Source of the DNA: Bacteroidetes bacterium UKL13-3
GTDB taxonomy: Bacteria; Bacteroidota; Bacteroidia; UKL13-3
Length of the DNA: 64,000 bases
Reading direction: 5' to 3'
Assembly: GCA_001602415.1 (NCBI GenBank)
Contig: CP012155.1
Coordinates: 248,001-312,000 of the forward strand
The position numbers and the translations under genes are program-made. Under the pieces are notes generated by a model that did not search any database, had not been told where the DNA came from, and saw only the letters and a program-made list of their open reading frames with translations. Positions 1-64,000 of the stretch are shown one piece after another (within the stretch, counting starts at the first letter, position 1; each line of letters begins with the position of its first letter).

Positions 1-2403
1 ACATCTGGTATTCACACATCAACTGTTGTGGGTTTCTCTATTACGGGAAGTGGAACGGGTCACACGATTACAAGAAATCATTTTGGGGGAGCGGCTATGG
101 ATAGAAGTGGTAGGCCACTTATGAGCACAGGAGGTCAAGTAACTGGATTTTCTGTGGCTTCAGGAAACATAGTAGTAACAACTATTGATAGTAATTATGC
201 ATCCAATTTTGGCAGTACTACTTCAGGTGTATTTGGAATTTCTTCTTCTTCTGGGTTAGTTAACATAACCAAGAATATGCTTGGTTTTGGCGTAAATGTT
301 TATGATACAATAAGAAATGGCTCAGACAATGGTATTATTAATGTTTCTGGCGGTACGAATGTTTTAATTGAAGACAATCGAATTGGTAATATAAGTTACA
401 TTAATGCTGCTGGAGATAGAACTTCAGGAATTACTATAAACGGAACCATTACTTCACTAGCTATTAGAAATAATATTATAAAAGACATAAATGGTAATAG
501 CACAACAACTTCACTAACCTCAACCTTCAGAAATGCAGGGATTGCGTTAATAGCAGTAAACAATAACATATTAGTTGAAGGGAATTCTATTTTTAATATT
601 AATAACACCAATACCGGTACAACAGCACTTCTTAGTTCTGGAATTTTTGCTACATCGGATATTAGAAATTCTACTTTCAGAAGAAATAGGATATTTAATA
701 TTGGGTCTTCAGGAACAGGTACTGCTGCTAGTGCTCCCCTTGTATCGGGTGTTCACCTAGCAAGTTCAACTGCCAATGGAAACACTTTTATTAACAATCA
801 GATTTCTGTTGGAAATGGAACAACGGGAGAGACTGTAGTTATGGGAATTAGAGACGATATCACATCTGGTACCAATAATTATATTAATAACAGTATATTT
901 ATCAATGGAAGAATAATTTCAGGAAGCAATAATTCGTTCGGAGTTTTCCGCTCAGCTGCTGGCACAATAAATGTTACAAACAATCTTATATACAACAAAC
1001 GGATTGCTAATGGAACAGGTAGAAGTTTTGCAGTTGGTTCGACCAACGCTATTACAAGTGCTAACCTAAATTACAATACCTTAATTGTAAACGATACATC
1101 GGCAATTGCTCAGCTTTTAACCGTAAATCAAGGATGGGCAGCCATGAATACTTTATATACTACTACCTACAATACCAACTGGGCTGAGCGCACATCTTTG
1201 GTGGCTGCTGAAGCCTTATTTACAGATACCTTAGTAGGTAATTTGGGAATTAATTCGGCTAACCCTGAAGCTTGGTATGTGCATGGAAAAGGTATTCGCA
1301 TTATTGGGCAAACGGGTGATTTCAATACTGCAACGGGTGTTCGTTCGGGAGCAATTAATACAGGTGCGGTGGATATTGGATCAGTTGAGTTTATACCAAC
1401 ATCATTACCTCCAATTGCCTTTGCAGATAAAGCACCTGCTGCAACTGATAGCACACAATTCTTTTTTGCAAGCAGAATGATTGGAAAAGCTGTTTGGGGT
1501 GGTGTAGGTTCTTTACCTTCTTCTGTGGATGTAAGATACTATTCAGGGGTTAATCCTTCTAACACACTTGTTGGAAGTACCTTTATGAATGCATACTGGG
1601 ATATTGCTCAAACAGGTGGTAGTGGATTTACTTATGATCTAACCTTGATGCAAGACTCAGCTGTATTAGGTACGGTGGTAAATCCGAGTAATTTAGGTAT
1701 TGCAAGGTATGCCGGAACTGGCACCAATTGGTCGCGCTTTAATCCAACAGTTTCAAATAATATAACTGGATTTATGAATGCTTTATCTGTAAATGCTGTT
1801 GGTATTTTTACGGGAACAGATATAACAAACAATCCATTACCTGTTAAACTCATTTCATTCACTGCAAATGTTGAATCAACTGATGTGCTGGTTAGCTGGA
1901 CAACAGCCTCTGAACAAAACAACAAGGGATTTGAAGTAGAGCGCTCTGTTGATGGTCGCACGTTCGAATTTGCTGGATTTGTAGAAGGTGCAGGTAACAG
2001 CAACCAAACACTCAACTATAGTTTATTGGATAACGAAGCATTTGCAAAAACAAATGCGAATATCTTATACTACCGTTTAAAACAAGTTGATGTTGATGGA
2101 AATGAAAGCTATTCGAATATTGTAATGGTGAGTTCAAACACTGAAAATACAAATGGCTTATCGGTTTATCCAAATCCGTTTACAACCGATTACACTGTTT
2201 CATTAACAGCAACTACTGATGCAAAAGCTACAGTTGAGTTATTCGATTTGCAAGGCAAACAAGTAAATGTTCAAAGCAAGGAAATAACCAAAGGCTTTAA
2301 TGTATTACAAGTAACCAATGTTGAGGCATTGCACACTGGAATTTACTTTGTGAAAGTAACCATCAATGGTGAAACGCAGGTAATGAAATTGGTAAAGAAC
2401 TAG
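1..2403 (+). CDS. Secreted parallel beta-helix protein with T9SS sorting domain, 5' truncated by window edge
   Basis: The reading frame is open from the first base, so the start and signal peptide lie outside the window; about 800 residues are visible. The first ~430 visible residues are Asn/Gly/Thr-rich with recurring NN-x-I turns, as in right-handed parallel beta-helices (Asn ladders). A domain containing the ADKAP and VDVRYYSG segments follows, then a stretch beginning LPVKLISFTANVES that commonly precedes T9SS sorting domains, and finally a type A sorting domain (SVYPNPF ... GIYFVKV ... MKLVKN). The product should be exported by Sec, passed through the type IX translocon and released or anchored at the surface. 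It is a close paralogue of the C-terminal ~800 residues of the next gene. The ligand or substrate is unknown. Confidence 0.88.
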   Translation, partial: TSGIHTSTVVGFSITGSGTGHTITRNHFGGAAMDRSGRPLMSTGGQVTGFSVASGNIVVTTIDSNYASNFGSTTSGVFGISSSSGLVNITKNMLGFGVNVYDTIRNGSDNGIINVSGGTNVLIEDNRIGNISYINAAGDRTSGITINGTITSLAIRNNIIKDINGNSTTTSLTSTFRNAGIALIAVNNNILVEGNSIFNINNTNTGTTALLSSGIFATSDIRNSTFRRNRIFNIGSSGTGTAASAPLVSGVHLASSTANGNTFINNQISVGNGTTGETVVMGIRDDITSGTNNYINNSIFINGRIISGSNNSFGVFRSAAGTINVTNNLIYNKRIANGTGRSFAVGSTNAITSANLNYNTLIVNDTSAIAQLLTVNQGWAAMNTLYTTTYNTNWAERTSLVAAEALFTDTLVGNLGINSANPEAWYVHGKGIRIIGQTGDFNTATGVRSGAINTGAVDIGSVEFIPTSLPPIAFADKAPAATDSTQFFFASRMIGKAVWGGVGSLPSSVDVRYYSGVNPSNTLVGSTFMNAYWDIAQTGGSGFTYDLTLMQDSAVLGTVVNPSNLGIARYAGTGTNWSRFNPTVSNNITGFMNALSVNAVGIFTGTDITNNPLPVKLISFTANVESTDVLVSWTTASEQNNKGFEVERSVDGRTFEFAGFVEGAGNSNQTLNYSLLDNEAFAKTNANILYYRLKQVDVDGNESYSNIVMVSSNTENTNGLSVYPNPFTTDYTVSLTATTDAKATVELFDLQGKQVNVQSKEITKGFNVLQVTNVEALHTGIYFVKVTINGETQVMKLVKN

Positions 2404-2426
2404 TATCAATTACCAATATTTTTAGC

Positions 2427-2458
2427 AAAGCCGTCTCGAATAATCGGGGCGGCTTTTT
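2427..2458 (+). terminator. Rho-independent terminator after the first beta-helix gene
   Basis: The arm AAAGCCGTCTCGA pairs with TCGGGGCGGCTTT around an ATAA loop and is followed by a T run. Its sequence is very close to the terminator after the paralogous gene (11684-11718), so the duplication included the 3' flank. Confidence 0.85.
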
Positions 2459-2536
2459 GTTTTTCTTGTAGAATTATAGCTACAAGAAAAGTAGTTGGAC
2501 TAGAGTTAATTGCAACTTTAAAGATTAAACGAGATT

Positions 2537-5500
2537 ATGAAAAAACAGTTACACAAAAATTATCTACTAGTTCTATTGCTACTCGCAATCAGTTCTATTG
2601 TTAGGGCTCAGGCACTTACAGGAACTCGAACTATTCCTGGCAACTATGCTTCTATTTCATTGGCTGTTTCGGCACTTAATGCAAGTGGTGTGGGTGCAGG
2701 TGGAGTTGTATTCAATATTGCGGCAGGTTACACCGAAACGTTAACCGCACCTATTGTTTTAACCGCAACTGGAACGCTTGCTAATCCTATTGTTTTTCAA
2801 AAATCAGGAGTAGGAGCCAATCCTCGTATAACAGCATTTGTAGGAAGTCAAAATGCAAACTTAAATACGGGTATTGATGTAATGTGGAGCTTACTAGGCT
2901 CGGATTTTGTTACCATCAGCCAAATTGACTTGCAAGAATCAGCAGCTAACCTTTCGCCAATTACCATGATGGAAACAGGCTACGGTTTATACAAAGCAAA
3001 TGGTAGTAATGGATGTAATAACAATACCATACAAAATTGTACAATCACCTTAAATAGAAACAATATCTTTATCAATGGCGCTTCCGGAGCTCGTGCACTT
3101 GCAGGTGGTTCGGTAGGTATCGAAATGTTGGCTTGCACACCTACAGCAATTGGAACAGTAATAACGGTTTTGAATACGGCAGGTGTATCATCTAACAATA
3201 GGTTTTATGGCAATACGATTCAAAATTGCAACTTCGGTATCTCTCTTTCTGGCTTTGCCGCTCCAGCACCTTATACTTTAGGTGATGCGAATAACGATAT
3301 AGGAGGAAATTCAACGCTTACCGGAAATAATATCTTAAATTTTGGTGGTGGAGTTGGTGCTTATTCTCAATGTGGAGCTGTTTTAATTAATAGTCAATGG
3401 GGATCAAAAATACAATACAATACCATTAATAATAATACGGGTGCTGGTGTAAATCATCCCGTTTCCAACAGGGGTATTTGGTTGTTTAACTCATCACCCG
3501 GTGCAAGTTGTGATATTAACTTTAACAAGCTTACCATTAAAGGTAGTGGAGCACCGGGGTCATCGACCATTAACTGGATGGTTAATGTGGAAATGGGCCA
3601 AACAGGCGCTAATGGGAATACGATTAATGTAAATAATAATCAGTTTTTAAATTGTACGTATTTAAACAATACCTCGGGTGCATTTACTGCTGTTTGGTTA
3701 AATACTGCTGCTACTAATGTAAATGTAAATAACAACTATGTTTACGGATATACATACGCAGGAACATCAACCAATCCCAATGCAATTATATTAAGCCAAT
3801 TGGCTGGTATTGCTAACTTAAATGTAAACAATAATATCATCGACTCACTTACTTTAACCGGAGGTGCAGGTACCTTTAATCCAATTGCAATTACTGCTGC
3901 AACAACTGTTGGGGTTAATATCAATAATAATTCAATTACTCGCCTTTCATTAAATACTGCCGGAGCTGGTTCTCAAACAATAAATGGAATCATTAATAGT
4001 GGTGCTTCACCTTTTGTAAATGTATTTGATAATACGATAAACAACATTACACGAAATGGTAGCATAGGGGGAAATACAGTTGGTATTCTTACTTCTTTAG
4101 GAACGCTTCAAACGGTAAAACGCAATACCGTTAGCAATATTACCCAATCGGGTCAAGGAACTACTTCTGTTTTATTTGGTATTCAAACTACAACGGGTAC
4201 GATTGTATGTGATAGCAATACGGTATTTAATTTAGCAGTAAATAAGGTTACGGGAACAGGTGTGCTTTACGGAATTTATAATATCGCAGCTCCAACAAAT
4301 GAAAATTATAACTATAATACCATATATAATTTATCTCATATAGGTAATGCAGTTGTTTATGGATTAGCTAACCTTGGAACAATCGTTGGTGGCGCCAGAA
4401 ATATTTCTTACAATACTATTTATAATCTATCTGGAAATTCAACTGTCACTGGAATTCAGCAAGCTTCGAGCGTACCTCGTATTTTTAACAATAAAATTTA
4501 TGATTTAACAACAAATGGCGCCACAAGTGTTGTGTCGGGTATAGCGCAAATATCTTCAACTGCCGGAACGTGCCAAATATTCAATAACGTTATTGGCGGT
4601 TTATTTGCTCCGGTATCCAATGGCGGTGCAGCAGCAACCGTTATAGGTATTAATTTAACAAATGCAACCGCTTTAACTACTATTGGGTTATATAACAATA
4701 CCATAAGTTTAGCGGCAACCTCAACCGGTACTAATTTTTCAAGCGCTGGAATATTCCATACCTATTCAATTACCGCAACCACGGCCGCATTGGATATGCG
4801 CAATAATATCATCGTTAATAATTCAATTCCAAGAGGAACGGGTATCACTTCTGCATTAAGACGAAGCGCTTCTACAGATTTAAATAATTTTAATGCATTA
4901 TCTAATAGGAATCTATTTTACGCTGGAGTTCCAAGTGCAAGCAATGTTATTTACCAAGATGGAACCAACCTTGATCAAACATTAAGCGCATACAGAACAC
5001 GTGTTTTACCAAGAGACTCTGCATCGTTTTCAGAAGTTGTTAACTTTATAAGCACTGTTGGATCATCAGCTTCTTTCTTAAAAGTTGCTCCTTCAATTCC
5101 TACTTCTATTGAAGGAAGCGCACGAAATATTGCTGGAATTACGAACGACTTTGAAAATAACGTACGTGCAGGTAATCCTGGTTACACCGGAGCTTCTGGA
5201 TCTCCTGATATTGGAGCATTCGAAAATAATTATATAGGTAATGCTACTGTTCAAATGTTTCTAGATTCATCAACTGCAGAACAACGTTTTGGAGTTGTTG
5301 CCCCAAGCACTGCCAATGTTGCAGCTGTTAGGGTTCGCATGCACACACAAATGGGTTTTAACCCATTAACCGTTTCATCATTTAGGCTTAATACTACCGG
5401 AGGAACAACTCCGGCTGATGTGTTAAACGCAAGAATTTATTATACCGGAAGCGATAGTACTTTTACCAATCCTATTTTGTTTGGTACAACACTCACGCCA

Positions 5501-8500
5501 AGCGGAGCATTTACCTTAACTGGAAGCAGAACACTGGCAACGGGCATCAATTATTTTTGGGTAACGTATGATATGAGTGCAACCGCAACAAACAACAATC
5601 AATTAGATGTTCGTGTTGATAGCATAGTAGTTAACGGAGTGAATACAGCGTTGCTTGTTAATGATCCAATAGGAAATAGAACGATACGAACACGCTTAAA
5701 TGGAAATTACAATGTGGGTTCTGGGCAACCATATCTCAGGATCACAGATGCCCTTGCAGATTTAACTTCCGTAGGTGTATCGGGCCCTGTTACATTCACA
5801 TTAACAGATGCTCTATACAACACTGCTGCTACAGGTGAAGTATTCCCATTAACTATTTCGAGTTACCCTGGCGCATCTTCAGTAAATAGGGTTACCATTA
5901 GACCTAATACGGGAATTTCTACTCGCATTGAAGCCAACAATGCAACTGCTGTAGTTGACTTAAACGGTGTGCGTTTTTTCACTATTGATGGAAGACAAGG
6001 TGGAATAGGAGGGTTTACTTCCGGAAATAACCTAGTAATCACAAATTTGGGAACCGCAGCCCCAACCGTTCGTTTTATTAACGAGGCATCACAAAACAGT
6101 TTGTTGTATGTAGATGTAAGGGGAGGTAGTATAACTTCCCAAGTAATATCTTCAGGAGTTATAAATATTGCTACCACAACAGGATTGAATGGAAATGATA
6201 GTAATATTATCAGGTATTGCGATATACATGAAGAAGGTTTTAACCTTCCATTAGTTGGTATATCTTCAATTGGAACGGCAACAACCTTAGCAACAAATAA
6301 TGATGGAAATATTATTGATAGCTGTAATATTTACAATACGTTTGGCGCTGCCTCTGGATATGCAGGCGTTTACGTGGGAGCTAACAATAACGCTTGGAGA
6401 ATAACAGCCAATCGTTTTTACCAAACGGCAACACGTACAAGTACATCTACACAAACACACAGAGCTATTTGGGTAACTCCTAATACGGCAAACCTAACCT
6501 CGGCAAGCGGTTTCGTAATAAGTAATAACTTCATTGGCGGGTCAGCTTCAAATGGAACGGGTGTTACAACATTAGCGGGTACAACTGGTTATTTCTTTAC
6601 CGCAATGGATCTTTCTGTTGGATTAGGAACGGCAACTTCAGTTCAGAATAATACAATCACCAATTTAAATATTACATCAGGTGCAGCTACTCCTGTTGGT
6701 TTTGTAGGTATCGCTTTGTCTAATGGAAATATCGATTGCGGAACGGTAACCGGAAATTTAATAGGATCAAGAACCACAAATGGGTCTATTACCTACACGG
6801 TTGTTACATCTACTGCTGGAGGTGGTATTACTGCCATTAGAACAGGAGGCGGAACGTTTAATACATTTAATATTTCAAACAATATTATTAGCGGAATTGA
6901 TGTTGTTGGTAATGCAACATTGATTTCTCCCGACTGCTGGGGTATGAACCTTGCCGGTGGAACTTTTGTGAACGTAAACAATAATATGATAGGTGATACT
7001 GCATTAGCGAATAGTATTAACGTAACAACAACGAGTGCTACTTCTTTATACAAACAAGTCCTTCTGGGTATTTTTGTGAGCTCGGGAGGAGCAAATAATA
7101 TTTACAACGTTACAAACAATACCATTGCAAACTTGAATAACAATCATTCGGCAACCGGAACTCAGGTAGCAGGAACCAAAGGTATTTGGGTAACTCCTAC
7201 AGCGGGAGGTTGGTTCAATATTACTGGGAATACAATCAAAAATATCTCATCTGCTGTTCAAACAACCAATACAGGAAGTAACGTAGCCCTTTGCGGAATT
7301 TGTGTTTCGTCAACCATAGGACATATTAGCGTTACTCAGAATAGAGTTTCGGGATTAACACTAACTGGTTCTTCAACCACAGCAGCAGTGATAGCTACTG
7401 GTATCACCTATGCATCTTCAACAACAGGAGTTAATGATGTTAAGAATAATATTGTTCATGGATTAAATTTAACTGCGCTAAATCCATTTGCTACCCTTAA
7501 TGGGATTGAAATAGCATCTGGAAATGGATTTGTATATAATAATATTGTTCGTTTAGGTGTTGATACCTTGGGAAATGATATTGTTACACCATTGTCTATT
7601 AGAGGTATTGGAAAAGGATCAGGTTCAAATAGTATTTACCATAACTCTGTATACATAGGCGGGGCAGGAGTTGGATCAAGTTCAAGCAGAACATTTGCTT
7701 TTTCTAGAACAGCTGTTGGAGTAGATGATGTAAGAAATAATATTTTCACCAATATGCGTGCAAACAGTGCTTTTGGTGGAGGTCACATACCTGTATCCAT
7801 AAACAACAACACAACACTTGTACTCGATAATAATATCTACAACTATAACATTGCAACTGATACATTGGGGTTATTGAATAACATTGGATACACCACATTA
7901 AACAGTTGGAAAAACAATGCGAGTGAAGATTTTATTTCTGCAGTTGGAAATCCAAACTTTATCAATGCAACAGGAAGCAGCAGTGCATTAAACATGCGCT
8001 TAACAGGTACAACACCTGCCGAATCGTTTGCCTCGCCTATTGGTGTTACAACAGATTTCGAAGGGGATGCGCGCAATACAAATACACCAGATATTGGTGC
8101 CGATGAAGGAACTTTTGTAGCAATTGATTTGGCTTCACCTAATATTGTATTCACTGCATTAGCAAACGATACCACAACTGGTAATAGAATATTAACAGCA
8201 ACTATTACTGATGCTACTGGAGTTTATAGAACAGGGGCATTGCAACCACGTATTTATTTTAGAAAATATATTGCAGGAACCTTATTATCTACTCAAGGTG
8301 CTTTTGTTTCTGGAACTTCAAGAAATGGCACATGGAATTTTACCTTTAATGCATCATTAATGGGTGGACTTACTGCTGGTGATTCGGTTTATTATTTTGT
8401 AGTTGCCCAAGATTCTTCGGTAGCAAATAATTTAGGATCATTCCCAGCTGGGGCAGAAGGAAGCAACGTAAATACCCTTACGGTAAATCCAATTCTTAAC

Positions 8501-11500
8501 TTAAACTACAGGGTAATACCAAGAATTAATGGCTTGTTAACAGTTGGTGTTGGGCAAACATTTACAACATTAACCGGAGTTGATGGCTTGTTTAACTATC
8601 TTAACAACTCATTTATAGCAAACAATATTACAGTTCAAGTAGTAAGTGATATTGAAGAACCGGGAACTGTTGGGTTAAACCAATTGAATCAAGGTAATGG
8701 AACCTTTAGCGTGAGTATTGTTCCAGATGCAGCCACTCTCAGAAATATTACAGGAACCACTACCGGATTAGGTACAGGTTTGATTACCTTAAATGGAGCA
8801 GATCGTGTTAAAATTGATGGTAGCTTTGGTGGATCAGGAAGATTTTTACGCTTCATGAATCGCTCTAAAATCGGAATTACGCTTACTTTAACCAATGATG
8901 CTGATTTGGATACAATAGCTAATGCCATTTTTGAAGGTGTTGATACCATTCCGAGCTTGACTACAGGTTTTGGAACAATTATGTTCGGAACAGCAGCTGC
9001 TGCAGGAACAGGAAATGATTCCAATGTTATCATGAATTGTGTCATTCGCGATACCTTGGGCACTTCAGGTCCAGCGGCTCTCTCTCCTACAAACCGACCT
9101 GACAAGGCCATCTTTTCACTAGGTACTGCAAATTTTACCAATGATTTCAATACCGTTTCTAACTGCCAAATTTTTAATTTTAGAAGTAACGCTTTTGCAG
9201 GGTTAACAAATCCGGGAGATTTCTGGACCATTTACAATAATTCTATTTATAATATAGATGATTCACTAACAGCCCCTACAGGTGCGCAATGGATTTATTT
9301 CGGTTCTGGAAATGGCCATGTAATCAGACGGAATAGTTTAGGTGGAAAAGCACCTGATAGAAGTGGTATTGCTTGTCGAATCAATAATGCAAGCTCTCAA
9401 AATAATATCATCTCATTGTTTACTGTAGGTACATTGGTTCCTTCAATAGTTGATAGTAACATTATAAGCAATATTGCTCACCTCAACACGGGAGGAGGAT
9501 CATTTTATGGTATACGTGCATCAGGAGCAGTTTTTGTTCGCAATAATACACTCGGTGGTGGGCAGAACCCTTGGGATACTTTATCTGGATCAGGTGTGTT
9601 TTCACCAATTATTGCGTCAGGAAATGGTGCAAGTGTGGTTGAAATATCTAACAACACTATCGGGAATTTGTACAATAGAAACGGTGCCAGTGCTCAAACA
9701 AATGCTGCTATTTTTGGTTCGCAAGGTAATTTTATCATTAAAAATAATATTATCCGTGATTTCTTCTTCAATGCTACTGCAACCTTAAGCATGGCCGCAA
9801 ACACAGGTGGCCCAATTGGTATTTATGTGAGTCCTGCTGCTAATGAATTGGATACCGTGCAAGGAAATATAATTACCAATATGAATGCCGCTTTAGGTAA
9901 TAAAGCAATTGGAATATTATTGAGTACTTCTTCCAATAACAATATATATATTGGTCAAAATAGAATTACCAATATCATCGCATCAAACCCCCTCTTAAAA
10001 AATGCTTCAGCTATTGGTATTGCAACGCAAACGTTATCAGGTACCAACTCAATTGTAAACAATCAAATTACATTGGGAGCAAACACCTCTCACCGTGTAT
10101 ACGGAATCCATAACGGTCAAACAAGTGGAACCAACAGTTATAATAACAATACCATTTTAATTACTGGTCAAGGTGACTCTACCAGTTATGGTATTTTTAA
10201 TGGTGGTATTGGTGGTTTTGTAAATGCAACCAATAACTTAGTTTACAACAAACGTATCAATGTAGCAGGATCAACTGCCAGACATACTGCATTTGGTGGT
10301 GTATCTAATATTGCAAATACTTCTTTAAACTACAACTTGAGCATCGTTAACGATACAGCTTTGGTATTCGACTCGGTAAACGTGAGTAAAGGTTGGGCCT
10401 CATTGAATAGTTTATCTACTACTACATACAATACCAATTGGGCAGAGCGTAATTCGGTTGTGCTTGCAGAGAATTTATTTACAGATACCACAAATGGTAA
10501 CTTAAGTATTATTACAGCCAATCCAGAGTCATGGTATGCTAATGGAAAAGGTATTCGCATTATTGGTCAAACAGGCGACTTTAACGCTCCTTCAGGTGTG
10601 CGCTCCGGCTCAATTCCAACTGGACCTGTTGATATTGGTTCGGTAGAGTTTACCACAACTTCGGTTCCGCCACTTGCATTTGCCGATAAGGTGCCAGTTG
10701 CAAACGACAGTACGCAATTTATTTTTGCGAGCAGAGTAGTGGCTAAGGCTAATTGGGGTGTAATTGGTGTGCTGCCAACTACAGTTGATGTAAGATATTA
10801 TTCAGGTGTAAATCCTCCGAATACATCAGCAGGCAGAACCATGATGAATGCCTACTGGACAATGGCACAAACTGGAGGTAGCGGTTATGTGTATGATTTA
10901 AGTTTATTGCAAGATTCGGCCGTGTTAGGAACAGTTGCTAACGTTGCTAATTTACGCACCGCGCGCTACTCCGGAACGGGTAACGTATGGACCAACTTCC
11001 CAACATCTACTGCTAACAACGTTACAGGATTGCTTGTTGCAAACGGTTTAACACAGTTTGGAACCTTTACAGGAACAGATATTAGCAATAATCCACTTCC
11101 AGTAAAACTTACATCATTCACTGCAAATGTTGAATCTAATGATGTTCTTTTAAGATGGACAACAGCCTCTGAACAAAATAACCAAGGATTTGAAGTAGAA
11201 CGTAGTGTTGATGGTAAGGTGTTTGAGCAAGTTGGATTTGTAAAAGGTAGAGGTAACAGTAATGAGGTATCAAACTATAATTTGTTGGATATCGAAGCAT
11301 TTGCGAAAACAAATGCGGATATGTTATACTACCGTTTAAAACAAGTTGATGTTGATGGTAAAGAAACCTATTCAACTATTGTAGCGGTTAACATCAATAC
11401 TGAAAACACGAATAGTATGTCGGTTTATCCAAATCCGTTTACAACCGATTACGCAATTTCGTTAACATCAACCACCGATGGAAAAGCTACAGTTGAGTTA

Positions 11501-11662
11501 TTCAATGTACAAGGCAAACAAGTAAATGTTCAAACTAAGAACATAACTAAAGGCTTTAACGTATTACAAGTAACCAATATTGAAGCTTTACACAGTGGTA
11601 TTTACTTTGTGAAAGTAACCATCAATGGTGAAACGCAGGTAATGAAATTGGTGAAGAACTAG
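2537..11662 (+). CDS. Giant (3041 aa) secreted multi-module beta-helix protein with T9SS sorting domain
   Basis: A Sec signal peptide (hydrophobic LLVLLLLAISS, cleavage near VRAQA, residue ~25) opens the protein. Three beta-helix modules follow. Each begins with a similar signature (a Y/F-containing segment, then 'A..L...G', then V-x-F-x-I/L) near residues 28, 1054 and 1997, and continues as hundreds of residues of NN-T/I turns. Between modules 1 and 2 (about 900-1050) is a beta-sandwich resembling the BNR-associated N-terminal domain (PF14873-like: YYTGSDSTF, INYFWVTYDM, LDVRVDSI). Between modules 2 and 3 (about 1868-1981) is an Ig-like segment. The C-terminal part (2710-3041) matches the upstream paralogue and ends in a T9SS type A domain. 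Probable role: a surface or released adhesin or polysaccharide-interacting protein. No catalytic residues could be identified. Confidence 0.9.
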   Translation: MKKQLHKNYLLVLLLLAISSIVRAQALTGTRTIPGNYASISLAVSALNASGVGAGGVVFNIAAGYTETLTAPIVLTATGTLANPIVFQKSGVGANPRITAFVGSQNANLNTGIDVMWSLLGSDFVTISQIDLQESAANLSPITMMETGYGLYKANGSNGCNNNTIQNCTITLNRNNIFINGASGARALAGGSVGIEMLACTPTAIGTVITVLNTAGVSSNNRFYGNTIQNCNFGISLSGFAAPAPYTLGDANNDIGGNSTLTGNNILNFGGGVGAYSQCGAVLINSQWGSKIQYNTINNNTGAGVNHPVSNRGIWLFNSSPGASCDINFNKLTIKGSGAPGSSTINWMVNVEMGQTGANGNTINVNNNQFLNCTYLNNTSGAFTAVWLNTAATNVNVNNNYVYGYTYAGTSTNPNAIILSQLAGIANLNVNNNIIDSLTLTGGAGTFNPIAITAATTVGVNINNNSITRLSLNTAGAGSQTINGIINSGASPFVNVFDNTINNITRNGSIGGNTVGILTSLGTLQTVKRNTVSNITQSGQGTTSVLFGIQTTTGTIVCDSNTVFNLAVNKVTGTGVLYGIYNIAAPTNENYNYNTIYNLSHIGNAVVYGLANLGTIVGGARNISYNTIYNLSGNSTVTGIQQASSVPRIFNNKIYDLTTNGATSVVSGIAQISSTAGTCQIFNNVIGGLFAPVSNGGAAATVIGINLTNATALTTIGLYNNTISLAATSTGTNFSSAGIFHTYSITATTAALDMRNNIIVNNSIPRGTGITSALRRSASTDLNNFNALSNRNLFYAGVPSASNVIYQDGTNLDQTLSAYRTRVLPRDSASFSEVVNFISTVGSSASFLKVAPSIPTSIEGSARNIAGITNDFENNVRAGNPGYTGASGSPDIGAFENNYIGNATVQMFLDSSTAEQRFGVVAPSTANVAAVRVRMHTQMGFNPLTVSSFRLNTTGGTTPADVLNARIYYTGSDSTFTNPILFGTTLTPSGAFTLTGSRTLATGINYFWVTYDMSATATNNNQLDVRVDSIVVNGVNTALLVNDPIGNRTIRTRLNGNYNVGSGQPYLRITDALADLTSVGVSGPVTFTLTDALYNTAATGEVFPLTISSYPGASSVNRVTIRPNTGISTRIEANNATAVVDLNGVRFFTIDGRQGGIGGFTSGNNLVITNLGTAAPTVRFINEASQNSLLYVDVRGGSITSQVISSGVINIATTTGLNGNDSNIIRYCDIHEEGFNLPLVGISSIGTATTLATNNDGNIIDSCNIYNTFGAASGYAGVYVGANNNAWRITANRFYQTATRTSTSTQTHRAIWVTPNTANLTSASGFVISNNFIGGSASNGTGVTTLAGTTGYFFTAMDLSVGLGTATSVQNNTITNLNITSGAATPVGFVGIALSNGNIDCGTVTGNLIGSRTTNGSITYTVVTSTAGGGITAIRTGGGTFNTFNISNNIISGIDVVGNATLISPDCWGMNLAGGTFVNVNNNMIGDTALANSINVTTTSATSLYKQVLLGIFVSSGGANNIYNVTNNTIANLNNNHSATGTQVAGTKGIWVTPTAGGWFNITGNTIKNISSAVQTTNTGSNVALCGICVSSTIGHISVTQNRVSGLTLTGSSTTAAVIATGITYASSTTGVNDVKNNIVHGLNLTALNPFATLNGIEIASGNGFVYNNIVRLGVDTLGNDIVTPLSIRGIGKGSGSNSIYHNSVYIGGAGVGSSSSRTFAFSRTAVGVDDVRNNIFTNMRANSAFGGGHIPVSINNNTTLVLDNNIYNYNIATDTLGLLNNIGYTTLNSWKNNASEDFISAVGNPNFINATGSSSALNMRLTGTTPAESFASPIGVTTDFEGDARNTNTPDIGADEGTFVAIDLASPNIVFTALANDTTTGNRILTATITDATGVYRTGALQPRIYFRKYIAGTLLSTQGAFVSGTSRNGTWNFTFNASLMGGLTAGDSVYYFVVAQDSSVANNLGSFPAGAEGSNVNTLTVNPILNLNYRVIPRINGLLTVGVGQTFTTLTGVDGLFNYLNNSFIANNITVQVVSDIEEPGTVGLNQLNQGNGTFSVSIVPDAATLRNITGTTTGLGTGLITLNGADRVKIDGSFGGSGRFLRFMNRSKIGITLTLTNDADLDTIANAIFEGVDTIPSLTTGFGTIMFGTAAAAGTGNDSNVIMNCVIRDTLGTSGPAALSPTNRPDKAIFSLGTANFTNDFNTVSNCQIFNFRSNAFAGLTNPGDFWTIYNNSIYNIDDSLTAPTGAQWIYFGSGNGHVIRRNSLGGKAPDRSGIACRINNASSQNNIISLFTVGTLVPSIVDSNIISNIAHLNTGGGSFYGIRASGAVFVRNNTLGGGQNPWDTLSGSGVFSPIIASGNGASVVEISNNTIGNLYNRNGASAQTNAAIFGSQGNFIIKNNIIRDFFFNATATLSMAANTGGPIGIYVSPAANELDTVQGNIITNMNAALGNKAIGILLSTSSNNNIYIGQNRITNIIASNPLLKNASAIGIATQTLSGTNSIVNNQITLGANTSHRVYGIHNGQTSGTNSYNNNTILITGQGDSTSYGIFNGGIGGFVNATNNLVYNKRINVAGSTARHTAFGGVSNIANTSLNYNLSIVNDTALVFDSVNVSKGWASLNSLSTTTYNTNWAERNSVVLAENLFTDTTNGNLSIITANPESWYANGKGIRIIGQTGDFNAPSGVRSGSIPTGPVDIGSVEFTTTSVPPLAFADKVPVANDSTQFIFASRVVAKANWGVIGVLPTTVDVRYYSGVNPPNTSAGRTMMNAYWTMAQTGGSGYVYDLSLLQDSAVLGTVANVANLRTARYSGTGNVWTNFPTSTANNVTGLLVANGLTQFGTFTGTDISNNPLPVKLTSFTANVESNDVLLRWTTASEQNNQGFEVERSVDGKVFEQVGFVKGRGNSNEVSNYNLLDIEAFAKTNADMLYYRLKQVDVDGKETYSTIVAVNINTENTNSMSVYPNPFTTDYAISLTSTTDGKATVELFNVQGKQVNVQTKNITKGFNVLQVTNIEALHSGIYFVKVTINGETQVMKLVKN

Positions 11663-11683
11663 TACCATTACCAATGCTTATTC

Positions 11684-11718
11684 AAAAAGCCGTCTCAAGC
11701 AATTGAGGCGGCTTTTTT
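11684..11718 (+). terminator. Rho-independent terminator after the giant beta-helix gene
   Basis: AAAAGCCGTCTCAA pairs with TTGAGGCGGCTTTT around GCAA and is followed by T residues. It is nearly identical in the lower stem to the terminator at 2427-2458. Confidence 0.9.
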
Positions 11719-11902
11719 GTTTTCATAAAATTACGGCACAACACACAACCATTAAGATACCCTACTTTAAATTGTATTTGATCGTACTTTTACTATTTTT
11801 ACGCTGCTATGTTAGTACATATAATGTTACCCCTAACCCATCAGATAATTTTTTAAGTGAAACATTTTATTGGAATGCATACAAAAAATAACACGCTACC
11901 GA
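11719..11902. other. Non-coding spacer
   Basis: This is part of the 338-bp gap between the giant gene and the DUF2188 cassette. A short reading frame starts here (11703-11891), but it overlaps the terminator and has no family features. I see nothing else in it; the structured elements lie just downstream (11903-11970). Confidence 0.5.
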
Positions 11903-11970
11903 GTAACGCCTATCGTTCCAAAAAAGGAGAAATAGGCGCTACTTTATAGCTCCTATAAACGAGTTATAAG
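11903..11970 (+). promoter_or_regulatory. Two adjacent dyad/hairpin elements upstream of the DUF2188 cassette
   Basis: Dyad 1: GTAACGCCTAT (11903-11913) pairs with ATAGGCGCTAC (11932-11942), with a single A/C mismatch. Its 18-nt loop holds a second short stem, TTCC with GGAG, around a run of A. Dyad 2: TTATAGCTC (11944-11952) pairs with GAGTTATAA (11961-11969) with one G-T wobble. They end 19 bp before the -7 element. They may be operators for autoregulation or a small structured RNA. Neither is followed by a T run, so neither looks like a terminator. Confidence 0.5.
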
Positions 11971-11988
11971 CAATTTTAAAATTATTCG

Positions 11989-11996
11989 TACATTTG
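11989..11996 (+). promoter_or_regulatory. TAnnTTTG -7 element for the DUF2188 cassette
   Basis: TACATTTG matches the Bacteroidota -7 consensus TAnnTTTG. The G is only 4 nt before the ATG at 12001, so transcription should begin at or next to the start codon (leaderless), or translation may start at the second ATG (12007). Confidence 0.5.
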
Positions 11997-12000
11997 AAAT

Positions 12001-12273
12001 ATGAGTATGAGGAAATTTTATACAAAAAAACGAGGAAAATCGCTTGCTTCGTTGGCTCAACAAGTTGAAGTAGCGAAATTTCATGTTATTTCTGGAGACT
12101 CGAATTGGAGAGTGGTTTCAGAAGGCAATGTAAAGGCAATAAAGGCTTTTTCGACAATGGAACAAGCTGTTACCTTTGCTAAAGTAATTGCAGAAAAGAG
12201 AACTGGAGAAGTTGTTGTTCATGAAGATAGTGGCCAAATTAAAGATCGAATAACTTTTACAGTCGCTCATTAA
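12001..12273 (+). CDS. DUF2188 domain protein
   Basis: A 90-residue protein with a basic N-terminus (KKRGK near residue 9). The segment WRVVSEG ... A..FST.EQAV.FAKVIAEKRTGEVVVHEDSGQIKDR (about 36-83) has the hallmarks of DUF2188 (PF09954): a G-x-W-x-V start, a helix with A..A..IA, and a closing strand with V-x-H-x-x-x-G-x-I. The biochemical role of DUF2188 is not established. It lies 9 bp upstream of the TIR-like gene and is almost certainly co-transcribed with it, so it may be its partner or regulator. The start could be residue 1 (12001) or 3 (12007). Confidence 0.72.
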   Translation: MSMRKFYTKKRGKSLASLAQQVEVAKFHVISGDSNWRVVSEGNVKAIKAFSTMEQAVTFAKVIAEKRTGEVVVHEDSGQIKDRITFTVAH

Positions 12274-12282
12274 TTTTCTTCT

Positions 12283-12894
12283 ATGTCCTTTGAAAGCAAC
12301 GTATTCATTAATTGTCCTTTTGACATTGAATATACTCCATTATTAAGACCGTTAGTTTTCACTACCATATATCTAGATTTAACGCCACACCTATCCCAAA
12401 CGATATCATCATCTAATATTAGAATTAATCAAATAAAGACGCATATAAAATCGTGCAAATATGGCATCCATGATTTATCTAGAAGTAAGGCCATGTCAAA
12501 AGATGAGTTGCCAAGGTTTAATATGCCGTATGAATTAGGGCTTGATGTTGGAGCTTCTGAATACGGAGGTACAAGATTAAAGACAAAAAAAATACTAATA
12601 CTCGAAACAGAACGATACCATTATCAAAAGGTTATATCGGACATTGCAGGACAAGACATTTCCAGTCATGATGACAATCCTCAAACTCTTGTAAAACGAG
12701 TTCGAGACTGGTTTTCCAATAATAGCGACAATAATGTTGTCCCTTCTAGCGAAATTTGGACAGCTTATAATCAATTCATCGATGACTTGTCTAATAGCCT
12801 CGCTGCTAATTTTACACCAGAAGAAATCCAAGAAATGCCAATTGGCGACTACATCAAATTCGCGAAAGACTGGATTGCAGAGTTTAAGGCCTAA
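12283..12894 (+). CDS. TIR-like / nucleoside deoxyribosyltransferase-like fold protein, candidate defence or signalling effector
   Basis: A 203-residue cytosolic protein with strand-type openings (VFINCPFD, 7-14), a helix with RINQIKTHIKSCKYGIHDLSR (47-67), the block LPRFNMPYELGLDVGA (76-91) with Glu84, the strand KILILE, and ISDIAGQDI (118-126), then VRDWF. I recognise the pattern as a widespread hypothetical family. The order (start strand, D-x-S-R, then E-L-G-L) recalls the TIR/nucleoside-2-deoxyribosyltransferase-like superfamily, in which a conserved Glu attacks N-glycosidic bonds. That assignment is inference from motif layout. It follows the DUF2188 gene by 9 bp as a two-gene cassette bounded by non-coding DNA, which suggests horizontal acquisition. 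NAD/nucleotide hydrolysis is possible but not shown. Confidence 0.6.
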   Translation: MSFESNVFINCPFDIEYTPLLRPLVFTTIYLDLTPHLSQTISSSNIRINQIKTHIKSCKYGIHDLSRSKAMSKDELPRFNMPYELGLDVGASEYGGTRLKTKKILILETERYHYQKVISDIAGQDISSHDDNPQTLVKRVRDWFSNNSDNNVVPSSEIWTAYNQFIDDLSNSLAANFTPEEIQEMPIGDYIKFAKDWIAEFKA

Positions 12895-13219
12895 AAACCA
12901 CCCATAACAGCATCTTGGCTCTATTGCCTCTATTCTACTGTGTTTTACGCTTTCAAATCTTATATTAGCATGACAGATTAACGTCACGCAGTCGGCAACA
13001 GCGCAAGGCCGCATCAATAAAAATTCTATTTTTGGATGGGTCTATTTAAAGGGAAGCTTACACTATTTTCTCATGCACCCTAGCAGTAATTGACTTCTTA
13101 TTTTCCTCATCCATCCATTATCTAAAGTTACAATATCCAGAGAACATTTAATTGCATCATCATAAGCTACTATTTAACAAAAAGGGTTAATTTGTGACCA
13201 ACATAACTTTAATACCAAT
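12895..13219. other. 325-bp intergenic region without a gene
   Basis: I see no convincing coding frame. A weak inverted similarity (TGGATGGG near 13033 against CATCCATCCA near 13111) is too loose to call. An antisense frame enters from the TIR-like gene and ends at 13017; it has no family signature. Confidence 0.4.
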
Positions 13220-14095
13220 ATGGCATCAGGTTTTTTTGCAATTTTAGACGACATAGCTGCTTTGATGGATGACGTTGCTATTAACGCCAAACTTGCTACG
13301 CAAAAAACTGCCGGCATACTGGGTGATGATTTGGCAGTTAATGCCGAAAAATCAACGGGCTTTGTATCATCGAGGGAACTTCCTGTTTTGTGGGCCATTA
13401 CAAAAGGTTCATTCATCAACAAGTTAATTATTGTACCTGTAACGTTATTGCTAAATATATTTTTACCGGCTGCTATCATTGTAATACTTGTATTAGGAGG
13501 TTTTTACCTTGCATTTGAAGGGGTAGAAAAAATAGTGACATTTTTCTTTCATCAAAAACAACCAGCAAATCAAATTTCAGATGGAGCCACTATGCAAGAT
13601 GCGGAGTTGGAAAAAGTAAAAATAAAATCGGCAATAACCACTGATTTTATACTTTCTATTGAAATAGTGATTATTGCTTTAAGTACCGTGCTAGACAAAA
13701 ATTTAACGGTACAAATTTTAACCGTATCAGCTGTTTCTGTTCTTGCTACTGTTGGTGTTTATGGCATTGTATCCTTGGTTGTGCGTATGGATGATGTTGG
13801 ACTAAGGCTGATTAAACAATCGAATGAAAAAGGATTTGTAAATGCATTGGGCTTGTTATTGGTAAAATCCCTACCCATTGTTATTAAAATATTTTCAGTG
13901 GTAGGAACTGTTGCTTTATTGCTTGTGTCGGGCGGAATATTTGCGCACAATATTAATTATTTGCACCACTTTTTACCCGAGTGGCCAACCATTATCAAAG
14001 AATTTATTTTTGGTGTGCTAGCTGGAACTGTTGCATTAGGATTAGTAGCTTTTGCCCAAAAAATACTTTTACTTTTTAACAATAAAACGAGCTAA
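13220..14095 (+). CDS. DUF808 family inner-membrane protein (YedI-like)
   Basis: A 291-residue polytopic membrane protein. The N-terminus (MASGFFAILDDIAALMDDVA, then AKLATQKTAGILGDDLAVNAE) is diagnostic of DUF808/YedI. Hydrophobic segments lie near residues 75-100, 140-165, 170-190, 215-240 and 262-285, with the conserved LAFEGVEKI motif after the first. Its function is unknown, although members are often called putative transporters. It appears monocistronic. The start is fixed by the conserved MASGFF beginning. Confidence 0.88.
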   Translation: MASGFFAILDDIAALMDDVAINAKLATQKTAGILGDDLAVNAEKSTGFVSSRELPVLWAITKGSFINKLIIVPVTLLLNIFLPAAIIVILVLGGFYLAFEGVEKIVTFFFHQKQPANQISDGATMQDAELEKVKIKSAITTDFILSIEIVIIALSTVLDKNLTVQILTVSAVSVLATVGVYGIVSLVVRMDDVGLRLIKQSNEKGFVNALGLLLVKSLPIVIKIFSVVGTVALLLVSGGIFAHNINYLHHFLPEWPTIIKEFIFGVLAGTVALGLVAFAQKILLLFNNKTS

Positions 14096-14320
14096 GATTT
14101 TCTGTTTTGGTTATGAATAAGTTACTCCGCATGTAAAAAAATATTGACAAAAATTACGCAACCAAAATAGGCCGAAACTGTTATTCGCATTTTTTAGCGT
14201 AGTTTAAAGCTAGTCCCTCTGCTAGGTTTAGCATGTGCCATAATATTAACCTCTAGCTCGAAGGTTCGCTAATACATAAAGGGAATAACCGAAAAAGAAA
14301 TGAAACAACTTTATGGTAAC

Positions 14321-14360
14321 CCGCCAACGGCTAAAAGCCATTAGCCAATAGCCAACAGCC
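14321..14360. repeat. Degenerate (A)GCC-rich short tandem repeat
   Basis: Units resembling GCCAATA/GCCATTA/GCCAACA recur (…gccaacgg, agccatt, agccaata, gccaacagcc) between DUF808 and the end of ridA, and run a few bases into the ridA 3' end. It looks like a low-complexity intergenic repeat. No function is evident. Confidence 0.55.
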
Positions 14361-14741
14361 CTATTTAACAGCCAACACACTAATCTCAACATTAGCATTC
14401 AACGGCAGCTTTACTACTTGTACCGTTTCGCGAGCAGGATAATTTCCGGTAAAAAATGAACCATACACTTCATTAATAGCTGCAAAATCGCCTAAGTCCA
14501 CACAAAAAATAGTTGTCTTCACCACGTTCGTAAAATCCATACCCGCTTCTGTTAAAATAGCATGCACGTTTTCCATCACTTTACGCGTTTCTACTTTAAT
14601 ATCACTTTGCATCATTTCACCGCTTTTAGCGTCTTTCGCTACTTGTCCCGAAACGTAGAGCGTGTTGCCAATTAGGTTCGCATGACTGTATGGGCCAATA
14701 GGAGCGGGTGCGTTTGCACTAGTAATTATTTTCTTTTCCAT
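14361..14741 (-). CDS. ridA: RidA family protein (reactive imine/enamine deaminase)
   Basis: With the start at 14741 the protein is 126 residues, the normal RidA length (MEKKIITSANAPAPIGPYSH). Family marks are PIGPYSHA near residues 14-21, LYVSGQ, and the C-terminal NYPARETVQVVKLPLNANVEI, whose Arg binds the carboxylate of the substrate. RidA hydrolyses 2-aminoacrylate and related imines released by PLP enzymes. The frame extends upstream to 14849 and would add a signal-peptide-like stretch ending SSFAQ. I rejected that because it would overlap the start of the divergent gene at 14786 and because the 126-residue form is canonical. An exported form cannot be excluded. Confidence 0.85.
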   Translation of the reverse strand: MEKKIITSANAPAPIGPYSHANLIGNTLYVSGQVAKDAKSGEMMQSDIKVETRKVMENVHAILTEAGMDFTNVVKTTIFCVDLGDFAAINEVYGSFFTGNYPARETVQVVKLPLNANVEISVLAVK

Positions 14742-14755
14742 GGTTGTAGGTTTGT

Positions 14756-14763
14756 TATTTTTG
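14756..14763 (+). promoter_or_regulatory. Candidate TAnnTTTG -7 element for the 14786 operon
   Basis: TATTTTTG matches the TAnnTTTG consensus 22 nt before the ATG at 14786, in the short divergent gap from ridA. No convincing -33 element was seen. Confidence 0.4.
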
Positions 14764-14785
14764 TTTGCAATAATAGTTTGAGCAA

Positions 14786-15469
14786 ATGAAGATTCTTGCA
14801 CGAGGAGAAAAAATACGAACAGAAGAGTTAAAACAAAAACTTTCATCAATTGATATTGATTGGGTAGTGAAAGATGATACCGATTTTACAAGTACCAATT
14901 TACACGACTTCGACATTATTTTTGACTTAAATTTTGACGACCATGAAGGTCTCATTAAATATTACGCTCCACTTGAAGGAAAACCGGTGTTTGTGTCGGC
15001 AGTAAAACAACAGTTAGCAACTTGCGCTTTTAGTTATGATCGCTCCATTCATTGCAACTTATTTGGAATAAATGCATTGCCCACATTTATCAACCGCTCA
15101 TTGGCGGAGGTTTCGGTATTGCACAAAAAGTACGAAAGTGTATTGGCAAACACAATGTTACAATTGCAATGGGAGTATAAAGTGGTGGAAGATAGAGTGG
15201 GAATGGTAACTCCGCGCATTGTGCTCATGATTATTAATGAAGCTTGTTACACGGTGCAAGAAGGTACTGCCACCTTGAAAGATATTGATACCAGCATGAA
15301 GCTAGGAACCAACTATCCGCACGGGCCGTTTGAATGGGCTGATAAAATTGGTATCAAACAAGTTTATGAAGTGTTAAATGCTATGCATGAAGATACTAAA
15401 GATGAACGTTATAAAATTTGTTCACTGCTGAAAACCAATTACCTTAAAAGGGTGTCTTTCTTCAACTAA
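14786..15469 (+). CDS. 3-hydroxyacyl-CoA dehydrogenase-like protein with degenerate Rossmann half
   Basis: 227 residues. The C-terminal half (about 125-215: RVGMVTPRIVLMIINEAC, then DIDTSMKLGTNYPHGPFEW) is the classic C-terminal dimerisation domain of 3-hydroxyacyl-CoA dehydrogenases. The N-terminal half has the right length for a shrunken Rossmann domain, but it starts MKILARGEK and lacks the GxGxxG NAD loop. The catalytic H-x-x-x-P motif is replaced by LFGINALP. It is therefore probably not an active dehydrogenase; it may be a structural or binding homologue. It is divergent from ridA and is the first gene of a run with the M1 and M28 peptidases (gaps of 10 and 3 bp). Confidence 0.75.
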   Translation: MKILARGEKIRTEELKQKLSSIDIDWVVKDDTDFTSTNLHDFDIIFDLNFDDHEGLIKYYAPLEGKPVFVSAVKQQLATCAFSYDRSIHCNLFGINALPTFINRSLAEVSVLHKKYESVLANTMLQLQWEYKVVEDRVGMVTPRIVLMIINEACYTVQEGTATLKDIDTSMKLGTNYPHGPFEWADKIGIKQVYEVLNAMHEDTKDERYKICSLLKTNYLKRVSFFN

Positions 15470-15479
15470 TAAACACCAC

Positions 15480-17423
15480 ATGAAATGTCTAATGCTAATG
15501 TTGAGCGTTTTTACCTTGCACGTGAAGGCGCAACAACATCAATGTGCAATTGCCAAACAAGGGTCTTCAAAACGTTCGTTATTAGCAAAAGCGGCTACTA
15601 TTGGGCAGCAACAATTAATGAGCCAATACGATGTTACATTCCATCATTTAAAGTTGAATGTGGAGCGAAACTCAACCATCATTAGCGGAAGTGTTCGAAC
15701 TATTGCCAAAGTTACAGCGAGTGGGTTGGATACTTTTGGGGTAGAATTACACCGTCAACTTATTGTTGATTCAATGGTGTTGGGAAATGGAAGTAAACCT
15801 ACTGTGAATCGTGATAATGATTTTGCATTTATGATCCTGCCGAATTCTTTAACCACCGGACAAGCAATTGATGTAACTATTTATTATCATGGTGATGCAG
15901 CCGTTAAAGCAAGTGCGGCTATTGGTCAAGGATTTAGCACAGGTGTTTCCGGACGGTGGGGCAATGAGGCTACATGGTCGCTAAGCCAACCTTACTCGGC
16001 TTATGAGTGGTGGCCATGCAAACAATCGTTACAAGATAAGATTGACTCAGTGTTTGTGGATGTTACAACCAGTAATGAAAACAAAGTGGGTTCGCAAGGA
16101 TTGTTAAAAGCGGTTGTTTCGCTTCCCAATAATAAAGTTCGGTACGAATGGAAAAGCTTTTATCCAATAGATTATTATCTTATTTCGGTGGCTGTTGCCA
16201 AATATGTAGAGTACAAAACATACGCGCGCATTGGTGGAGATTCTATTTTCATACAAGATTATATTTACGATAATCCGCAAACCTTAATCACCTTTAAACC
16301 GGTGCTCGATCAAACAGCAAAAATGCTGGAGGCTTTTTCGGAGCATTTTGGAATGTATCCTTTTGCCACAGAAAAATATGGTCACGCCATGGCACCATTT
16401 AGTGGAGGAATGGAACATCAAACCATGACAAGTATTGGGGTAATTGATTTTGGTATTGTAGCACACGAGTTGGGTCATCAATGGTTTGGTGATCATGTAA
16501 CGTGTAAAACCTGGAAAGATATTTGGCTCAACGAAGGTTTTGCTACCTATACTGAATACCTCGCTGCCGAGTGGTTAAAGCTAGGAACCCAAGCGCAAGA
16601 AATGACGGATAATCACTCACGCATTATGCAGGCTCCAGGCGGAAGTGTTTGGGTTGCCGATACAACAAGTGTATCCCGTATTTTTGATTCACGTTTGTCT
16701 TATGCAAAAGGAGGAGCCTTCGTACACATACTACGATTTGAGGTAAACAACGATTCGTTATTTTTTGCTTTCTTGAGGCAATACCAGCAACAATTTGCGT
16801 ATGCTACAGCCAATACGGTTGAGTTTAAAACGTTATTGGAACAAATGACAGGAAAAGATTTTACACAAGTATTTAACCAATGGTTTTATGGTGAAGGATA
16901 TCCTACGTTTGATGTAAAATGGAATCAGGTTAACGATACGCTTTACCTCAAATCAAAACAAACTACAAGCTCAGTAGCTACACCTTTGTTTGTTACTCCG
17001 GTTGAGTTGCTTGTAAAACGATCCATAGGCGATACGATCATAAGAGTAAACCAACAACAAAATGATCAGTTGTTTAAAATACCGCTAAAAGGTGCTGCAA
17101 CATTTGTACAGTTGGATCCTAATAATTGGATAATCAATCAAGCAACGGTATTAAAAGATATCAATATTAATGGTACAAATGAGTTGGGATTGGCTCAGAT
17201 TAATTTTAGGTATTACCCCAATCCTGCATCATCAACAATAACTATTGAGTCGGTTTCGCAACCCATACAAAGCGCACAGATAACTGATATTACAGGTAAA
17301 CAAATACTCACATCTATAAACAGTGTAATAGATATTGCTTCACTGCAACAAGGCATATATATTTTAACTATCAAAACCGTTGACGGAAGAACATCTGCCG
17401 GAAAACTCTTGATTAAAAATTAA
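15480..17423 (+). CDS. Secreted M1 family metallopeptidase with T9SS sorting domain
   Basis: 647 residues. A short signal peptide (LMLMLSVFTLHVKAQ) leads the protein. Zinc site: HELGH at 329-333 followed by the third ligand Glu in WLNEGFATY about 19 residues later. The substrate-recognition motif is GGMEHQ, the GAMEN equivalent of aminopeptidase N. The final ~75 residues (YYPNPASSTITIE ... GIYILTIKTVDG) are a T9SS type A sorting domain, so the enzyme acts outside the cell, trimming N-terminal residues from peptides. It sits 10 bp after the dehydrogenase-like gene and 3 bp before the M28 peptidase, so the two peptidases are co-transcribed. Confidence 0.93.
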   Translation: MKCLMLMLSVFTLHVKAQQHQCAIAKQGSSKRSLLAKAATIGQQQLMSQYDVTFHHLKLNVERNSTIISGSVRTIAKVTASGLDTFGVELHRQLIVDSMVLGNGSKPTVNRDNDFAFMILPNSLTTGQAIDVTIYYHGDAAVKASAAIGQGFSTGVSGRWGNEATWSLSQPYSAYEWWPCKQSLQDKIDSVFVDVTTSNENKVGSQGLLKAVVSLPNNKVRYEWKSFYPIDYYLISVAVAKYVEYKTYARIGGDSIFIQDYIYDNPQTLITFKPVLDQTAKMLEAFSEHFGMYPFATEKYGHAMAPFSGGMEHQTMTSIGVIDFGIVAHELGHQWFGDHVTCKTWKDIWLNEGFATYTEYLAAEWLKLGTQAQEMTDNHSRIMQAPGGSVWVADTTSVSRIFDSRLSYAKGGAFVHILRFEVNNDSLFFAFLRQYQQQFAYATANTVEFKTLLEQMTGKDFTQVFNQWFYGEGYPTFDVKWNQVNDTLYLKSKQTTSSVATPLFVTPVELLVKRSIGDTIIRVNQQQNDQLFKIPLKGAATFVQLDPNNWIINQATVLKDININGTNELGLAQINFRYYPNPASSTITIESVSQPIQSAQITDITGKQILTSINSVIDIASLQQGIYILTIKTVDGRTSAGKLLIKN

Positions 17424-17426
17424 CAA

Positions 17427-18797
17427 ATGAACAAATTTCTATCTGCATTTCTTTTAAGTGTTTCCAGTTTGTATGCGCAAGCCCAATCCACCGATTCGGT
17501 GATGATGAAACGTATTTACAACGAAGTATTAACACGCGGTAAATGTTATGAAAATTTGGATTACCTGAGCAATAAAATTGGGGGAAGATTAAGTGGTTCG
17601 CTACAAGCACAACAAGCTGTTGACTATACTTTTGGTGTACTCAAAAGTTATGGTTTTGATAGTGTGTATTTGCAAGAATTGATGGTTCCGCATTGGGTGC
17701 GTGGGGCTAAAGAAATTGGAATGATAGTGAAAGGTACTCAGCAAATACCTGTTCATATTTGTGCGCTCGGAAATTCGATTGCAACACCTAAAGATGGATT
17801 ACGTGCGCCAGTTATTGAAGTGCGTAATTTTAAGGAGTTGGAGGCAATGGGTACAGAACGTGTTAAAGGCAAGATTGTGTTTTTTAACCGCCCAATGGAG
17901 CCAACGCACATAACCACAGGGAGAGCGTATGGTGAAGCAGGAGATCAGCGAGGAAGTGGTGCAATTGAAGCCGCTAAATATGGCGCAGTTGGAGTGGTGG
18001 TGAGAAGTTTAACCTTGGCTAATGATACCAATCCGCATACAGGTATGATGCGGTATGTAGATTCTATTCCTAAAATTCCTGCATGTGCCATTAGTACCAA
18101 AGACGCTGATGAGTTAAGTAGATTACTCAAAATCCGTTCGGCAGCCGTTGTATCATTTTTCTTCAAACAAAATTGTGAAATGCTACCGGATGTAAAATCC
18201 TACAATGTAATTGCTGAAATGCGAGGCAATGAAAAACCAGAGGAAATTGTTATTGCAGGCGGGCATTTAGATTCGTGGGATAACGGTGACGGTGCGCACG
18301 ATGATGGTGCAGGTGTTACCCAAAGCATGGAAGCTTTACGTCTATTAAAACACCTTAACTACAAACCGAAACGGACGCTACGCTGTGTATTGTTTATGAA
18401 TGAGGAGAATGGTGTAAAAGGTGGAATCAAATATGCCGATGAGGCAACCGGAACAAAACATATAGCTGCTATTGAGAGCGATGCCGGAGGGTTCACTCCA
18501 CGCGGATTTGGCTTAGATGATTCAATAACAATTATTATGATGCAAAAATGGGTACCGCTATTTCAACCTTATAGTATTGATTGGATTAAACAAGGTTGGG
18601 GAGGAACAGATATTGGTCCACTTAAAAAACATGGAACGGTTTTAATTGGTTACACACCCGATTCACAACGATATTTCGATTACCACCATGCCGCTATTGA
18701 TACGTTTGATAAAGTAAACAAGCGGGAGTTGGAACTCGGTGCAGCAGCTATTTCTTCGATGTTGTATTTATTGAGTGAGTATGGTATTGGGAAGTAA
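17427..18797 (+). CDS. Secreted M28 family zinc peptidase (carboxypeptidase Q-like)
   Basis: 456 residues with an N-terminal signal peptide (FLSAFLLSVSSLYAQAQ). The layout is an N-terminal peptidase half, a PA-type insert (about 95-240, with VKGKIVFFNRPM), then the zinc core: GGHLDSWD near residue 280, HDDGAG, MNEENG, ESDAGG and a final His in YHHAAIDTFD. These are the two-zinc ligands of M28 exopeptidases. There is no T9SS tail, so it is probably periplasmic or released. It follows the M1 enzyme by 3 bp; together they would complete degradation of extracellular peptides. About 45 bp of its 3' end recur at 20621-20674. Confidence 0.92.
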   Translation: MNKFLSAFLLSVSSLYAQAQSTDSVMMKRIYNEVLTRGKCYENLDYLSNKIGGRLSGSLQAQQAVDYTFGVLKSYGFDSVYLQELMVPHWVRGAKEIGMIVKGTQQIPVHICALGNSIATPKDGLRAPVIEVRNFKELEAMGTERVKGKIVFFNRPMEPTHITTGRAYGEAGDQRGSGAIEAAKYGAVGVVVRSLTLANDTNPHTGMMRYVDSIPKIPACAISTKDADELSRLLKIRSAAVVSFFFKQNCEMLPDVKSYNVIAEMRGNEKPEEIVIAGGHLDSWDNGDGAHDDGAGVTQSMEALRLLKHLNYKPKRTLRCVLFMNEENGVKGGIKYADEATGTKHIAAIESDAGGFTPRGFGLDDSITIIMMQKWVPLFQPYSIDWIKQGWGGTDIGPLKKHGTVLIGYTPDSQRYFDYHHAAIDTFDKVNKRELELGAAAISSMLYLLSEYGIGK

Positions 18798-18800
18798 GTG
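18756..18800 (+). repeat. 3' end of the M28 peptidase, copy 1 of an imperfect direct repeat
   Basis: This segment, covering the last 14 codons (SMLYLLSEYGIGK and stop), is closely similar to 20621-20674. The terminal 24 bases (agtga...gtaa) differ at only 3 positions and the upstream TCGATGyTGTATTTA block at one, with a 2-base indel between. Confidence 0.55.
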
Positions 18801-18928
18801 TTTTACACCAATGATAACCACAGAAAATAAACTCCTGTAAACTAGTGTGAAATTATAATCATGTTTCGTTGAATTCCCTTTTCTGATGAAACTTCTAGAA
18901 TGTAGATTCCATTATTTATGAACTAAAC

Positions 18929-20340
18929 CTACCGCTGCACACTTAATTTTTGTGTATGAACAATGCTACCCTTTTCATTAACTAATTGCAATGTGTACAA
19001 ACCTTGAGGCAATGCCGAAACATCCACTTGTGTTGAAGCTAAATAGGATTGTGTTAATACCTGTTGCCCTGCAATAGAATAGACTTTAATAGTTTGATAG
19101 GGGAAATTTGATTGAATGGTAAGTAATGAATTTGCAGGATTAGGGTAAATCCTTATTTCAGGTTCAGTTTTTTTGTGTATTTCTTCATTACCCAATATCC
19201 AACCCTTGGCATTGGTTTGGGCTACATATCCCTTTAAATATTTATTATTAATGTTTTTGTAGCCAGCATATACCATGGCTCCATTGCGCATCTGGCAATA
19301 AGCCTGAGCTGTAATATCATCTGGGAATTTCGTAAACGACTGTTGTTGTAAGTTGCTATCCAATATTAATAGATCACAACCAACAATATATCCATTTTCA
19401 TTGCTGGTTGCTAAGCCATAACTACTTCCAAAATTTAAGGAGCTATTTATAGAATTATGCTGAATGACTATACCATCTGTGTCAAGCTCTGCCAGAACAT
19501 ATTCAGAGGAAAAAGGACTCAAAAAGATAGCCAATCGATTTTTGTTTTTGTTATAATGGATTAACATATTAGGTCCCACATTAGTGAATTTTTCAATAAA
19601 AGGGTACCTTATCCAAAGGATATTAAAATTACTGTCCAATTTACGGCATATACACTATCTCTATCCTCCGAAGTAACAATACCCATAATGGTAGCATCGG
19701 GCAATGCAAAAGCATACTTACAGGCTACCCTTGCTTTTGCCGAATAGGCAACACTATTCATTATCACTTCTCGCTCATGCATTATATTGCCTGATGTATC
19801 TATTTCTAATAAATAACCTCGTTGCTTTAAGCCTGGTCGCTCTAAATAACCTGCTATTAATAACGAATTCCTGTTTTTATTAAACGTAATTGAATTGCCC
19901 GAAGTAGAGTTATCGCCACCATAATACTTAGTCCATAATACATTTCCACTAGGTGATAATTTCCATATCATGATATTATAGAAACCTCCAATACCATCAT
20001 TTTGAGAAGAAGCTAACATTAGTAGATCGCCATTTGCAAACTCAATGATTTCAACAAAATCATCAAATGATGTTTCATTATAGCTATATTGTTTTTGCCA
20101 AATAATATTCCCACAACTATCATTTTTAATCAATAAAATATCTCTATTGCCAGTGGTTTCAGTTGTAGTTGTATCTGCACTTACTGATAAGCCAGTTAAT
20201 GATGTTCCATCATTAAGTTCAATAATCTTTGCGCTTGTAATATTATGTACATAATAACTTTATACCTTTTCATACGCACATTGTGTGTAAGCATTGATGC
20301 TCAATAAGGTAAATACTAAATAAAGTAATATACTTTTCAT
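18929..20340 (-). pseudogene. Decayed secreted protein gene with T9SS sorting domain
   Basis: Read from 20340, the gene begins MKSILLYLVFTLLSINAYTQ, a clear signal peptide. An in-frame TAA (20262-20260) follows 26 codons in; past it the frame continues YVHNITSAKIIELNDG and so on to 19640. There a one-base loss in a short A run (three A in coding sense at 19640-19642) shifts the frame: restoring one A joins SVYAVKLDSNFNILW smoothly to the second segment. The remaining 236 residues end in a type A sorting domain (IYPNPANSLLTI ... GLYTLQL). The repeated 'DSxGNxxWxKxY' and 'L..LDxxG' phrases suggest a beta-propeller-like narrative protein. Two independent lesions make inactivation likely. Confidence 0.8.
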
Positions 20341-20348
20341 ATTTGCTT

Positions 20349-20380
20349 AAAAAACGAGTGATACAAAAGTACCACCCGTT
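20349..20380 (-). terminator. Rho-independent terminator on the minus strand
   Basis: In minus-strand sense AACGGGTGGTAC pairs with GTATCACTCGTT (12 pairs, two of them G-U) around TTTT, then six T. It would end transcripts coming from the acyl-CoA synthetase/outer-membrane-protein operon and the orphan sorting domain. The loop region also contains TACTTTTG, which matches the -7 consensus and may have served the downstream pseudogene. Confidence 0.75.
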
Positions 20381-20396
20381 TATAAGAATTGATTTT

Positions 20397-20660
20397 TTAT
20401 TTATGAATTAAAACCGATTGTGCATGTAATACATTGCCAGCTTGGTTCATTATTCTTATATAATACATTCCTGAGGCTTGGGCGCTCAAATCTAGTTGAT
20501 TTGTTGTACTATTTTTAAGTTCAATGGTTTTACCTGTAATATCTATTACCTGTATGGTTAATTGTTCGCCATTGGTATTGCCAATGGTAAACATACCGCT
20601 GCTTGGATTAGGGTAAAGGCTCGATGCTGTATTTATACTGAGTGAATATGGTATTGGAAG
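20397..20660 (-). pseudogene. Orphan T9SS type A sorting domain fragment
   Basis: The frame reads SSLYPNPSSGMFTIGN, then VIDITGKTIEL and GMYYIRIMNQAGNVLHAQSVLIHK and stop: a complete sorting domain with no cargo. Upstream it runs directly into the end of the outer-membrane protein gene (20666) in a different frame, and no start or signal peptide is present. It is best read as the 3' remnant of a deleted secreted-protein gene. Confidence 0.65.
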
Positions 20661-20674
20661 GTAATTTATTTTAC
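20621..20674 (+). repeat. Relic of the M28 peptidase 3' end, copy 2 of an imperfect direct repeat
   Basis: Plus-strand sequence here reads ILSEYGIGR and stop, matching the LLSEYGIGK and stop end of the peptidase at 18756-18800. The differences include synonymous third-base changes. It overlaps, antisense, the linker of the orphan sorting domain. The two copies bracket the decayed T9SS region. Confidence 0.5.
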
Positions 20675-21412
20675 TTGTATCCCAATCCCCGCAGCAAGCT
20701 GAATAATATGATAATATTGGGTATACGTGTCAAGTGAATACGTTTGGATAAAGGTTCCATTGGTTCGCATTTCCTGCAAATCGCTGTACTCAACTTCGCA
20801 ATACGTAAAATCTGCAGATGCCGAAAACATGATATTACGGTAAAGTTGATACCTCATTTTAACTCCCGCCTGAAATGCATAGTTGGAGGCGCTCGACTCA
20901 TACTGTTTAGCGGTCCAATTTGAAACAGCAGGAATGGATGTTGTATATGTTAAGGTGTTGGTTGGATATTTTCCTGAAAGTACGCCACCCGAGACACCTA
21001 CATCAACACTTGTTCTGTAGCTTTTATACGGAATATACAATCCTAACAACACGCCTTGTAACGTCCACGGATCGGATGTATAACTATTGAAAGTAACGTT
21101 GGTAAACGCTGTTCTTAAATCGGTTAAATAGTCGCCTGCATCAAATCCGTTTTGAAAATACTGATAATGCAAACTTAAACCCACAAGGGGAGCAACATCA
21201 TACCGTATACCCAATCGGGCCGAAAGCCCAATATCAGCGTAGCCGGAAGCAAGCCTGAAATTTTTATCGGCAAAATCCATCACAGGAGCAGATACTCCTG
21301 CTTGGAAATCAATCAATCCATTATCTACAAAAAGCTGTTTATTACCAACCCGCTGTGCATTGCTTGTTGAGCAAATCAGGAGTAGAACCAGAAAGCAGAC
21401 GGGCTGTTTCAT
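20666..21412 (-). CDS. Outer-membrane beta-barrel protein, function unknown
   Basis: 248 residues. A signal peptide (MKQPVCFLVLLLICSTSNAQ) is followed by alternating amphipathic strands typical of small barrels (GLSLHYQYFQNGFD, YAFQAGVKMRYQLYRNIMFSASADF) and a C-terminus of the form LAAGIGIQVK. I do not recognise a named family. It starts 6 bp after the stop of the acyl-CoA synthetase gene and is probably the distal gene of that operon. Confidence 0.75.
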   Translation of the reverse strand: MKQPVCFLVLLLICSTSNAQRVGNKQLFVDNGLIDFQAGVSAPVMDFADKNFRLASGYADIGLSARLGIRYDVAPLVGLSLHYQYFQNGFDAGDYLTDLRTAFTNVTFNSYTSDPWTLQGVLLGLYIPYKSYRTSVDVGVSGGVLSGKYPTNTLTYTTSIPAVSNWTAKQYESSASNYAFQAGVKMRYQLYRNIMFSASADFTYCEVEYSDLQEMRTNGTFIQTYSLDTYTQYYHIIQLAAGIGIQVK

Positions 21413-21418
21413 CTTGCA

Positions 21419-23296
21419 TCAATCAACAATGTTTACATACATTTTTTTGATGGCATCAGCGTATTTCTGTTCAACAATTTTGCGTTTTACTTTCTGGGTG
21501 GGAGTCATCTCTCCGTCTTCCAATGAGAACGGTCTACGTTTCACAATAAACTCTTTTACACGTTCAAATTTCCCTAACTCTTTTTCATATTCTTTCATAT
21601 CAACCTCAAGCCACTCTTTTACTGTGGTATCGGTAATAAATTCATCGGCTTCGGCAAAATAGTTCTCATTGTATTTAAATACGTCTTTCATTTCTTCTTT
21701 TGAAGGAACAATAATGGCGGTGAGGTATTCTTGTTTATCGCCTATTAAAAAAATCTGCTCAATTTTATTGGATTTAAGGTAGGCATTTTCAATAGGTGTT
21801 GGGTACACATTTTTACCAAATGAGTTTACAATGATGTTCTTAATTCGGTCGGTAATTTTTAAATATCCTTTGTGAAATTTCCCTACGTCACCTGTATGCA
21901 ACCATCCTTCTTTATCAATTGCTTCGGCAGTTTGTTCGGGTTGGTTGTAATAGCCTTTCATTACGTTAGGTCCTTTTACCAAAATCTCTCCTTCAAGCGA
22001 TTCAAAATCGGGTTTAAACGAATCAAACGTTTGAACGGTATAAACTTCTTTGGTTTCGGGGTTTTGAATGGCTACCGAGCAGCCTTTACCCACACGACCC
22101 ACACTCCCAAAAATTTGACGGTGAAACTCATTAACGGTAACCAATGGAGAAGTCTCGGTAAGTCCGTAACCTTCGCAAACCAACACGCCAATGTTTCCAA
22201 AAAATTCGCCAACGTGCTGCGGCAAAGCTCCACCACCCGAGACCATAATTCCCATTCGGCCTCCAAGGCGTTCTTTAATTTTGGAGAAAACTAGTTTTTC
22301 AGCAATAGGGAGTTGAAGGTTAAGCCACAAACTATTCGATGTGTTATTTTCTTTGTTGTGCCTTCTTTGTTCGCCAACTTTTAATGCCCAATTAAATATT
22401 TTAAGCTTTATGCCTCCGGCTGTTGCTGTGGTTTTGCGCACGCGCTCTTCAATACGTTCTAATAAGCGTGGAACCGTTAAAATTGCGTTTGGTTTTACTT
22501 CAATAATATTATTGCTAAGTGCTTCCAAACTTTGAGCAAAAGCAATTTCACTTCCTACGTAAGTACTCAGGTAATAGGTTGCTGTGCGCTCGTACACATG
22601 GCACAATGGCAAGAAAGAAAGAAACCGGTATGTTTTATCTACAATCGGTAACAATTCAATACCCATAATTACATTGCTCATAAAGTTTCCATGCGAAAGC
22701 AAGGCGCCTTTAGGTTTTGATGTTGTTCCCGAGGTATACAACAAGCAAGATAGATCATCACTTGTAACCGATTCCAATCGTTGTTCAATATCATCTTTTA
22801 AGCCTGGATACAATGATTTTCCTTCGGCTATCATCTCATTAAACGTTATTCCCGTATCTGTTTTTTTATCTTCAAATGTGGTGATGATGTATTTGAGATG
22901 AGGACAGTTTGCTTTTATTTTATTGATTTTTTTGAGTAAAAAAGGTGTTCCAACCAAAATAATGGTTGCCTGCGAATCATTTAAAATATATTCTACTTCG
23001 CTTTCGGAGAGGGTAGGGTAAATAGAAACATTGATAACGCCCAGTTGCATTAATCCTTGGTCGAAGGCAATATACTCCGGACAGTTTTCAATTATTAATG
23101 CGGCTTTGTCTCCTTTTTGGTAGCCTTTGTTATACAAAAAAGCCGAAATAGCATTAACTTGATCAATGATTTCGGCATAGGTAATAGGTTTATACTCGTT
23201 GTTTACTTTTTCGAGCAAAAACGTGCTTTGCGGTGTTTTAATATTGTACGCAGCATTGCGTAAAAAATAGTGTAGCGACTTAAAATTTTGTTCCAT
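21419..23296 (-). CDS. Long-chain fatty-acid--CoA ligase (AMP-forming)
   Basis: A 625-residue member of the ANL superfamily: P-loop-like LLYTSGTTSKPKG (about 185-197), GYGLTETSP adenylate motif, GWLHTGDVG with the ribose-binding Asp, DRIKNIIVNSFGKNVYP hinge, and the C-terminal PTQKVKR catalytic lysine region. The length and the FAD15/long-chain type motifs point to activation of long-chain fatty acids via an acyl-AMP to acyl-CoA. It is probably membrane-associated, and is the upstream partner of the outer-membrane barrel gene. Confidence 0.93.
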   Translation of the reverse strand: MEQNFKSLHYFLRNAAYNIKTPQSTFLLEKVNNEYKPITYAEIIDQVNAISAFLYNKGYQKGDKAALIIENCPEYIAFDQGLMQLGVINVSIYPTLSESEVEYILNDSQATIILVGTPFLLKKINKIKANCPHLKYIITTFEDKKTDTGITFNEMIAEGKSLYPGLKDDIEQRLESVTSDDLSCLLYTSGTTSKPKGALLSHGNFMSNVIMGIELLPIVDKTYRFLSFLPLCHVYERTATYYLSTYVGSEIAFAQSLEALSNNIIEVKPNAILTVPRLLERIEERVRKTTATAGGIKLKIFNWALKVGEQRRHNKENNTSNSLWLNLQLPIAEKLVFSKIKERLGGRMGIMVSGGGALPQHVGEFFGNIGVLVCEGYGLTETSPLVTVNEFHRQIFGSVGRVGKGCSVAIQNPETKEVYTVQTFDSFKPDFESLEGEILVKGPNVMKGYYNQPEQTAEAIDKEGWLHTGDVGKFHKGYLKITDRIKNIIVNSFGKNVYPTPIENAYLKSNKIEQIFLIGDKQEYLTAIIVPSKEEMKDVFKYNENYFAEADEFITDTTVKEWLEVDMKEYEKELGKFERVKEFIVKRRPFSLEDGEMTPTQKVKRKIVEQKYADAIKKMYVNIVD

Positions 23297-23429
23297 AATA
23301 CATATCGGTTTAGGCTACTCTTAGGACTGCTTGATAGCTTAATATAGCAGCATGGTAAAACCTTTTCCAGTTGTACCCCCAAAGCATTCAAGTACATAAA
23401 TACAAAAAAAACGGAACTTGTTTCAAGTT

Positions 23430-23984
23430 TTAGCGTGTAGATGGAAAACGCATGCGATAGTCCACATCTACATTGCCTTTAGAAATATTGATTAACTTGC
23501 TTTTGATGAGGCGTTTTTTAAGTTCCGAAAGGTGATCAACAAATAATACACCTTTAATATGGTCGAATTCATGCTGAATTACGCGTGCCGGCATTCCGCT
23601 TATTTCTTCTTCATGTTCTACAAAATTTTCATCCATATAACGGATCACCAAATCTGAGTAGCGCTTTACATTATCGCGCACGTTTGGGATAGATAAGCAA
23701 CCTTCTTCGTACTCCCATTTTTCGCCAAATTCCTCAATAATTTCGACATTGATAAATACTTTCTTAAACTCGCCATAGTTGGGGTCCTGCATGGGAGTTG
23801 CATCTATCACAAACAAGTTAATTGATTTGCCAATTTGAGGTGCCGCTAATCCTACACCATTTGATTCATACATGGTTTCCCACATGTTATCAATCAGTTC
23901 TTTTAATTCGGGATAATCTTTGGTTATCTCTGCTCCTTTTTTTCTTAATACGGGATCTCCGTATGCTACTATGGGTAATATCAT
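23430..23984 (-). CDS. def: Peptide deformylase
   Basis: 184 residues with the three deformylase motifs: GVGLAAPQIG (43-52), EGCLSIP (94-100, metal ligand Cys96) and HEFDH (138-142, two His ligands and catalytic Glu139). It removes the formyl group from nascent proteins in the cytosol. In the minus-strand run it is followed downstream by the acyl-CoA synthetase gene and preceded by ruvX, with an 85-bp gap on the ruvX side containing AT-rich TTCGAATTTCGAA sequence. Confidence 0.97.
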   Translation of the reverse strand: MILPIVAYGDPVLRKKGAEITKDYPELKELIDNMWETMYESNGVGLAAPQIGKSINLFVIDATPMQDPNYGEFKKVFINVEIIEEFGEKWEYEEGCLSIPNVRDNVKRYSDLVIRYMDENFVEHEEEISGMPARVIQHEFDHIKGVLFVDHLSELKKRLIKSKLINISKGNVDVDYRMRFPSTR

Positions 23985-24059
23985 TTTATAAAATTCAAAT
24001 TTATAAATCCGAAATCCGACTACCTTTCTTTCGAATTTCGAATTTTAATATTTAATATT

Positions 24060-24473
24060 TCAACACTGTTGTTGCATGTAGGTTTGTAAAATTAGCACCG
24101 CACTTATTTGGTCTATATTTGATTTTTTGGCGCGGTCCTTTTTCTTCAACCCCATTTCTAACATACTCCTGGTAGCTATGGCTGAAGTAAAACGTTCATC
24201 TACCATTTTTACCGGGATATTCGGGAAATGTTTATGGAGCAAATGTACAAATTTTCCAACATGTACGGCTGATTCTGAGTCGCTACCGTCTAAACGCATG
24301 GGTTTTCCCAGCACAAAGCACTCAACTTCTTCTTTGGAAAGGTAATCTTTTAAGAAAGCAAGAATATCATGTGTGCGAACGGTTGTAAGTGTGTTTGCAA
24401 TCAACTTGAGTGTATCAGTAGTAGCTAATCCCACACGTTTTGTTCCGTAATCAATGCCTAATAATCTTCCCAT
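24060..24473 (-). CDS. ruvX: Putative pre-16S rRNA nuclease / Holliday junction resolvase-like (YqgF)
   Basis: With the start at 24473 (MGRLLGIDYGTKRVGLA) the protein is 137 residues, the normal length for YqgF. The RNase H-like fold is shown by GIDYGTKRVG, the GKPMRLDGS strand, VDERFTSAIA and the terminal SNIDQISAVLILQTY with its catalytic Asp. Known role of the family: maturation of the 16S rRNA 5' end. An upstream in-frame ATG (24515) would add 14 unconserved residues, so I prefer 24473. Confidence 0.93.
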   Translation of the reverse strand: MGRLLGIDYGTKRVGLATTDTLKLIANTLTTVRTHDILAFLKDYLSKEEVECFVLGKPMRLDGSDSESAVHVGKFVHLLHKHFPNIPVKMVDERFTSAIATRSMLEMGLKKKDRAKKSNIDQISAVLILQTYMQQQC

Positions 24474-24568
24474 CTTTTGTGTAAAAATTCGAATGGTTAA
24501 TATTGAAATTCGCATACGCTCTCAATTAAAAGCGTGTCCATCTCAAATTGTAATTCTCAAATCTCAAA

Positions 24569-25603
24569 TTAAAAGGCTTTCCACCCTTGCGCTTTAAGTG
24601 GATGCACATTGCCACTTTTCGAAATCATGTGAACACCTTCTTTAACATCTGTAATATGTCCGATGACGGTGATATCCGGGTTGTTTTTAATTTTATCGAA
24701 GTCTGCCTGTTTAATCGAAAACAACAACTCGTAGTCTTCACCACCACTCAATGCTGTTAACGTAGGGTCAAGTTCCATTTCGCGGGCGGTATTGTAGGTC
24801 ATTGGATCAATTGGAATTTTATCTTCAAATAAATTGACTCCTACATTTGATTGTTTGGCAATATGGAAAATTTCGGAAGCCAATCCATCGCTAATATCAA
24901 TCATCGAAGTGGGTTTTATCCCCAACATTTTTAACATTTCAATTATGTCTTTACGGGCTTCAGGTTTTAATTGACGTTCGAGGATATAATCATAGCCCTC
25001 AATGTCGGGTTGTTCTTGCGGGTTGGCTAAAAATACACGTTTTTCACGCTCCAACAATTGGAAACCCATATACGCACCGCCTAAATCACCTGTAACGCAT
25101 AGTAAGTCGAATTCCTTTGCACCATTGCGGTATACAATATCTTCTTTTTGTGCTTCTCCTATTGCAGTAACACTTATAATCAATCCTTGCTTGGATGCAG
25201 AGGTATCTCCACCTACTAAATCCACATTGTATTTTTCGCACGCCAGCAACATTCCGGCATACAATTCTTCAACAGCTTCCAAAGAAAATTTACTTGAAAT
25301 GCCTAATGAAACGGTAACCTGTTTAGGAGTTGCGTTCATGGCATATACATCACTCAGGTTTACAATAATGGACTTATAACCCAAATGTTTCAGCGGAAAA
25401 AAGGAAAGATCAAAATGAACCCCTTCCAATAATAAATCGGTAGTTACTACCGAGCAATTGTTGCTGTTTTGAATAACGGCAGCATCATCGCCAGCACCTT
25501 TAAGTGTTGATTCATGGTGTAATTTTATATTGGAAGTTAGCAGGTCAATTAAGCCAAACTCTCCTAATGAACTTAAATCTGTATGGGTACCGTTTTCTAA
25601 CAT
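24569..25603 (-). CDS. thiL: Thiamine-monophosphate kinase
   Basis: 344 residues. ThiL marks: LGEFGLIDLL near the N-terminus, GAGDDAAVI (about 36-44), TTDLLLEGVHFDL, NLSDVYAMNATPKQ, LVGGDTSASKQGL, the IDISDGLASEI block, and GGEDYELLF. It phosphorylates thiamine monophosphate to the diphosphate cofactor in the cytosol. A thiamine pyrophosphokinase also lies in this window (45827-46492), so both de novo and salvage ends of cofactor synthesis are encoded. The gap to ruvX is about 95 bp. Confidence 0.96.
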   Translation of the reverse strand: MLENGTHTDLSSLGEFGLIDLLTSNIKLHHESTLKGAGDDAAVIQNSNNCSVVTTDLLLEGVHFDLSFFPLKHLGYKSIIVNLSDVYAMNATPKQVTVSLGISSKFSLEAVEELYAGMLLACEKYNVDLVGGDTSASKQGLIISVTAIGEAQKEDIVYRNGAKEFDLLCVTGDLGGAYMGFQLLEREKRVFLANPQEQPDIEGYDYILERQLKPEARKDIIEMLKMLGIKPTSMIDISDGLASEIFHIAKQSNVGVNLFEDKIPIDPMTYNTAREMELDPTLTALSGGEDYELLFSIKQADFDKIKNNPDITVIGHITDVKEGVHMISKSGNVHPLKAQGWKAF

Positions 25604-25705
25604 AACTGATAAATAAAATTCGAATTACGAAACACTAAACTCGAAAGAATAAAATAAATAAGTTTAACTATCCAAGCTCGAAAGCTTGCGAGTATAAAGT
25701 GAGAA

Positions 25706-26188
25706 TTAACGTAGTCTGTCTGCACTTTTCACCAGCTCATCATCTTTACGAATAAGCATTAATGCTCGAAGGTTTAAGTATAGCATAAAAAATAATAAGG
25801 CTAAACCAAAAGTAGATTGCATACTTAACGTAGAAAAAGCAAAATCAGGAATGGTAGTAAATGCTTTTGCGAACAATACAACAATCAATACAGCAATGAG
25901 TAAAAAATTAATTTTGGTATGCAGCATCTGGCGTTTGCGGTTTTTGTAGCCTAAAATAATGTTGATAGTCCAGCCAATAACAATTGAAACCAAAGCAATC
26001 AGTTCGTATTGAATATTGGTAGCTACCATTACACCATTTTCATAAGAACGTAAATAAATGAGGTTCATAATATAATCTTTAACCAAACCCTCACTCATTT
26101 GGTGCACATTAATGAGTGAACCACCACAAGCCATGGCACAAACTAAAATAATAGCAATAAAATAGATTGTTTGAAGTCTTTGAATCAT
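25706..26188 (-). CDS. DUF4293 integral membrane protein
   Basis: 160 residues with four transmembrane segments (about 5-25, 60-80, 90-112, 122-145). It starts MIQRLQTIYFIAI and ends in the polar tail DDELVKSADRLR. Both ends are diagnostic of DUF4293, a family confined to Bacteroidota with no assigned function. It is divergent from the thiolase gene; the 143-bp gap holds a -7 element for the thiolase. Confidence 0.88.
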   Translation of the reverse strand: MIQRLQTIYFIAIILVCAMACGGSLINVHQMSEGLVKDYIMNLIYLRSYENGVMVATNIQYELIALVSIVIGWTINIILGYKNRKRQMLHTKINFLLIAVLIVVLFAKAFTTIPDFAFSTLSMQSTFGLALLFFMLYLNLRALMLIRKDDELVKSADRLR

Positions 26189-26255
26189 ACCTAAAAATTT
26201 AAGTTGCGAAAATACCTCAAAATTTCATCCCAATAACTATCGGGACAAAAAATGA

Positions 26256-26263
26256 TACATTTG
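26256..26263 (+). promoter_or_regulatory. TAnnTTTG -7 element of the thiolase gene
   Basis: TACATTTG is an exact match to the Bacteroidota -7 consensus. It lies 68 bp before the chosen start codon, giving a leader of roughly 60-65 nt. Confidence 0.5.
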
Positions 26264-26331
26264 CCTGCCGGTTTTCAGTTTAAGGTTCGCTGGTTCCGGT
26301 GTAAAATAGTATGAATCGTAACACATTTTTT

Positions 26332-27531
26332 ATGAAAGCAGTATACATAGTTGATGCGGTGCGTACACCGATTGGAAAATATGCAGGAGCATTAAGTTCG
26401 GTTCGTCCCGATGATTTAGCAGCATACATCCTTAAAGCATTGATAGAGCGAAACCCACAAGTGGATGTAAATGAGATTGAGGATGTAATTTTTGGTGCAG
26501 CCAATCAAGCCGGAGAAGATAACCGCAATGTAGCTCGCATGGCGGCTTTAATGGCAGGTTTGCCAGTTTCGGTTGGAGGAAACACCGTAAATAGATTGTG
26601 TGCATCAGGCTTACAAGCAATACTAGACGCTAGCCGCAGCATTATGGCGGGTGATGGAGAATTGTATGTTGCCGGTGGCGTGGAAAGCATGACACGTGCT
26701 CCGTTTGTGATGGCTAAGGCTGATGCTGCTTTTGGACGCACACCTGAAATTTACGATACCACAATTGGATGGCGTTTTACCAATAAAAAACTTGCAGCCA
26801 TGTATCACCCCTATGCAATGGGTGAAACAGCTGAAAATGTTGCCGAACGATGGAAGATTTCGCGTGAAGAGCAGGATGCATTTGCTTTTTCATCGCAACA
26901 AAAATATGCAGCAGCACATGCAGCGAATCGTTTTGCCGAAGAAATGATTCCTATAAGCATTCCACAAAAAAAAGGGGACCCAATTTTATTTGCTAAAGAT
27001 GAACACCCGCGTTTGGGAACATTAGAAGATTTGGCGAAACTGAAACCTGCTTTTAAAAAAGAGGGAGGAACTGTAACTGCCGGAAATTCAAGCGGGGTAA
27101 ATGATGGAGCGGCTGCGTTGATTTTAGCAAGTGAAGATGCAGTAAAAAAATACAACCTAACGCCAATAGCTCGGGTAGTGAGCAGAGGTGTGGCAGGCGT
27201 AGATCCTGCTATTATGGGCATCGGACCTGTTCCTGCAACACAAAAAGCTGTTCTTCGTGCAGGTTTAAAAATGAGCGATATTGGATTATTTGAACTCAAT
27301 GAGGCATTTGCCTCGCAAAGTTTGGCATGTATGAGGGAGTTAGGTATTGATGCTAATATTGTTAATGTTAATGGAGGTGCCATCGCCCTCGGACATCCAT
27401 TGGGATGCAGTGGTGCAAGGATTTCAACTACATTAATTCATGAAATGAAAAAACGCAATGTGCAGTATGGTGTAGCAACCATGTGTATTGGCGTTGGGCA
27501 AGGAGTTGCCGTGGTATACGAAAAAATGTAA
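26332..27531 (+). CDS. Acetyl-CoA C-acyltransferase (thiolase), 3-oxoadipyl-CoA thiolase-like
   Basis: 399 residues from MKAVYIVDAVRTPIGK. Catalytic residues: Cys90 in VNRLCASGLQ, His in GGAIALGHPLGCSGAR, and the second Cys in MCIGVGQG. The segment YDTTIGWRF...GETAENVAE resembles PcaF/PaaJ 3-oxoadipyl-CoA thiolases more than short-chain acetyl-CoA acetyltransferases, but no aromatic-degradation genes are nearby, so general beta-oxidation is equally likely. A start at 26311 would add seven residues before the conserved MKAVYIVDAVRTP; I prefer 26332. An 8-A run inside the gene is intact. Confidence 0.92.
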   Translation: MKAVYIVDAVRTPIGKYAGALSSVRPDDLAAYILKALIERNPQVDVNEIEDVIFGAANQAGEDNRNVARMAALMAGLPVSVGGNTVNRLCASGLQAILDASRSIMAGDGELYVAGGVESMTRAPFVMAKADAAFGRTPEIYDTTIGWRFTNKKLAAMYHPYAMGETAENVAERWKISREEQDAFAFSSQQKYAAAHAANRFAEEMIPISIPQKKGDPILFAKDEHPRLGTLEDLAKLKPAFKKEGGTVTAGNSSGVNDGAAALILASEDAVKKYNLTPIARVVSRGVAGVDPAIMGIGPVPATQKAVLRAGLKMSDIGLFELNEAFASQSLACMRELGIDANIVNVNGGAIALGHPLGCSGARISTTLIHEMKKRNVQYGVATMCIGVGQGVAVVYEKM

Positions 27532-27539
27532 ATCAATCG

Positions 27540-27547
27540 TATATTTG
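27540..27547 (+). promoter_or_regulatory. TAnnTTTG -7 element of the toxin-antitoxin pair
   Basis: TATATTTG matches TAnnTTTG, with its G 4 nt before the ATG at 27552. The spacing equals that at 11989-11996 and predicts a leaderless or nearly leaderless transcript. Confidence 0.5.
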
Positions 27548-27551
27548 GAAT

Positions 27552-27779
27552 ATGATTACGACTATTCAAACAGAGGCAGATAAAATTGACAACCAGTTTC
27601 TTGAAGCTATTAAAACCTTGTTTAAAAATAAACGAATAAAGGTTACTATCGAAGATGAAATAGATGAAACGGAATACCTTTTGAACAATGAATCAAATAA
27701 GGAGTTCCTGCTGCGTTCTATCAAACAAGCGGAGACCGCGACTCATATATCTTTTAATTCTGTTGATGAGTTGAAATGA
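27552..27779 (+). CDS. Antitoxin of a YefM/YoeB-like (Axe-Txe) module
   Basis: 75 acidic residues (MITTIQTEADKID ... KVTIEDEIDETEYLL ... FNSVDELK). It is small, Asp/Glu-rich at the C-terminus, and overlaps the toxin start by ATGA (27776-27779), the usual translational coupling of type II modules. By analogy it binds and neutralises the YoeB-type toxin and represses its own promoter. The frame extends upstream into the thiolase gene, but the start at 27552 directly after the -7 element is the sensible one. The DNA-binding family of its N-terminus cannot be named with confidence. Confidence 0.82.
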   Translation: MITTIQTEADKIDNQFLEAIKTLFKNKRIKVTIEDEIDETEYLLNNESNKEFLLRSIKQAETATHISFNSVDELK

Positions 27780-28039
27780 GACTTATTTCCTTTACCCCTG
27801 CTGCTTTTGAGCAATTCAATGAGTGGAAGCAAATAAACAAGCCTATTCAAGATAGGATAATAAAACTTATTGTAGAGATATCAAGAAACCCATTTGAGGG
27901 AACGGGCAAACCGGAAGCCCTCAAACATCAACTCAAAGGTTATTGGAGCAGTAGAATTGATGATGAGCATAGATTGGTATATCAGGTAACTGATACTCAA
28001 ATTATCATTATTGCCTGCAAGTATCATTATACCAACTGA
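27776..28039 (+). CDS. Txe/YoeB family mRNA interferase toxin
   Basis: 87 residues closely following YoeB: ISRNPFEGTGKPEALKHQLKGYWSSR... then DDEHRLVYQV and a C-terminal CKYHY. By alignment with E. coli YoeB (Glu46, Arg65, His83, Tyr84) the active residues are Glu47, Arg66, His84 and Tyr85, all present, so the toxin should be active. YoeB enzymes cleave ribosome-bound mRNA. The gene overlaps the antitoxin by 4 nt and ends 10 bp before truA. Confidence 0.95.
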   Translation: MRLISFTPAAFEQFNEWKQINKPIQDRIIKLIVEISRNPFEGTGKPEALKHQLKGYWSSRIDDEHRLVYQVTDTQIIIIACKYHYTN

Positions 28040-28049
28040 CAAATATAAC

Positions 28050-28796
28050 ATGCGTTATTTGCTCCAACTCGCCTACAAAGGTACCCGTTACCACGGATGG
28101 CAAAAACAACACAATGCCATTAGTGTGCAAAGTGTGCTCGAAGAAAAACTCTCGTTAATTGTGGGCGAGAATATTGAAACATTAGGGTGCGGACGAACAG
28201 ATACTGGTGTACATGCAAAAGACTTTTACGCTCATTTTGATTCCACAAAAACACTCGATTTGAGTCGCATGGTTTATAAACTTAACCAGTTGTTTCCTGA
28301 TGACATTGTTGCGATTAATCTTAAAGTTGTTGCACCTGATTTTAATGCCCGATTTGATGCAATAAGTAGAACATATGAGTATTGGATTACACAAACACCC
28401 AATCCGTTTTTAGGAGAGTTGGCCTGGTATCAATATGGGAAATTGGATATCGATCAGATGAATGAGGCGGCTCAATTATTAATTGGTAAAAAAGATTTCC
28501 AATCTTTTAGCAAAGTACATACACAAGTCGATAATTTCATCTGTGATCTCACGTTTGCCCATTGGGATATACAAGGAGAGAAGTTGGTATTTACAATAAC
28601 TGCCAACCGTTTTTTACGCAATATGGTAAGGGCAATAGTAGGAACCTTAATGGAAGTTGGTAAAGGAAAACTTTCGGTGCAGGATGTGCAAGATATACTG
28701 GAAAGTAAAAATAGATGTGAGGCCGGACAATCGGTGCCTGCGCAGGGATTGTTTTTAACTCGAATTGATTACCCTAATTTACCTCAATTAAAATAA
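28050..28796 (+). CDS. truA: tRNA pseudouridine(38-40) synthase
   Basis: 248 residues from MRYLLQLAYKGTRYHGWQKQ. Catalytic Asp51 lies in GCGRTDTGVHA; the RTYEYW motif and the C-terminal FLRNMVRAIVGTLMEVG are typical of TruA. It isomerises uridines 38-40 in the tRNA anticodon arm. An upstream ATG-type start in the same frame lies inside the toxin gene and is not conserved, so 28050 was chosen. Confidence 0.96.
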   Translation: MRYLLQLAYKGTRYHGWQKQHNAISVQSVLEEKLSLIVGENIETLGCGRTDTGVHAKDFYAHFDSTKTLDLSRMVYKLNQLFPDDIVAINLKVVAPDFNARFDAISRTYEYWITQTPNPFLGELAWYQYGKLDIDQMNEAAQLLIGKKDFQSFSKVHTQVDNFICDLTFAHWDIQGEKLVFTITANRFLRNMVRAIVGTLMEVGKGKLSVQDVQDILESKNRCEAGQSVPAQGLFLTRIDYPNLPQLK

Positions 28797-28874
28797 CATA
28801 TAGCATTGGGTTTATATCCAATCCTATATGGATGTCGGATAAAACAGAGAAGAATAAATATATTTGACCAGTTA

Positions 28875-30653
28875 ATGGCAACACCGCAATCAAACAAAAC
28901 TTTAAAAACAGGATCGGCATTTAATTTCAGTTTGCTGAGGAGAATTTATGCGCTAGCAAGTCCCTATAAAGTAAAATTAATTATTGCATTGTTATTGGTA
29001 GTGCTGATGGCTTTTTTAGGACCAATTCGTCCGTTTCTTATCCAATATACACTTGATCATAATGTAGCAGATGGCGATATTCCCGGATTAATTCAAATGA
29101 GTTTGCTCATTTTTGGATTGTTGTTGTTTCAATCCCTCATTCAGGTGTGGAGCACCGTGCTCACTAATTTTTTGGGACAAACAGTAATAAAAGATTTGCG
29201 CAATCAAGTATACCATTACCTCACCGGATTGCGATTGAAATTTTACGATCAAACTCCTGTTGGCACATTGGTTACCCGCACCATCTCGGATATTGAAACC
29301 ATTGCTGATGTGTTTAGCGAGGGGTTAATCAATATTACGGGTGATGTATTGCAAATTGTGTTTATCCTTATCCTTATGCTATACTCTGATTGGAGATTAA
29401 CATTGGTGAGTTTATCGGTATTACCTTTTTTGTTATATGCAGGATATTTGTTTAAAGAAAGTGTGCGTAAATCGTTTGAAGAAGTTAGAACAGAAGTAGC
29501 CAAACTTAATACGTTTGTGCAAGAGCATATTCAGGGTATGCAAATTGTACAAATATTTAACCGCGAGGGAAAAGAACTCTCCCGTTTCAAAGAAATTAAC
29601 AAACGCCACCGAGATGCCAATATTCGTTCCGTATTTTATTACTCAATATTTTTTCCGGTTGTAGAAATTATAGCAGCCATTTCTACAGCCTTAATCGTTT
29701 GGTACGGAGCAAAAGAGGTTATTGGCGAAACAACTTCTATTGGAACCATGATTGCTTTTATCATGTACATCAATTTATTCTTTCGTCCTATAAGACAGTT
29801 AGCCGATAGGTTTAATACCTTGCAAATGGGAATGGTAGCGGCCAATCGCATTTTTAAATTAATTGATGATAAGAGCAATGAAGAACCTAATGGAACAAAC
29901 CGTATTGGAGCCATTAAAGGAGAGATAGCGTTTAATCACGTTTGGTTTGGTTACACCCCAGGTGAGTTCGTGTTAAAAGATATTAATATTAAGGTATTAC
30001 ACGGACAAACAGTTGCATTGGTTGGTGCAACAGGTGCAGGTAAATCTTCGATCATAAATTTACTGAGTAGGTTTTATGAAATTGAGAAAGGATCAATATT
30101 AATAGATGGCATGGATCTGAAAACACTGGATGTGCATTCCATTCGTAAACATGTTGCAGTGGTATTGCAAGATGTGTTTTTGTTTAGTGGAACAGTGATG
30201 GAGAACATACGAATGTTCAATAAAAACATTACAGACGAACAGATTATTGCTACAAGTAAATTGTTGGGTGCACATGAGTTTATTATTAAGTTACCCAATG
30301 GATATTTTCAGGAAGTACGTGAGCGTGGAGCAACTTTATCAGTTGGACAGCGCCAGCTTATTTCGTTTGTAAGAGCCATGGTTGTTCAACCCAAAGTGCT
30401 TATTTTAGATGAGGCTACATCATCTGTTGATAATGAAACTGAGCAAACCATTCAACAAGCCATACAAATTATGATGGAGGGCCGAACGTCCATTGTTATA
30501 GCGCACCGTTTATCAACTATACAGTATGCTAATGAGATTATAGTAATGGATAAAGGTGAAATAGTTGAAAGAGGAACCCATCAACAATTATTGGCCATTC
30601 ACGGATTTTATAAAAGATTATACAATATGCAGTTTGCGGAAAAAGCAGCTTAA
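28875..30653 (+). CDS. ABC transporter, fused permease/ATPase (MsbA/MDR-like exporter half)
   Basis: 592 residues. An N-terminal six-helix exporter domain (about 30-320, starting SLLRRIYALASPYK) leads to an ATPase domain (about 345-590) with Walker A GATGAGKSS, Q-loop VLQDVFLF, signature LSVGQRQL, Walker B VLILDEATSSVD and H-loop IAHRLST. It acts as a homodimer in the inner membrane, exporting lipid or drug-like compounds. The start at 28875 (MATPQSNK) was chosen over 28806 because the extra residues are not transporter-like. Confidence 0.93.
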   Translation: MATPQSNKTLKTGSAFNFSLLRRIYALASPYKVKLIIALLLVVLMAFLGPIRPFLIQYTLDHNVADGDIPGLIQMSLLIFGLLLFQSLIQVWSTVLTNFLGQTVIKDLRNQVYHYLTGLRLKFYDQTPVGTLVTRTISDIETIADVFSEGLINITGDVLQIVFILILMLYSDWRLTLVSLSVLPFLLYAGYLFKESVRKSFEEVRTEVAKLNTFVQEHIQGMQIVQIFNREGKELSRFKEINKRHRDANIRSVFYYSIFFPVVEIIAAISTALIVWYGAKEVIGETTSIGTMIAFIMYINLFFRPIRQLADRFNTLQMGMVAANRIFKLIDDKSNEEPNGTNRIGAIKGEIAFNHVWFGYTPGEFVLKDINIKVLHGQTVALVGATGAGKSSIINLLSRFYEIEKGSILIDGMDLKTLDVHSIRKHVAVVLQDVFLFSGTVMENIRMFNKNITDEQIIATSKLLGAHEFIIKLPNGYFQEVRERGATLSVGQRQLISFVRAMVVQPKVLILDEATSSVDNETEQTIQQAIQIMMEGRTSIVIAHRLSTIQYANEIIVMDKGEIVERGTHQQLLAIHGFYKRLYNMQFAEKAA

Positions 30654-30671
30654 TCCTATATTGCCCTATCT

Positions 30672-31961
30672 ATGATTCGTTTATTCATTATTTTTTGGTT
30701 TTTGGGATTAACTGTTAATGCACAGAACAAAATCGTTACAGATAGTTTGTTCCGTTTGCTTAAAACCGAAAAGTCAGATACCACAAAAACAAACACCTAC
30801 AATCAGTTGGCCTGGGAGTTTCGCAACTCCAATATTGCACTAACAGATAGTTTTGCCTTGTTAGCCATTGCCCTGGGTGAAAAAGCAAAATTTGATAAAG
30901 GCACCGGTTTTGGTTACATCAATAAAGGGTTTGTATACCGTAATATGGGCGAGTATGAAATGGCTATTGAGTCCTATCGATGGGCACTTGTTCAATTTAT
31001 CAAATCAAATTACAGGCGAGGTTATTCTTCTGTATACAACAATATTGCTGGCATTCATCATCTTCAGGGAAGCCATAGTGTTGCCCTCTTTTATTATTTT
31101 CAATCACTCAAAATTTCGGAATTATTAAATGATGAAAAAGGAGTGGCACGTACCGTAAACAATATTGGAGCGGTGTTAGCTGAACAAAAAAAATACGAAA
31201 AGGCTATTTTGTATTACAACAAATGTTATACTATTTTCGAGCGTTTGAAGGATCAGAATGGTATGGCCGACTGTTTAAATAATATTGGAAATATTTATGA
31301 AATAAAAGCTAACACGGAGCTGGCAATTGCTAATTATAAAAAGTGTGCTGAAATAAATGAACGGTTGGGAGATAAGAAAGATTTATCAGTAGCACTCCAT
31401 AATATTGGATCTGCTTACTATAAAGAGAAGCGTTTTAAGGAAGCACTCCGATACTACCATCAATCGTTGGCTATTGATGAAGAGCTGTGTGATATTTCGG
31501 CTATTATTATTACGAATGAGAATATTGCCGACATTTATATTCAACTCAAAATGTTTCATGTGGCTATTAAGTATGCTAAAAAAGCGCTCGAAATGGCCTT
31601 GTCTCACAAAATGAAAACGGATGTAATGAATGCTTATGATTTGCTTCATCGTATTGAGGAGCAAAACCAAAACTACAAGCAAGCACTTTATTACCATGAA
31701 CAATTTAAGCACTATAGTGATTCGATTTATAATATAGAAGTGAGTGAGAAAATTGATGCTTTAGAAGAACAATACCTTAAGGAGCGAATAGAAAAGCAAA
31801 ACATCATTGATAGCAAAGAAGACGAAATTCACTTAGTAAAAGTTCAAGAAAAAGAGCACGCTGTAACGCAATACATATTTATTATCGGTTTGGTACTAAC
31901 TATTTTTGTGGCGCTCATTTATATCATTTTCTTTTTGTTGCGAAATACAAAGTATTCATGA
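30672..31961 (+). CDS. Tetratricopeptide-repeat protein with C-terminal membrane anchor
   Basis: 429 residues: signal peptide (MIRLFIIFWFLGLTVNAQ), about six to seven TPRs (residues ~50-345, with the repeating N-N-I-G/A phrases such as VYNNIAGIH, VNNIGAVL, LNNIGNIY, LHNIGSAY), a charged coiled-coil segment (EEQYLKERIEKQN ... KVQEKEH) and one transmembrane helix (about 400-423) followed by RNTKYS and stop. This is the sensor-half architecture of Bacteroidota TPR histidine kinases and adenylate cyclases, but nothing follows the membrane helix, so the output domain is missing. It sits 18 bp after the ABC exporter gene. Confidence 0.85.
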   Translation: MIRLFIIFWFLGLTVNAQNKIVTDSLFRLLKTEKSDTTKTNTYNQLAWEFRNSNIALTDSFALLAIALGEKAKFDKGTGFGYINKGFVYRNMGEYEMAIESYRWALVQFIKSNYRRGYSSVYNNIAGIHHLQGSHSVALFYYFQSLKISELLNDEKGVARTVNNIGAVLAEQKKYEKAILYYNKCYTIFERLKDQNGMADCLNNIGNIYEIKANTELAIANYKKCAEINERLGDKKDLSVALHNIGSAYYKEKRFKEALRYYHQSLAIDEELCDISAIIITNENIADIYIQLKMFHVAIKYAKKALEMALSHKMKTDVMNAYDLLHRIEEQNQNYKQALYYHEQFKHYSDSIYNIEVSEKIDALEEQYLKERIEKQNIIDSKEDEIHLVKVQEKEHAVTQYIFIIGLVLTIFVALIYIIFFLLRNTKYS

Positions 31962-32127
31962 GTAATGTTGATTAGTTGACTGGGTGATTGGTTCTAAAGT
32001 TAATTAATAAGACCTCCGAGAGTATAACTCAAACCTCTTTTCTTTGATATTCAGTACAATAAAACCCAATGGTATTTTGCTTAAAAATGCGCATATTTGC
32101 CCCGCTTAAAGCAAAAAACATTCATAC

Positions 32128-33012
32128 ATGGCAGTTTTAGTAGATAAACATTCGAAAGTAATTGTGCAAGGTTTTACCGGAAGCGAAGGTTCCTTCCACG
32201 CACAGCAAATGATTGAATACGGAACCAACTTAGTTGGTGGCGTAACACCCGGTAAAGGTGGTCAAACACATTTAGATAAACCGGTATTTAATACCGTTAA
32301 AGAAGCAGTAGACAAAGCTGGAGCAAACACTTCCATTATTTTTGTTCCACCGCCATTTGCAGCTGATGCTATCATGGAGGCAGCCGATGCAGGAATTAAG
32401 GTGATTGTATGTATTACCGAAGGTATTCCGGTAAAAGATATGATTGATGCCAAAGAATATATCAAAGGCAAAGATTGTACGTTAATCGGTCCTAACTGTC
32501 CGGGTGTGATAACTCCTGGTCAAGCTAAGGTTGGTATCATGCCGGGTTTTGTGTTCAAAGCTGGAAGAATTGGTATCGTTTCTAAATCAGGAACGTTAAC
32601 ATACGAAGCGGCAGATCAAATTGTGAAAGCAGGAATGGGAATATCTACCGCTATAGGTATTGGTGGTGATCCAATTATTGGAACGCCTACTAAATATGCC
32701 GTAGAAATGTTGATGAATGATCCTGAAACAGATGCAATCGTAATGATTGGTGAGATTGGTGGAAGCTACGAAGCGGATGCTGCTCGTTGGATTAAAGAAA
32801 CCGGTAATAAAAAACCGGTTGTAGGGTTTATTGCAGGACAAACAGCACCTCCGGGTCGCAGAATGGGTCATGCGGGAGCAATTGTTGGTGGACATGATGA
32901 TACTGCTGCAGCAAAAATGAAAATTATGAGCGAATGTGGTGTTCATGTTGTAGAATCACCTGCCGAAATTGGTGCTAAAATGTTGGAAGTACTGAGCGCA
33001 AAAGCAAAGTAA
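32128..33012 (+). CDS. sucD: Succinate--CoA ligase [ADP-forming] subunit alpha
   Basis: 294 residues, full length. N-terminal CoA-binding Rossmann domain ([27 protein letters not shown]), the IGPNCPGVI loop, [12 protein letters not shown], and the phosphorylated His248 in GHAGAIVGG. With the beta subunit it interconverts succinyl-CoA and succinate with substrate-level phosphorylation in the TCA cycle. sucC is not in this window. A strong terminator follows. Confidence 0.97.
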
Positions 33013-33033
33013 TTTCTTTTATATAAAAATAGT

Positions 33034-33066
33034 AAGGGCTGTTCCATTTGGAGCAGCCTTTTTTGT
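33034..33066 (+). terminator. Rho-independent terminator after sucD
   Basis: AAGGGCTGTTCC pairs with GGAGCAGCCTT around ATTT and is followed by a T run. Confidence 0.9.
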
Positions 33067-33123
33067 TGAGGAGTTTTGTACCTTCTACCGTAAAAATAAT
33101 CATCCCGTATTTTCTTTTTCACA

Positions 33124-33852
33124 ATTAAATTACATCAAAGGTTAACAGCATTATATTATCATGTATTGAGTATTTTATTGGTTTCTGCAACTATACATGC
33201 AAATGCTCAAGATGCATTAACACTTAAATGGGGGCTGTAAAATACCGATTTTTTTAAAGAGGTAATGGTAACAGAGGAGGAATATTCGCCATTAGATTCA
33301 ATTCCAATAACTAAGAACTACAGGTATATGAAGCAGAATACTCGTTATGCTGAGTTGCTTCCTAAATTATCAAATAAACTTCCAATATTGTGGCAGGAAT
33401 TCAAACAAGATACGCATAATCGCACTTCTCCTTCCGAACAGGCTTTTGCGAGATACATCACACAAAAGGATTCAACCTTTTTAGCCAACGTTAAAAGTTT
33501 ATATCCCGCCTTATACTCTCATTTTATTGGGCAACAGCAAGAGTATACTTTAGAATCCATAACCATTACAACCCTCGCTTATGAGGAACATAAAGATGCA
33601 TGTTTTTCGTTAAATGATGCATGGTATGATATTGAGTTACGGCATATGATTGGCGCACATACATTCCTTGTTGCTGCAAAGCCGTCCTTCAAAGGAGACG
33701 TTCGAGCAATCTTTCGGTTTCAATCGGATAATTACGCCATCAATTCAGGAACAACCCCCACAGGACAATTCACACTTGAAATTAAATTCACATTTATAAC
33801 CAAAGGAAAACGTGTTTCTGTTTCAACTGGGGTGTTTAAAATGGATGTATAA
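33124..33852 (+). pseudogene. Secreted protein gene with lost start and in-frame stop
   Basis: One frame runs IKLHQRLTALYYHV, then SILLVSATIHANAQDALTLKWGL, then TAA (33238-33240), then NTDFFKEVMVTEEE and 190 more residues to 33852. The first part is a clear signal peptide ending HANAQ, but it has no ATG; an ATT stands where ATG would be (33124). The TAA fits a CAA-to-TAA change. An internal ATG (33265) could make a 195-residue cytosolic remnant without a signal. The downstream part (AFARYITQKDS, EIKFTFITKGKRVSV) is not a family I recognise. Confidence 0.65.
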
Positions 33853-33886
33853 TAAATGCGCTTGTCAAGTGTGCTTTTCGTTAAAA

Positions 33887-33928
33887 ATAAAATGCCGACT
33901 ATTCTTCACAGATAGTCGGCATTTTTTA
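33887..33928. terminator. Bidirectional terminator
   Basis: AATGCCGACTAT (33891-33902) pairs perfectly with ATAGTCGGCATT (33912-33923), flanked by A-rich sequence on the left and T on the right. It can serve both the upstream plus-strand pseudogene and the minus-strand cystathionine gamma-synthase gene. Confidence 0.9.
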
Positions 33929-33948
33929 TACATCAACAGATGATAGGG

Positions 33949-35088
33949 TTACGCTAATACTCGTTTCAAATCTTCCATCAAGTCCTCAATATCTTCCACT
34001 CCCACACTTAAACGAAGTAAATTATCAACCACTCCAGCTGCTTCACGTTCCGCTTTCGGAATGCTGGCATGTGTCATGGTTGCCGGATGGTTAATTAAAC
34101 TTTCGACTCCACCCAATGATTCAGCTAATGTGAATACTTCAAATGATGATGCAATGCGGAAGGTTTCTTTCAAATCTGCCCCTTTTAATACAATCGAAAT
34201 CATACCTCCGAAATCACGCATTTGTTGTTTGGCAACTTCGTGGTTTGGATGGTCGGTAAAGCCGGGCCAGTATACTTTTTCGATTTTAGGATGTGTTTTC
34301 AAAAAGTGAGCAATCACCTTACCGTTTTCACAATGCGCTTTCATACGTAAGTGCAATGTTTTTAATCCACGTAACACCAAAAACGAATCCATCGGTCCGG
34401 GTGTAGCACCGCATGAATTATGAATGAAAGCAAGTTTTTCGTATAAAGAATCATCGCTGGTAAGCAATGCACCCATCACCACATCACTATGTCCGCCTAG
34501 GTATTTAGTTACGCTGTGCATCACAATATCAGCACCCAAATCCAATGGGTTTTGCAGGTAAGGAGAGGCAAACGTATTATCAACTGCATAAATCAACTGT
34601 TGCTTTTTCGCAACCGCAGCACATGCTTTGATATCTACAATTTGCATGGTAGGATTGGTTGGAGTTTCAATCCATAACAACTTGGTGTTTTCGTTAGCGT
34701 ATTTGCTGATATTATCAGGATTACTCAAATCAATAAAATGAAATTTGATTCCGTAATTGGCAAATACTTTGGTAAACATGCGGTAAGTGCCACCATATAA
34801 ATCGTTTCCGGTAATAACTTCATCGCCCGGTTTCAACATTTTTATAACTGCATCAGTTGCACCCATACCACTCGAAAAACACAAACCATATTTTGCGTTT
34901 TCCAATGCAGCCAAACAGTTTTCTAAGGCACTGCGTGTTGGGTTTTTGCCGCGGGCATATGCATATCCTTTGTGCTTACCCGGACTTTCTTGAGCGTAAG
35001 TAGATGTTTGGTAAATAGGTGTCATCACTGCACCCGTTGTTGGGTCAGGCTCCTGACCGGCATGTATGGCTTTCGTTCCGAATTTCAT
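33949..35088 (-). CDS. Cystathionine gamma-synthase / gamma-lyase family PLP enzyme
   Basis: 379 residues of the Cys/Met metabolism PLP family. The cofactor lysine is Lys195 in SVTKYLGGHSD; YARGKNPTRSALE, SSGMGATDAV, WIETPTNPTM and YAVDNTFASPYLQNPL are the expected landmarks. It acts on O-acylated homoserine or cystathionine in methionine/cysteine interconversion; sequence alone does not separate synthase from lyase. It is monocistronic, ending at a bidirectional terminator. Confidence 0.93.
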   Translation of the reverse strand: MKFGTKAIHAGQEPDPTTGAVMTPIYQTSTYAQESPGKHKGYAYARGKNPTRSALENCLAALENAKYGLCFSSGMGATDAVIKMLKPGDEVITGNDLYGGTYRMFTKVFANYGIKFHFIDLSNPDNISKYANENTKLLWIETPTNPTMQIVDIKACAAVAKKQQLIYAVDNTFASPYLQNPLDLGADIVMHSVTKYLGGHSDVVMGALLTSDDSLYEKLAFIHNSCGATPGPMDSFLVLRGLKTLHLRMKAHCENGKVIAHFLKTHPKIEKVYWPGFTDHPNHEVAKQQMRDFGGMISIVLKGADLKETFRIASSFEVFTLAESLGGVESLINHPATMTHASIPKAEREAAGVVDNLLRLSVGVEDIEDLMEDLKRVLA

Positions 35089-35355
35089 GATTATAAAAGG
35101 AATGTTGAATAGTGCCGCAAACTTACTATTTTATCTTGTATTGTCGGTTTTACTATTTCCTTCTCTTTTAAATGCAAGAAATAAGGGCAGAGAATCATTT
35201 GTATGTGACATGACTATGTTATTTTTATCTAAATTAGTGTTAATCTGTGGCATTAAAAAAGGATGTATTCTGGATTGGTTATGTTAAAATATTAGACTTT
35301 TCATTTGCTACTTTCAAAAATTGCCTTACTTTTATCCTCGTTAAATTTTAAGATT

Positions 35356-35721
35356 ATGCCCACCCAGTTTATAAAAAAAATGAATAAAACCGAAGCCGGT
35401 TTTCATATATTAACGCTGCTTTCCCTTGCTGATGGAGAGATTCATACAGCTGAAACAAATGTAATTTTAGAGTTTTTAAACGACCATTTTAATGATAATA
35501 TCGACCTAATAAAAGAACAAGCTTTTTTAAGAGCCTTGCCTCATGAGGAGTATGAAACTCACTTTATGGAAACGGTTGAACATTTTTATACTGTTAGTAC
35601 AGAAGATGAACGTCACACCATTACCCGTTTTGCAATGGATGTAGTGATGGCCGATGAATCGTTGGGTAAACATGAAAATACCCTAATCACCAAACTCTAC
35701 GATTGTTGGGACATTGAATAA
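35356..35721 (+). CDS. TerB-like (tellurite-resistance fold) protein
   Basis: 121 residues from the ATG at 35356. All-helical, with ILTLLSLADGEIHTAE (about 14-29) and a second acidic turn VVMADESLGKHE near the end. These paired A-D-G/A-D-E turns are typical of TerB/DjlA N-terminal domains. Members are cytosolic and of uncertain role. The ATG at 35380 (MNKTEAGF) is an alternative start; 35305 is disfavoured because it lies within the likely promoter (TACTTTTA near 35330). Confidence 0.65.
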   Translation: MPTQFIKKMNKTEAGFHILTLLSLADGEIHTAETNVILEFLNDHFNDNIDLIKEQAFLRALPHEEYETHFMETVEHFYTVSTEDERHTITRFAMDVVMADESLGKHENTLITKLYDCWDIE

Positions 35722-35736
35722 TGAGCAGATTATTCA

Positions 35737-35783
35737 ATGTGCAAATGTGCAGATTCCGAAAGGCTCCAAAGGCATTTGCACAT
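35737..35783. repeat. Inverted repeat between the TerB-like gene and prmA
   Basis: ATGTGCAAATG (35737-35747) is perfectly complementary to CATTTGCACAT (35773-35783), with a 25-bp spacer. The TTTCACAT-type direct repeats follow immediately (35789-35810). There is no T run, so it is not a standard terminator; it may be an operator or an intergenic repeat. Confidence 0.55.
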
Positions 35784-35814
35784 CATCACATTTTCACATT
35801 TTCACATTTACATT

Positions 35815-36642
35815 ATGGAAGCTTATTTCGAATTTAACATACGTTGCGATGATGACGTGAGGGAGCAACTTATTGCCGAACTGGCCGATGAAGACTATGA
35901 AGGATTTATCGAGACGGATAGTGGCTTCTCGGCTTATATCCTATCGTCATTTTTTAAGCGTGAAGTTTTTGAACAAGTATTGGTGAAGTATGAAATTGAT
36001 CCCAACGCTGTTGCTCAAAATCATATCGAACAACAAAATTGGAACGCCCAATGGGAAGCAGGTTATGAACCTATTATTATTGACGATAATGTAATTGTGA
36101 AAGCACCTTTTCATCAGAATGAAAAAGAATATCCTTACGAATTACTTATTCAACCCAAAAACACTTTTGGTACCGGTCATCATGAAACAACACAATTAAT
36201 GTTGCGGTTGATGTTGCAGGTAAATATAGACGGCAAAAAGGTTTTTGACTACGGCAGTGGAACGGGTGTATTAGCTATTATGGCAAGTAAAATGAATGCA
36301 GATTCCGTTTTTGCTATTGATATAGACGATTGGAGTACTGAGAATATTTCCGAAAACACACAACTTAATGGAGTCGAGAATATTGTTTTCAAACAAGGCG
36401 ATTTGAATATTGTGAAACCACAAGAGTTTGATGTTATATTAGCTAATATCAATAAGAATATTTTGTTGTTCAGCTTCCCGCAACTCTCCGATTTAAGTGC
36501 TGCCAATGGCGATTTACTCATCAGTGGATTTTACGAAAGTGATTTAAACGACCTAAAACAGGCAGCTTTGCTATCCGGGTTTCATTTGCAGCAGCACATC
36601 ACGCAAAAAGATTGGTGTGCAGCAAGTTTTAAAAAGATGTAA
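35815..36642 (+). CDS. prmA: Ribosomal protein L11 methyltransferase
   Basis: 275 residues from MEAYFEFNIRCDDDVRE. A short N-terminal substrate-recognition part leads to the SAM-dependent methyltransferase fold: IQPKNTFGTGHHETTQLML, FDYGSGTGVLAIMAS (motif I), AIDIDDWSTENISEN and LANINKNIL (the PrmA N-I-N motif). It trimethylates ribosomal protein L11. The Bacteroidota form is slightly shorter than E. coli PrmA. The start at 35737 would run through the inverted repeat and is not supported. Confidence 0.93.
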   Translation: MEAYFEFNIRCDDDVREQLIAELADEDYEGFIETDSGFSAYILSSFFKREVFEQVLVKYEIDPNAVAQNHIEQQNWNAQWEAGYEPIIIDDNVIVKAPFHQNEKEYPYELLIQPKNTFGTGHHETTQLMLRLMLQVNIDGKKVFDYGSGTGVLAIMASKMNADSVFAIDIDDWSTENISENTQLNGVENIVFKQGDLNIVKPQEFDVILANINKNILLFSFPQLSDLSAANGDLLISGFYESDLNDLKQAALLSGFHLQQHITQKDWCAASFKKM

Positions 36643-36670
36643 CTTGCCTTCAATTAGTTTGTTACTAGGA

Positions 36671-37038
36671 ATGAAAACAAATACTATAGCTCTACTATGC
36701 TTGCACTGCTTATGTTATTTGCATTGAGTCAGTGTAAAAGAGATGAACCTATTGCTTTAACTACACCAGGCAAATTTTACCATAAGTATACCCGAGGTCA
36801 GATAAGCGAATGTTGGATGGTCGGTACCATGTATTATGTGGCAGGAGATCTTGCTTATGATTCAGGAGCAACTATTTATGATCGATCGGGAAACAGTGTC
36901 GCTTCTTGTAATTATGCATGGGGACGTGTATACGCTATGTGTAACAGAATGGACTCTTGTAGAGTGATATACAGGTCTGAAGGAAATATGCATAACTTGC
37001 CATTTGTGGATATTTACGGGTTGTCGAAAATTAAATGA
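36671..37038 (+). pseudogene. Small putative lipoprotein, signal sequence split by a frameshift
   Basis: An ATG at 36671 begins MKTNTIALL; the frame is then lost, but the next frame continues MLALLMLFALSQCKRDEP, a hydrophobic core ending in a Cys lipobox. Inserting one base near 36696 gives a single, well-formed lipoprotein signal of 22 residues with the basic N-region that the short form lacks. The mature part (about 100 residues, five further Cys) is unrecognised. If the internal ATG (36697) is used, an intact 113-residue protein is possible, so decay is likely but not certain. Confidence 0.5.
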
Positions 37039-37192
37039 GGTAACTTGAATAAACGGCTATCTTTTTTTGCAAGATAATTTGCACTTTTGCACAATAGTAT
37101 TCATTCTTGACAAGATACAGGGAGTTCAGTATTTCTATTCCCTTTAAAATATTAACCCAAAACTAATTAACTCAATAACTAATAACCATAAA

Positions 37193-38389
37193 ATGTACGG
37201 AGCACTTAAACAACATTTACAAAAAGAATTGGCGGATATTGAATCTGCGGGTTTGTATAAAAAGGAACGCATTATCTTATCGGAGCAAGGTGCCGAAATT
37301 GAATTGAATACAGGTGAAAAGGTATTGAACTTTTGCGCCAATAACTACTTGGGATTATCTTCTCATCCGCGTGTAAAAGAAGCTGCTAAAAAAGCAATAG
37401 ATACACACGGATATGGAATGAGTTCGGTGCGTTTTATTTGCGGTACGCAGGATATTCATAAAGAGTTAGAAAAAACGATTGCCGATTTTTACGGAACAGA
37501 AGACACCATTTTGTATGCAGCAGCATTTGATGCCAATGGTGGTGTTTTTGAACCCTTGTTTCAAGAAGCGGATGCTATCATCAGTGACTCATTAAATCAT
37601 GCAAGTATTATTGATGGGGTGAGGTTGTGTAAAGCCCAACGGTATCGTTATACCAATAATGATATGGCCGACTTGGAAGCGCAGTTGATTGCAGCAACAG
37701 CAAAAGGTGCGCGTTTTAAAATTATTGTTACCGATGGAGTTTTTAGCATGGATGGTTACGTGGCGCAAATGGACAAAATTTGTGACCTGGCTGATAAATA
37801 TGATGCTCTCGTTATGACAGACGAATGCCATAGTGCGGGATTTATCGGTAAAACCGGAAGAGGTGTTCCTGAGTTGTGTGGTGTAATGGATAGAGTTGAT
37901 ATCATTACAGGAACATTAGGAAAAGCATTAGGCGGTGCCATGGGTGGCTACACTACGGGTAAAAAAGAGATTATTGAATTATTGCGTCAGCGTTCTCGTC
38001 CTTACTTATTTTCAAACTCATTGGCTCCTTCAATTGTAGGTGCAAGTATTGAAGTGTTTAAATTATTGAGTGAAAGCACGGCCTTACGTGATAAAGTTGA
38101 AGCCAATGTAACCCAATTTAAAGCGGGCATGGAAGCTGCAGGGTTTGATTTAAGAGGTGGTGCAAGTGCCATTGTTCCGGTAATGTTATACGATGCAAAA
38201 CTTGCCCAAGAGTTTGCACATAAATTATTGGCCGAAGGTATTTATGTGATAGGGTTCTTTTATCCTGTTGTTCCAAAAGATTTGGCACGTATTCGTGTTC
38301 AGTTATCTGCAGCGCACGAACCAGCACATATTGATAAAGCAATTGCTGCGTTTATAAAAGTAGGTAAAGATTTAGGCGTGATCAGCTAA
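37193..38389 (+). CDS. kbl: Glycine C-acetyltransferase (2-amino-3-ketobutyrate CoA ligase)
   Basis: 398 residues of the alpha-oxoamine synthase family; the PLP lysine Lys244 in [15 protein letters not shown] has the same number as in E. coli Kbl. Other marks are [43 protein letters not shown] and [15 protein letters not shown]. With threonine dehydrogenase (not in this window) it degrades threonine to glycine and acetyl-CoA. It ends at a strong terminator. Confidence 0.95.
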
Positions 38390-38404
38390 ATAACTTAAAA
38401 CAAA

Positions 38405-38446
38405 CAGAAAAGCCACAGTGTATTGACGCTGTGGCTTTTCTGTTTT
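38405..38446 (+). terminator. Rho-independent terminator after kbl
   Basis: A perfect 14-bp stem: CAGAAAAGCCACAG with CTGTGGCTTTTCTG around a 10-base loop, then TTTT. It isolates the following TonB receptor as its own transcription unit. Confidence 0.9.
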
Positions 38447-38494
38447 GATAACACTTCGAATTTCGATTTTTTCACATTTCGATTTGTTTGAGCG

Positions 38495-38560
38495 TTAATA
38501 TTAGCTTAACATATCATTGACTTTCAATTAACTTAACATTAATGTTTGGTTAACCGTTGC
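38495..38560 (+). promoter_or_regulatory. Six tandem 11-bp direct repeats (TTAAC-type), PhoB/PhoP-like operator
   Basis: TTAAT (38495), TTAAC (38506), TTGAC (38517), TTAAC (38528), TTAAT (38539) and TTAAC (38550) stand at exact 11-bp steps. The last lies 26 bp before the T of the -7 element. Direct repeats with one-helical-turn spacing are how OmpR/PhoB-type regulators bind; TTAACA-N5 repeats are the Bacillus PhoP box pattern. The same array with the same promoter distance precedes the 41670 gene. The identity of the regulator is inference. Confidence 0.8.
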
Positions 38561-38575
38561 CAAGCTTAAGCAAGG

Positions 38576-38583
38576 TACTTTTG
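38576..38583 (+). promoter_or_regulatory. TAnnTTTG -7 element of the TonB receptor gene
   Basis: TACTTTTG matches the consensus exactly, 19 bp before the ATG at 38602. The direct-repeat array takes the place of a -33 element, as in activator-dependent promoters. Confidence 0.65.
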
Positions 38584-38601
38584 TCGCACTAAATTTCAAT
38601 T

Positions 38602-41472
38602 ATGATTATAGTTCGACTAAAGTATCTTTTTACATTGCTTATCAGTATGATAGCAATATCGGTTTCGGCACAAACAGGCCGTATCGGGGGAAAGATTATT
38701 GACAAAAAAACAGGGGAAGAGTTAATCGGTGTTTCCGTTCAAATTGAAGGAACAAGCATCGGTGCAGCTACTGATTTTGAAGGAAAATTTCTGATTAACA
38801 ATGTCTCTGCGGGTACTTACAATATTGTAGTGAGTTACATCTCTTATAAAAAGAAGGTATTATCAGGTATTGAAGTAAAAGCTAAAGAAACAGCAATTCT
38901 TAATATATCACTAGAAGAAGCTACAAAAGAGTTGAATGAAATCGTAATTCGTGGTGAAGTGAAAAAAGAGAGTGCCAATGCAGTATTGATTCAACAACGT
39001 AATTCAGTGTCGGTGGCAAGTGGTGTTTCAGCCGATTTAATCAAGAAAACGCCAGATCGTACCACCGCTGATGTTATTAAGCGTGTGAGCGGAGCTTCCA
39101 TTCAAGATAATAAGTTTGCTGTTGTGCGTGGGTTGGGTGATAGATACAACATGGCTTTTATTAATGGAGCACCTTTAGCAAGTTCAGAAAGCGATCGTAA
39201 AGCATTTTCATTGGATTTAATCCCAGCAGCTGTTTTAGACAATATGATGATAGTAAAAACAGCCACGCCCGATATGCCTGCTGATTTTGCGGGTGGTTTT
39301 ATCCAAATCACAACTAAAGATATTCCTGATGAAGATCAATATACTGTTGGGCTTTCAATGGGAGCGCACTCACTTACCACATTTAAGGAAGGATTTTCAA
39401 GTCAGAATGCGAGCTCAACAGATTGGTTGGGTTATGATAGTAAAAGAGGAATTCCCTCTGGAGTAATGAAAACAGAAGAAGGACGTAATGCAACCAACAG
39501 CCAGTTAATAGATCAAACCAAGTTGTTTGATAACAATTTTAAGCCAACTCAAGAGTCAAGTATTGCACCTAACGTAAGTTTTAATATGTCGGGTTCAAAA
39601 AGATTCAAATCGGAGCACAACGAGTTTGGTGTGTTGGGAGCAATAGCATATAGCAATAACTATAGGTACACGCCTTTTGTGGTAAACGAACCACCATTAT
39701 CAGATGAGCAACGCTCAATGGATTTTAAAACGGCCGATTACAAAACATATAATTATAGCAACTATCGCAGAAGCGTAAACTTGGGAGGTGTACTAAATCT
39801 TTCAATGAAATTGGGTAAAAACAACAAGTTCTCTTTTAAAAACTTATATACCCAAAATGGAGAAGATCAAACCATTAAGCGCGATGGTATTCAATACGTG
39901 AACCATGCTGCTCCATTTGTTAACCAAGACAATAAAGTTTTTAACGATTATTTGTACCAATACCAGCAGAGCAAAATGTATACTGGCCAGTTTACGGGTG
40001 AGCACTTCATTACAGCTTCGAAAATCAAGGTTAAGTACACATTGGGCTACACAGCAATAAGCCGTTCGTTACCCGACTTTAAACGATTAATTTACCAAGC
40101 TGATAAACAAATTGGAGACACTGTTTACCCACGACCAATTGTACAGTTGAATCCGGATGCGAATGCATTTACCCCAAACCAAACAGGACGTTTCAGTTCA
40201 CAATTACAAGAAACTTCTCCATCGGCCAAGTACGAAGTTTCAGTTCCATTTAAGATGTTTAAAAAATCGGAAGTAAAGTTTGGTGGATTTCACCAGGTTC
40301 GTACCCGTACGTTTAATGCGCGAAACTTCTTATTTACTTACGACAATAACAACCTCGATCCATCAAGATATGGCGTAGCAGGATTGCAAGGTCCTGATTC
40401 GGTATTTGGGGCTTCAAATATCGACAGTAGTTTATTTTTCCAAAGAGAAACAACCCAAGGATCTGATAGCTATACAGCAAGTTCACGCATTAATGCAGGG
40501 TTTGTTATGTTTGATAATAAAATCACCAATCGTTTCAGAATGATTTGGGGTGCACGCATCGAACAGTTTAACCAAAGAGTAAGTTCGGAAGCAATCGGCA
40601 AAAAGGTAGATATCAATAAAACCGTTACAGATGTGTTGCCTTCATTGAACATCATTTACGAATTAACCGAAAACCAAAATTTACGTTTCAGTTATTCAAG
40701 AACATTATCGCGCCCAGAATTTAGAGAGTTTGCTCCGCTTGCCTTTTATGAAGTAAACTATAATTCAATTATCATTGGTAACGATACTTTGGTTCGTGCA
40801 CTTATTGATAATATTGATTTTAAATGGGAATTTTTCCCATCGGCAGCACAAACCATTTCGATCAATCCGTTTTATAAACGCTTTACCAACCCTGTTGAAA
40901 TGATTGTTGTTCCCAATCCTTCATTCAGAAACTTTAGTTATCAAAATGCAAGTTCGGCCGAGAATATTGGTGTAGAAATTGAAACAAGATTATTACTTAT
41001 TGGATTGGATAAGCTTGCAGGAACAAACATTTTTAAGGACATGACGCTTTATGGAAATTTAGCACTCATCAACTCTCAAGTAAATTTAACCAACTCAGGT
41101 GCAGGATTGAGTAAACGTCCGTTGCAAGGTCAATCACCCTATGTATTTAATATGGGTGTAAACTACAATAATCCTAAACTATTTGATATAGCCGTGAACG
41201 TAAACCGGGTAGGAAGAAGAATTGCGTTTGTGGGTACAAGTGAAAACCAAACAATATGGGAAAATCCGAGAACAGTTTTGGATATCAGTTTATCAAAAAC
41301 ACTATTCAAGCGTTTGCAAGCTAAGTTTGTTGTTGGAGATGTATTTGCGCAGCGTTTGGTGTTTTACCACGATTTGAATAGAAATGGTTCATTTGATGAA
41401 GGAACGGATGCTGATGCATTTAATTATCGCTATGGAAGATCATTTACCATTGGTTTAAGTTATACACTATAA
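38602..41472 (+). CDS. TonB-dependent receptor with N-terminal carboxypeptidase-regulatory-like domain
   Basis: 956 residues. Signal peptide (LFTLLISMIAISVSAQ), a CarboxypepD_reg-like beta-sandwich (about 25-110: GGKIIDKKTGEELIGVSVQIEG, TDFEGKF), plug domain (about 130-235, with VVRGLGDRYNMAFINGAPL and DMPADFAGGFIQI), then the 22-strand barrel ending YGRSFTIGLSYTL. It is an energised outer-membrane importer. No SusD-like lipoprotein is adjacent, so it is not a typical polysaccharide-utilisation pair. It shares its operator architecture with the following T9SS protein gene, and a phosphate- or phosphoester-related substrate is inferred from that. No lesions were seen. Confidence 0.92.
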   Translation: MIIVRLKYLFTLLISMIAISVSAQTGRIGGKIIDKKTGEELIGVSVQIEGTSIGAATDFEGKFLINNVSAGTYNIVVSYISYKKKVLSGIEVKAKETAILNISLEEATKELNEIVIRGEVKKESANAVLIQQRNSVSVASGVSADLIKKTPDRTTADVIKRVSGASIQDNKFAVVRGLGDRYNMAFINGAPLASSESDRKAFSLDLIPAAVLDNMMIVKTATPDMPADFAGGFIQITTKDIPDEDQYTVGLSMGAHSLTTFKEGFSSQNASSTDWLGYDSKRGIPSGVMKTEEGRNATNSQLIDQTKLFDNNFKPTQESSIAPNVSFNMSGSKRFKSEHNEFGVLGAIAYSNNYRYTPFVVNEPPLSDEQRSMDFKTADYKTYNYSNYRRSVNLGGVLNLSMKLGKNNKFSFKNLYTQNGEDQTIKRDGIQYVNHAAPFVNQDNKVFNDYLYQYQQSKMYTGQFTGEHFITASKIKVKYTLGYTAISRSLPDFKRLIYQADKQIGDTVYPRPIVQLNPDANAFTPNQTGRFSSQLQETSPSAKYEVSVPFKMFKKSEVKFGGFHQVRTRTFNARNFLFTYDNNNLDPSRYGVAGLQGPDSVFGASNIDSSLFFQRETTQGSDSYTASSRINAGFVMFDNKITNRFRMIWGARIEQFNQRVSSEAIGKKVDINKTVTDVLPSLNIIYELTENQNLRFSYSRTLSRPEFREFAPLAFYEVNYNSIIIGNDTLVRALIDNIDFKWEFFPSAAQTISINPFYKRFTNPVEMIVVPNPSFRNFSYQNASSAENIGVEIETRLLLIGLDKLAGTNIFKDMTLYGNLALINSQVNLTNSGAGLSKRPLQGQSPYVFNMGVNYNNPKLFDIAVNVNRVGRRIAFVGTSENQTIWENPRTVLDISLSKTLFKRLQAKFVVGDVFAQRLVFYHDLNRNGSFDEGTDADAFNYRYGRSFTIGLSYTL

Positions 41473-41492
41473 TACTTCGGGTCTTTACCTAA

Positions 41493-41528
41493 ACAAAAGG
41501 CTGCTTCAATTCGAGGCAGCCTTTTGTG
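41493..41528 (+). terminator. Rho-independent terminator after the TonB receptor gene
   Basis: ACAAAAGGCTGCTTC pairs with a right arm ending GGCAGCCTTTTGT around a small AT loop. It separates the receptor from the next gene, so the matching operator arrays are independent copies rather than one shared promoter. Confidence 0.85.
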
Positions 41529-41550
41529 TTATGAGTGTTATGGGAATACG

Positions 41551-41626
41551 TTAACACAAACTTTACGTTCAATAGAGCCTTCGTAACAAAATATTAACTT
41601 TAGCTTAATGATTGCTTCAATTGGTG
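41551..41626 (+). promoter_or_regulatory. Second array of 11-bp TTAAC-type direct repeats
   Basis: TTAAC (41551) and TTTAC (41562) form one pair. GTAAC (41583), TTAAC (41594), TTAAT (41605) and TTCAA (41616) form a second in-phase series with 11-bp steps. The TTAAT at 41605 is 26 bp before the -7 element at 41631, exactly as at 38550/38576; 41594 and 41583 match the 37- and 48-bp positions. The agreement of phase and distance at two genes is the main evidence for a common regulator. Confidence 0.72.
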
Positions 41627-41630
41627 CAGG

Positions 41631-41638
41631 TAATGTTG
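41631..41638 (+). promoter_or_regulatory. Candidate -7 element of the 41670 gene
   Basis: TAATGTTG differs from TAnnTTTG at one position, consistent with an activator-dependent promoter. The leader to the ATG at 41670 is about 30 nt. Confidence 0.5.
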
Positions 41639-41669
41639 TATTGATTAATTATCACAAACAAGAATCAAA

Positions 41670-44600
41670 ATGAAACTTAAATTAACAGCAATCATTGCAG
41701 GTTTGGCAATAAGCTTTAATGCTTACAGTCAATTCTTCGACACTGTTCCGTATGTTGGTGCATTTGGCGCTCAAGGTAGCACAAGGCCAGCGGTAACAGG
41801 TTACAATCCTGACCCAACCAATACCAATGCAGATTGGACTACTGGATGGTCAAATTTTACGCCTAATGCTACTTTGTATCCTGGTGATGCAGGTTGGGTT
41901 CCAACTGCTGCTCATCCAGCTACCAATGCAAATAAAGTAAGTGTATCAGGTGATATTTCTGTTAATACTACTTGGACAAAAAACAACTGGTACGAGGTAT
42001 CGGGAAGTGTTCATATTCTGAATGGTGCTACGTTAACAATTGAGCCGGGAACAGTTATAAGAGGAAATGTGAACAACACATTTGTGCTTTTAGTTGCAAA
42101 AGGAGGTAAACTAAACGCAATTGGAACATTGCAACAACCAATTGTTATGACTTCAGGTCGTACAGCTGGTAGCCGTGTTCGTGGTGATTGGGGAGGTGTA
42201 TTGCTTATTGGTAATGCCCACACCAATACAGCCAACGGTGTTCGTCAGTATGAGGCATTGCCTTCTGATCCATTGGCTTTGTATGGTGGAGGTCCCAATT
42301 ACAATGATGCAGACAACTCTGGTACATTACGTTATTTACGTATTGAGTATGCTGGATATAACTTCTTGCCTGATCAAGAAATTAACGGATTAACATTTGC
42401 CGGAGTAGGTTACGGAACACGTGCAGATTATATCCAGGTGAGTTTCGCAAACGATGACTCCTATGAGTGGTTTGGTGGAGCTTCTAATCATAAATACCTA
42501 ATCTCATTCGCAGGAACGGATGATGATTTTGACATGGACGAAGGATACAATGGTAAATGTCAATTTTTATTAGGTGTTAGAAATCCTGCCGTATTTGAGA
42601 CGTCTCCTTCGGGAACATCAAACGGACTAGAACATGATAACAATACCGGTTTGGGTAGCGCAGGTCAGGTTACTCCGGGCGTAAATGCCCCTGAGCCTAA
42701 AACTGCTCCCGTTATTTCAAACATGACATTGTTAGGTCCGATACGTGCAGGTGAAAACAGAAACACTTTGGCAACTACAGCACGTGCCCGTTTTGGACGT
42801 GCATTGGAGTTAAGAACGAATGTTTCAACTTCAGTGTTTAACTCGCTTATCGGTGGTTATCCGGAAGGAATGCGTATGGTTCATCCGAATGTTGCCATTC
42901 AACCTTCTGTACAACAGCGTGCATTAAACGATGAAATGACTATCCGTAATTCAGTATTAGCATCTGCCTTTACAACAGATGGATTATACAGTGCTACCAA
43001 TACCCCAACAGGTGTAACATTTAATGTTGCAAATTGGTGGTTTGGTGGAGCTACACCAGGTTTTACAACTTCAGGAAACGATACAGCCAATACAATTGCT
43101 AAATTTGGAATTTTAGCTCCTTCATACACGGGTTCTGCAGGTGGTGCATTAAATCAAATTAATTTTTCAACGGTAAATTATATGTTGTCGAGCAACAGTC
43201 CTTACAAGGAAGCAGCTAGATTTAACACAGCAAAAATACCTACCATTGCTCAACCAACTGTAGCATTGAATCCTTCAGTACTTCCAATTTTTAATCAAAT
43301 TGTTGGAACACCTAGCCCGGTTCAAGCTGTTGTGTTATCTGCAGCAAATTTAGCGGGTAACATTAATGCAACTGTTGGAACTAATTTTGAAGTTTCACTA
43401 AGTCGCACTGCAGGTTGGGCAAGTAACGTAACTAAAAATGGACCATCTGCAAACGATACTATTTTTGTTCGTTACAACAGAACCAATGCTGGTTCAAATA
43501 CAGCTTTGTTAACGGTTTCATCGTCAATATCATCAGATTTCACGCCTCTTAACATCAATTTAGCAGGTTCGGCAACGGCTCCTGCTTCGCCATTGTTTGG
43601 TGTAGATAAATCAACAGTAAGTTTTTCTACAACAACAGGTACAGCATCTGCTGAAAAACTTGTAAACGTTTCAGGTCGCTTCTTGGTTGGTAACAATATT
43701 AGCGTAACAGCATCTGCTAACTTTGAGGTTTCTACAACCACTGGTTCAGGTTTTGCGAGCACTGCCACAATTACAGGAGCAGCTTTAGTTAATTTACCTT
43801 TGTATGTGCGTTTTGTTCCAACGGGATCATCTGCTGCAACAGGAACAATTACCTTATCTGCCAATGGTGTTGATGACGTAATTATTAATGTAAGCGGATC
43901 GGTTACAGGTCTTGCATCAGTTACCGTTTCTCCTACATCTTACCCGCAATGGCAAGTTGCTACACTAACCAATTCGTTGGCATATCCATTAACTGTTACA
44001 GGTGCTAACCTTACAGGCGATTTAAAAGTAAAAGCTCCGAATACAGACTTTAAGTTAAGTACTGATTCGGCATTTACCAATCCGGTTGATTCAATCATGC
44101 TTACTCCTGCATCAGGTGCAGTTGCAGCAACAAAAGTATATGTTCGTTTCCAAGCTCCCGCGGCTTCGCCATCAACTGGTAACGTAGCTGTTTCGGCAAC
44201 TGGAGCAACAACTGTTAACTCAGCAGTAAGTGGTTTATCCGTTGCGGCAAATGCTCGCAGAATAATTGTTGCTAATGCTCCAAGTAATTCCATTACTATG
44301 GAAACAGTTTTTGGAACACCATCAGCTTCTCGTTCATTAACATTAGCAGGTGCCAATTTAACTGATAAGTTAACCGTAGCATACGGAACAGAAGGTTTCC
44401 AAGTTTCTGTTGATAATACAAATTGGCTTTCTTCTTTAACTATTGATACGATTGCTGGAGGTAACATTAACCCAACTCCAATCTGGGTTCGTTACAATCC
44501 GTCTGTAATTGGAACATCAGGGGCTCAACAATTAATTTTAAGCAGCACAGGAGCAACTGCAATTAATATTACGGTAAGTGGTTTATCTATTCCATTGGTA

Positions 44601-45548
44601 ACTGCAGCTCCAGCTACACTGCCTGAGTTTGCAACTGTTGTAGGTATTCCTTCATACACATCAACTATTGATGTAAGCGGTGTTCGCTTATTAGCAGGTG
44701 TTATTGTGAATGTAACACCAAACTCTGGATTTGAAGTTTCTACAAATGCATCATCGGGTTTTGGTGAATCTGTTTCTATCCCTAAATCAGGTAGTGCTTT
44801 AGCAGCAACTCCTGTATACTTCCGTTACAATCCAAAAGTTGCAGGTTCGGTTACAGCAACTGCATCATTTAGCACACAATCAGGTCCTTCTTCGCTTATA
44901 ACATTAAACGGATTTGCAGTTGAGTTACCAGCACCATCATTATCGTTGTCAACAGCATCAATCAGTTTTGATACTACATCAAATACACCAACTCCAACAA
45001 CTGCTAAAACGTTTACCGTTAATGCAACTAATTTACGCGATTCACTTTCGGTAACAGTTGGCGGTGATTTTGAATTATCACCTGATAATACAACCTGGAA
45101 AAAAGACTGGAAGTTAGCTGGTGATGTAAATGGTGCAATTGCAAATCTTACTTTGTATTGCCGCTTTAACCGCACTACTGCCGGTACTTCAACCAGCACC
45201 ATTGATTTTAAAAGTGAGGCATTAGCTGCTCAAAAAATTGCAGTATCTGGAACACTTACATTGGTAGGATTGAAAGAACTTTACAACAACATCAGTACTT
45301 TTACTATGTTCCCTAACCCAGCACAAAATGAGGTTGTTTTAGATTTTACGTTGGATAAAGCTGCTGAGATGTCGATATCAGTTATTGATGTAACTGGAAA
45401 AGTTGTGAAAGAAGTTTCGGCAGTGAAATTCCTCTCAGGTTCAAACACAACAACCATTGATGCATCTGACTTAAACAATGGATTTTACTTTGTAAACATA
45501 CATTCATCAGAAGGAAGTAAAACAACTCGTTTGATGATTGCTAAATAA
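41670..45548 (+). CDS. Large secreted T9SS protein: beta-helix domain plus six ~111-residue repeats
   Basis: 1292 residues. Signal peptide (LTAIIAGLAISFNAYSQ). Residues ~90-500 are beta-helix-like with VHILNGATLTIEPGTVIRG, RGDWGGVLLIGNA, LRYLRIEYAGY, an aromatic/acidic block NDDSYEWFGGASNHKYL then DDDFDMDEGYNG, and a second HDNN segment. Residues ~531-1197 hold six Ig-like repeats, each with a LT..GANL..L.V/TF.VS.....W signature and a closing W/Y-V-R-Y/F. A type A sorting domain (FTMFPNPAQNEVVLDF ... GFYFVNIHSSEG) ends the protein. Secreted or surface-held; no catalytic site was identified, but the Asp-rich block could bind metal. It shares its operator type with the upstream TonB receptor, suggesting a capture partner. 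Confidence 0.9.
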   Translation: MKLKLTAIIAGLAISFNAYSQFFDTVPYVGAFGAQGSTRPAVTGYNPDPTNTNADWTTGWSNFTPNATLYPGDAGWVPTAAHPATNANKVSVSGDISVNTTWTKNNWYEVSGSVHILNGATLTIEPGTVIRGNVNNTFVLLVAKGGKLNAIGTLQQPIVMTSGRTAGSRVRGDWGGVLLIGNAHTNTANGVRQYEALPSDPLALYGGGPNYNDADNSGTLRYLRIEYAGYNFLPDQEINGLTFAGVGYGTRADYIQVSFANDDSYEWFGGASNHKYLISFAGTDDDFDMDEGYNGKCQFLLGVRNPAVFETSPSGTSNGLEHDNNTGLGSAGQVTPGVNAPEPKTAPVISNMTLLGPIRAGENRNTLATTARARFGRALELRTNVSTSVFNSLIGGYPEGMRMVHPNVAIQPSVQQRALNDEMTIRNSVLASAFTTDGLYSATNTPTGVTFNVANWWFGGATPGFTTSGNDTANTIAKFGILAPSYTGSAGGALNQINFSTVNYMLSSNSPYKEAARFNTAKIPTIAQPTVALNPSVLPIFNQIVGTPSPVQAVVLSAANLAGNINATVGTNFEVSLSRTAGWASNVTKNGPSANDTIFVRYNRTNAGSNTALLTVSSSISSDFTPLNINLAGSATAPASPLFGVDKSTVSFSTTTGTASAEKLVNVSGRFLVGNNISVTASANFEVSTTTGSGFASTATITGAALVNLPLYVRFVPTGSSAATGTITLSANGVDDVIINVSGSVTGLASVTVSPTSYPQWQVATLTNSLAYPLTVTGANLTGDLKVKAPNTDFKLSTDSAFTNPVDSIMLTPASGAVAATKVYVRFQAPAASPSTGNVAVSATGATTVNSAVSGLSVAANARRIIVANAPSNSITMETVFGTPSASRSLTLAGANLTDKLTVAYGTEGFQVSVDNTNWLSSLTIDTIAGGNINPTPIWVRYNPSVIGTSGAQQLILSSTGATAINITVSGLSIPLVTAAPATLPEFATVVGIPSYTSTIDVSGVRLLAGVIVNVTPNSGFEVSTNASSGFGESVSIPKSGSALAATPVYFRYNPKVAGSVTATASFSTQSGPSSLITLNGFAVELPAPSLSLSTASISFDTTSNTPTPTTAKTFTVNATNLRDSLSVTVGGDFELSPDNTTWKKDWKLAGDVNGAIANLTLYCRFNRTTAGTSTSTIDFKSEALAAQKIAVSGTLTLVGLKELYNNISTFTMFPNPAQNEVVLDFTLDKAAEMSISVIDVTGKVVKEVSAVKFLSGSNTTTIDASDLNNGFYFVNIHSSEGSKTTRLMIAK

Positions 45549-45586
45549 GAAAATACTCTTTTGAGTAGATAATTGAAATGTAAAGA

Positions 45587-45614
45587 TTCCCGACCACTTG
45601 GTCGGGATTTTTTT
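45587..45614 (+). terminator. Rho-independent terminator after the T9SS protein gene
   Basis: TCCCGACC pairs with GGTCGGGA around ACTT, followed by seven T and then GTTTT. Confidence 0.88.
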
Positions 45615-45656
45615 GTTTTAAAACCAAACTTTACTTGATAGCTTTGCATTCCCCCA

Positions 45657-45802
45657 ACGCACCCCCAAGCCCTAAAGGGAGTCCGCCCGCAAGTTCTTAA
45701 CTTAATTCCCCTGCGACTTTATTCTTTGCGCCTCTGTGCCTTTGCGTGAAAATAAAAGAGTGCATAATTGATGGTTCATAGATCATAGAAAGAGTTTGGC
45801 TT
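45657..45802. repeat. Intergenic repeat block, copy A
   Basis: It contains an ACGCACCCCCAAGCCCTAAAGGG segment (45657-45680), a TTTGCGCCTCTGTGCCTTTGCG segment (45726-45747) of the short dispersed kind often seen between bacterial genes, and a 44-bp segment (45759-45802) that matches 49593-49638 at 33 of 40 aligned positions. No coding potential was seen. Confidence 0.55.
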
Positions 45803-45826
45803 AAGAGAGAAATCCGCCTTACGGCT

Positions 45827-46492
45827 TTATAAATCCTTACATTCCATCAACAGCAAATCTCCAGATTCATGCACAATGGTCACTATTCCATCTTCGGCAG
45901 CCTCGTTGCTGCTGCTGGTTCGATATCCTAGTTGTAGTTCGGCATCGGTGAGATTGTACAACAATCCGGATGAAGAAAATCCTTTAACCGTACCAACTGG
46001 CATCAAGGAAATTGGAGAGCCTTTGACATACCATTTTTTGAATGTTGTTGGCAGTTGAAAAATGCGCGAGTAGTCATCAATCATCACAATATTGATTTTA
46101 TCTTTATACCTCACCACATCAGTAACATTACTTAAATTATGATCGGCTCTGCGGCCGGTGGCCCATATAATATTCACCGCAGCAAAGTTTCGTTCAATTA
46201 AAAATTCAATTCCTTTCTGTAAATCAGTCTTGTTTTGATTGGGTGTATGAACAATTTCAATGGACATTTGCGGTTGCATTTTTTCGAGAGCGTGCTCATG
46301 GCTGTCAAAATCGCCCAACAATACATCTACTTTTATGCCCAATTCGTTTACACGCGCAATGGCTCCATCTAACACAACAACATAAGGACTCCATTCCAAT
46401 AACTGCCCAAGGAGTTCATTTGAACACGCCTCACCATTGGCAATAATTAAAGCGGGCTCCTGCCCTTCGCGCACTATATGGTGTGACGACAT
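45827..46492 (-). CDS. thiN: Thiamine pyrophosphokinase
   Basis: 221 residues: IIANGEAC, VVLDGAIARVNELG, VLLGDFDSHEHAL (the GDFDS metal site), TPNQNKTDLQKGIEFL and the ATGRRADHNLSNV block are the thiamine diphosphokinase motifs. The C-terminal thiamine-binding domain carries GFSSSGLLYNL and SSSNEAAEDGIVTI. It converts thiamine directly to thiamine diphosphate, complementing ThiL at 24569-25603. It is convergent with the T9SS gene; both flanks are repeat-bearing non-coding DNA. Confidence 0.93.
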   Translation of the reverse strand: MSSHHIVREGQEPALIIANGEACSNELLGQLLEWSPYVVVLDGAIARVNELGIKVDVLLGDFDSHEHALEKMQPQMSIEIVHTPNQNKTDLQKGIEFLIERNFAAVNIIWATGRRADHNLSNVTDVVRYKDKINIVMIDDYSRIFQLPTTFKKWYVKGSPISLMPVGTVKGFSSSGLLYNLTDAELQLGYRTSSSNEAAEDGIVTIVHESGDLLLMECKDL

Positions 46493-46629
46493 ATTTAATG
46501 AAAATTAAAATTAGTAAATATCAACATTCGAATCAAAACCGAAAATTCGAATAATAAAACCATTATATCGAAATAATTATGACCAAAAACAACAGCTTGT
46601 TATAATCTTACAAATACGGCTTTGAATAA

Positions 46630-46637
46630 TACCTTTG
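46630..46637 (+). promoter_or_regulatory. Residual -7 element upstream of the broken TonB receptor gene
   Basis: TACCTTTG matches TAnnTTTG, 62 bp before the first codon of the recognisable signal peptide. No TTAAC repeat array is present here, unlike the intact receptor. Confidence 0.4.
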
Positions 46638-46698
46638 TTTTTTTTGAGATAAATAGCGTTAAATCACTTTTATAAATTCTACTATTTTGATTAGGTGA

Positions 46699-48407
46699 CT
46701 ACTCATATTCATATTTTGTATATTCTCAATTGTTGTTTTTGCTCAAACACCTACTGTTATAAAAGGTGTTTTAAGAGATAAAAAAACTGGAGAACGTTTA
46801 ATTGGTGCAACAGTATCAATTAAAGGTACAAGCATAGGCACATCAACCAATTTTGATGGTGAGTTTACGTTGAAATCTCCCCAAGCATTGCCAGTTATTT
46901 TGGTTGCCAGTTATATAGGTTACGCCTCCCAAGAAGTCACTGTAAGTAGTAGCACAAAGCCTGTTGATATTAAAATAGAGGAAAGTACCCAACAGTTAAA
47001 AGATATAGAGATAAGAGATACGAGAGTTACCGAAAAGCAAAAGCAAGCTCCACTAACTGTAGAAACAATGGATGCAATTGCTATCAAAGAAACACCTGCA
47101 GCTAATTTTTATGAAGGACTGTCTCACTTAAAGGGTGTTGATTTAACATCGGCTAGTATTGGCTTAAAATTATTAATACTCGTGGGTTTAACAGTACATC
47201 ACCCGTTCGAAGTTTGCAGTTAATTGATGGGGTATATAATCAAAGTCCGGGACTTAATTTTTCATTGGGTAATTTTTTGGGCGCAAGTGAACTAGATATT
47301 CAAAAAGTGGATTTAGTAGTTGGTGCAAGCGGATCCTATTTTGGCCCGAATGCATTTAACGGTGTAATTAATATGCAAACCCAAAGTCCGTTTCAATTCC
47401 CTGGATTAAGTGCAAGCGTGAAAGTTGGGGAACGTAGCATGGCAGAAACAGCTGTGAGATGGGCAGAAGTGTTCAAGAATAAAAAGGGCGAAGATAAGTT
47501 TGCGTATAAGTTCAATATGTTTTACATGCGAGCACATGACTGGGAGGCAACTAATTATAGTCCAACAAGTCAATCGCCTACCAACGAATCAAATGCTGGT
47601 GGCTATGATGCTGTTAATAGATACGGATATGAAGATGTAAGTCAGTTTTTTTACACGGCACCTTCGGGTGTTCCATTTGTTGGAAGAGGTTATTATTTGA
47701 GAGACGGATACAATGAGAAAGATTTGGTAGATTACAATACCCGCAATACCAAATTGAGTGGATCTGTTCACTATAAGCTAACTAAAGATATTGAAGCAAT
47801 TTACGCTTCAAATTTTAGTACAGGAACAACTGTTTACCAAGGTGATAATCGTTTTAGTCTTAAAGATGTTAAGTTATATCAAAATAGGATTGAAGTTCGG
47901 AAAGAGAATAAATTTTTTGTAAGAGCTTACGTTACAAATGAGGATGCCGGAAATACGTATGATGCATACAACACTGCTATCGTAATGCAAAACAAAGCCA
48001 AGACTGATGAGGCTTGGGGCAAGGATTATAATAACGGGTTATCGAGTAATTTAGACCCCTATCTTCAAGGTTGGCTCCCGCGAAACCTAAACAGTGGTTT
48101 GATGTTGAGTGGTATTCCGGGGGTAAACAACCAACGATTAAATTATATAGAAAATTATTGGCGTACAACCTTAAATGATTCGCTCTTTTATTTCCATGGT
48201 TTAGCTAGGCAAAAAGCTAGTGGACAGCCATCATCATCCGGAGGTAATCATGCCAGATTTGTTCCGGGCACCTATGAATTTGATACAGCTTTTCAGAATA
48301 CCAAATCAACATACAACACCCAAGGAGGATCGAGAATTTACGACATGTCGGCATTGTATCATATTGCAGCAGTAAATTGTGAGGCTTATTGTCAATTTTT
48401 TATGTAA
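46699..48407 (+). pseudogene. TonB-dependent receptor, broken by start loss, frameshift and 3' truncation
   Basis: The frame opens with LLIFIFCIFSIVVFAQ, a signal peptide with no ATG/GTG/TTG in frame and a TGA directly before it. A carboxypeptidase-regulatory-like domain follows (KGVLRDKKTGERLIGATVSIKG). Near 47162 one T is missing from GGCTTTAAAATT, so the frame runs out at 47223; restoring it gives GFKIINTRGFNSTSPVRS and joins to QLIDGVYNQSPG, the plug domain. The second frame then continues to 48407, ending abruptly at about 570 residues (ALYHIAA then CEAYCQFFM), well short of a full barrel. Three independent defects make it non-functional. Confidence 0.85.
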
Positions 48408-48438
48408 AATAGTCAGTGTATAAGCATAATTTTGTTAC

Positions 48439-49473
48439 ATGAATATTCGTCTTACCATTATGTTTTTTTTGCGTAAGTAGTGTTTTTGCGCAAACCACCG
48501 AACTACATTTGGCCAATCTCAAACAACTCACGTTTGGCGGTGATAATGCCGAAGCTTATTTCAGTTTTGATAGTAAGAAGCTCAGTTTTCAATCCAACAA
48601 CCCACAATGGGGATTAAAATGTGATCAAATATTTTACCTGATTATTGATGAGGCGGAAGATAATACAACCTATCAACCTCTGATGGTGAGCAATGGGCAA
48701 GGTCGAACTACTTGCTCCTACTATATGCCCGATAACAAACGTATTTTATATGCGTCAACTTTTAAAGGTGGAAAAGAATGTCCGCCCGAATCAAGCAAAG
48801 AAGGTAAATACCTGTGGGCTATTTATCCTAAGTTTGATATTTTTATTGGAGATGAAAAAGGCAAAGGGATTAAACAACTCACCAATACTACCGGATATGA
48901 TGCGGAAGCAACCGTTTCTCCACTTGGCGATAAAATTGTTTTTACATCAACGCGTAATGGTGATTTAGATTTATACATTATGGATGTAAATGGTAAAAAT
49001 GTGAAGCAGCTAACGTTTGATTTGGGTTACGATGGTGGCGCATTTTTTTTCCCTGATGGGAAACAACTGGTTTTTCGAGCATCCCGCCCAACAGGCAGCG
49101 ATAGTGTTGAATATAAAAACCTACTGGCAAAAGGTTTAGTAGCTCCTACCAATATGGAATTATACACTATTAATGTAGATGGAACTGGGCTGAAAAAATA
49201 ACCAATTTGGGTAAAGCTAATTGGGCTCCATTTTTTCATCCGATCGGTAAAAAAATCATTTTCTCCTCTAATCATCATTCCCCCAAAGGGTACGATTTTC
49301 AGTTATTTATGATTAATGTTGATGGCACAGGATTGGAGCGTATTACTAACGAAAGTTTATTCAATGCATTTCCAATGTTTTCGCCCGATGGAAAAAGATT
49401 AGTGTTTTCTTCCAATCGAAACAATGGTGGAACCCGCGATACCAATTTATTTATTGCTGATTGGGTAGAGTAG
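48439..49473 (+). pseudogene. TolB-like PD40/WD40-type beta-propeller protein with two homopolymer frameshifts
   Basis: From the ATG at 48439 the frame reads MNIRLTIMFF; an 8-T run (48463-48470) puts it out of frame. With one T fewer it reads FFCVSSVFAQTTEL, a complete signal peptide, and continues as the propeller. At 49192-49198 the second lesion occurs: one A is missing from the run in CTGAAAAAATAACC, which creates a TAA; with it restored, GLKKITNLGKANWAPFF follows. The body has at least five PD40-type blades (PDNKRILYAST, PLGDKIVFTSTRNGDLDLY, PDGKQLVFRAS, PIGKKIIFSSN, PDGKRLVFSSNR). Both lesions are in homopolymers, so phase variation or sequencing error are alternatives to decay. Confidence 0.8.
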
Positions 49474-49779
49474 GAATTGAATTGGCAATGAAGAAAGTAG
49501 ACGTTCGGCTATAAATCAAATCCACTTTAATACAATATGTTATGTACGCATTGAATCCTCTGAATTTCTTTCCTACTGAGTGAAAAAGGGGAAGTGTTCA
49601 TAGTTGATTGCTCATAAATCATACAAAGAATTTGACTTCGGTAAAACCCTCCCGATTCGACAAATTGCTGCGCACCCCTGCCCTAAATAGACTTCACCCC
49701 GCATATTATAATCATCATTTACTCGATTCAACAATCCACCGAATCGACATATCACTCAACCCCTATTGAAAAGTTTAGG
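49474..49779. other. 306-bp intergenic region carrying repeat copy B
   Basis: No gene was seen. It holds the repeat-like block at 49593-49700 and convergent gene ends (propeller pseudogene on plus, histidine kinase on minus). No terminator-like hairpin was recognised. Confidence 0.5.
49593..49700. repeat. Intergenic repeat block, copy B
   Basis: 49593-49638 matches 45759-45802 (33 of 40 aligned bases plus a 2-base gap). 49670-49700 (GCGCACCCCTGCCCTAAATAG) recalls the CACCCCCAAGCCCTAAAGGG segment of copy A. The order of the two segments differs between copies. Confidence 0.5.
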
Positions 49780-50931
49780 TTATGCTTGAAGTGTTATTCT
49801 AAACGTTGTGCCTTTATTTACTTCCGAACTTTTTACAACTATTTTCCCTCTGTGATAGTCTTCAATAATGCGTTTAGCTAAAGATAAGCCTAAGCCCCAG
49901 CCTCGTTTTTTGGTAGTGTATCCGGGTTTGAAAACCGTTTTAAGTTTAGATGGAGAAATACCTTTTCCGGTATCGGTTATATCAATAATTACAGAATCTC
50001 CTTCGGCTTGTGTTGCCATGGTAATACTGCCTTCTCCGTTCATTGCATCAATAGCATTTTTACAAATATTTTCAATCACCCACTCAAAAAGTGGGACGTT
50101 CATTTGAGCAGTTAGCTCATCTTCGTTGCGCACAAGTGTAAAACGAACACGATTAGATGTACGAACTTGTAAGTAATTTATACTGTCTTGTAAAACATCA
50201 TCAACAACCTCAATATCCAATTTAGGAGCCGATCCAATTTTAGAAAAACGCTCGGTAATTAACTCTAATCGTTTTACATCTTTTTCCAGTTCAAGCAATA
50301 AGTCTTCTTGATCACTTTTTTCGGTTTCACGTATGAGGTTAATCCATCCCATGAGCGATGAAATGGGCGTTCCTAGTTGGTGGGCTGTTTCTTTACTCAT
50401 TCCCACCCAAACTTGATTTTGCTCGGCTCTGCGGGAGGAGCTAAATGCCAAATAGGCAACAATAATAAAGATACCGATAACAGTCAGTTGATAGTAGGGG
50501 TAACGTTTAAGTTGTGCTAAGATGATGGAATTTTTGTAGTATAAGTAGTTGAAACGTTTATTCGTTTCATCATACAAAATGGGTATCGATTCATGCTCTT
50601 CTTTCATTAAAGCTAGTTCATGTTGGAGATATTCGGGCTGTTCAACTTTTATTGAATCGAGATTACGATGAGCAATTATGGAACCTGCATCATCCACCAA
50701 AATCACGGGTATGGTTTCATTATCTTTAATAATATCGAGTAAAAAAGTGAAGTCACCTTCAGCCTTAATCAGTTGTTTGGTGGCATTGGCCCATAGGAGT
50801 ACTTTTTTCTCTTCTTCCTTAGCTAACTTTTGAACAAGTTGATGTGTGTACCACAAGGAAAAGATTCCAATTGCGATAGCAATCATAAAAAGGATTCGTT
50901 TCCACCATATTTTCTGTTCGTACAAGCGCAT
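49780..50931 (-). CDS. Sensor histidine kinase
   Basis: 383 residues from MRLYEQKIWWKRIL. Two transmembrane helices (about 11-30 and 147-164) bracket a ~110-residue periplasmic sensor. The phosphoacceptor is His184 in KETAHQLGTPISSL, and the ATPase domain has NICKNAIDAM (N box), DTGKGIS (G1) and GWGLGLSLAKRI (G2). There is no HAMP domain, and no response regulator is adjacent. The longer frame from 50985 would overlap the divergent gene and adds unconserved residues, so 50931 was chosen. The stimulus is unknown. Confidence 0.9.
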   Translation of the reverse strand: MRLYEQKIWWKRILFMIAIAIGIFSLWYTHQLVQKLAKEEEKKVLLWANATKQLIKAEGDFTFLLDIIKDNETIPVILVDDAGSIIAHRNLDSIKVEQPEYLQHELALMKEEHESIPILYDETNKRFNYLYYKNSIILAQLKRYPYYQLTVIGIFIIVAYLAFSSSRRAEQNQVWVGMSKETAHQLGTPISSLMGWINLIRETEKSDQEDLLLELEKDVKRLELITERFSKIGSAPKLDIEVVDDVLQDSINYLQVRTSNRVRFTLVRNEDELTAQMNVPLFEWVIENICKNAIDAMNGEGSITMATQAEGDSVIIDITDTGKGISPSKLKTVFKPGYTTKKRGWGLGLSLAKRIIEDYHRGKIVVKSSEVNKGTTFRITLQA

Positions 50932-50975
50932 ATTGGTCGAATATATAGATATTCGCAGCAATTTAGAACGAAAAC

Positions 50976-51713
50976 ATGCATGCAATTATTGAGTTTGGCG
51001 AAAAAAAATACAGTGTAAATTTAGATCAACCGCTTGATATTTCTATTCCAATGCATTCAGGAACAAACAATCCCAATGCATTTGGCATTCAAGCACCATT
51101 ATTTGAGCCCTTTAAGGCAGGCGATTTTGTGGGTTCGGTTGCTTTAGGCGGAAGCGTGAATTGTCAAAATTTAACGATTAATGCTCATGGTAATGGAACG
51201 CATACAGAGTGTGTTGGACATATCTCTAAAGAAAAAATAACCATTAATCAATCGCTAAATAAGTTTTTTGCCCTGGCTCAGCTTATTACCATTGAGACTC
51301 AAAAAAATTGTGTGTTACTTGAAGATGTAAAAAAATCTTTTTTGGGAGGTTGTGATGCTTTTGTTATACGCACCTTCCCCAATACAGATGGTAAACTTAC
51401 CGCGCAGTATTCGGGAAATGAGCCAGCTTTTTTAGAACCGCAATTATGTGATTGGCTTGCTCATAACGGAATCAAACACTTGCTTATTGACTTACCTTCG
51501 GTGGATCCGGAAGAAGACGGAGGCACTTTATCTGCCCACCACGCTTTTTGGAATTATCCACAACAACCACGTTTAGATGCAACAATTACCGAAATGATTT
51601 ATGTGCCGTCAAATATTGCAGATGGCATTTACTTCTTAAATATACAAATTGCTTCATTGGAAACGGATGCAAGTCCAAGTAAACCGGTGCTGTACGCTAC
51701 GAGCATACTTTAG
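50976..51713 (+). CDS. Cyclase family protein (kynurenine formamidase-like fold)
   Basis: 245 residues. The metal-binding motif appears as HGNGTHTECVGH (about 70-81), matching HxGTHxD/E...H of the cyclase superfamily; LLIDLPSVDPEEDGG and LSAHHAFW are the second and third metal/active-site blocks. Members hydrolyse N-formylkynurenine or related amides and lactones. No kynurenine pathway genes are near, so the substrate is open. It is divergent from the histidine kinase with a 44-bp gap and lies 19 bp upstream of the pseudouridine synthase. Confidence 0.85.
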   Translation: MHAIIEFGEKKYSVNLDQPLDISIPMHSGTNNPNAFGIQAPLFEPFKAGDFVGSVALGGSVNCQNLTINAHGNGTHTECVGHISKEKITINQSLNKFFALAQLITIETQKNCVLLEDVKKSFLGGCDAFVIRTFPNTDGKLTAQYSGNEPAFLEPQLCDWLAHNGIKHLLIDLPSVDPEEDGGTLSAHHAFWNYPQQPRLDATITEMIYVPSNIADGIYFLNIQIASLETDASPSKPVLYATSIL

Positions 51714-51732
51714 ATTAGAATAGAAAAATATC

Positions 51733-52803
51733 ATGACAGATTTTATAGAGGAAGAAATAGACGACAACGAAGAAGCCACTGAACAAGAATTGTTTGAACA
51801 CCATCGGTTTGTGGTGGATAAGGGACAAGTAATGTTGCGCATTGATAAGTATTTAATGCATAAAATTCCGAATGCGAGTAGAACCAAAATTCAGTTTGCA
51901 GCCGAAACTGAAAGCATATTGGTTAATGAAAAACCAGTTAAAGCTAGCTACAAAGTAAAAGGAAACGATGTCATTACTGTTGTTTTACCGCATCCTCCAA
52001 AGGATAATCATACCATCAATCCCGAAAATATTCCTTTGGAAATTTTATTTGAGGATGATGATGTTCTCATAGTAAATAAACCAGCAGGAATGGTTGTACA
52101 TCCGGGTTATAATAACGTTACAGGAACACTTGTAAACGCTTTAGCTTGGCACTTAAAAGATACTTCGTTTGCTAAGGAGGGAAATATCCGTCCGGGTTTG
52201 GTTCACCGGATTGATAAAAATACAAGTGGTTTATTGGTGGTTGCCAAAAACGAATTTGCTATGACACACTTAGCCAAACAATTTTTTCATCACACTATTC
52301 AACGTGCATATATAGCGCTTGCTTGGGGCGATTTTGAAGAAGAAGATGGAACGGTAACCGGTTATATTGGTCGCAGCACCCGTGATCGTAAAGTGTTTAC
52401 GATGGTTGATGATGAAACTGAAGGTAAATGGAGTGTTACACATTACAAAGTGTTGGAGCGTTTGAATTATGTAACACTACTTGAATGCAAATTGGAAACT
52501 GGCAGAACACACCAAATTCGTGTTCACATGAAACATATTGGTCATTCATTGTTTGCTGATAATACTTATGGTGGTGATCGTATCTTAAAAGGAACAACCT
52601 TTACCAAATACAAGCAGTTTATCGATAATTGTTTTTCAATTATGCCTCGGCAGGCACTTCATGCTCGTTCATTAGGATTTGTTCATCCTGTTACGGGAAA
52701 GGATATGTTTTTTGAAGCACCTTTACCATATGATTTTAGCACGGTGCTCGACAAATGGAGAGGGTATAACAAGAATGTTATCGAAAAGATCGAAGAGGCA
52801 TAG
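51733..52803 (+). CDS. rluD: RluA/RluD family pseudouridine synthase
   Basis: 356 residues. An S4 RNA-binding domain (about 36-95: LRIDKYLMHKIPNASRTKIQ) precedes the synthase domain. Catalytic motif HRIDKNTSGLLVVAKN carries the active Asp; YIALAWGDFEEEDG and ETGRTHQIRVHMKHIGH are the remaining signatures, and the C-terminus (RQALHARSLGFVHPVTG) is typical. It modifies uridines of helix 69 in 23S rRNA if RluD proper; the exact target is inferred from the S4 domain and family. Confidence 0.92.
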   Translation: MTDFIEEEIDDNEEATEQELFEHHRFVVDKGQVMLRIDKYLMHKIPNASRTKIQFAAETESILVNEKPVKASYKVKGNDVITVVLPHPPKDNHTINPENIPLEILFEDDDVLIVNKPAGMVVHPGYNNVTGTLVNALAWHLKDTSFAKEGNIRPGLVHRIDKNTSGLLVVAKNEFAMTHLAKQFFHHTIQRAYIALAWGDFEEEDGTVTGYIGRSTRDRKVFTMVDDETEGKWSVTHYKVLERLNYVTLLECKLETGRTHQIRVHMKHIGHSLFADNTYGGDRILKGTTFTKYKQFIDNCFSIMPRQALHARSLGFVHPVTGKDMFFEAPLPYDFSTVLDKWRGYNKNVIEKIEEA

Positions 52804-52942
52804 TCTTAATTCTAAACCAACCTTTTTGTCAAGTTACATTAGATACAAATTCACGTGGTTAAATCTAAATGAGTTCCTGCACACAAAATAATTTCAAAAA
52901 AAACAGTAGGGTTAAAATCAATATTCTCTTATTTATACTTGT

Positions 52943-53737
52943 ATGATGAACAGCGAACAAATATGTATTCAAGCAAATGAACTCGTGCGTAGAGTAGGCT
53001 ATTTTATTCTTCAAGAAGCAAAAGCGTTTAGTTATGATAAAGTAGAGGAAAAAAGCTTTAATCAACTTGTTTCTTACGTAGATAAAACAGCCGAAGAACA
53101 ATTGGTGAAAGGGTTGTCAGATATTTTCCCGCAGGCAGGATTCATTACTGAAGAGCAAACCATTGCCACCGAAGAGAAAGAGTATATGTGGGTGATTGAT
53201 CCCTTAGATGGTACTACCAATTTTATTCACGCCATTCCCGTATATAGTATAAGCGTTGGTCTGTTAAGAAACAGAAAACCTATAATGGGCATTGTTTATG
53301 AAATAAACCGAGATGAATTGTTTTACGCATGGGAGGGAAGCAAAGCATACTTAAATGGCAAAGAAATTTCGGTTAAACAAAATGCAGAATTGTCTAAATC
53401 ATTATTGGCAACAGGTTTTCCATATTATGATTTTGATGGGATGAAAGGCTACCTAAATGCATTACAATATTTTATGCAACACACACAAGGTATGCGCAGA
53501 ATGGGCAGTGCAGCAGTTGATTTAGCCTATGTTGCCTGTGGCAGGTTCGATGGTTTTTTTGAGTATGGATTAAGTCCTTGGGATGTTGCAGGTGGCGCTT
53601 TTATTGTGCAACAGGCAGGAGGTCGAGTATGCGATTTTAAGGGAGGTGAGGATGCTATTTTTGGCCGATCTATTGTAGCATCATCAACAGCATTGTATCA
53701 AGCTTTTTTTGAGGTGGTAAGAAGCAGATTTGCCTAA
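52943..53737 (+). CDS. Inositol-1-monophosphatase family protein (SuhB-like)
   Basis: 264 residues. Metal-site motifs: EEQT (about 69-72), IDPLDGTTNFIH (about 90-101) and the C-terminal SPWDVAGGAFIVQQAGG. Mg-dependent, lithium-sensitive phosphatases of this family act on inositol phosphates and related sugar phosphates. The start may be 52943 or the adjacent ATG at 52946. A near-consensus -7 (TATACTTG, 52934-52941) directly abuts the start, again suggesting a very short leader. It ends at a strong bidirectional terminator. Confidence 0.92.
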   Translation: MMNSEQICIQANELVRRVGYFILQEAKAFSYDKVEEKSFNQLVSYVDKTAEEQLVKGLSDIFPQAGFITEEQTIATEEKEYMWVIDPLDGTTNFIHAIPVYSISVGLLRNRKPIMGIVYEINRDELFYAWEGSKAYLNGKEISVKQNAELSKSLLATGFPYYDFDGMKGYLNALQYFMQHTQGMRRMGSAAVDLAYVACGRFDGFFEYGLSPWDVAGGAFIVQQAGGRVCDFKGGEDAIFGRSIVASSTALYQAFFEVVRSRFA

Positions 53738-53756
53738 GTGCAATATTTTTAGAGCA

Positions 53757-53797
53757 TAAAAAATCCCCGATTGAAATATTCAGTCGGGGATTTTTCG
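53757..53797. terminator. Bidirectional terminator between the phosphatase gene and ompH
   Basis: AAAAATCCCCGA pairs with TCGGGGATTTTT (12 perfect pairs, extendable by three weaker ones) with A and T runs on either side. It ends both the plus-strand phosphatase unit and the long minus-strand envelope cluster. Confidence 0.92.
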
Positions 53798-53812
53798 TGA
53801 ATGATTTTTGGT

Positions 53813-54328
53813 TTACAAAATGCCTAATTTCTTTTTAACGGCACCCATTAAGTTATCACCTTCTGGTTTGTATAATAAAGGAGTTCCAGGACTGCTGTCA
53901 AATACATAGGTATATCCACCTTCTTTGGCTGTAGCAGCAATAGTTGTTTTTGCTTTTTCGATGATTGGTTTCAATAGTTCGGTTTCTTTTTTACGAACGT
54001 TTTCTTGTGCACTTTCTTGAAACTCTTGGATGCGGCTTTGCATATCGCGCAATTCTTTTTGTTTCAAATCTTTGATTGCATCAGCCATCTTGGCTTCATT
54101 TTTTTGGAAGTCGTTGTATTTCTTTTCCAACTCTTCACTCATCTTTTTCAATTCATCTTGCAATGTTTTACCAAAAGCTTCCATATCGGTATTAGCTTTT
54201 TTATACTCAGGCATTTGTTGCATTAATTCTTGAAAATCGATGTACGCAAATTTTTGCGCTTTAGCGGAACCCAACCCCATGCACAATATCAGTGCTGCTC
54301 CTAAAATAAATTTTGCTGTGTGTTTCAT
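53813..54328 (-). CDS. OmpH/Skp family periplasmic chaperone (distal copy)
   Basis: 171 residues from MKHTAKFILGAALILCMG. Signal peptide ending GSAKAQ, then KFAYIDFQELMQQMPEYKKA, a long charged coiled coil (about 40-125) and the closing strand YTYVFDSSPGTPLLY. Skp trimers hold unfolded outer-membrane proteins in the periplasm. It is the last gene of the uppS-bamA-ompH-ompH series, 51 bp after the paralogue. The longer frame from 54376 adds 16 residues before a clear signal peptide and was rejected. Confidence 0.92.
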   Translation of the reverse strand: MKHTAKFILGAALILCMGLGSAKAQKFAYIDFQELMQQMPEYKKANTDMEAFGKTLQDELKKMSEELEKKYNDFQKNEAKMADAIKDLKQKELRDMQSRIQEFQESAQENVRKKETELLKPIIEKAKTTIAATAKEGGYTYVFDSSPGTPLLYKPEGDNLMGAVKKKLGIL

Positions 54329-54379
54329 TTGTATTCTGTTTATTAATTGAATTTTTATACCTAAAAATAGTGCCAAATA

Positions 54380-54949
54380 TTATTTTCCACCTTGATTAGT
54401 AGTTGGTTTTTTATCTTTTGCCTTGTCAGCTTTGTTCACTGCTACACCCAATTCGCTTAATACTTCATCGCTTTTATCGTATTTAGCGTTGGAATACAGC
54501 ATAATGAGTTCCCCCGATTTGGCAAATATAAAGTCTAATGCGTTTTGTTTTGCAATTTTTTGTACGGCATCAAAAACTTTATCTTGAATGGGTTTTATCA
54601 ACTCTTGACGTTTTTTAAATAATTCGCCCTCGTAACCAAATTTTTGGTTGCGGTAATCTTTCAACTCTTTTTCTTTATCCTTTATTTCCTGCTCACGTTT
54701 TTTACGTAATTCTTCGGTAAGTAATACCTGTTCGGCTTGAAAATCTTTAACAATCTTATCAATAACTTGTTGTTTTTTTTCCAGTTCCTTTTGCCAATCC
54801 TCTGATAGTTGATCCAATTGCTTTTGTGCGCTTTTATATTGTGGCATCAGGTCCAAAATATATTCAGTGTCAACATATGCAAAACGCTGTGCCGAAACAC
54901 TGTGTATTGCTATAAATCCTAAAATAAATGTTACAAATAATTTTTTCAT
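54380..54949 (-). CDS. OmpH/Skp family periplasmic chaperone (bamA-proximal copy)
   Basis: 189 residues: signal peptide (LFVTFILGFIAIHSVSAQ), RFAYVDTEYILDLMPQYKSAQ, a Lys/Glu-rich coiled coil to about residue 130, the LDFIFAKSGELIMLYSN strand pair, and a short Lys-rich tail that the distal copy lacks. It is a paralogue of the next gene downstream; duplicates after bamA are common in Bacteroidota. It starts 23 bp after the bamA stop and acts as an outer-membrane-protein carrier feeding BamA. Confidence 0.93.
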   Translation of the reverse strand: MKKLFVTFILGFIAIHSVSAQRFAYVDTEYILDLMPQYKSAQKQLDQLSEDWQKELEKKQQVIDKIVKDFQAEQVLLTEELRKKREQEIKDKEKELKDYRNQKFGYEGELFKKRQELIKPIQDKVFDAVQKIAKQNALDFIFAKSGELIMLYSNAKYDKSDEVLSELGVAVNKADKAKDKKPTTNQGGK

Positions 54950-54972
54950 GTGTGGTTAATATTACAAGAAAA

Positions 54973-57519
54973 CTAAAACTGTTGTCCCAATAAAAAGTGG
55001 AAATTTCCTTTATTTACGCTTGGTTGTAGCGGCACGTTATCAAATCCATAACCGTAATCTAATCCAATCATACCAAACATAGGCAAGAAAATACGCACAC
55101 CTACACCTGCCGAACGGTAGATGTCAAACGGATTAAAATCTTCGTATCTGCTCCATGCTTTTCCTCCTTCAAAAAATACGAGTGGAAATACCGTTGCTGA
55201 GGGATTGGTTGATATTGGGTAGCGCAATTCCATTGTAAAGCGGTTGTATATAATACCACCTTGCCTATCAAACTGCCCGGTATTTCTGTTGTAAACGTAA
55301 GGGGTCAATGAGTTATCGGCATATCCGCGCAATGCAATCAGCTCACGACCATCTAAACTAAAGCCGAGTAATCCAGAGCCTCCAAGCCAAAAGCGTTCAA
55401 AAGGAGTATAGCCTGCGTTGGGATTGTATTGCCCAATAAATCCGAAGTTTGTGCGCGTCATCAACACAAGCGGACGTTTGTTTCCGGCTAATTTACTGAA
55501 CCAAGTAGCATCAAATTTCCATTTGTAAAACTCCAACCAACGCATTTTTTCTTTTTCGTCAATGGCAGTATAATCTTTTCCATTGAACAACGAATAGGGC
55601 GGAGTAAACTGAAGCGATAATGAAATATTCGATCCACTAGATGGATAAATAGGTTGATCAGTTGAGTTGCGCCCTAAAATTATACGGTAACTTAAACTGT
55701 TTGAAGCACCCTCGGGAATAAGTGATAGATAGCTTTGACCGGTAGCGCTGTAATCATTATAATACCGCTGGTAAGCAATTTGATTTTGTAGGGTAAAATA
55801 ATCATCAGGCCATTTTAAACGTTTACCCAAACCTATGGTTACACCTGATGTGGTTAAGGCTGCCCTTCTGGCATCTGCCGAGTTGAACCCATTACTTTGT
55901 ATGGAATGAAAAAGCGAAACGGATAATGCATTTGGTTTTCTACCACCTAACCAAGGCTCGGTAAATGATGCACTGTAGGATTGAAAAAATGTTCCATTGG
56001 TTTGAGCACGCAATGATAAACGTTGTCCGTCACCACTTGGAACGGGCGCCCAAGCTTTTTTCTCAAACATCCTGCGTGTAGAAAAATTATTTAATGTTAA
56101 TCCCAATGTACCTACAATTGAATTTGCACCCCAACCGGCCGAGAGTTCAATTTGATCATTCGGTTTTTCTTCTACTTTGTATTCAATATCTACCGTTCCA
56201 CTTGCTGGATTTGGAACTGGATTTACACCTAATCCTTCGGGATTAAAATATCCTAGTTGCGAAAGTTCACGTAAGGAACGTGTAACATCACTGCGGCTAA
56301 ATAATTGACCAGGTTTGGTACGGAGTTCGCGCAAAATAACATGGTCGCTGGTTTTGGTATTGCCCGTTACAGTTACTTTATTAATACGTGCTTGTTCGCC
56401 TTCATGCATGCGTATTTCTATGTCAATGGAATCGTTTTCAACCAATACCTCAACGGGGTTTACCTGAAAAAATAAGTAGCCATCATCCATGTAAAGGGTA
56501 CTAATATCCAATCCGGTTTGATTCATGTGAAGGCGAGCATCCAACGTGGATTGGTCATACACATCGCCTCTGTTAATTTTAAGTATACTTAACAATTCAT
56601 CTGTTGTATATTTTGTATTTCCAATAAACTTGATGTCGCGGAAATGATATTTTTTACCTTCTTCAAGCTTAATTACAATTTGCAACGATTTTTTATCGTA
56701 TCGATAAATCGAGTCAGTAACAATCGTAATGTCTCTGTAACCCATTGTTAAATACTTTTCGATGATACGTTGTTTGTCGTCTGTGTATTTGTCCTCTTCG
56801 TATCGTGATTTTGCGAATAACCTGCGTTTGGGTTTCGTATCTTTAAACAACTTTCTAACCTTGTTATGGGGTAATGCTTCGTTGCCCTCAATAACAATAT
56901 CGTTAATCTTAATTTTATTACCGAGGTTTACTTCAATTTTAAGTTTAGCTGTATTCTTTTTGGCATCATCGGGTTCTTGGGTAATTTTGGCATCAGCATC
57001 CAAAAAGCCTTTTTCGGCATAAAATCTTTTTATCTCATTTCGAGTTGATGTAAGTAAATTATCAGTTATGATTTGAGCCGATTTGATGGTTAGTTCTTCT
57101 CGCAAGGTGTTTGCTTTTCCTTTGCTTAAGCCTTTGATGGTTAAGGTTGATAAACGAGGTTTTTCGCGTAAATAAATTTCTAGAGTAAGCTTGTCATCTT
57201 GAATGTCCATAATACGCACACTCACATCGTCAAATAATTTTTGTTTGTATAAATTATTTACAGCTTTGGTAATATCTTCAGAGGGGATTCTAATGGATTG
57301 CCCAATGGTTAGGCCCGAAAGTACCATCAATACACTCTTGTCGTAAAAATTGGTACCGGTAATAACAATATTGGCCAATTCATATTTTTTGGGAGATGAA
57401 TAATCGATAAATGACTTCGGCTTCTCTGTGGCCGGTGAATCGATTATCTGTCCAATAACATTATTGGTAGCAATGCACAAAATCAGAGCAAAAAGTAAGT
57501 TGTTAAGTAAATATCTCAT
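54973..57519 (-). CDS. bamA: Outer membrane protein assembly factor BamA
   Basis: 848 residues. Signal peptide, then five POTRA domains (about 45-430; for example KYELANIVITGTNFYDK, LSTLTIKGLSKGKANTL, KIKINDIVIEGNEALPHNKV, YHFRDIKFIGNTKYTTDEL, ARINKVTVTGNTKTSDHVI), then the 16-strand barrel with the conserved G-G-x-x-x-x-R-G-Y-like segment (WLGGSGLLGFSLDGRELIALRGY) and a terminal aromatic (LLGQQF). It inserts barrel proteins into the outer membrane. Its start overlaps the uppS stop by one base (TAATG), so the two are translationally coupled. Confidence 0.95.
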   Translation of the reverse strand: MRYLLNNLLFALILCIATNNVIGQIIDSPATEKPKSFIDYSSPKKYELANIVITGTNFYDKSVLMVLSGLTIGQSIRIPSEDITKAVNNLYKQKLFDDVSVRIMDIQDDKLTLEIYLREKPRLSTLTIKGLSKGKANTLREELTIKSAQIITDNLLTSTRNEIKRFYAEKGFLDADAKITQEPDDAKKNTAKLKIEVNLGNKIKINDIVIEGNEALPHNKVRKLFKDTKPKRRLFAKSRYEEDKYTDDKQRIIEKYLTMGYRDITIVTDSIYRYDKKSLQIVIKLEEGKKYHFRDIKFIGNTKYTTDELLSILKINRGDVYDQSTLDARLHMNQTGLDISTLYMDDGYLFFQVNPVEVLVENDSIDIEIRMHEGEQARINKVTVTGNTKTSDHVILRELRTKPGQLFSRSDVTRSLRELSQLGYFNPEGLGVNPVPNPASGTVDIEYKVEEKPNDQIELSAGWGANSIVGTLGLTLNNFSTRRMFEKKAWAPVPSGDGQRLSLRAQTNGTFFQSYSASFTEPWLGGRKPNALSVSLFHSIQSNGFNSADARRAALTTSGVTIGLGKRLKWPDDYFTLQNQIAYQRYYNDYSATGQSYLSLIPEGASNSLSYRIILGRNSTDQPIYPSSGSNISLSLQFTPPYSLFNGKDYTAIDEKEKMRWLEFYKWKFDATWFSKLAGNKRPLVLMTRTNFGFIGQYNPNAGYTPFERFWLGGSGLLGFSLDGRELIALRGYADNSLTPYVYNRNTGQFDRQGGIIYNRFTMELRYPISTNPSATVFPLVFFEGGKAWSRYEDFNPFDIYRSAGVGVRIFLPMFGMIGLDYGYGFDNVPLQPSVNKGNFHFLLGQQF

Positions 57520-58259
57520 TATGCTAGTTGCTCGCTAGTTTTGCCAAACCGTCTTTCGCGTTGTTGATAATCTAGAATTGCTTGGTATAAATCCTCTCTG
57601 TTAAAGTCGGGCCAGAGCTTTGGTGTAAAATACAATTCACTGTAGGCTAATTCCCACAACAAAAAGTTGCTGATACGCTGCTCGCCACTGGTGCGAATCA
57701 TTAACTCAGGGTGCGGATAATCTTTGGTAGATAAAAACTTATCTACCATAGCTGTATCAATGTTTTCAATTGCTACTTTTCCTTCCTTTGCTTCCAGAGC
57801 TATATGTTTAATTGCGTTAATCATGTCCCATTTTGCGCTATAGCTTAACGCAAGAATCATGGTTAATCGTGTGTTTCCTTTTGTTTCGTCAATGGCTTCG
57901 CCTAATTCGCGTTGACATTTAGCAGGTAAATCGTTTATATCACCTATGGCTTCAAGCCTGATATTATTTTTCATAAGGGTTTTGGTTTCTTTTCGGATAG
58001 TTGAAACCAATAACTCCATTAATGCATTTACTTCATCTTTGGGCCTGCTCCAATTTTCAGTTGAAAATGCGTAGAGCGTGAGGTATTGCACACCAATTTC
58101 AGCACAAGCTTCAGCAGTTTCTTTAACGGCTTTCACACCATTTTGGTGGCCAAATATTCTAAATTTGCCCTTGCCTTTAGCCCATCGTCCATTCCCGTCC
58201 ATAATAACGGCAATATGCTTGGGTAGCTTTTGTATGTTCAGTTGATCTTTGAGGCTCAT
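57519..58259 (-). CDS. uppS: Isoprenyl transferase (undecaprenyl diphosphate synthase)
   Basis: 246 residues. VIMDGNGRWAKGKG carries catalytic Asp21; FSTENWSRP, the RTSGEQRISNFLLWELAYSELYF region and the final EREFRRFG-like RRFGK are cis-prenyltransferase marks. It builds the C55 lipid carrier for peptidoglycan and surface glycans from farnesyl and isopentenyl diphosphate. It sits between DUF6089 genes and bamA. Confidence 0.96.
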   Translation of the reverse strand: MSLKDQLNIQKLPKHIAVIMDGNGRWAKGKGKFRIFGHQNGVKAVKETAEACAEIGVQYLTLYAFSTENWSRPKDEVNALMELLVSTIRKETKTLMKNNIRLEAIGDINDLPAKCQRELGEAIDETKGNTRLTMILALSYSAKWDMINAIKHIALEAKEGKVAIENIDTAMVDKFLSTKDYPHPELMIRTSGEQRISNFLLWELAYSELYFTPKLWPDFNREDLYQAILDYQQRERRFGKTSEQLA

Positions 58260-58281
58260 GAATTTTTATAAGCCTGCGAAT

Positions 58282-59082
58282 TTAATAAAATCTGGCACAC
58301 TTTAGGCTGTTAAATATACGATAGCTAAGTGATACACTACCAATTACATACCAATCATTAAAATCTACGCTACCTCTTCGGTGGCTTGCTTGGTATTGTG
58401 GGATACCATTGTTTAATTCGGCAGATCTATCAGCAAGCGCTGCCGCAACAGCTCCCATTCTTTTGTTTTGTTCAAAATTATCAATGTAGTTTCCGCTTAC
58501 ATCATCTATAAAATCGGTATATGTTTTGCGAAAACCAATGCTTGATTCAAAAGCCAAATTACGGGCAATATTGCACTTCACGCCCATGCCAAAAGGAATT
58601 GCAAAGGCAGAAGATTCATAAGACTTTCCTTCTGATTTTAAGCTTCGTAAATCATACCAAGATGATTGAAAATAGGTCTCGGGTTTATACTCAAACATTG
58701 CTATACCTATGAAAATATAAGAAGTGATTTTTTTGTCTAATACTTTTAAACCATATTTATTGAAATTAAACTCTAACACTCCCGAGTATTCTGTTATATC
58801 CGATCTAAAACTTAAATTTCGTGGTGCATTGAAATCGAAATTTTTATCGTTACCAGAGAGTTGTGTGTAGGTAATTTCGCCTTTAACGGCAAACGAACTT
58901 GATAAAGCATAACGGCCAAAGAAACCCAAGGATGGTTTTGTTTCGGATGTTACCATGGTTGGCGCTAAATCGCCTACATAATTTGCGGCACCAAGAGCCA
59001 AGCCAACTTCAAATCGCTGCGCATTTGCAGTGGTTATGTAAAGGGTAAAAAGGGTAATATATGTAATTAGAATTTTGGGCAT
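58282..59082 (-). CDS. DUF6089 family outer-membrane protein (third of three)
   Basis: 266 residues: signal peptide (ITLFTLYITTANAQ), FEVGLALGAANYVGDLAP near the start, GFFGRYALSSSFAVKGEITYTQLSGND, RSDITEYSGVLEFNF, the GMGVKCNIARNLAFESSIGFRKTYTDFIDDVSG block and a final CARFY. The same block order is present in the two genes upstream. A beta-barrel is likely. Members lie beside uppS-bamA in many Bacteroidota; the function is unassigned. It overlaps the previous gene by 16 bp and ends 22 bp before uppS. Confidence 0.85.
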   Translation of the reverse strand: MPKILITYITLFTLYITTANAQRFEVGLALGAANYVGDLAPTMVTSETKPSLGFFGRYALSSSFAVKGEITYTQLSGNDKNFDFNAPRNLSFRSDITEYSGVLEFNFNKYGLKVLDKKITSYIFIGIAMFEYKPETYFQSSWYDLRSLKSEGKSYESSAFAIPFGMGVKCNIARNLAFESSIGFRKTYTDFIDDVSGNYIDNFEQNKRMGAVAAALADRSAELNNGIPQYQASHRRGSVDFNDWYVIGSVSLSYRIFNSLKCARFY

Positions 59083-59924
59083 CTCATTCCGGCATTAGGG
59101 AAAATATAGGTGAAGGTAAAGCCTCCCATCAAATACATGTCGTTAATATTAAATTTTTTAATTGAACGTTTATCTCCATCAACAAAAACGGTACGCCCAT
59201 CAGGAGATGTTTCCAAACTTCTATCACTTAATAACGCAGCTTTTTTTCCACTTGCGCGTTCAACAACTCTTGGATCAGCATACGTTGAGCCAATATCATC
59301 TAAATAATTGGTATAAGTGTAGCGTGTGCCTAATTCTAAACCAATTGATACTCGCTTGCCGATACGTTTTTTGAATCCTATTCCTAAAGGAATGCATATT
59401 TGGGTTAATGCATATTTTTGTCTGTCGTTGTAGGTGGTGGTTCCTTGTCCTTCCGTTCCAAGCGGCATTAACTCAACTTCTTCACCCATTAATTTTGTTT
59501 TTGGGTTATAGTTAAAGATACCAATTCCGGCAAATAAGTAGGGTATTACCTTTCTTGTTTGCGTATAGCGATAGTTGTTTCTAATTAGATTGTATTCAAG
59601 TTGGGCCGAAACCTCAATTACGTTGGAATAAAAACTCAGGTTACGGCTTTTTTTGACTGCAGTATTAGCGTTTTTATCGTCTCCTGATATTTGTCCGTAG
59701 CCAACAAAACCCTTGGCAGCCCACTTTTCACCTAAGTTGTAACGTGCAATAATGGCGGCTGCAGGATGTGTCTTATCTAACATTACGCCATCGTTGCTCA
59801 AATCACCAAAATAGTTAGATCCACCTAAAAATAATCCAACCTCAATTCCTTGCGAAAAAGCGGCAGCTAAGGGCAGAAAAGAAAGATATAAGACTGTTAA
59901 AACTCTACTCAAACTAATACGCAT
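59067..59924 (-). CDS. DUF6089 family outer-membrane protein (second of three)
   Basis: 285 residues with a signal peptide (VLTVLYLSFLPLAAAFS), EVGLFLGGSNYFGDLSND, RYNLGEKWAAKGFVGYGQISGDDK, SNVIEVSAQLEYNLI, the RVSIGLELGTRYTYTNYLDDIGSTY block and a terminal CPKF. Compared with the next gene it carries an insert before the last strands. Its 3' end overlaps the following gene by 16 bp, implying coupled translation. Confidence 0.85.
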   Translation of the reverse strand: MRISLSRVLTVLYLSFLPLAAAFSQGIEVGLFLGGSNYFGDLSNDGVMLDKTHPAAAIIARYNLGEKWAAKGFVGYGQISGDDKNANTAVKKSRNLSFYSNVIEVSAQLEYNLIRNNYRYTQTRKVIPYLFAGIGIFNYNPKTKLMGEEVELMPLGTEGQGTTTYNDRQKYALTQICIPLGIGFKKRIGKRVSIGLELGTRYTYTNYLDDIGSTYADPRVVERASGKKAALLSDRSLETSPDGRTVFVDGDKRSIKKFNINDMYLMGGFTFTYIFPNAGMRCPKF

Positions 59925-59975
59925 AAATGCGAATATAAATTAAACTTTAGATTTTGTGAAAACTGTTTTAGTTTT

Positions 59976-60848
59976 CTAATAAAAGCGAGGACATCGAACC
60001 GCTCTACCTCTGGAGGATCTCGGTCCTTTGGGCCAAATTCGGTATGATACCGTAATTCCGTATATCATATAGATATCTGTAATGTAGTCAATCTTTCCGC
60101 GGGGCTTACCTTCAAAAATTGTTGAGATTTGGGTTTCTTGATTCATGCTGTTTTGGTTACGAACAGACATTATTCGAGCATCGTCAGACGGTAGACTTTC
60201 TAGGTTCGGGTATTTTGCATCTCCTACTACGTCATCTAACCTTGATGTTGAGGTTAAACGTGTTCCCAATTCGAATCCGATTTGCCAATTTTTGCTAAGG
60301 TAATATCGCACACCTATACCAATTGGCAAGGCAATAGCAATAGGTAGATAGGATGTTCCATCCGTGCGTAAAGGTCTGAGGGAAATTGGTTTGCCCGTAA
60401 TTGGGTGAATGGCTTTGGGGTCGAAATAAAATAGGCCTATACCGCCCAAAACGTATGGTACAAAACGGGTGTACATTTTTCTCCCCTTGTTTAAATCGGG
60501 TATTAAGTTGTATTCTATCATTCCTGAAACTTCAATTACATCAGAATAAAAAGCGAAGTTTCTGTCCCTTTGCCATTTTGTGTCGCTTGTTCTAGCCAAG
60601 TTGGAATCGGCACCTTCAACCCTGCAATACATCAAATTACCTCTAAATGATATTTTTTTGTTAATATGGTAACGCATGAAAACGCCATATCCTGGACCAA
60701 TGGTTTTGAGTTGAATAGTGGTTACAATATCACCATAGTAATAAGATCCTCCTGCGAGAAAGCCTAATTCCGTTTTTTGGGCATTTGAATTAAACGTTGA
60801 TATAAAAAGTATAAGTATAACGTATGAACTACGGGCTACAAATTTCAT
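59976..60848 (-). CDS. DUF6089 family outer-membrane protein (first of three)
   Basis: 290 residues: signal peptide (VILILFISTFNSNAQ), ELGFLAGGSYYYGDIVTT, FMRYHINKKISFRGNLMYCRVEGADSN, SDVIEVSGMIEYNLIPD, NWQIGFELGTRLTSTSRLDDVVGD and the ending RCPRFY. The shared C-R-F-Y type ends show that the three genes arose by tandem duplication. It is first in the run toward uppS; the 167-bp gap upstream to nadK probably holds its promoter. Confidence 0.85.
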   Translation of the reverse strand: MKFVARSSYVILILFISTFNSNAQKTELGFLAGGSYYYGDIVTTIQLKTIGPGYGVFMRYHINKKISFRGNLMYCRVEGADSNLARTSDTKWQRDRNFAFYSDVIEVSGMIEYNLIPDLNKGRKMYTRFVPYVLGGIGLFYFDPKAIHPITGKPISLRPLRTDGTSYLPIAIALPIGIGVRYYLSKNWQIGFELGTRLTSTSRLDDVVGDAKYPNLESLPSDDARIMSVRNQNSMNQETQISTIFEGKPRGKIDYITDIYMIYGITVSYRIWPKGPRSSRGRAVRCPRFY

Positions 60849-61015
60849 TTTGGTTGCTTAAAGGTGCAAAATATAACTAATTAAAAATTCAATTGCCATT
60901 AAGGTATTACTAAGTAACGCTTATCCTCTTTAAGTGGCTTTTTAAAGTATTTGAATAGAAGCACTAGGTTCGTTATTTTGAAGTTTTATTCGTGTTTGGT
61001 ATGGGAAGGCTGATT

Positions 61016-61900
61016 TTAAATATTGCGATTATCAATACCCCACATGAGCTTTTTGCGTAGCGTGTTTAGGTAATTCTCTTCATTAAAACGAACTAATGGA
61101 AACTTGAAATTGGCTCTTTTAATTGCCAGTTGTACGGATGATGTGATACTTTCAGAACGAGAATCGAGTGTGATTAAAAATCCGGTACTGCGCCCTTCAA
61201 TCTCAAATGAAATTACATGTTCATCTGAAATAACCATCGGTCTTACATTTAAGTTATGTGGTGCAATAGGGGTGATAACTAAACTGTTTGATGTAGGATA
61301 TAAAATAGGTCCGCCACAGCTTAATGAATAACCGGTAGATCCTGTAGGCGTTGATATAATCAATCCATCCGACCAATATGAATTGAGGTATTCTCCATTT
61401 ACATAGGTGTGAATGGTAATCATGGATGATGAATCTTTCTTATGAATCACAAAATCATTCAGCGCATAATTTACACCATCAAATAACGGAACACTGGTTT
61501 CTAGTTGCAGCACCGATCGGTAATCAATAGAAAAATGACCCTTTACCAAATTATCAATGGCTCGCTTAATATCAGCTTTTGATTCGCCTGCTAAAAAACC
61601 TAACCTACCGGTATTGATGCCTAAAACAGGAATTGGTTTTTTAAACATATAAACCATGGTATCCAATATGGTTCCATCGCCACCTAATACAATAAAAAAA
61701 TCGGGTTCGCTGATGTTTAAATCACTTTGTGAAGAAAACGTATCCGTTTTGCGCGGTTTAACACCGGATGCCACACATTGAGCTAAAAATACTTCCTCTG
61801 TAACGAAATCAATATCTTTTTCCAGCAGATAATCATACAACGATTGAATGAATGGTGCGTTCTCCTTTTTAAATACCCTTCCGTAAATGGCAATTTTCAT
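61016..61900 (-). CDS. nadK: NAD kinase
   Basis: 294 residues. FIVLGGDGTILDTMVYM carries the GGDG catalytic loop; INTGRLGFLAG, the NDFVIHKKDSS segment and SDGLIISTPTGSTGYSLSCGGPI (NE/D and GST motifs) complete the fold. It phosphorylates NAD to NADP in the cytosol. It lies 18 bp after the CBS gene, the order CBS-nadK-(DUF6089)-uppS-bamA being a familiar Bacteroidota arrangement. Confidence 0.96.
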   Translation of the reverse strand: MKIAIYGRVFKKENAPFIQSLYDYLLEKDIDFVTEEVFLAQCVASGVKPRKTDTFSSQSDLNISEPDFFIVLGGDGTILDTMVYMFKKPIPVLGINTGRLGFLAGESKADIKRAIDNLVKGHFSIDYRSVLQLETSVPLFDGVNYALNDFVIHKKDSSSMITIHTYVNGEYLNSYWSDGLIISTPTGSTGYSLSCGGPILYPTSNSLVITPIAPHNLNVRPMVISDEHVISFEIEGRSTGFLITLDSRSESITSSVQLAIKRANFKFPLVRFNEENYLNTLRKKLMWGIDNRNI

Positions 61901-61918
61901 TGTTTTGTTGTTAACCTA

Positions 61919-62578
61919 TTATGTGTTAAGATATTTAATAAGCCACTCATATCGGGTGCTAAAATCGCTTGATTGATCCATTGATTGGTGAACGGAATGA
62001 ATGCGGTATTGGTAGCGTTCAAGCGTTTGAACGATTGTGTTCAATTCGGGGCGATTTAGTTTGAGTGATACCAACACTTTTGAAAAATTTCCGGGTAACG
62101 TATTTACGAAAACATTTAAAATTTTAGCATCGTTGTATTCAACAATACGCGACAATTCCGCCAATGAATAATCTTGGGGTGTCATTTCTAATACAATTAT
62201 ACCTCCGGGTTGTGTGAGCGATGATGATTTGTATACTTGAACAATCTCTTTCACCGAAACTACACCTTTATATTCGGCTTCTTCATCACTAATTGCAATA
62301 ACGGTAAAACCGGTATCGGCCATTAATTTCATTATTTCAAAAAAATGCTGGCCTTTGTTGGCGTATAGTTGAACCAATGGTTGAATAATTTTCTCAACTT
62401 TTGTTTTACCTGATTGGTTGTTAATATCGTCATACGAAACATAACCCAATAGTTTTCCGTTATCCACTACCGGTAAATGAAAAACTTTCCAATCAGACAT
62501 AAACACTAAAGCACTTTCGCAAGAGTCTGTTTTTTTGAGCGGAAAAATATCATTTGATAGGAGTTCTTCGGCAAACAT
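61919..62578 (-). CDS. CBS-domain protein
   Basis: 219 residues. Two CBS motifs fill the first ~130 residues (FPLKKTDSCESALVFMSDWKVFHLPVVDNGKLLGYVSYDDI and a second ending YKGVVSVKEIV). The C-terminal part (about 145-215: IIVLEMTPQDYSLAELSRIVEYNDAKIL) resembles an ACT-like fold. CBS pairs bind adenine nucleotides, so it may tune a neighbouring activity such as NAD kinase; this is inference from position. It is separated from the hydrolase gene by 1 bp. Confidence 0.85.
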   Translation of the reverse strand: MFAEELLSNDIFPLKKTDSCESALVFMSDWKVFHLPVVDNGKLLGYVSYDDINNQSGKTKVEKIIQPLVQLYANKGQHFFEIMKLMADTGFTVIAISDEEAEYKGVVSVKEIVQVYKSSSLTQPGGIIVLEMTPQDYSLAELSRIVEYNDAKILNVFVNTLPGNFSKVLVSLKLNRPELNTIVQTLERYQYRIHSVHQSMDQSSDFSTRYEWLIKYLNT

Positions 62579-62579
62579 G

Positions 62580-63344
62580 TTATAATTTTATTATTCGCTG
62601 ATAAAATGAATCAACTATAGTGTTAAACTCTTTATGGCGTTCCATCATAGGCGCGTGGCCACATTCATTCAATAAATGTAGCTCCGAGTCGGGTAATAAC
62701 TGATGAAATTCTTCTCCAACTTCTGGAGGAGTTATGGTATCATTTTTTCCCCATATCAAACAAACAGGCTGAGTAATTTGAGGTATATCTTTTCGCATAT
62801 TATGACGTATAGCCGATTTGGCCATCATCAAAATTCGAAGCACCTTTCCTTTATCATTAAGGGTATCAAATACCTCATCTACTAAAGCATCTGTTGCTGT
62901 TGCCGGATCATAAAAAGTAAGTGCAACCTTTTGCCTTATAAATTCTTTATCTCCTTTTTTAGGGTAACTTCCTCCCATTGCATTCTCGTACAAACCAGAA
63001 CTTCCTGTAAGTACTAGGGAAGTAATTTTTTGAGGGTGCTTGCGGATGTATACCAAAGCTACATGTCCACCTAACGAATTGCCTAAAAAATGCACTTTGT
63101 TAAACTTTTTGTAGGTAATAAAGTCGTGAATAAAATCAGACAATCCTTCAACACTCAATTTTAAAATATTCATTTCAAAAATGGGCATGAGTGGAATAAC
63201 AACTTTATACCTTTTCGAAAAGTGATCCAACACATCTTTCCAATTGCTCAGTGCACCAAATAAACCATGTAAAAGTAAAAGCACTTCTCCTTCACCCTGC
63301 TCGATGTAGCTGAATTTATCTTCTTTTCTTACCTGAATATCCAT
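62580..63344 (-). CDS. Alpha/beta-fold hydrolase
   Basis: 254 residues from MDIQVRKEDKFSYIEQG. LLLLHGLFGALSNW supplies the oxyanion-hole HG, GNSLGGHVAL the nucleophile elbow (Ser), WGKNDTITPP the Asp and LNECGHAPMMERH the catalytic His. Cytosolic; the substrate is unknown. The longer frame (start 63452) would overlap the glutamine amidotransferase gene by 67 bp and adds 36 unconserved residues, so the start at 63344 was chosen. Confidence 0.9.
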   Translation of the reverse strand: MDIQVRKEDKFSYIEQGEGEVLLLLHGLFGALSNWKDVLDHFSKRYKVVIPLMPIFEMNILKLSVEGLSDFIHDFITYKKFNKVHFLGNSLGGHVALVYIRKHPQKITSLVLTGSSGLYENAMGGSYPKKGDKEFIRQKVALTFYDPATATDALVDEVFDTLNDKGKVLRILMMAKSAIRHNMRKDIPQITQPVCLIWGKNDTITPPEVGEEFHQLLPDSELHLLNECGHAPMMERHKEFNTIVDSFYQRIIKL

Positions 63345-63385
63345 TAATCTTGTATGTAAACAAATCAAATATATGCAAAAAAAAC

Positions 63386-63964
63386 TTACTGCTTGGGTGT
63401 TGCTGCTAATAAAAAGTTTTTTATCATGGTTACTCCATATTCTGTTTGGCATGATTCAGGATGAAACTGAATTCCCCATATTGGTAATTGCTTGTGCTTT
63501 AAAGCCATTACCTCGTTTTGAGATGATTTAGCAATGACCGACAAACATTCTGGCATTTGGGTAAGTAGGAGTGAATGGTATCGTGTGGCACTAAATGTTT
63601 GTGGAACGCTATGGAAAAGTTCATCCTGAGTGTGTAATATAGAATCTACTTTTCCATGCATTGGAAAAGCTGCCTTTACTAGTGTGGCTCCAAAAAATTC
63701 GCCAATGGCTTGATGTCCGAGACATACACCTAAAATGGGTTTGTGTTGGAAGGACTGTTCAATAACCTTCATTAACAATCCGGCATCTTTGGGTGCTTGC
63801 GGACCCGGTGATAGAACGATTGCATCAAACAATTGAAGGTTATTAAAAACGTCTAAATCATCATTTCTTAAAACCTTGCAAACTGCCTCGTGTTGCTCAA
63901 TATAGTCCTTGAGCATGTAGGTAAATGAATCGTAATTATCCAACAGCAAAACAGTTAACGGCAT
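63386..63964 (-). CDS. Anthranilate/aminodeoxychorismate synthase glutamine amidotransferase subunit
   Basis: 192 residues of the class I glutamine amidotransferase family. LLLDNYDSFTYML at the start, LSPGPQAPKDAG, nucleophile Cys81 in LGVCLGHQA, and His168/Glu170 in IQFHPESCQTEYG form the triad. It supplies ammonia to TrpE or PabB, making anthranilate or 4-amino-4-deoxychorismate; neither partner lies in the window, so TrpG versus PabA cannot be decided. It ends 41 bp before the hydrolase gene. Confidence 0.9.
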   Translation of the reverse strand: MPLTVLLLDNYDSFTYMLKDYIEQHEAVCKVLRNDDLDVFNNLQLFDAIVLSPGPQAPKDAGLLMKVIEQSFQHKPILGVCLGHQAIGEFFGATLVKAAFPMHGKVDSILHTQDELFHSVPQTFSATRYHSLLLTQMPECLSVIAKSSQNEVMALKHKQLPIWGIQFHPESCQTEYGVTMIKNFLLAATPKQ

Positions 63965-64000
63965 GTTACTTTTTCAATAAATTTCTTTTCACCAAAACAA

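Follow-up and report, generated by a model that had tools for sequence, protein, structure and literature searches.

A phased array of six half-sites lies ahead of a TonB-dependent receptor gene

We analyzed a 64-kb stretch (G000:C1:248001-312000) of the 3.24-Mb single-contig genome of Bacteroidetes bacterium UKL13-3, referred to here as the window. Between kbl (37193-38389) and a TonB-dependent receptor gene on the plus strand (38602..41472; ATG at 38602), six TTRAY half-sites occupy positions 38495..38554 of the plus strand (TTAAT at 38495, TTAAC at 38506, TTGAC at 38517, TTAAC at 38528, TTAAT at 38539, and TTAAC at 38550), with a step of 11 bp between neighbors throughout. The half-sites are followed by TACTTTTG (38576..38583, plus strand), which begins 26 bp past the start of the last half-site and conforms to TAnnTTTG, the -7 consensus of Bacteroidota sigma-A promoters (PMC9723704). 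Re-reading the sequence confirmed the six pentamer positions, their spacing, and the distance to TACTTTTG given in a preliminary description of this DNA, which had also called the array exact 11-bp direct repeats; this wording was too strong, as the 6-bp spacers between the half-sites differ and the TTRAY pentamer alone recurs. A TTG at 38557..38559 (plus strand), adjoining the last half-site and 19 bp before the -7 element, may be the -33 element of the receptor promoter, as judged from sequence. On the other side of the array, a terminator-like hairpin of the upstream gene recognized by eye (AAAAGCCACAG...CTGTGGCTTTT, approximately 38408..38440, plus strand) sets the receptor promoter apart from kbl.

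The genome is 62% AT and TTRAY occurs at 0.8% of positions, which favors the alternative that the array is a chance AT-rich repeat or a UP-like element serving no specific regulator. Against this alternative, only about 2e-6 runs of six are expected per genome from the local TTRAY frequency. Runs of at least four TTRAY at an 11-bp step were confined in the whole genome to the array at 38495-38554, and no run of four was found in the window at any other step from 6 to 29 bp. Three-copy runs elsewhere in the genome, counted without requiring a -7 element, amounted to background (two sites versus four for the backward control).

By its domains (CarboxypepD_reg-like, Plug, and beta-barrel), the 956-aa product of the receptor gene is an ordinary TonB-dependent receptor. 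The adjacent gene (41670..45548, plus strand) encodes a secreted protein of 1292 aa with a C-terminal type 9 secretion system (T9SS) sorting domain and an N-terminal domain that appears beta-helix-like. The AlphaFold model of this N-terminal domain (pLDDT 78) best matched right-handed beta-helix proteins, although weakly (best E value of 1.3e-3), and no structure match had an E value of <1e-3. We considered the gene pair as a possible relative of a Flavobacterium PUS, for which the fold match was weak; the N-terminal domain may be related to the low-Pi "F-form" type, and the beta-helix-like model agrees with, without proving, kinship to the F-form lipoproteins of F. johnsoniae (IPR011050). Farther downstream in the window (46870-48407), overlapping open reading frames (ORFs) of 117 and 397 aa resemble one TonB receptor gene split by a frameshift.

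Searches allowing one mismatch revealed a second predicted operator of the same kind ahead of the T9SS protein gene (41583..41609, plus strand), composed of GTAAC at 41583, TTAAC at 41594, and TTAAT at 41605, again at an 11-bp step. A -7-like sequence with one mismatch to TAnnTTTG, TAATGTTG (41631..41638, plus strand), was found by the same search and by the matrix described below; it lies 26 bp past the start of the last half-site of this second operator and 39 bp before the T9SS protein ATG.

The operator-promoter signature recurs at a phosphate transporter gene in the same genome

The preliminary description had predicted a PhoB-type operator and proposed scanning the genome to see whether TTRAY at 11-bp steps located 26 bp before TAnnTTTG reaches phosphate genes. 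Our tests of the genome consisted of pattern searches and the analysis of selected stretches. The exact two-repeat form, TTRAY-N6-TTRAY-N21-TAnnTTTG, occurs twice in the genome, at the receptor promoter and at pitA, which is the only PHO4-family phosphate transporter gene that the genome contains. With one mismatch allowed, the best further site close before a start codon was 41594-41638, 32 bp before the T9SS protein gene; tilS also has a one-mismatch site, with a poorer first unit.

We also scanned 242,648 positions of the genome with a matrix trained on 22 promoters, all from other genomes. The receptor promoter ranked first (38.9 bits), followed by the T9SS protein gene (27.2 bits) and the phoB promoter (10.2 bits); the best-scoring unrelated position after these reached 7.7 bits. 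The phoB promoter, whose units are TTAAC, TTAAA, and TTAAT, is a weak site without a clean -7 element. By this three-unit matrix, pitA reached only 3.1 bits because its site contains just two units. No pstC was detectable in this genome.

Arrays are conserved at the receptor gene pair in related lineages and are phased with the promoter

Four genomes of the same family contain arrays of four to five perfect units between kbl and a receptor orthologue (about 43 to 44% identical over its length), each with a relative of the T9SS protein encoded downstream. A genome of the same genus has only two perfect half-sites, and the array is degenerate or absent at many receptor promoters of the family. 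In four genomes of an independent family (f19), a receptor/secreted-protein pair and phoB-phoR diverge from a shared intergenic region that contains the array, with four units directed toward the receptor gene and three toward phoB. An assignment of f19 to Flavobacterium was rejected, since its members are named as uncultured Bacteroidetes metagenome-assembled genomes (MAGs), so that the connection with F. johnsoniae is one of gene order and of domain content and not of identity. At one related locus (L103), a glycosyltransferase gene adjoins phoR and the receptor domains (PF07715, PF13715, and PF14905) are those reported for Fjoh_0545 of the F. johnsoniae phoBR cluster that is induced at low Pi, within a similar set of genes (PMC8115612).

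A domain related to the N terminus of the T9SS protein is present in 314 of 396 Bacteroidia genomes, and we sampled 53 promoters from diverse families whose receptor genes directly precede such relatives. Of these 53 promoters, 16 had three or more of four TTRAY phased at a period of 11 bp, compared with 1 of 101 upstream regions taken as controls (Fisher, 9e-8), a P value that is too small due to relatedness and selection (10 of the 53 regions were fetched for holding an array or for close kinship, and the 16 positives include selected cases), but the pattern nonetheless spans many families. None of the 53 promoters reached this threshold at periods of 8 to 10 or 12 to 14 bp.

Distances between the repeats and the promoter, read in 54 promoters, were locked in phase. 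TTRAY began 15 bp (9 promoters), 26 bp (18), 37 bp (18), 48 bp (22), or 59 bp (11) from the -7 element T[AT]nnTTTG, and any other distance occurred in at most three promoters. With the window left out, 74 of 97 TTRAY/-7 pairs shared a single phase (4 mod 11). The consensus of the unit is TTAACATTnnn.

Phosphate-linked genes are prominent among class-wide sites

A strict signature of three units with T[AT]nnTTTG at 26 bp occurred at 39 sites in 37 of the 396 genomes compared to one site for the backward control. No ORF of 100 aa or more contained any of the first 30 loci listed, most of which were 5 to 40 bp ahead of a start codon. Together with the specificity for a period of 11 bp and the constant phasing to the -7 element in different families, the excess over the control makes it extremely improbable that the array is a chance AT-rich repeat or UP-like element, a reading that the comparative results already disfavor.

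At least 20 of the 39 sites precede phosphate-linked genes, so that the scan reached such genes across the class as well as in the source genome. The 20 counted comprise 11 receptor/secreted-protein pairs (including that of the window), one relative of the secreted protein alone, four Porin_O_P genes, two phoB genes, one pstS-like fragment (recognized by eye at a contig end), and one sixA-ppk-ppx locus (in which ppk and ppx were assigned by eye). Two of the Porin_O_P sites belong to the arrangements phoBR|porinO/P-pstS-C-A-B (L249) and porinO/P-pit-pit (L243). Among four-copy arrays, three genomes have one before DUF47-pitA, and another lies before a pstS relative; other four-copy matches (L014, L043, G121, and G367) were rejected as tandem repeats or AT-rich noise. 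A separate pattern match in an archaeal MAG (L174) is a simple repeat.

Genes without a clear phosphate role follow about half of the 39 sites. They include T9SS protein genes, an ECF sigma/FecR/SusC operon, efflux genes at four sites in one genus, and small ORFs. Among the small ORFs, four genomes of two families (L214, L215, L236, and L238) have similar ORFs of 65 to 73 aa right behind the operator-promoter signature, and the two tested had no Pfam match. The efflux sites (L232 to L235, family f38) have TTTTAAT-type arrays with the promoter signature before a gene for an outer-membrane efflux protein, with further efflux-type genes downstream at L232 and L235; these arrays suggest that a different regulator employs a related operator. 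In five genomes of families f47 and f66 (L048 to L052), four-copy CTTTTAAT-type arrays at an 11-bp step precede genes of the SulP (sulfate permease) family, possibly as targets of another OmpR-type regulator.

A PhoB-like regulator is the best candidate for binding the array

The best PhoB candidate is encoded at G000:C1:1871164-1871820 on the minus strand, with a histidine kinase gene adjacent. It is 52 to 63% identical to seven PhoB proteins encoded beside arrays, and the RTIDVHIRKLREK stretch is identical in all eight. Its DNA-binding domain matched that of E. coli PhoB (1gxp) with an E value of 3.8e-17, and its score of 221.9 bits is below the NCBIfam PhoB equivalog cutoff of 296.2.

The genome encodes several OmpR-type regulators, and three TTRAY copies in an array on the minus strand (G000:C1:2861135-2861161) lie 5' of one of their genes, at background frequency and possibly by chance. 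The array at 38495-38554 could be an operator of another OmpR-family regulator that responds to metals, the envelope, or another nutrient, its likeness to a Pho box reflecting the 11-bp binding mode that the family shares. The arrays before RND efflux genes (four genomes of a single genus) and before SulP transporter genes (five genomes) lend this alternative some weight, as arrays of a related kind may serve other OmpR-family regulators. However, the signature in the source genome selects the receptor, pitA, and T9SS protein genes; in relatives it adjoins phoB-phoR and precedes pst and pit genes; and the remaining OmpR-type regulators of the source genome differ in the recognition-helix stretch. 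We thus consider control of the array by another member of this family quite improbable and PhoB its likely binder.

The array resembles known Pho boxes and differs from each of them

The Bacillus subtilis PhoP box consists of TTAACA-like half-sites separated by N5 at an 11-bp step and serves a Gram-positive regulon with sigma-A -35/-10 promoters. The array in the window resembles it in the TTAACA-like half-site and the 11-bp step, which is a likeness and not class membership. The Pho box of E. coli consists of two direct repeat units of 11 nt (PMC4415409). As in that system, head-to-tail 11-bp direct repeats are found directly upstream of a core promoter at fixed spacing, and the genome encodes a PhoB-subfamily regulator, whose binding here is predicted. 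Unlike the E. coli box, the array has the half-site TTAACATT and not CTGTCAT, its units being TTRAY with the consensus TTAACATTnnn; it has up to six units; and it is joined to a -33/-7 (TAnnTTTG) promoter. The targets also differ: here they are pitA and the genes for a TonB receptor and a T9SS protein, and no pstC is detectable in the genome. The cyanobacterial SphR box, in which CTTAACCT is repeated in tandem three or more times at 11 bp, has the sphX-pst, pst, and phoA-nucH operons among its targets (PMC1906773). Compared by published consensus, the window array shares with it the TTAAC core, the 11-bp step, and the number of at least three units and differs in phylum, regulator, and promoter type. 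The array thus has the TTAAC core at an 11-bp step of the TTAAC-type Pho boxes of cyanobacteria and, in likeness, Bacillus.

Closer parallels come from the same phylum. In Riemerella anatipestifer, the portion of the PhoP study available to us reports an ArcA-like DAP-seq motif, TTTAACA, with the same core as the array, an increase in PhoPR upon phosphate starvation, and binding of PhoP to a TonB receptor promoter in an electrophoretic mobility shift assay, and it states neither how many repeats there are nor how far they lie from the -7 element (PMC9603813). In Bacteroides fragilis, according to the accessible part of the report, PhoB binds the pstC promoter (a 512-bp fragment, within which that part defines no operator sequence), and pst and a phosphate/sulphate permease are PhoB dependent (PMC3547664). 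The F. johnsoniae cluster Fjoh_0541-0549 contains a TonB receptor gene followed by that of a beta-helix-type secreted protein beside phoBR, and this pair (TBDT Fjoh_0545 and FII Fjoh_0546) is strongly induced by phosphate depletion (PMC8115612). Unlike in that cluster, the pair in the window does not adjoin phoBR, and its secreted protein has a T9SS tail. The text of the F. johnsoniae report contains neither "Pho box" nor "motif," and beyond the DAP-seq motif of R. anatipestifer we found no Bacteroidota Pho box or operator definition published in the open literature.

A model for PhoB-dependent activation of the receptor gene pair

The array combines direct repeats at an 11-bp step, a fixed helical phase with the promoter, and association with phosphate genes in a genome that encodes a PhoB/PhoR-like pair. 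The signature at pitA and the arrays between phoB-phoR and the receptor pair in several lineages support the earlier prediction of a PhoB-type operator. Our preferred reading, to which we assign a probability of about 0.88 from sequence comparisons, is that the array is a Bacteroidia-type Pho box through which PhoB would activate the genes for the TonB receptor and the secreted beta-helix-like protein in phosphate limitation.

An alternative is that PhoB binds the array but responds in this lineage to a signal that is not mainly phosphate, or that it represses the receptor gene. The available part of the R. anatipestifer study describes a wide PhoP regulon of this sort, with 583 DAP-seq peaks and many non-phosphate genes regulated in both directions (PMC9603813). 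This possibility is opposed by the association of the signature with pit, pst, and porin O/P genes, by the fact that the matching Flavobacterium genes are induced at low Pi (PMC8115612), by the PhoB dependence of pst expression described in the part of the B. fragilis report cited above (PMC3547664), and by the activator-like position of the last half-site beside the -33 region, and we regard it as improbable.

According to our preferred reading of PhoB as an activator, phosphate limitation would lead the PhoR-like kinase to phosphorylate the PhoB-like regulator, and PhoB~P would bind the six half-sites head to tail, each turn of the helix presenting one unit (TTAACATTnnn) and as many as three dimers most likely being bound. 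Since the last half-site abuts the putative -33 region and keeps a constant phase relative to the -7 element, bound PhoB could recruit sigma-A RNA polymerase to the -33/-7 promoter and switch on the receptor gene. The second, weaker box would act likewise on the adjacent T9SS protein gene, and further boxes probably serve pitA and phoB itself. The receptor pair would presumably then act in acquiring phosphorus. A broader proposal, which we advance tentatively and at slightly short of even odds, is that a class-wide Bacteroidia Pho box (TTAACATTnnn, 26 bp +/- 11n from TAnnTTTG) controls the receptor and beta-helix protein as the main route of phosphorus acquisition in a genome without detectable pstC, feeding the low-affinity PitA.

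A Pho box is a known kind of operator. In the open literature that we searched, we found no account of how many repeats it has in Bacteroidia, of its unit consensus there, or of its phase with the promoter, and the PhoB operator of Bacteroidota had only been outlined. Bacteroidota contribute greatly to phosphorus recycling, and many of them have no high-affinity Pst transporter. A half-site consensus with a fixed promoter distance makes Pho regulons predictable from sequence alone, including those of uncultured lineages, and provides direct tests of the proposal that TonB receptors and the secreted beta-helix proteins paired with them form a phosphorus-scavenging system.

As a separate observation in the source genome, an identical 45-bp stretch occurs outside called ORFs at G000:C1:791935(-), 1724969(-), 2146561(+), and 2926179(+) and is probably a repeated or mobile element.
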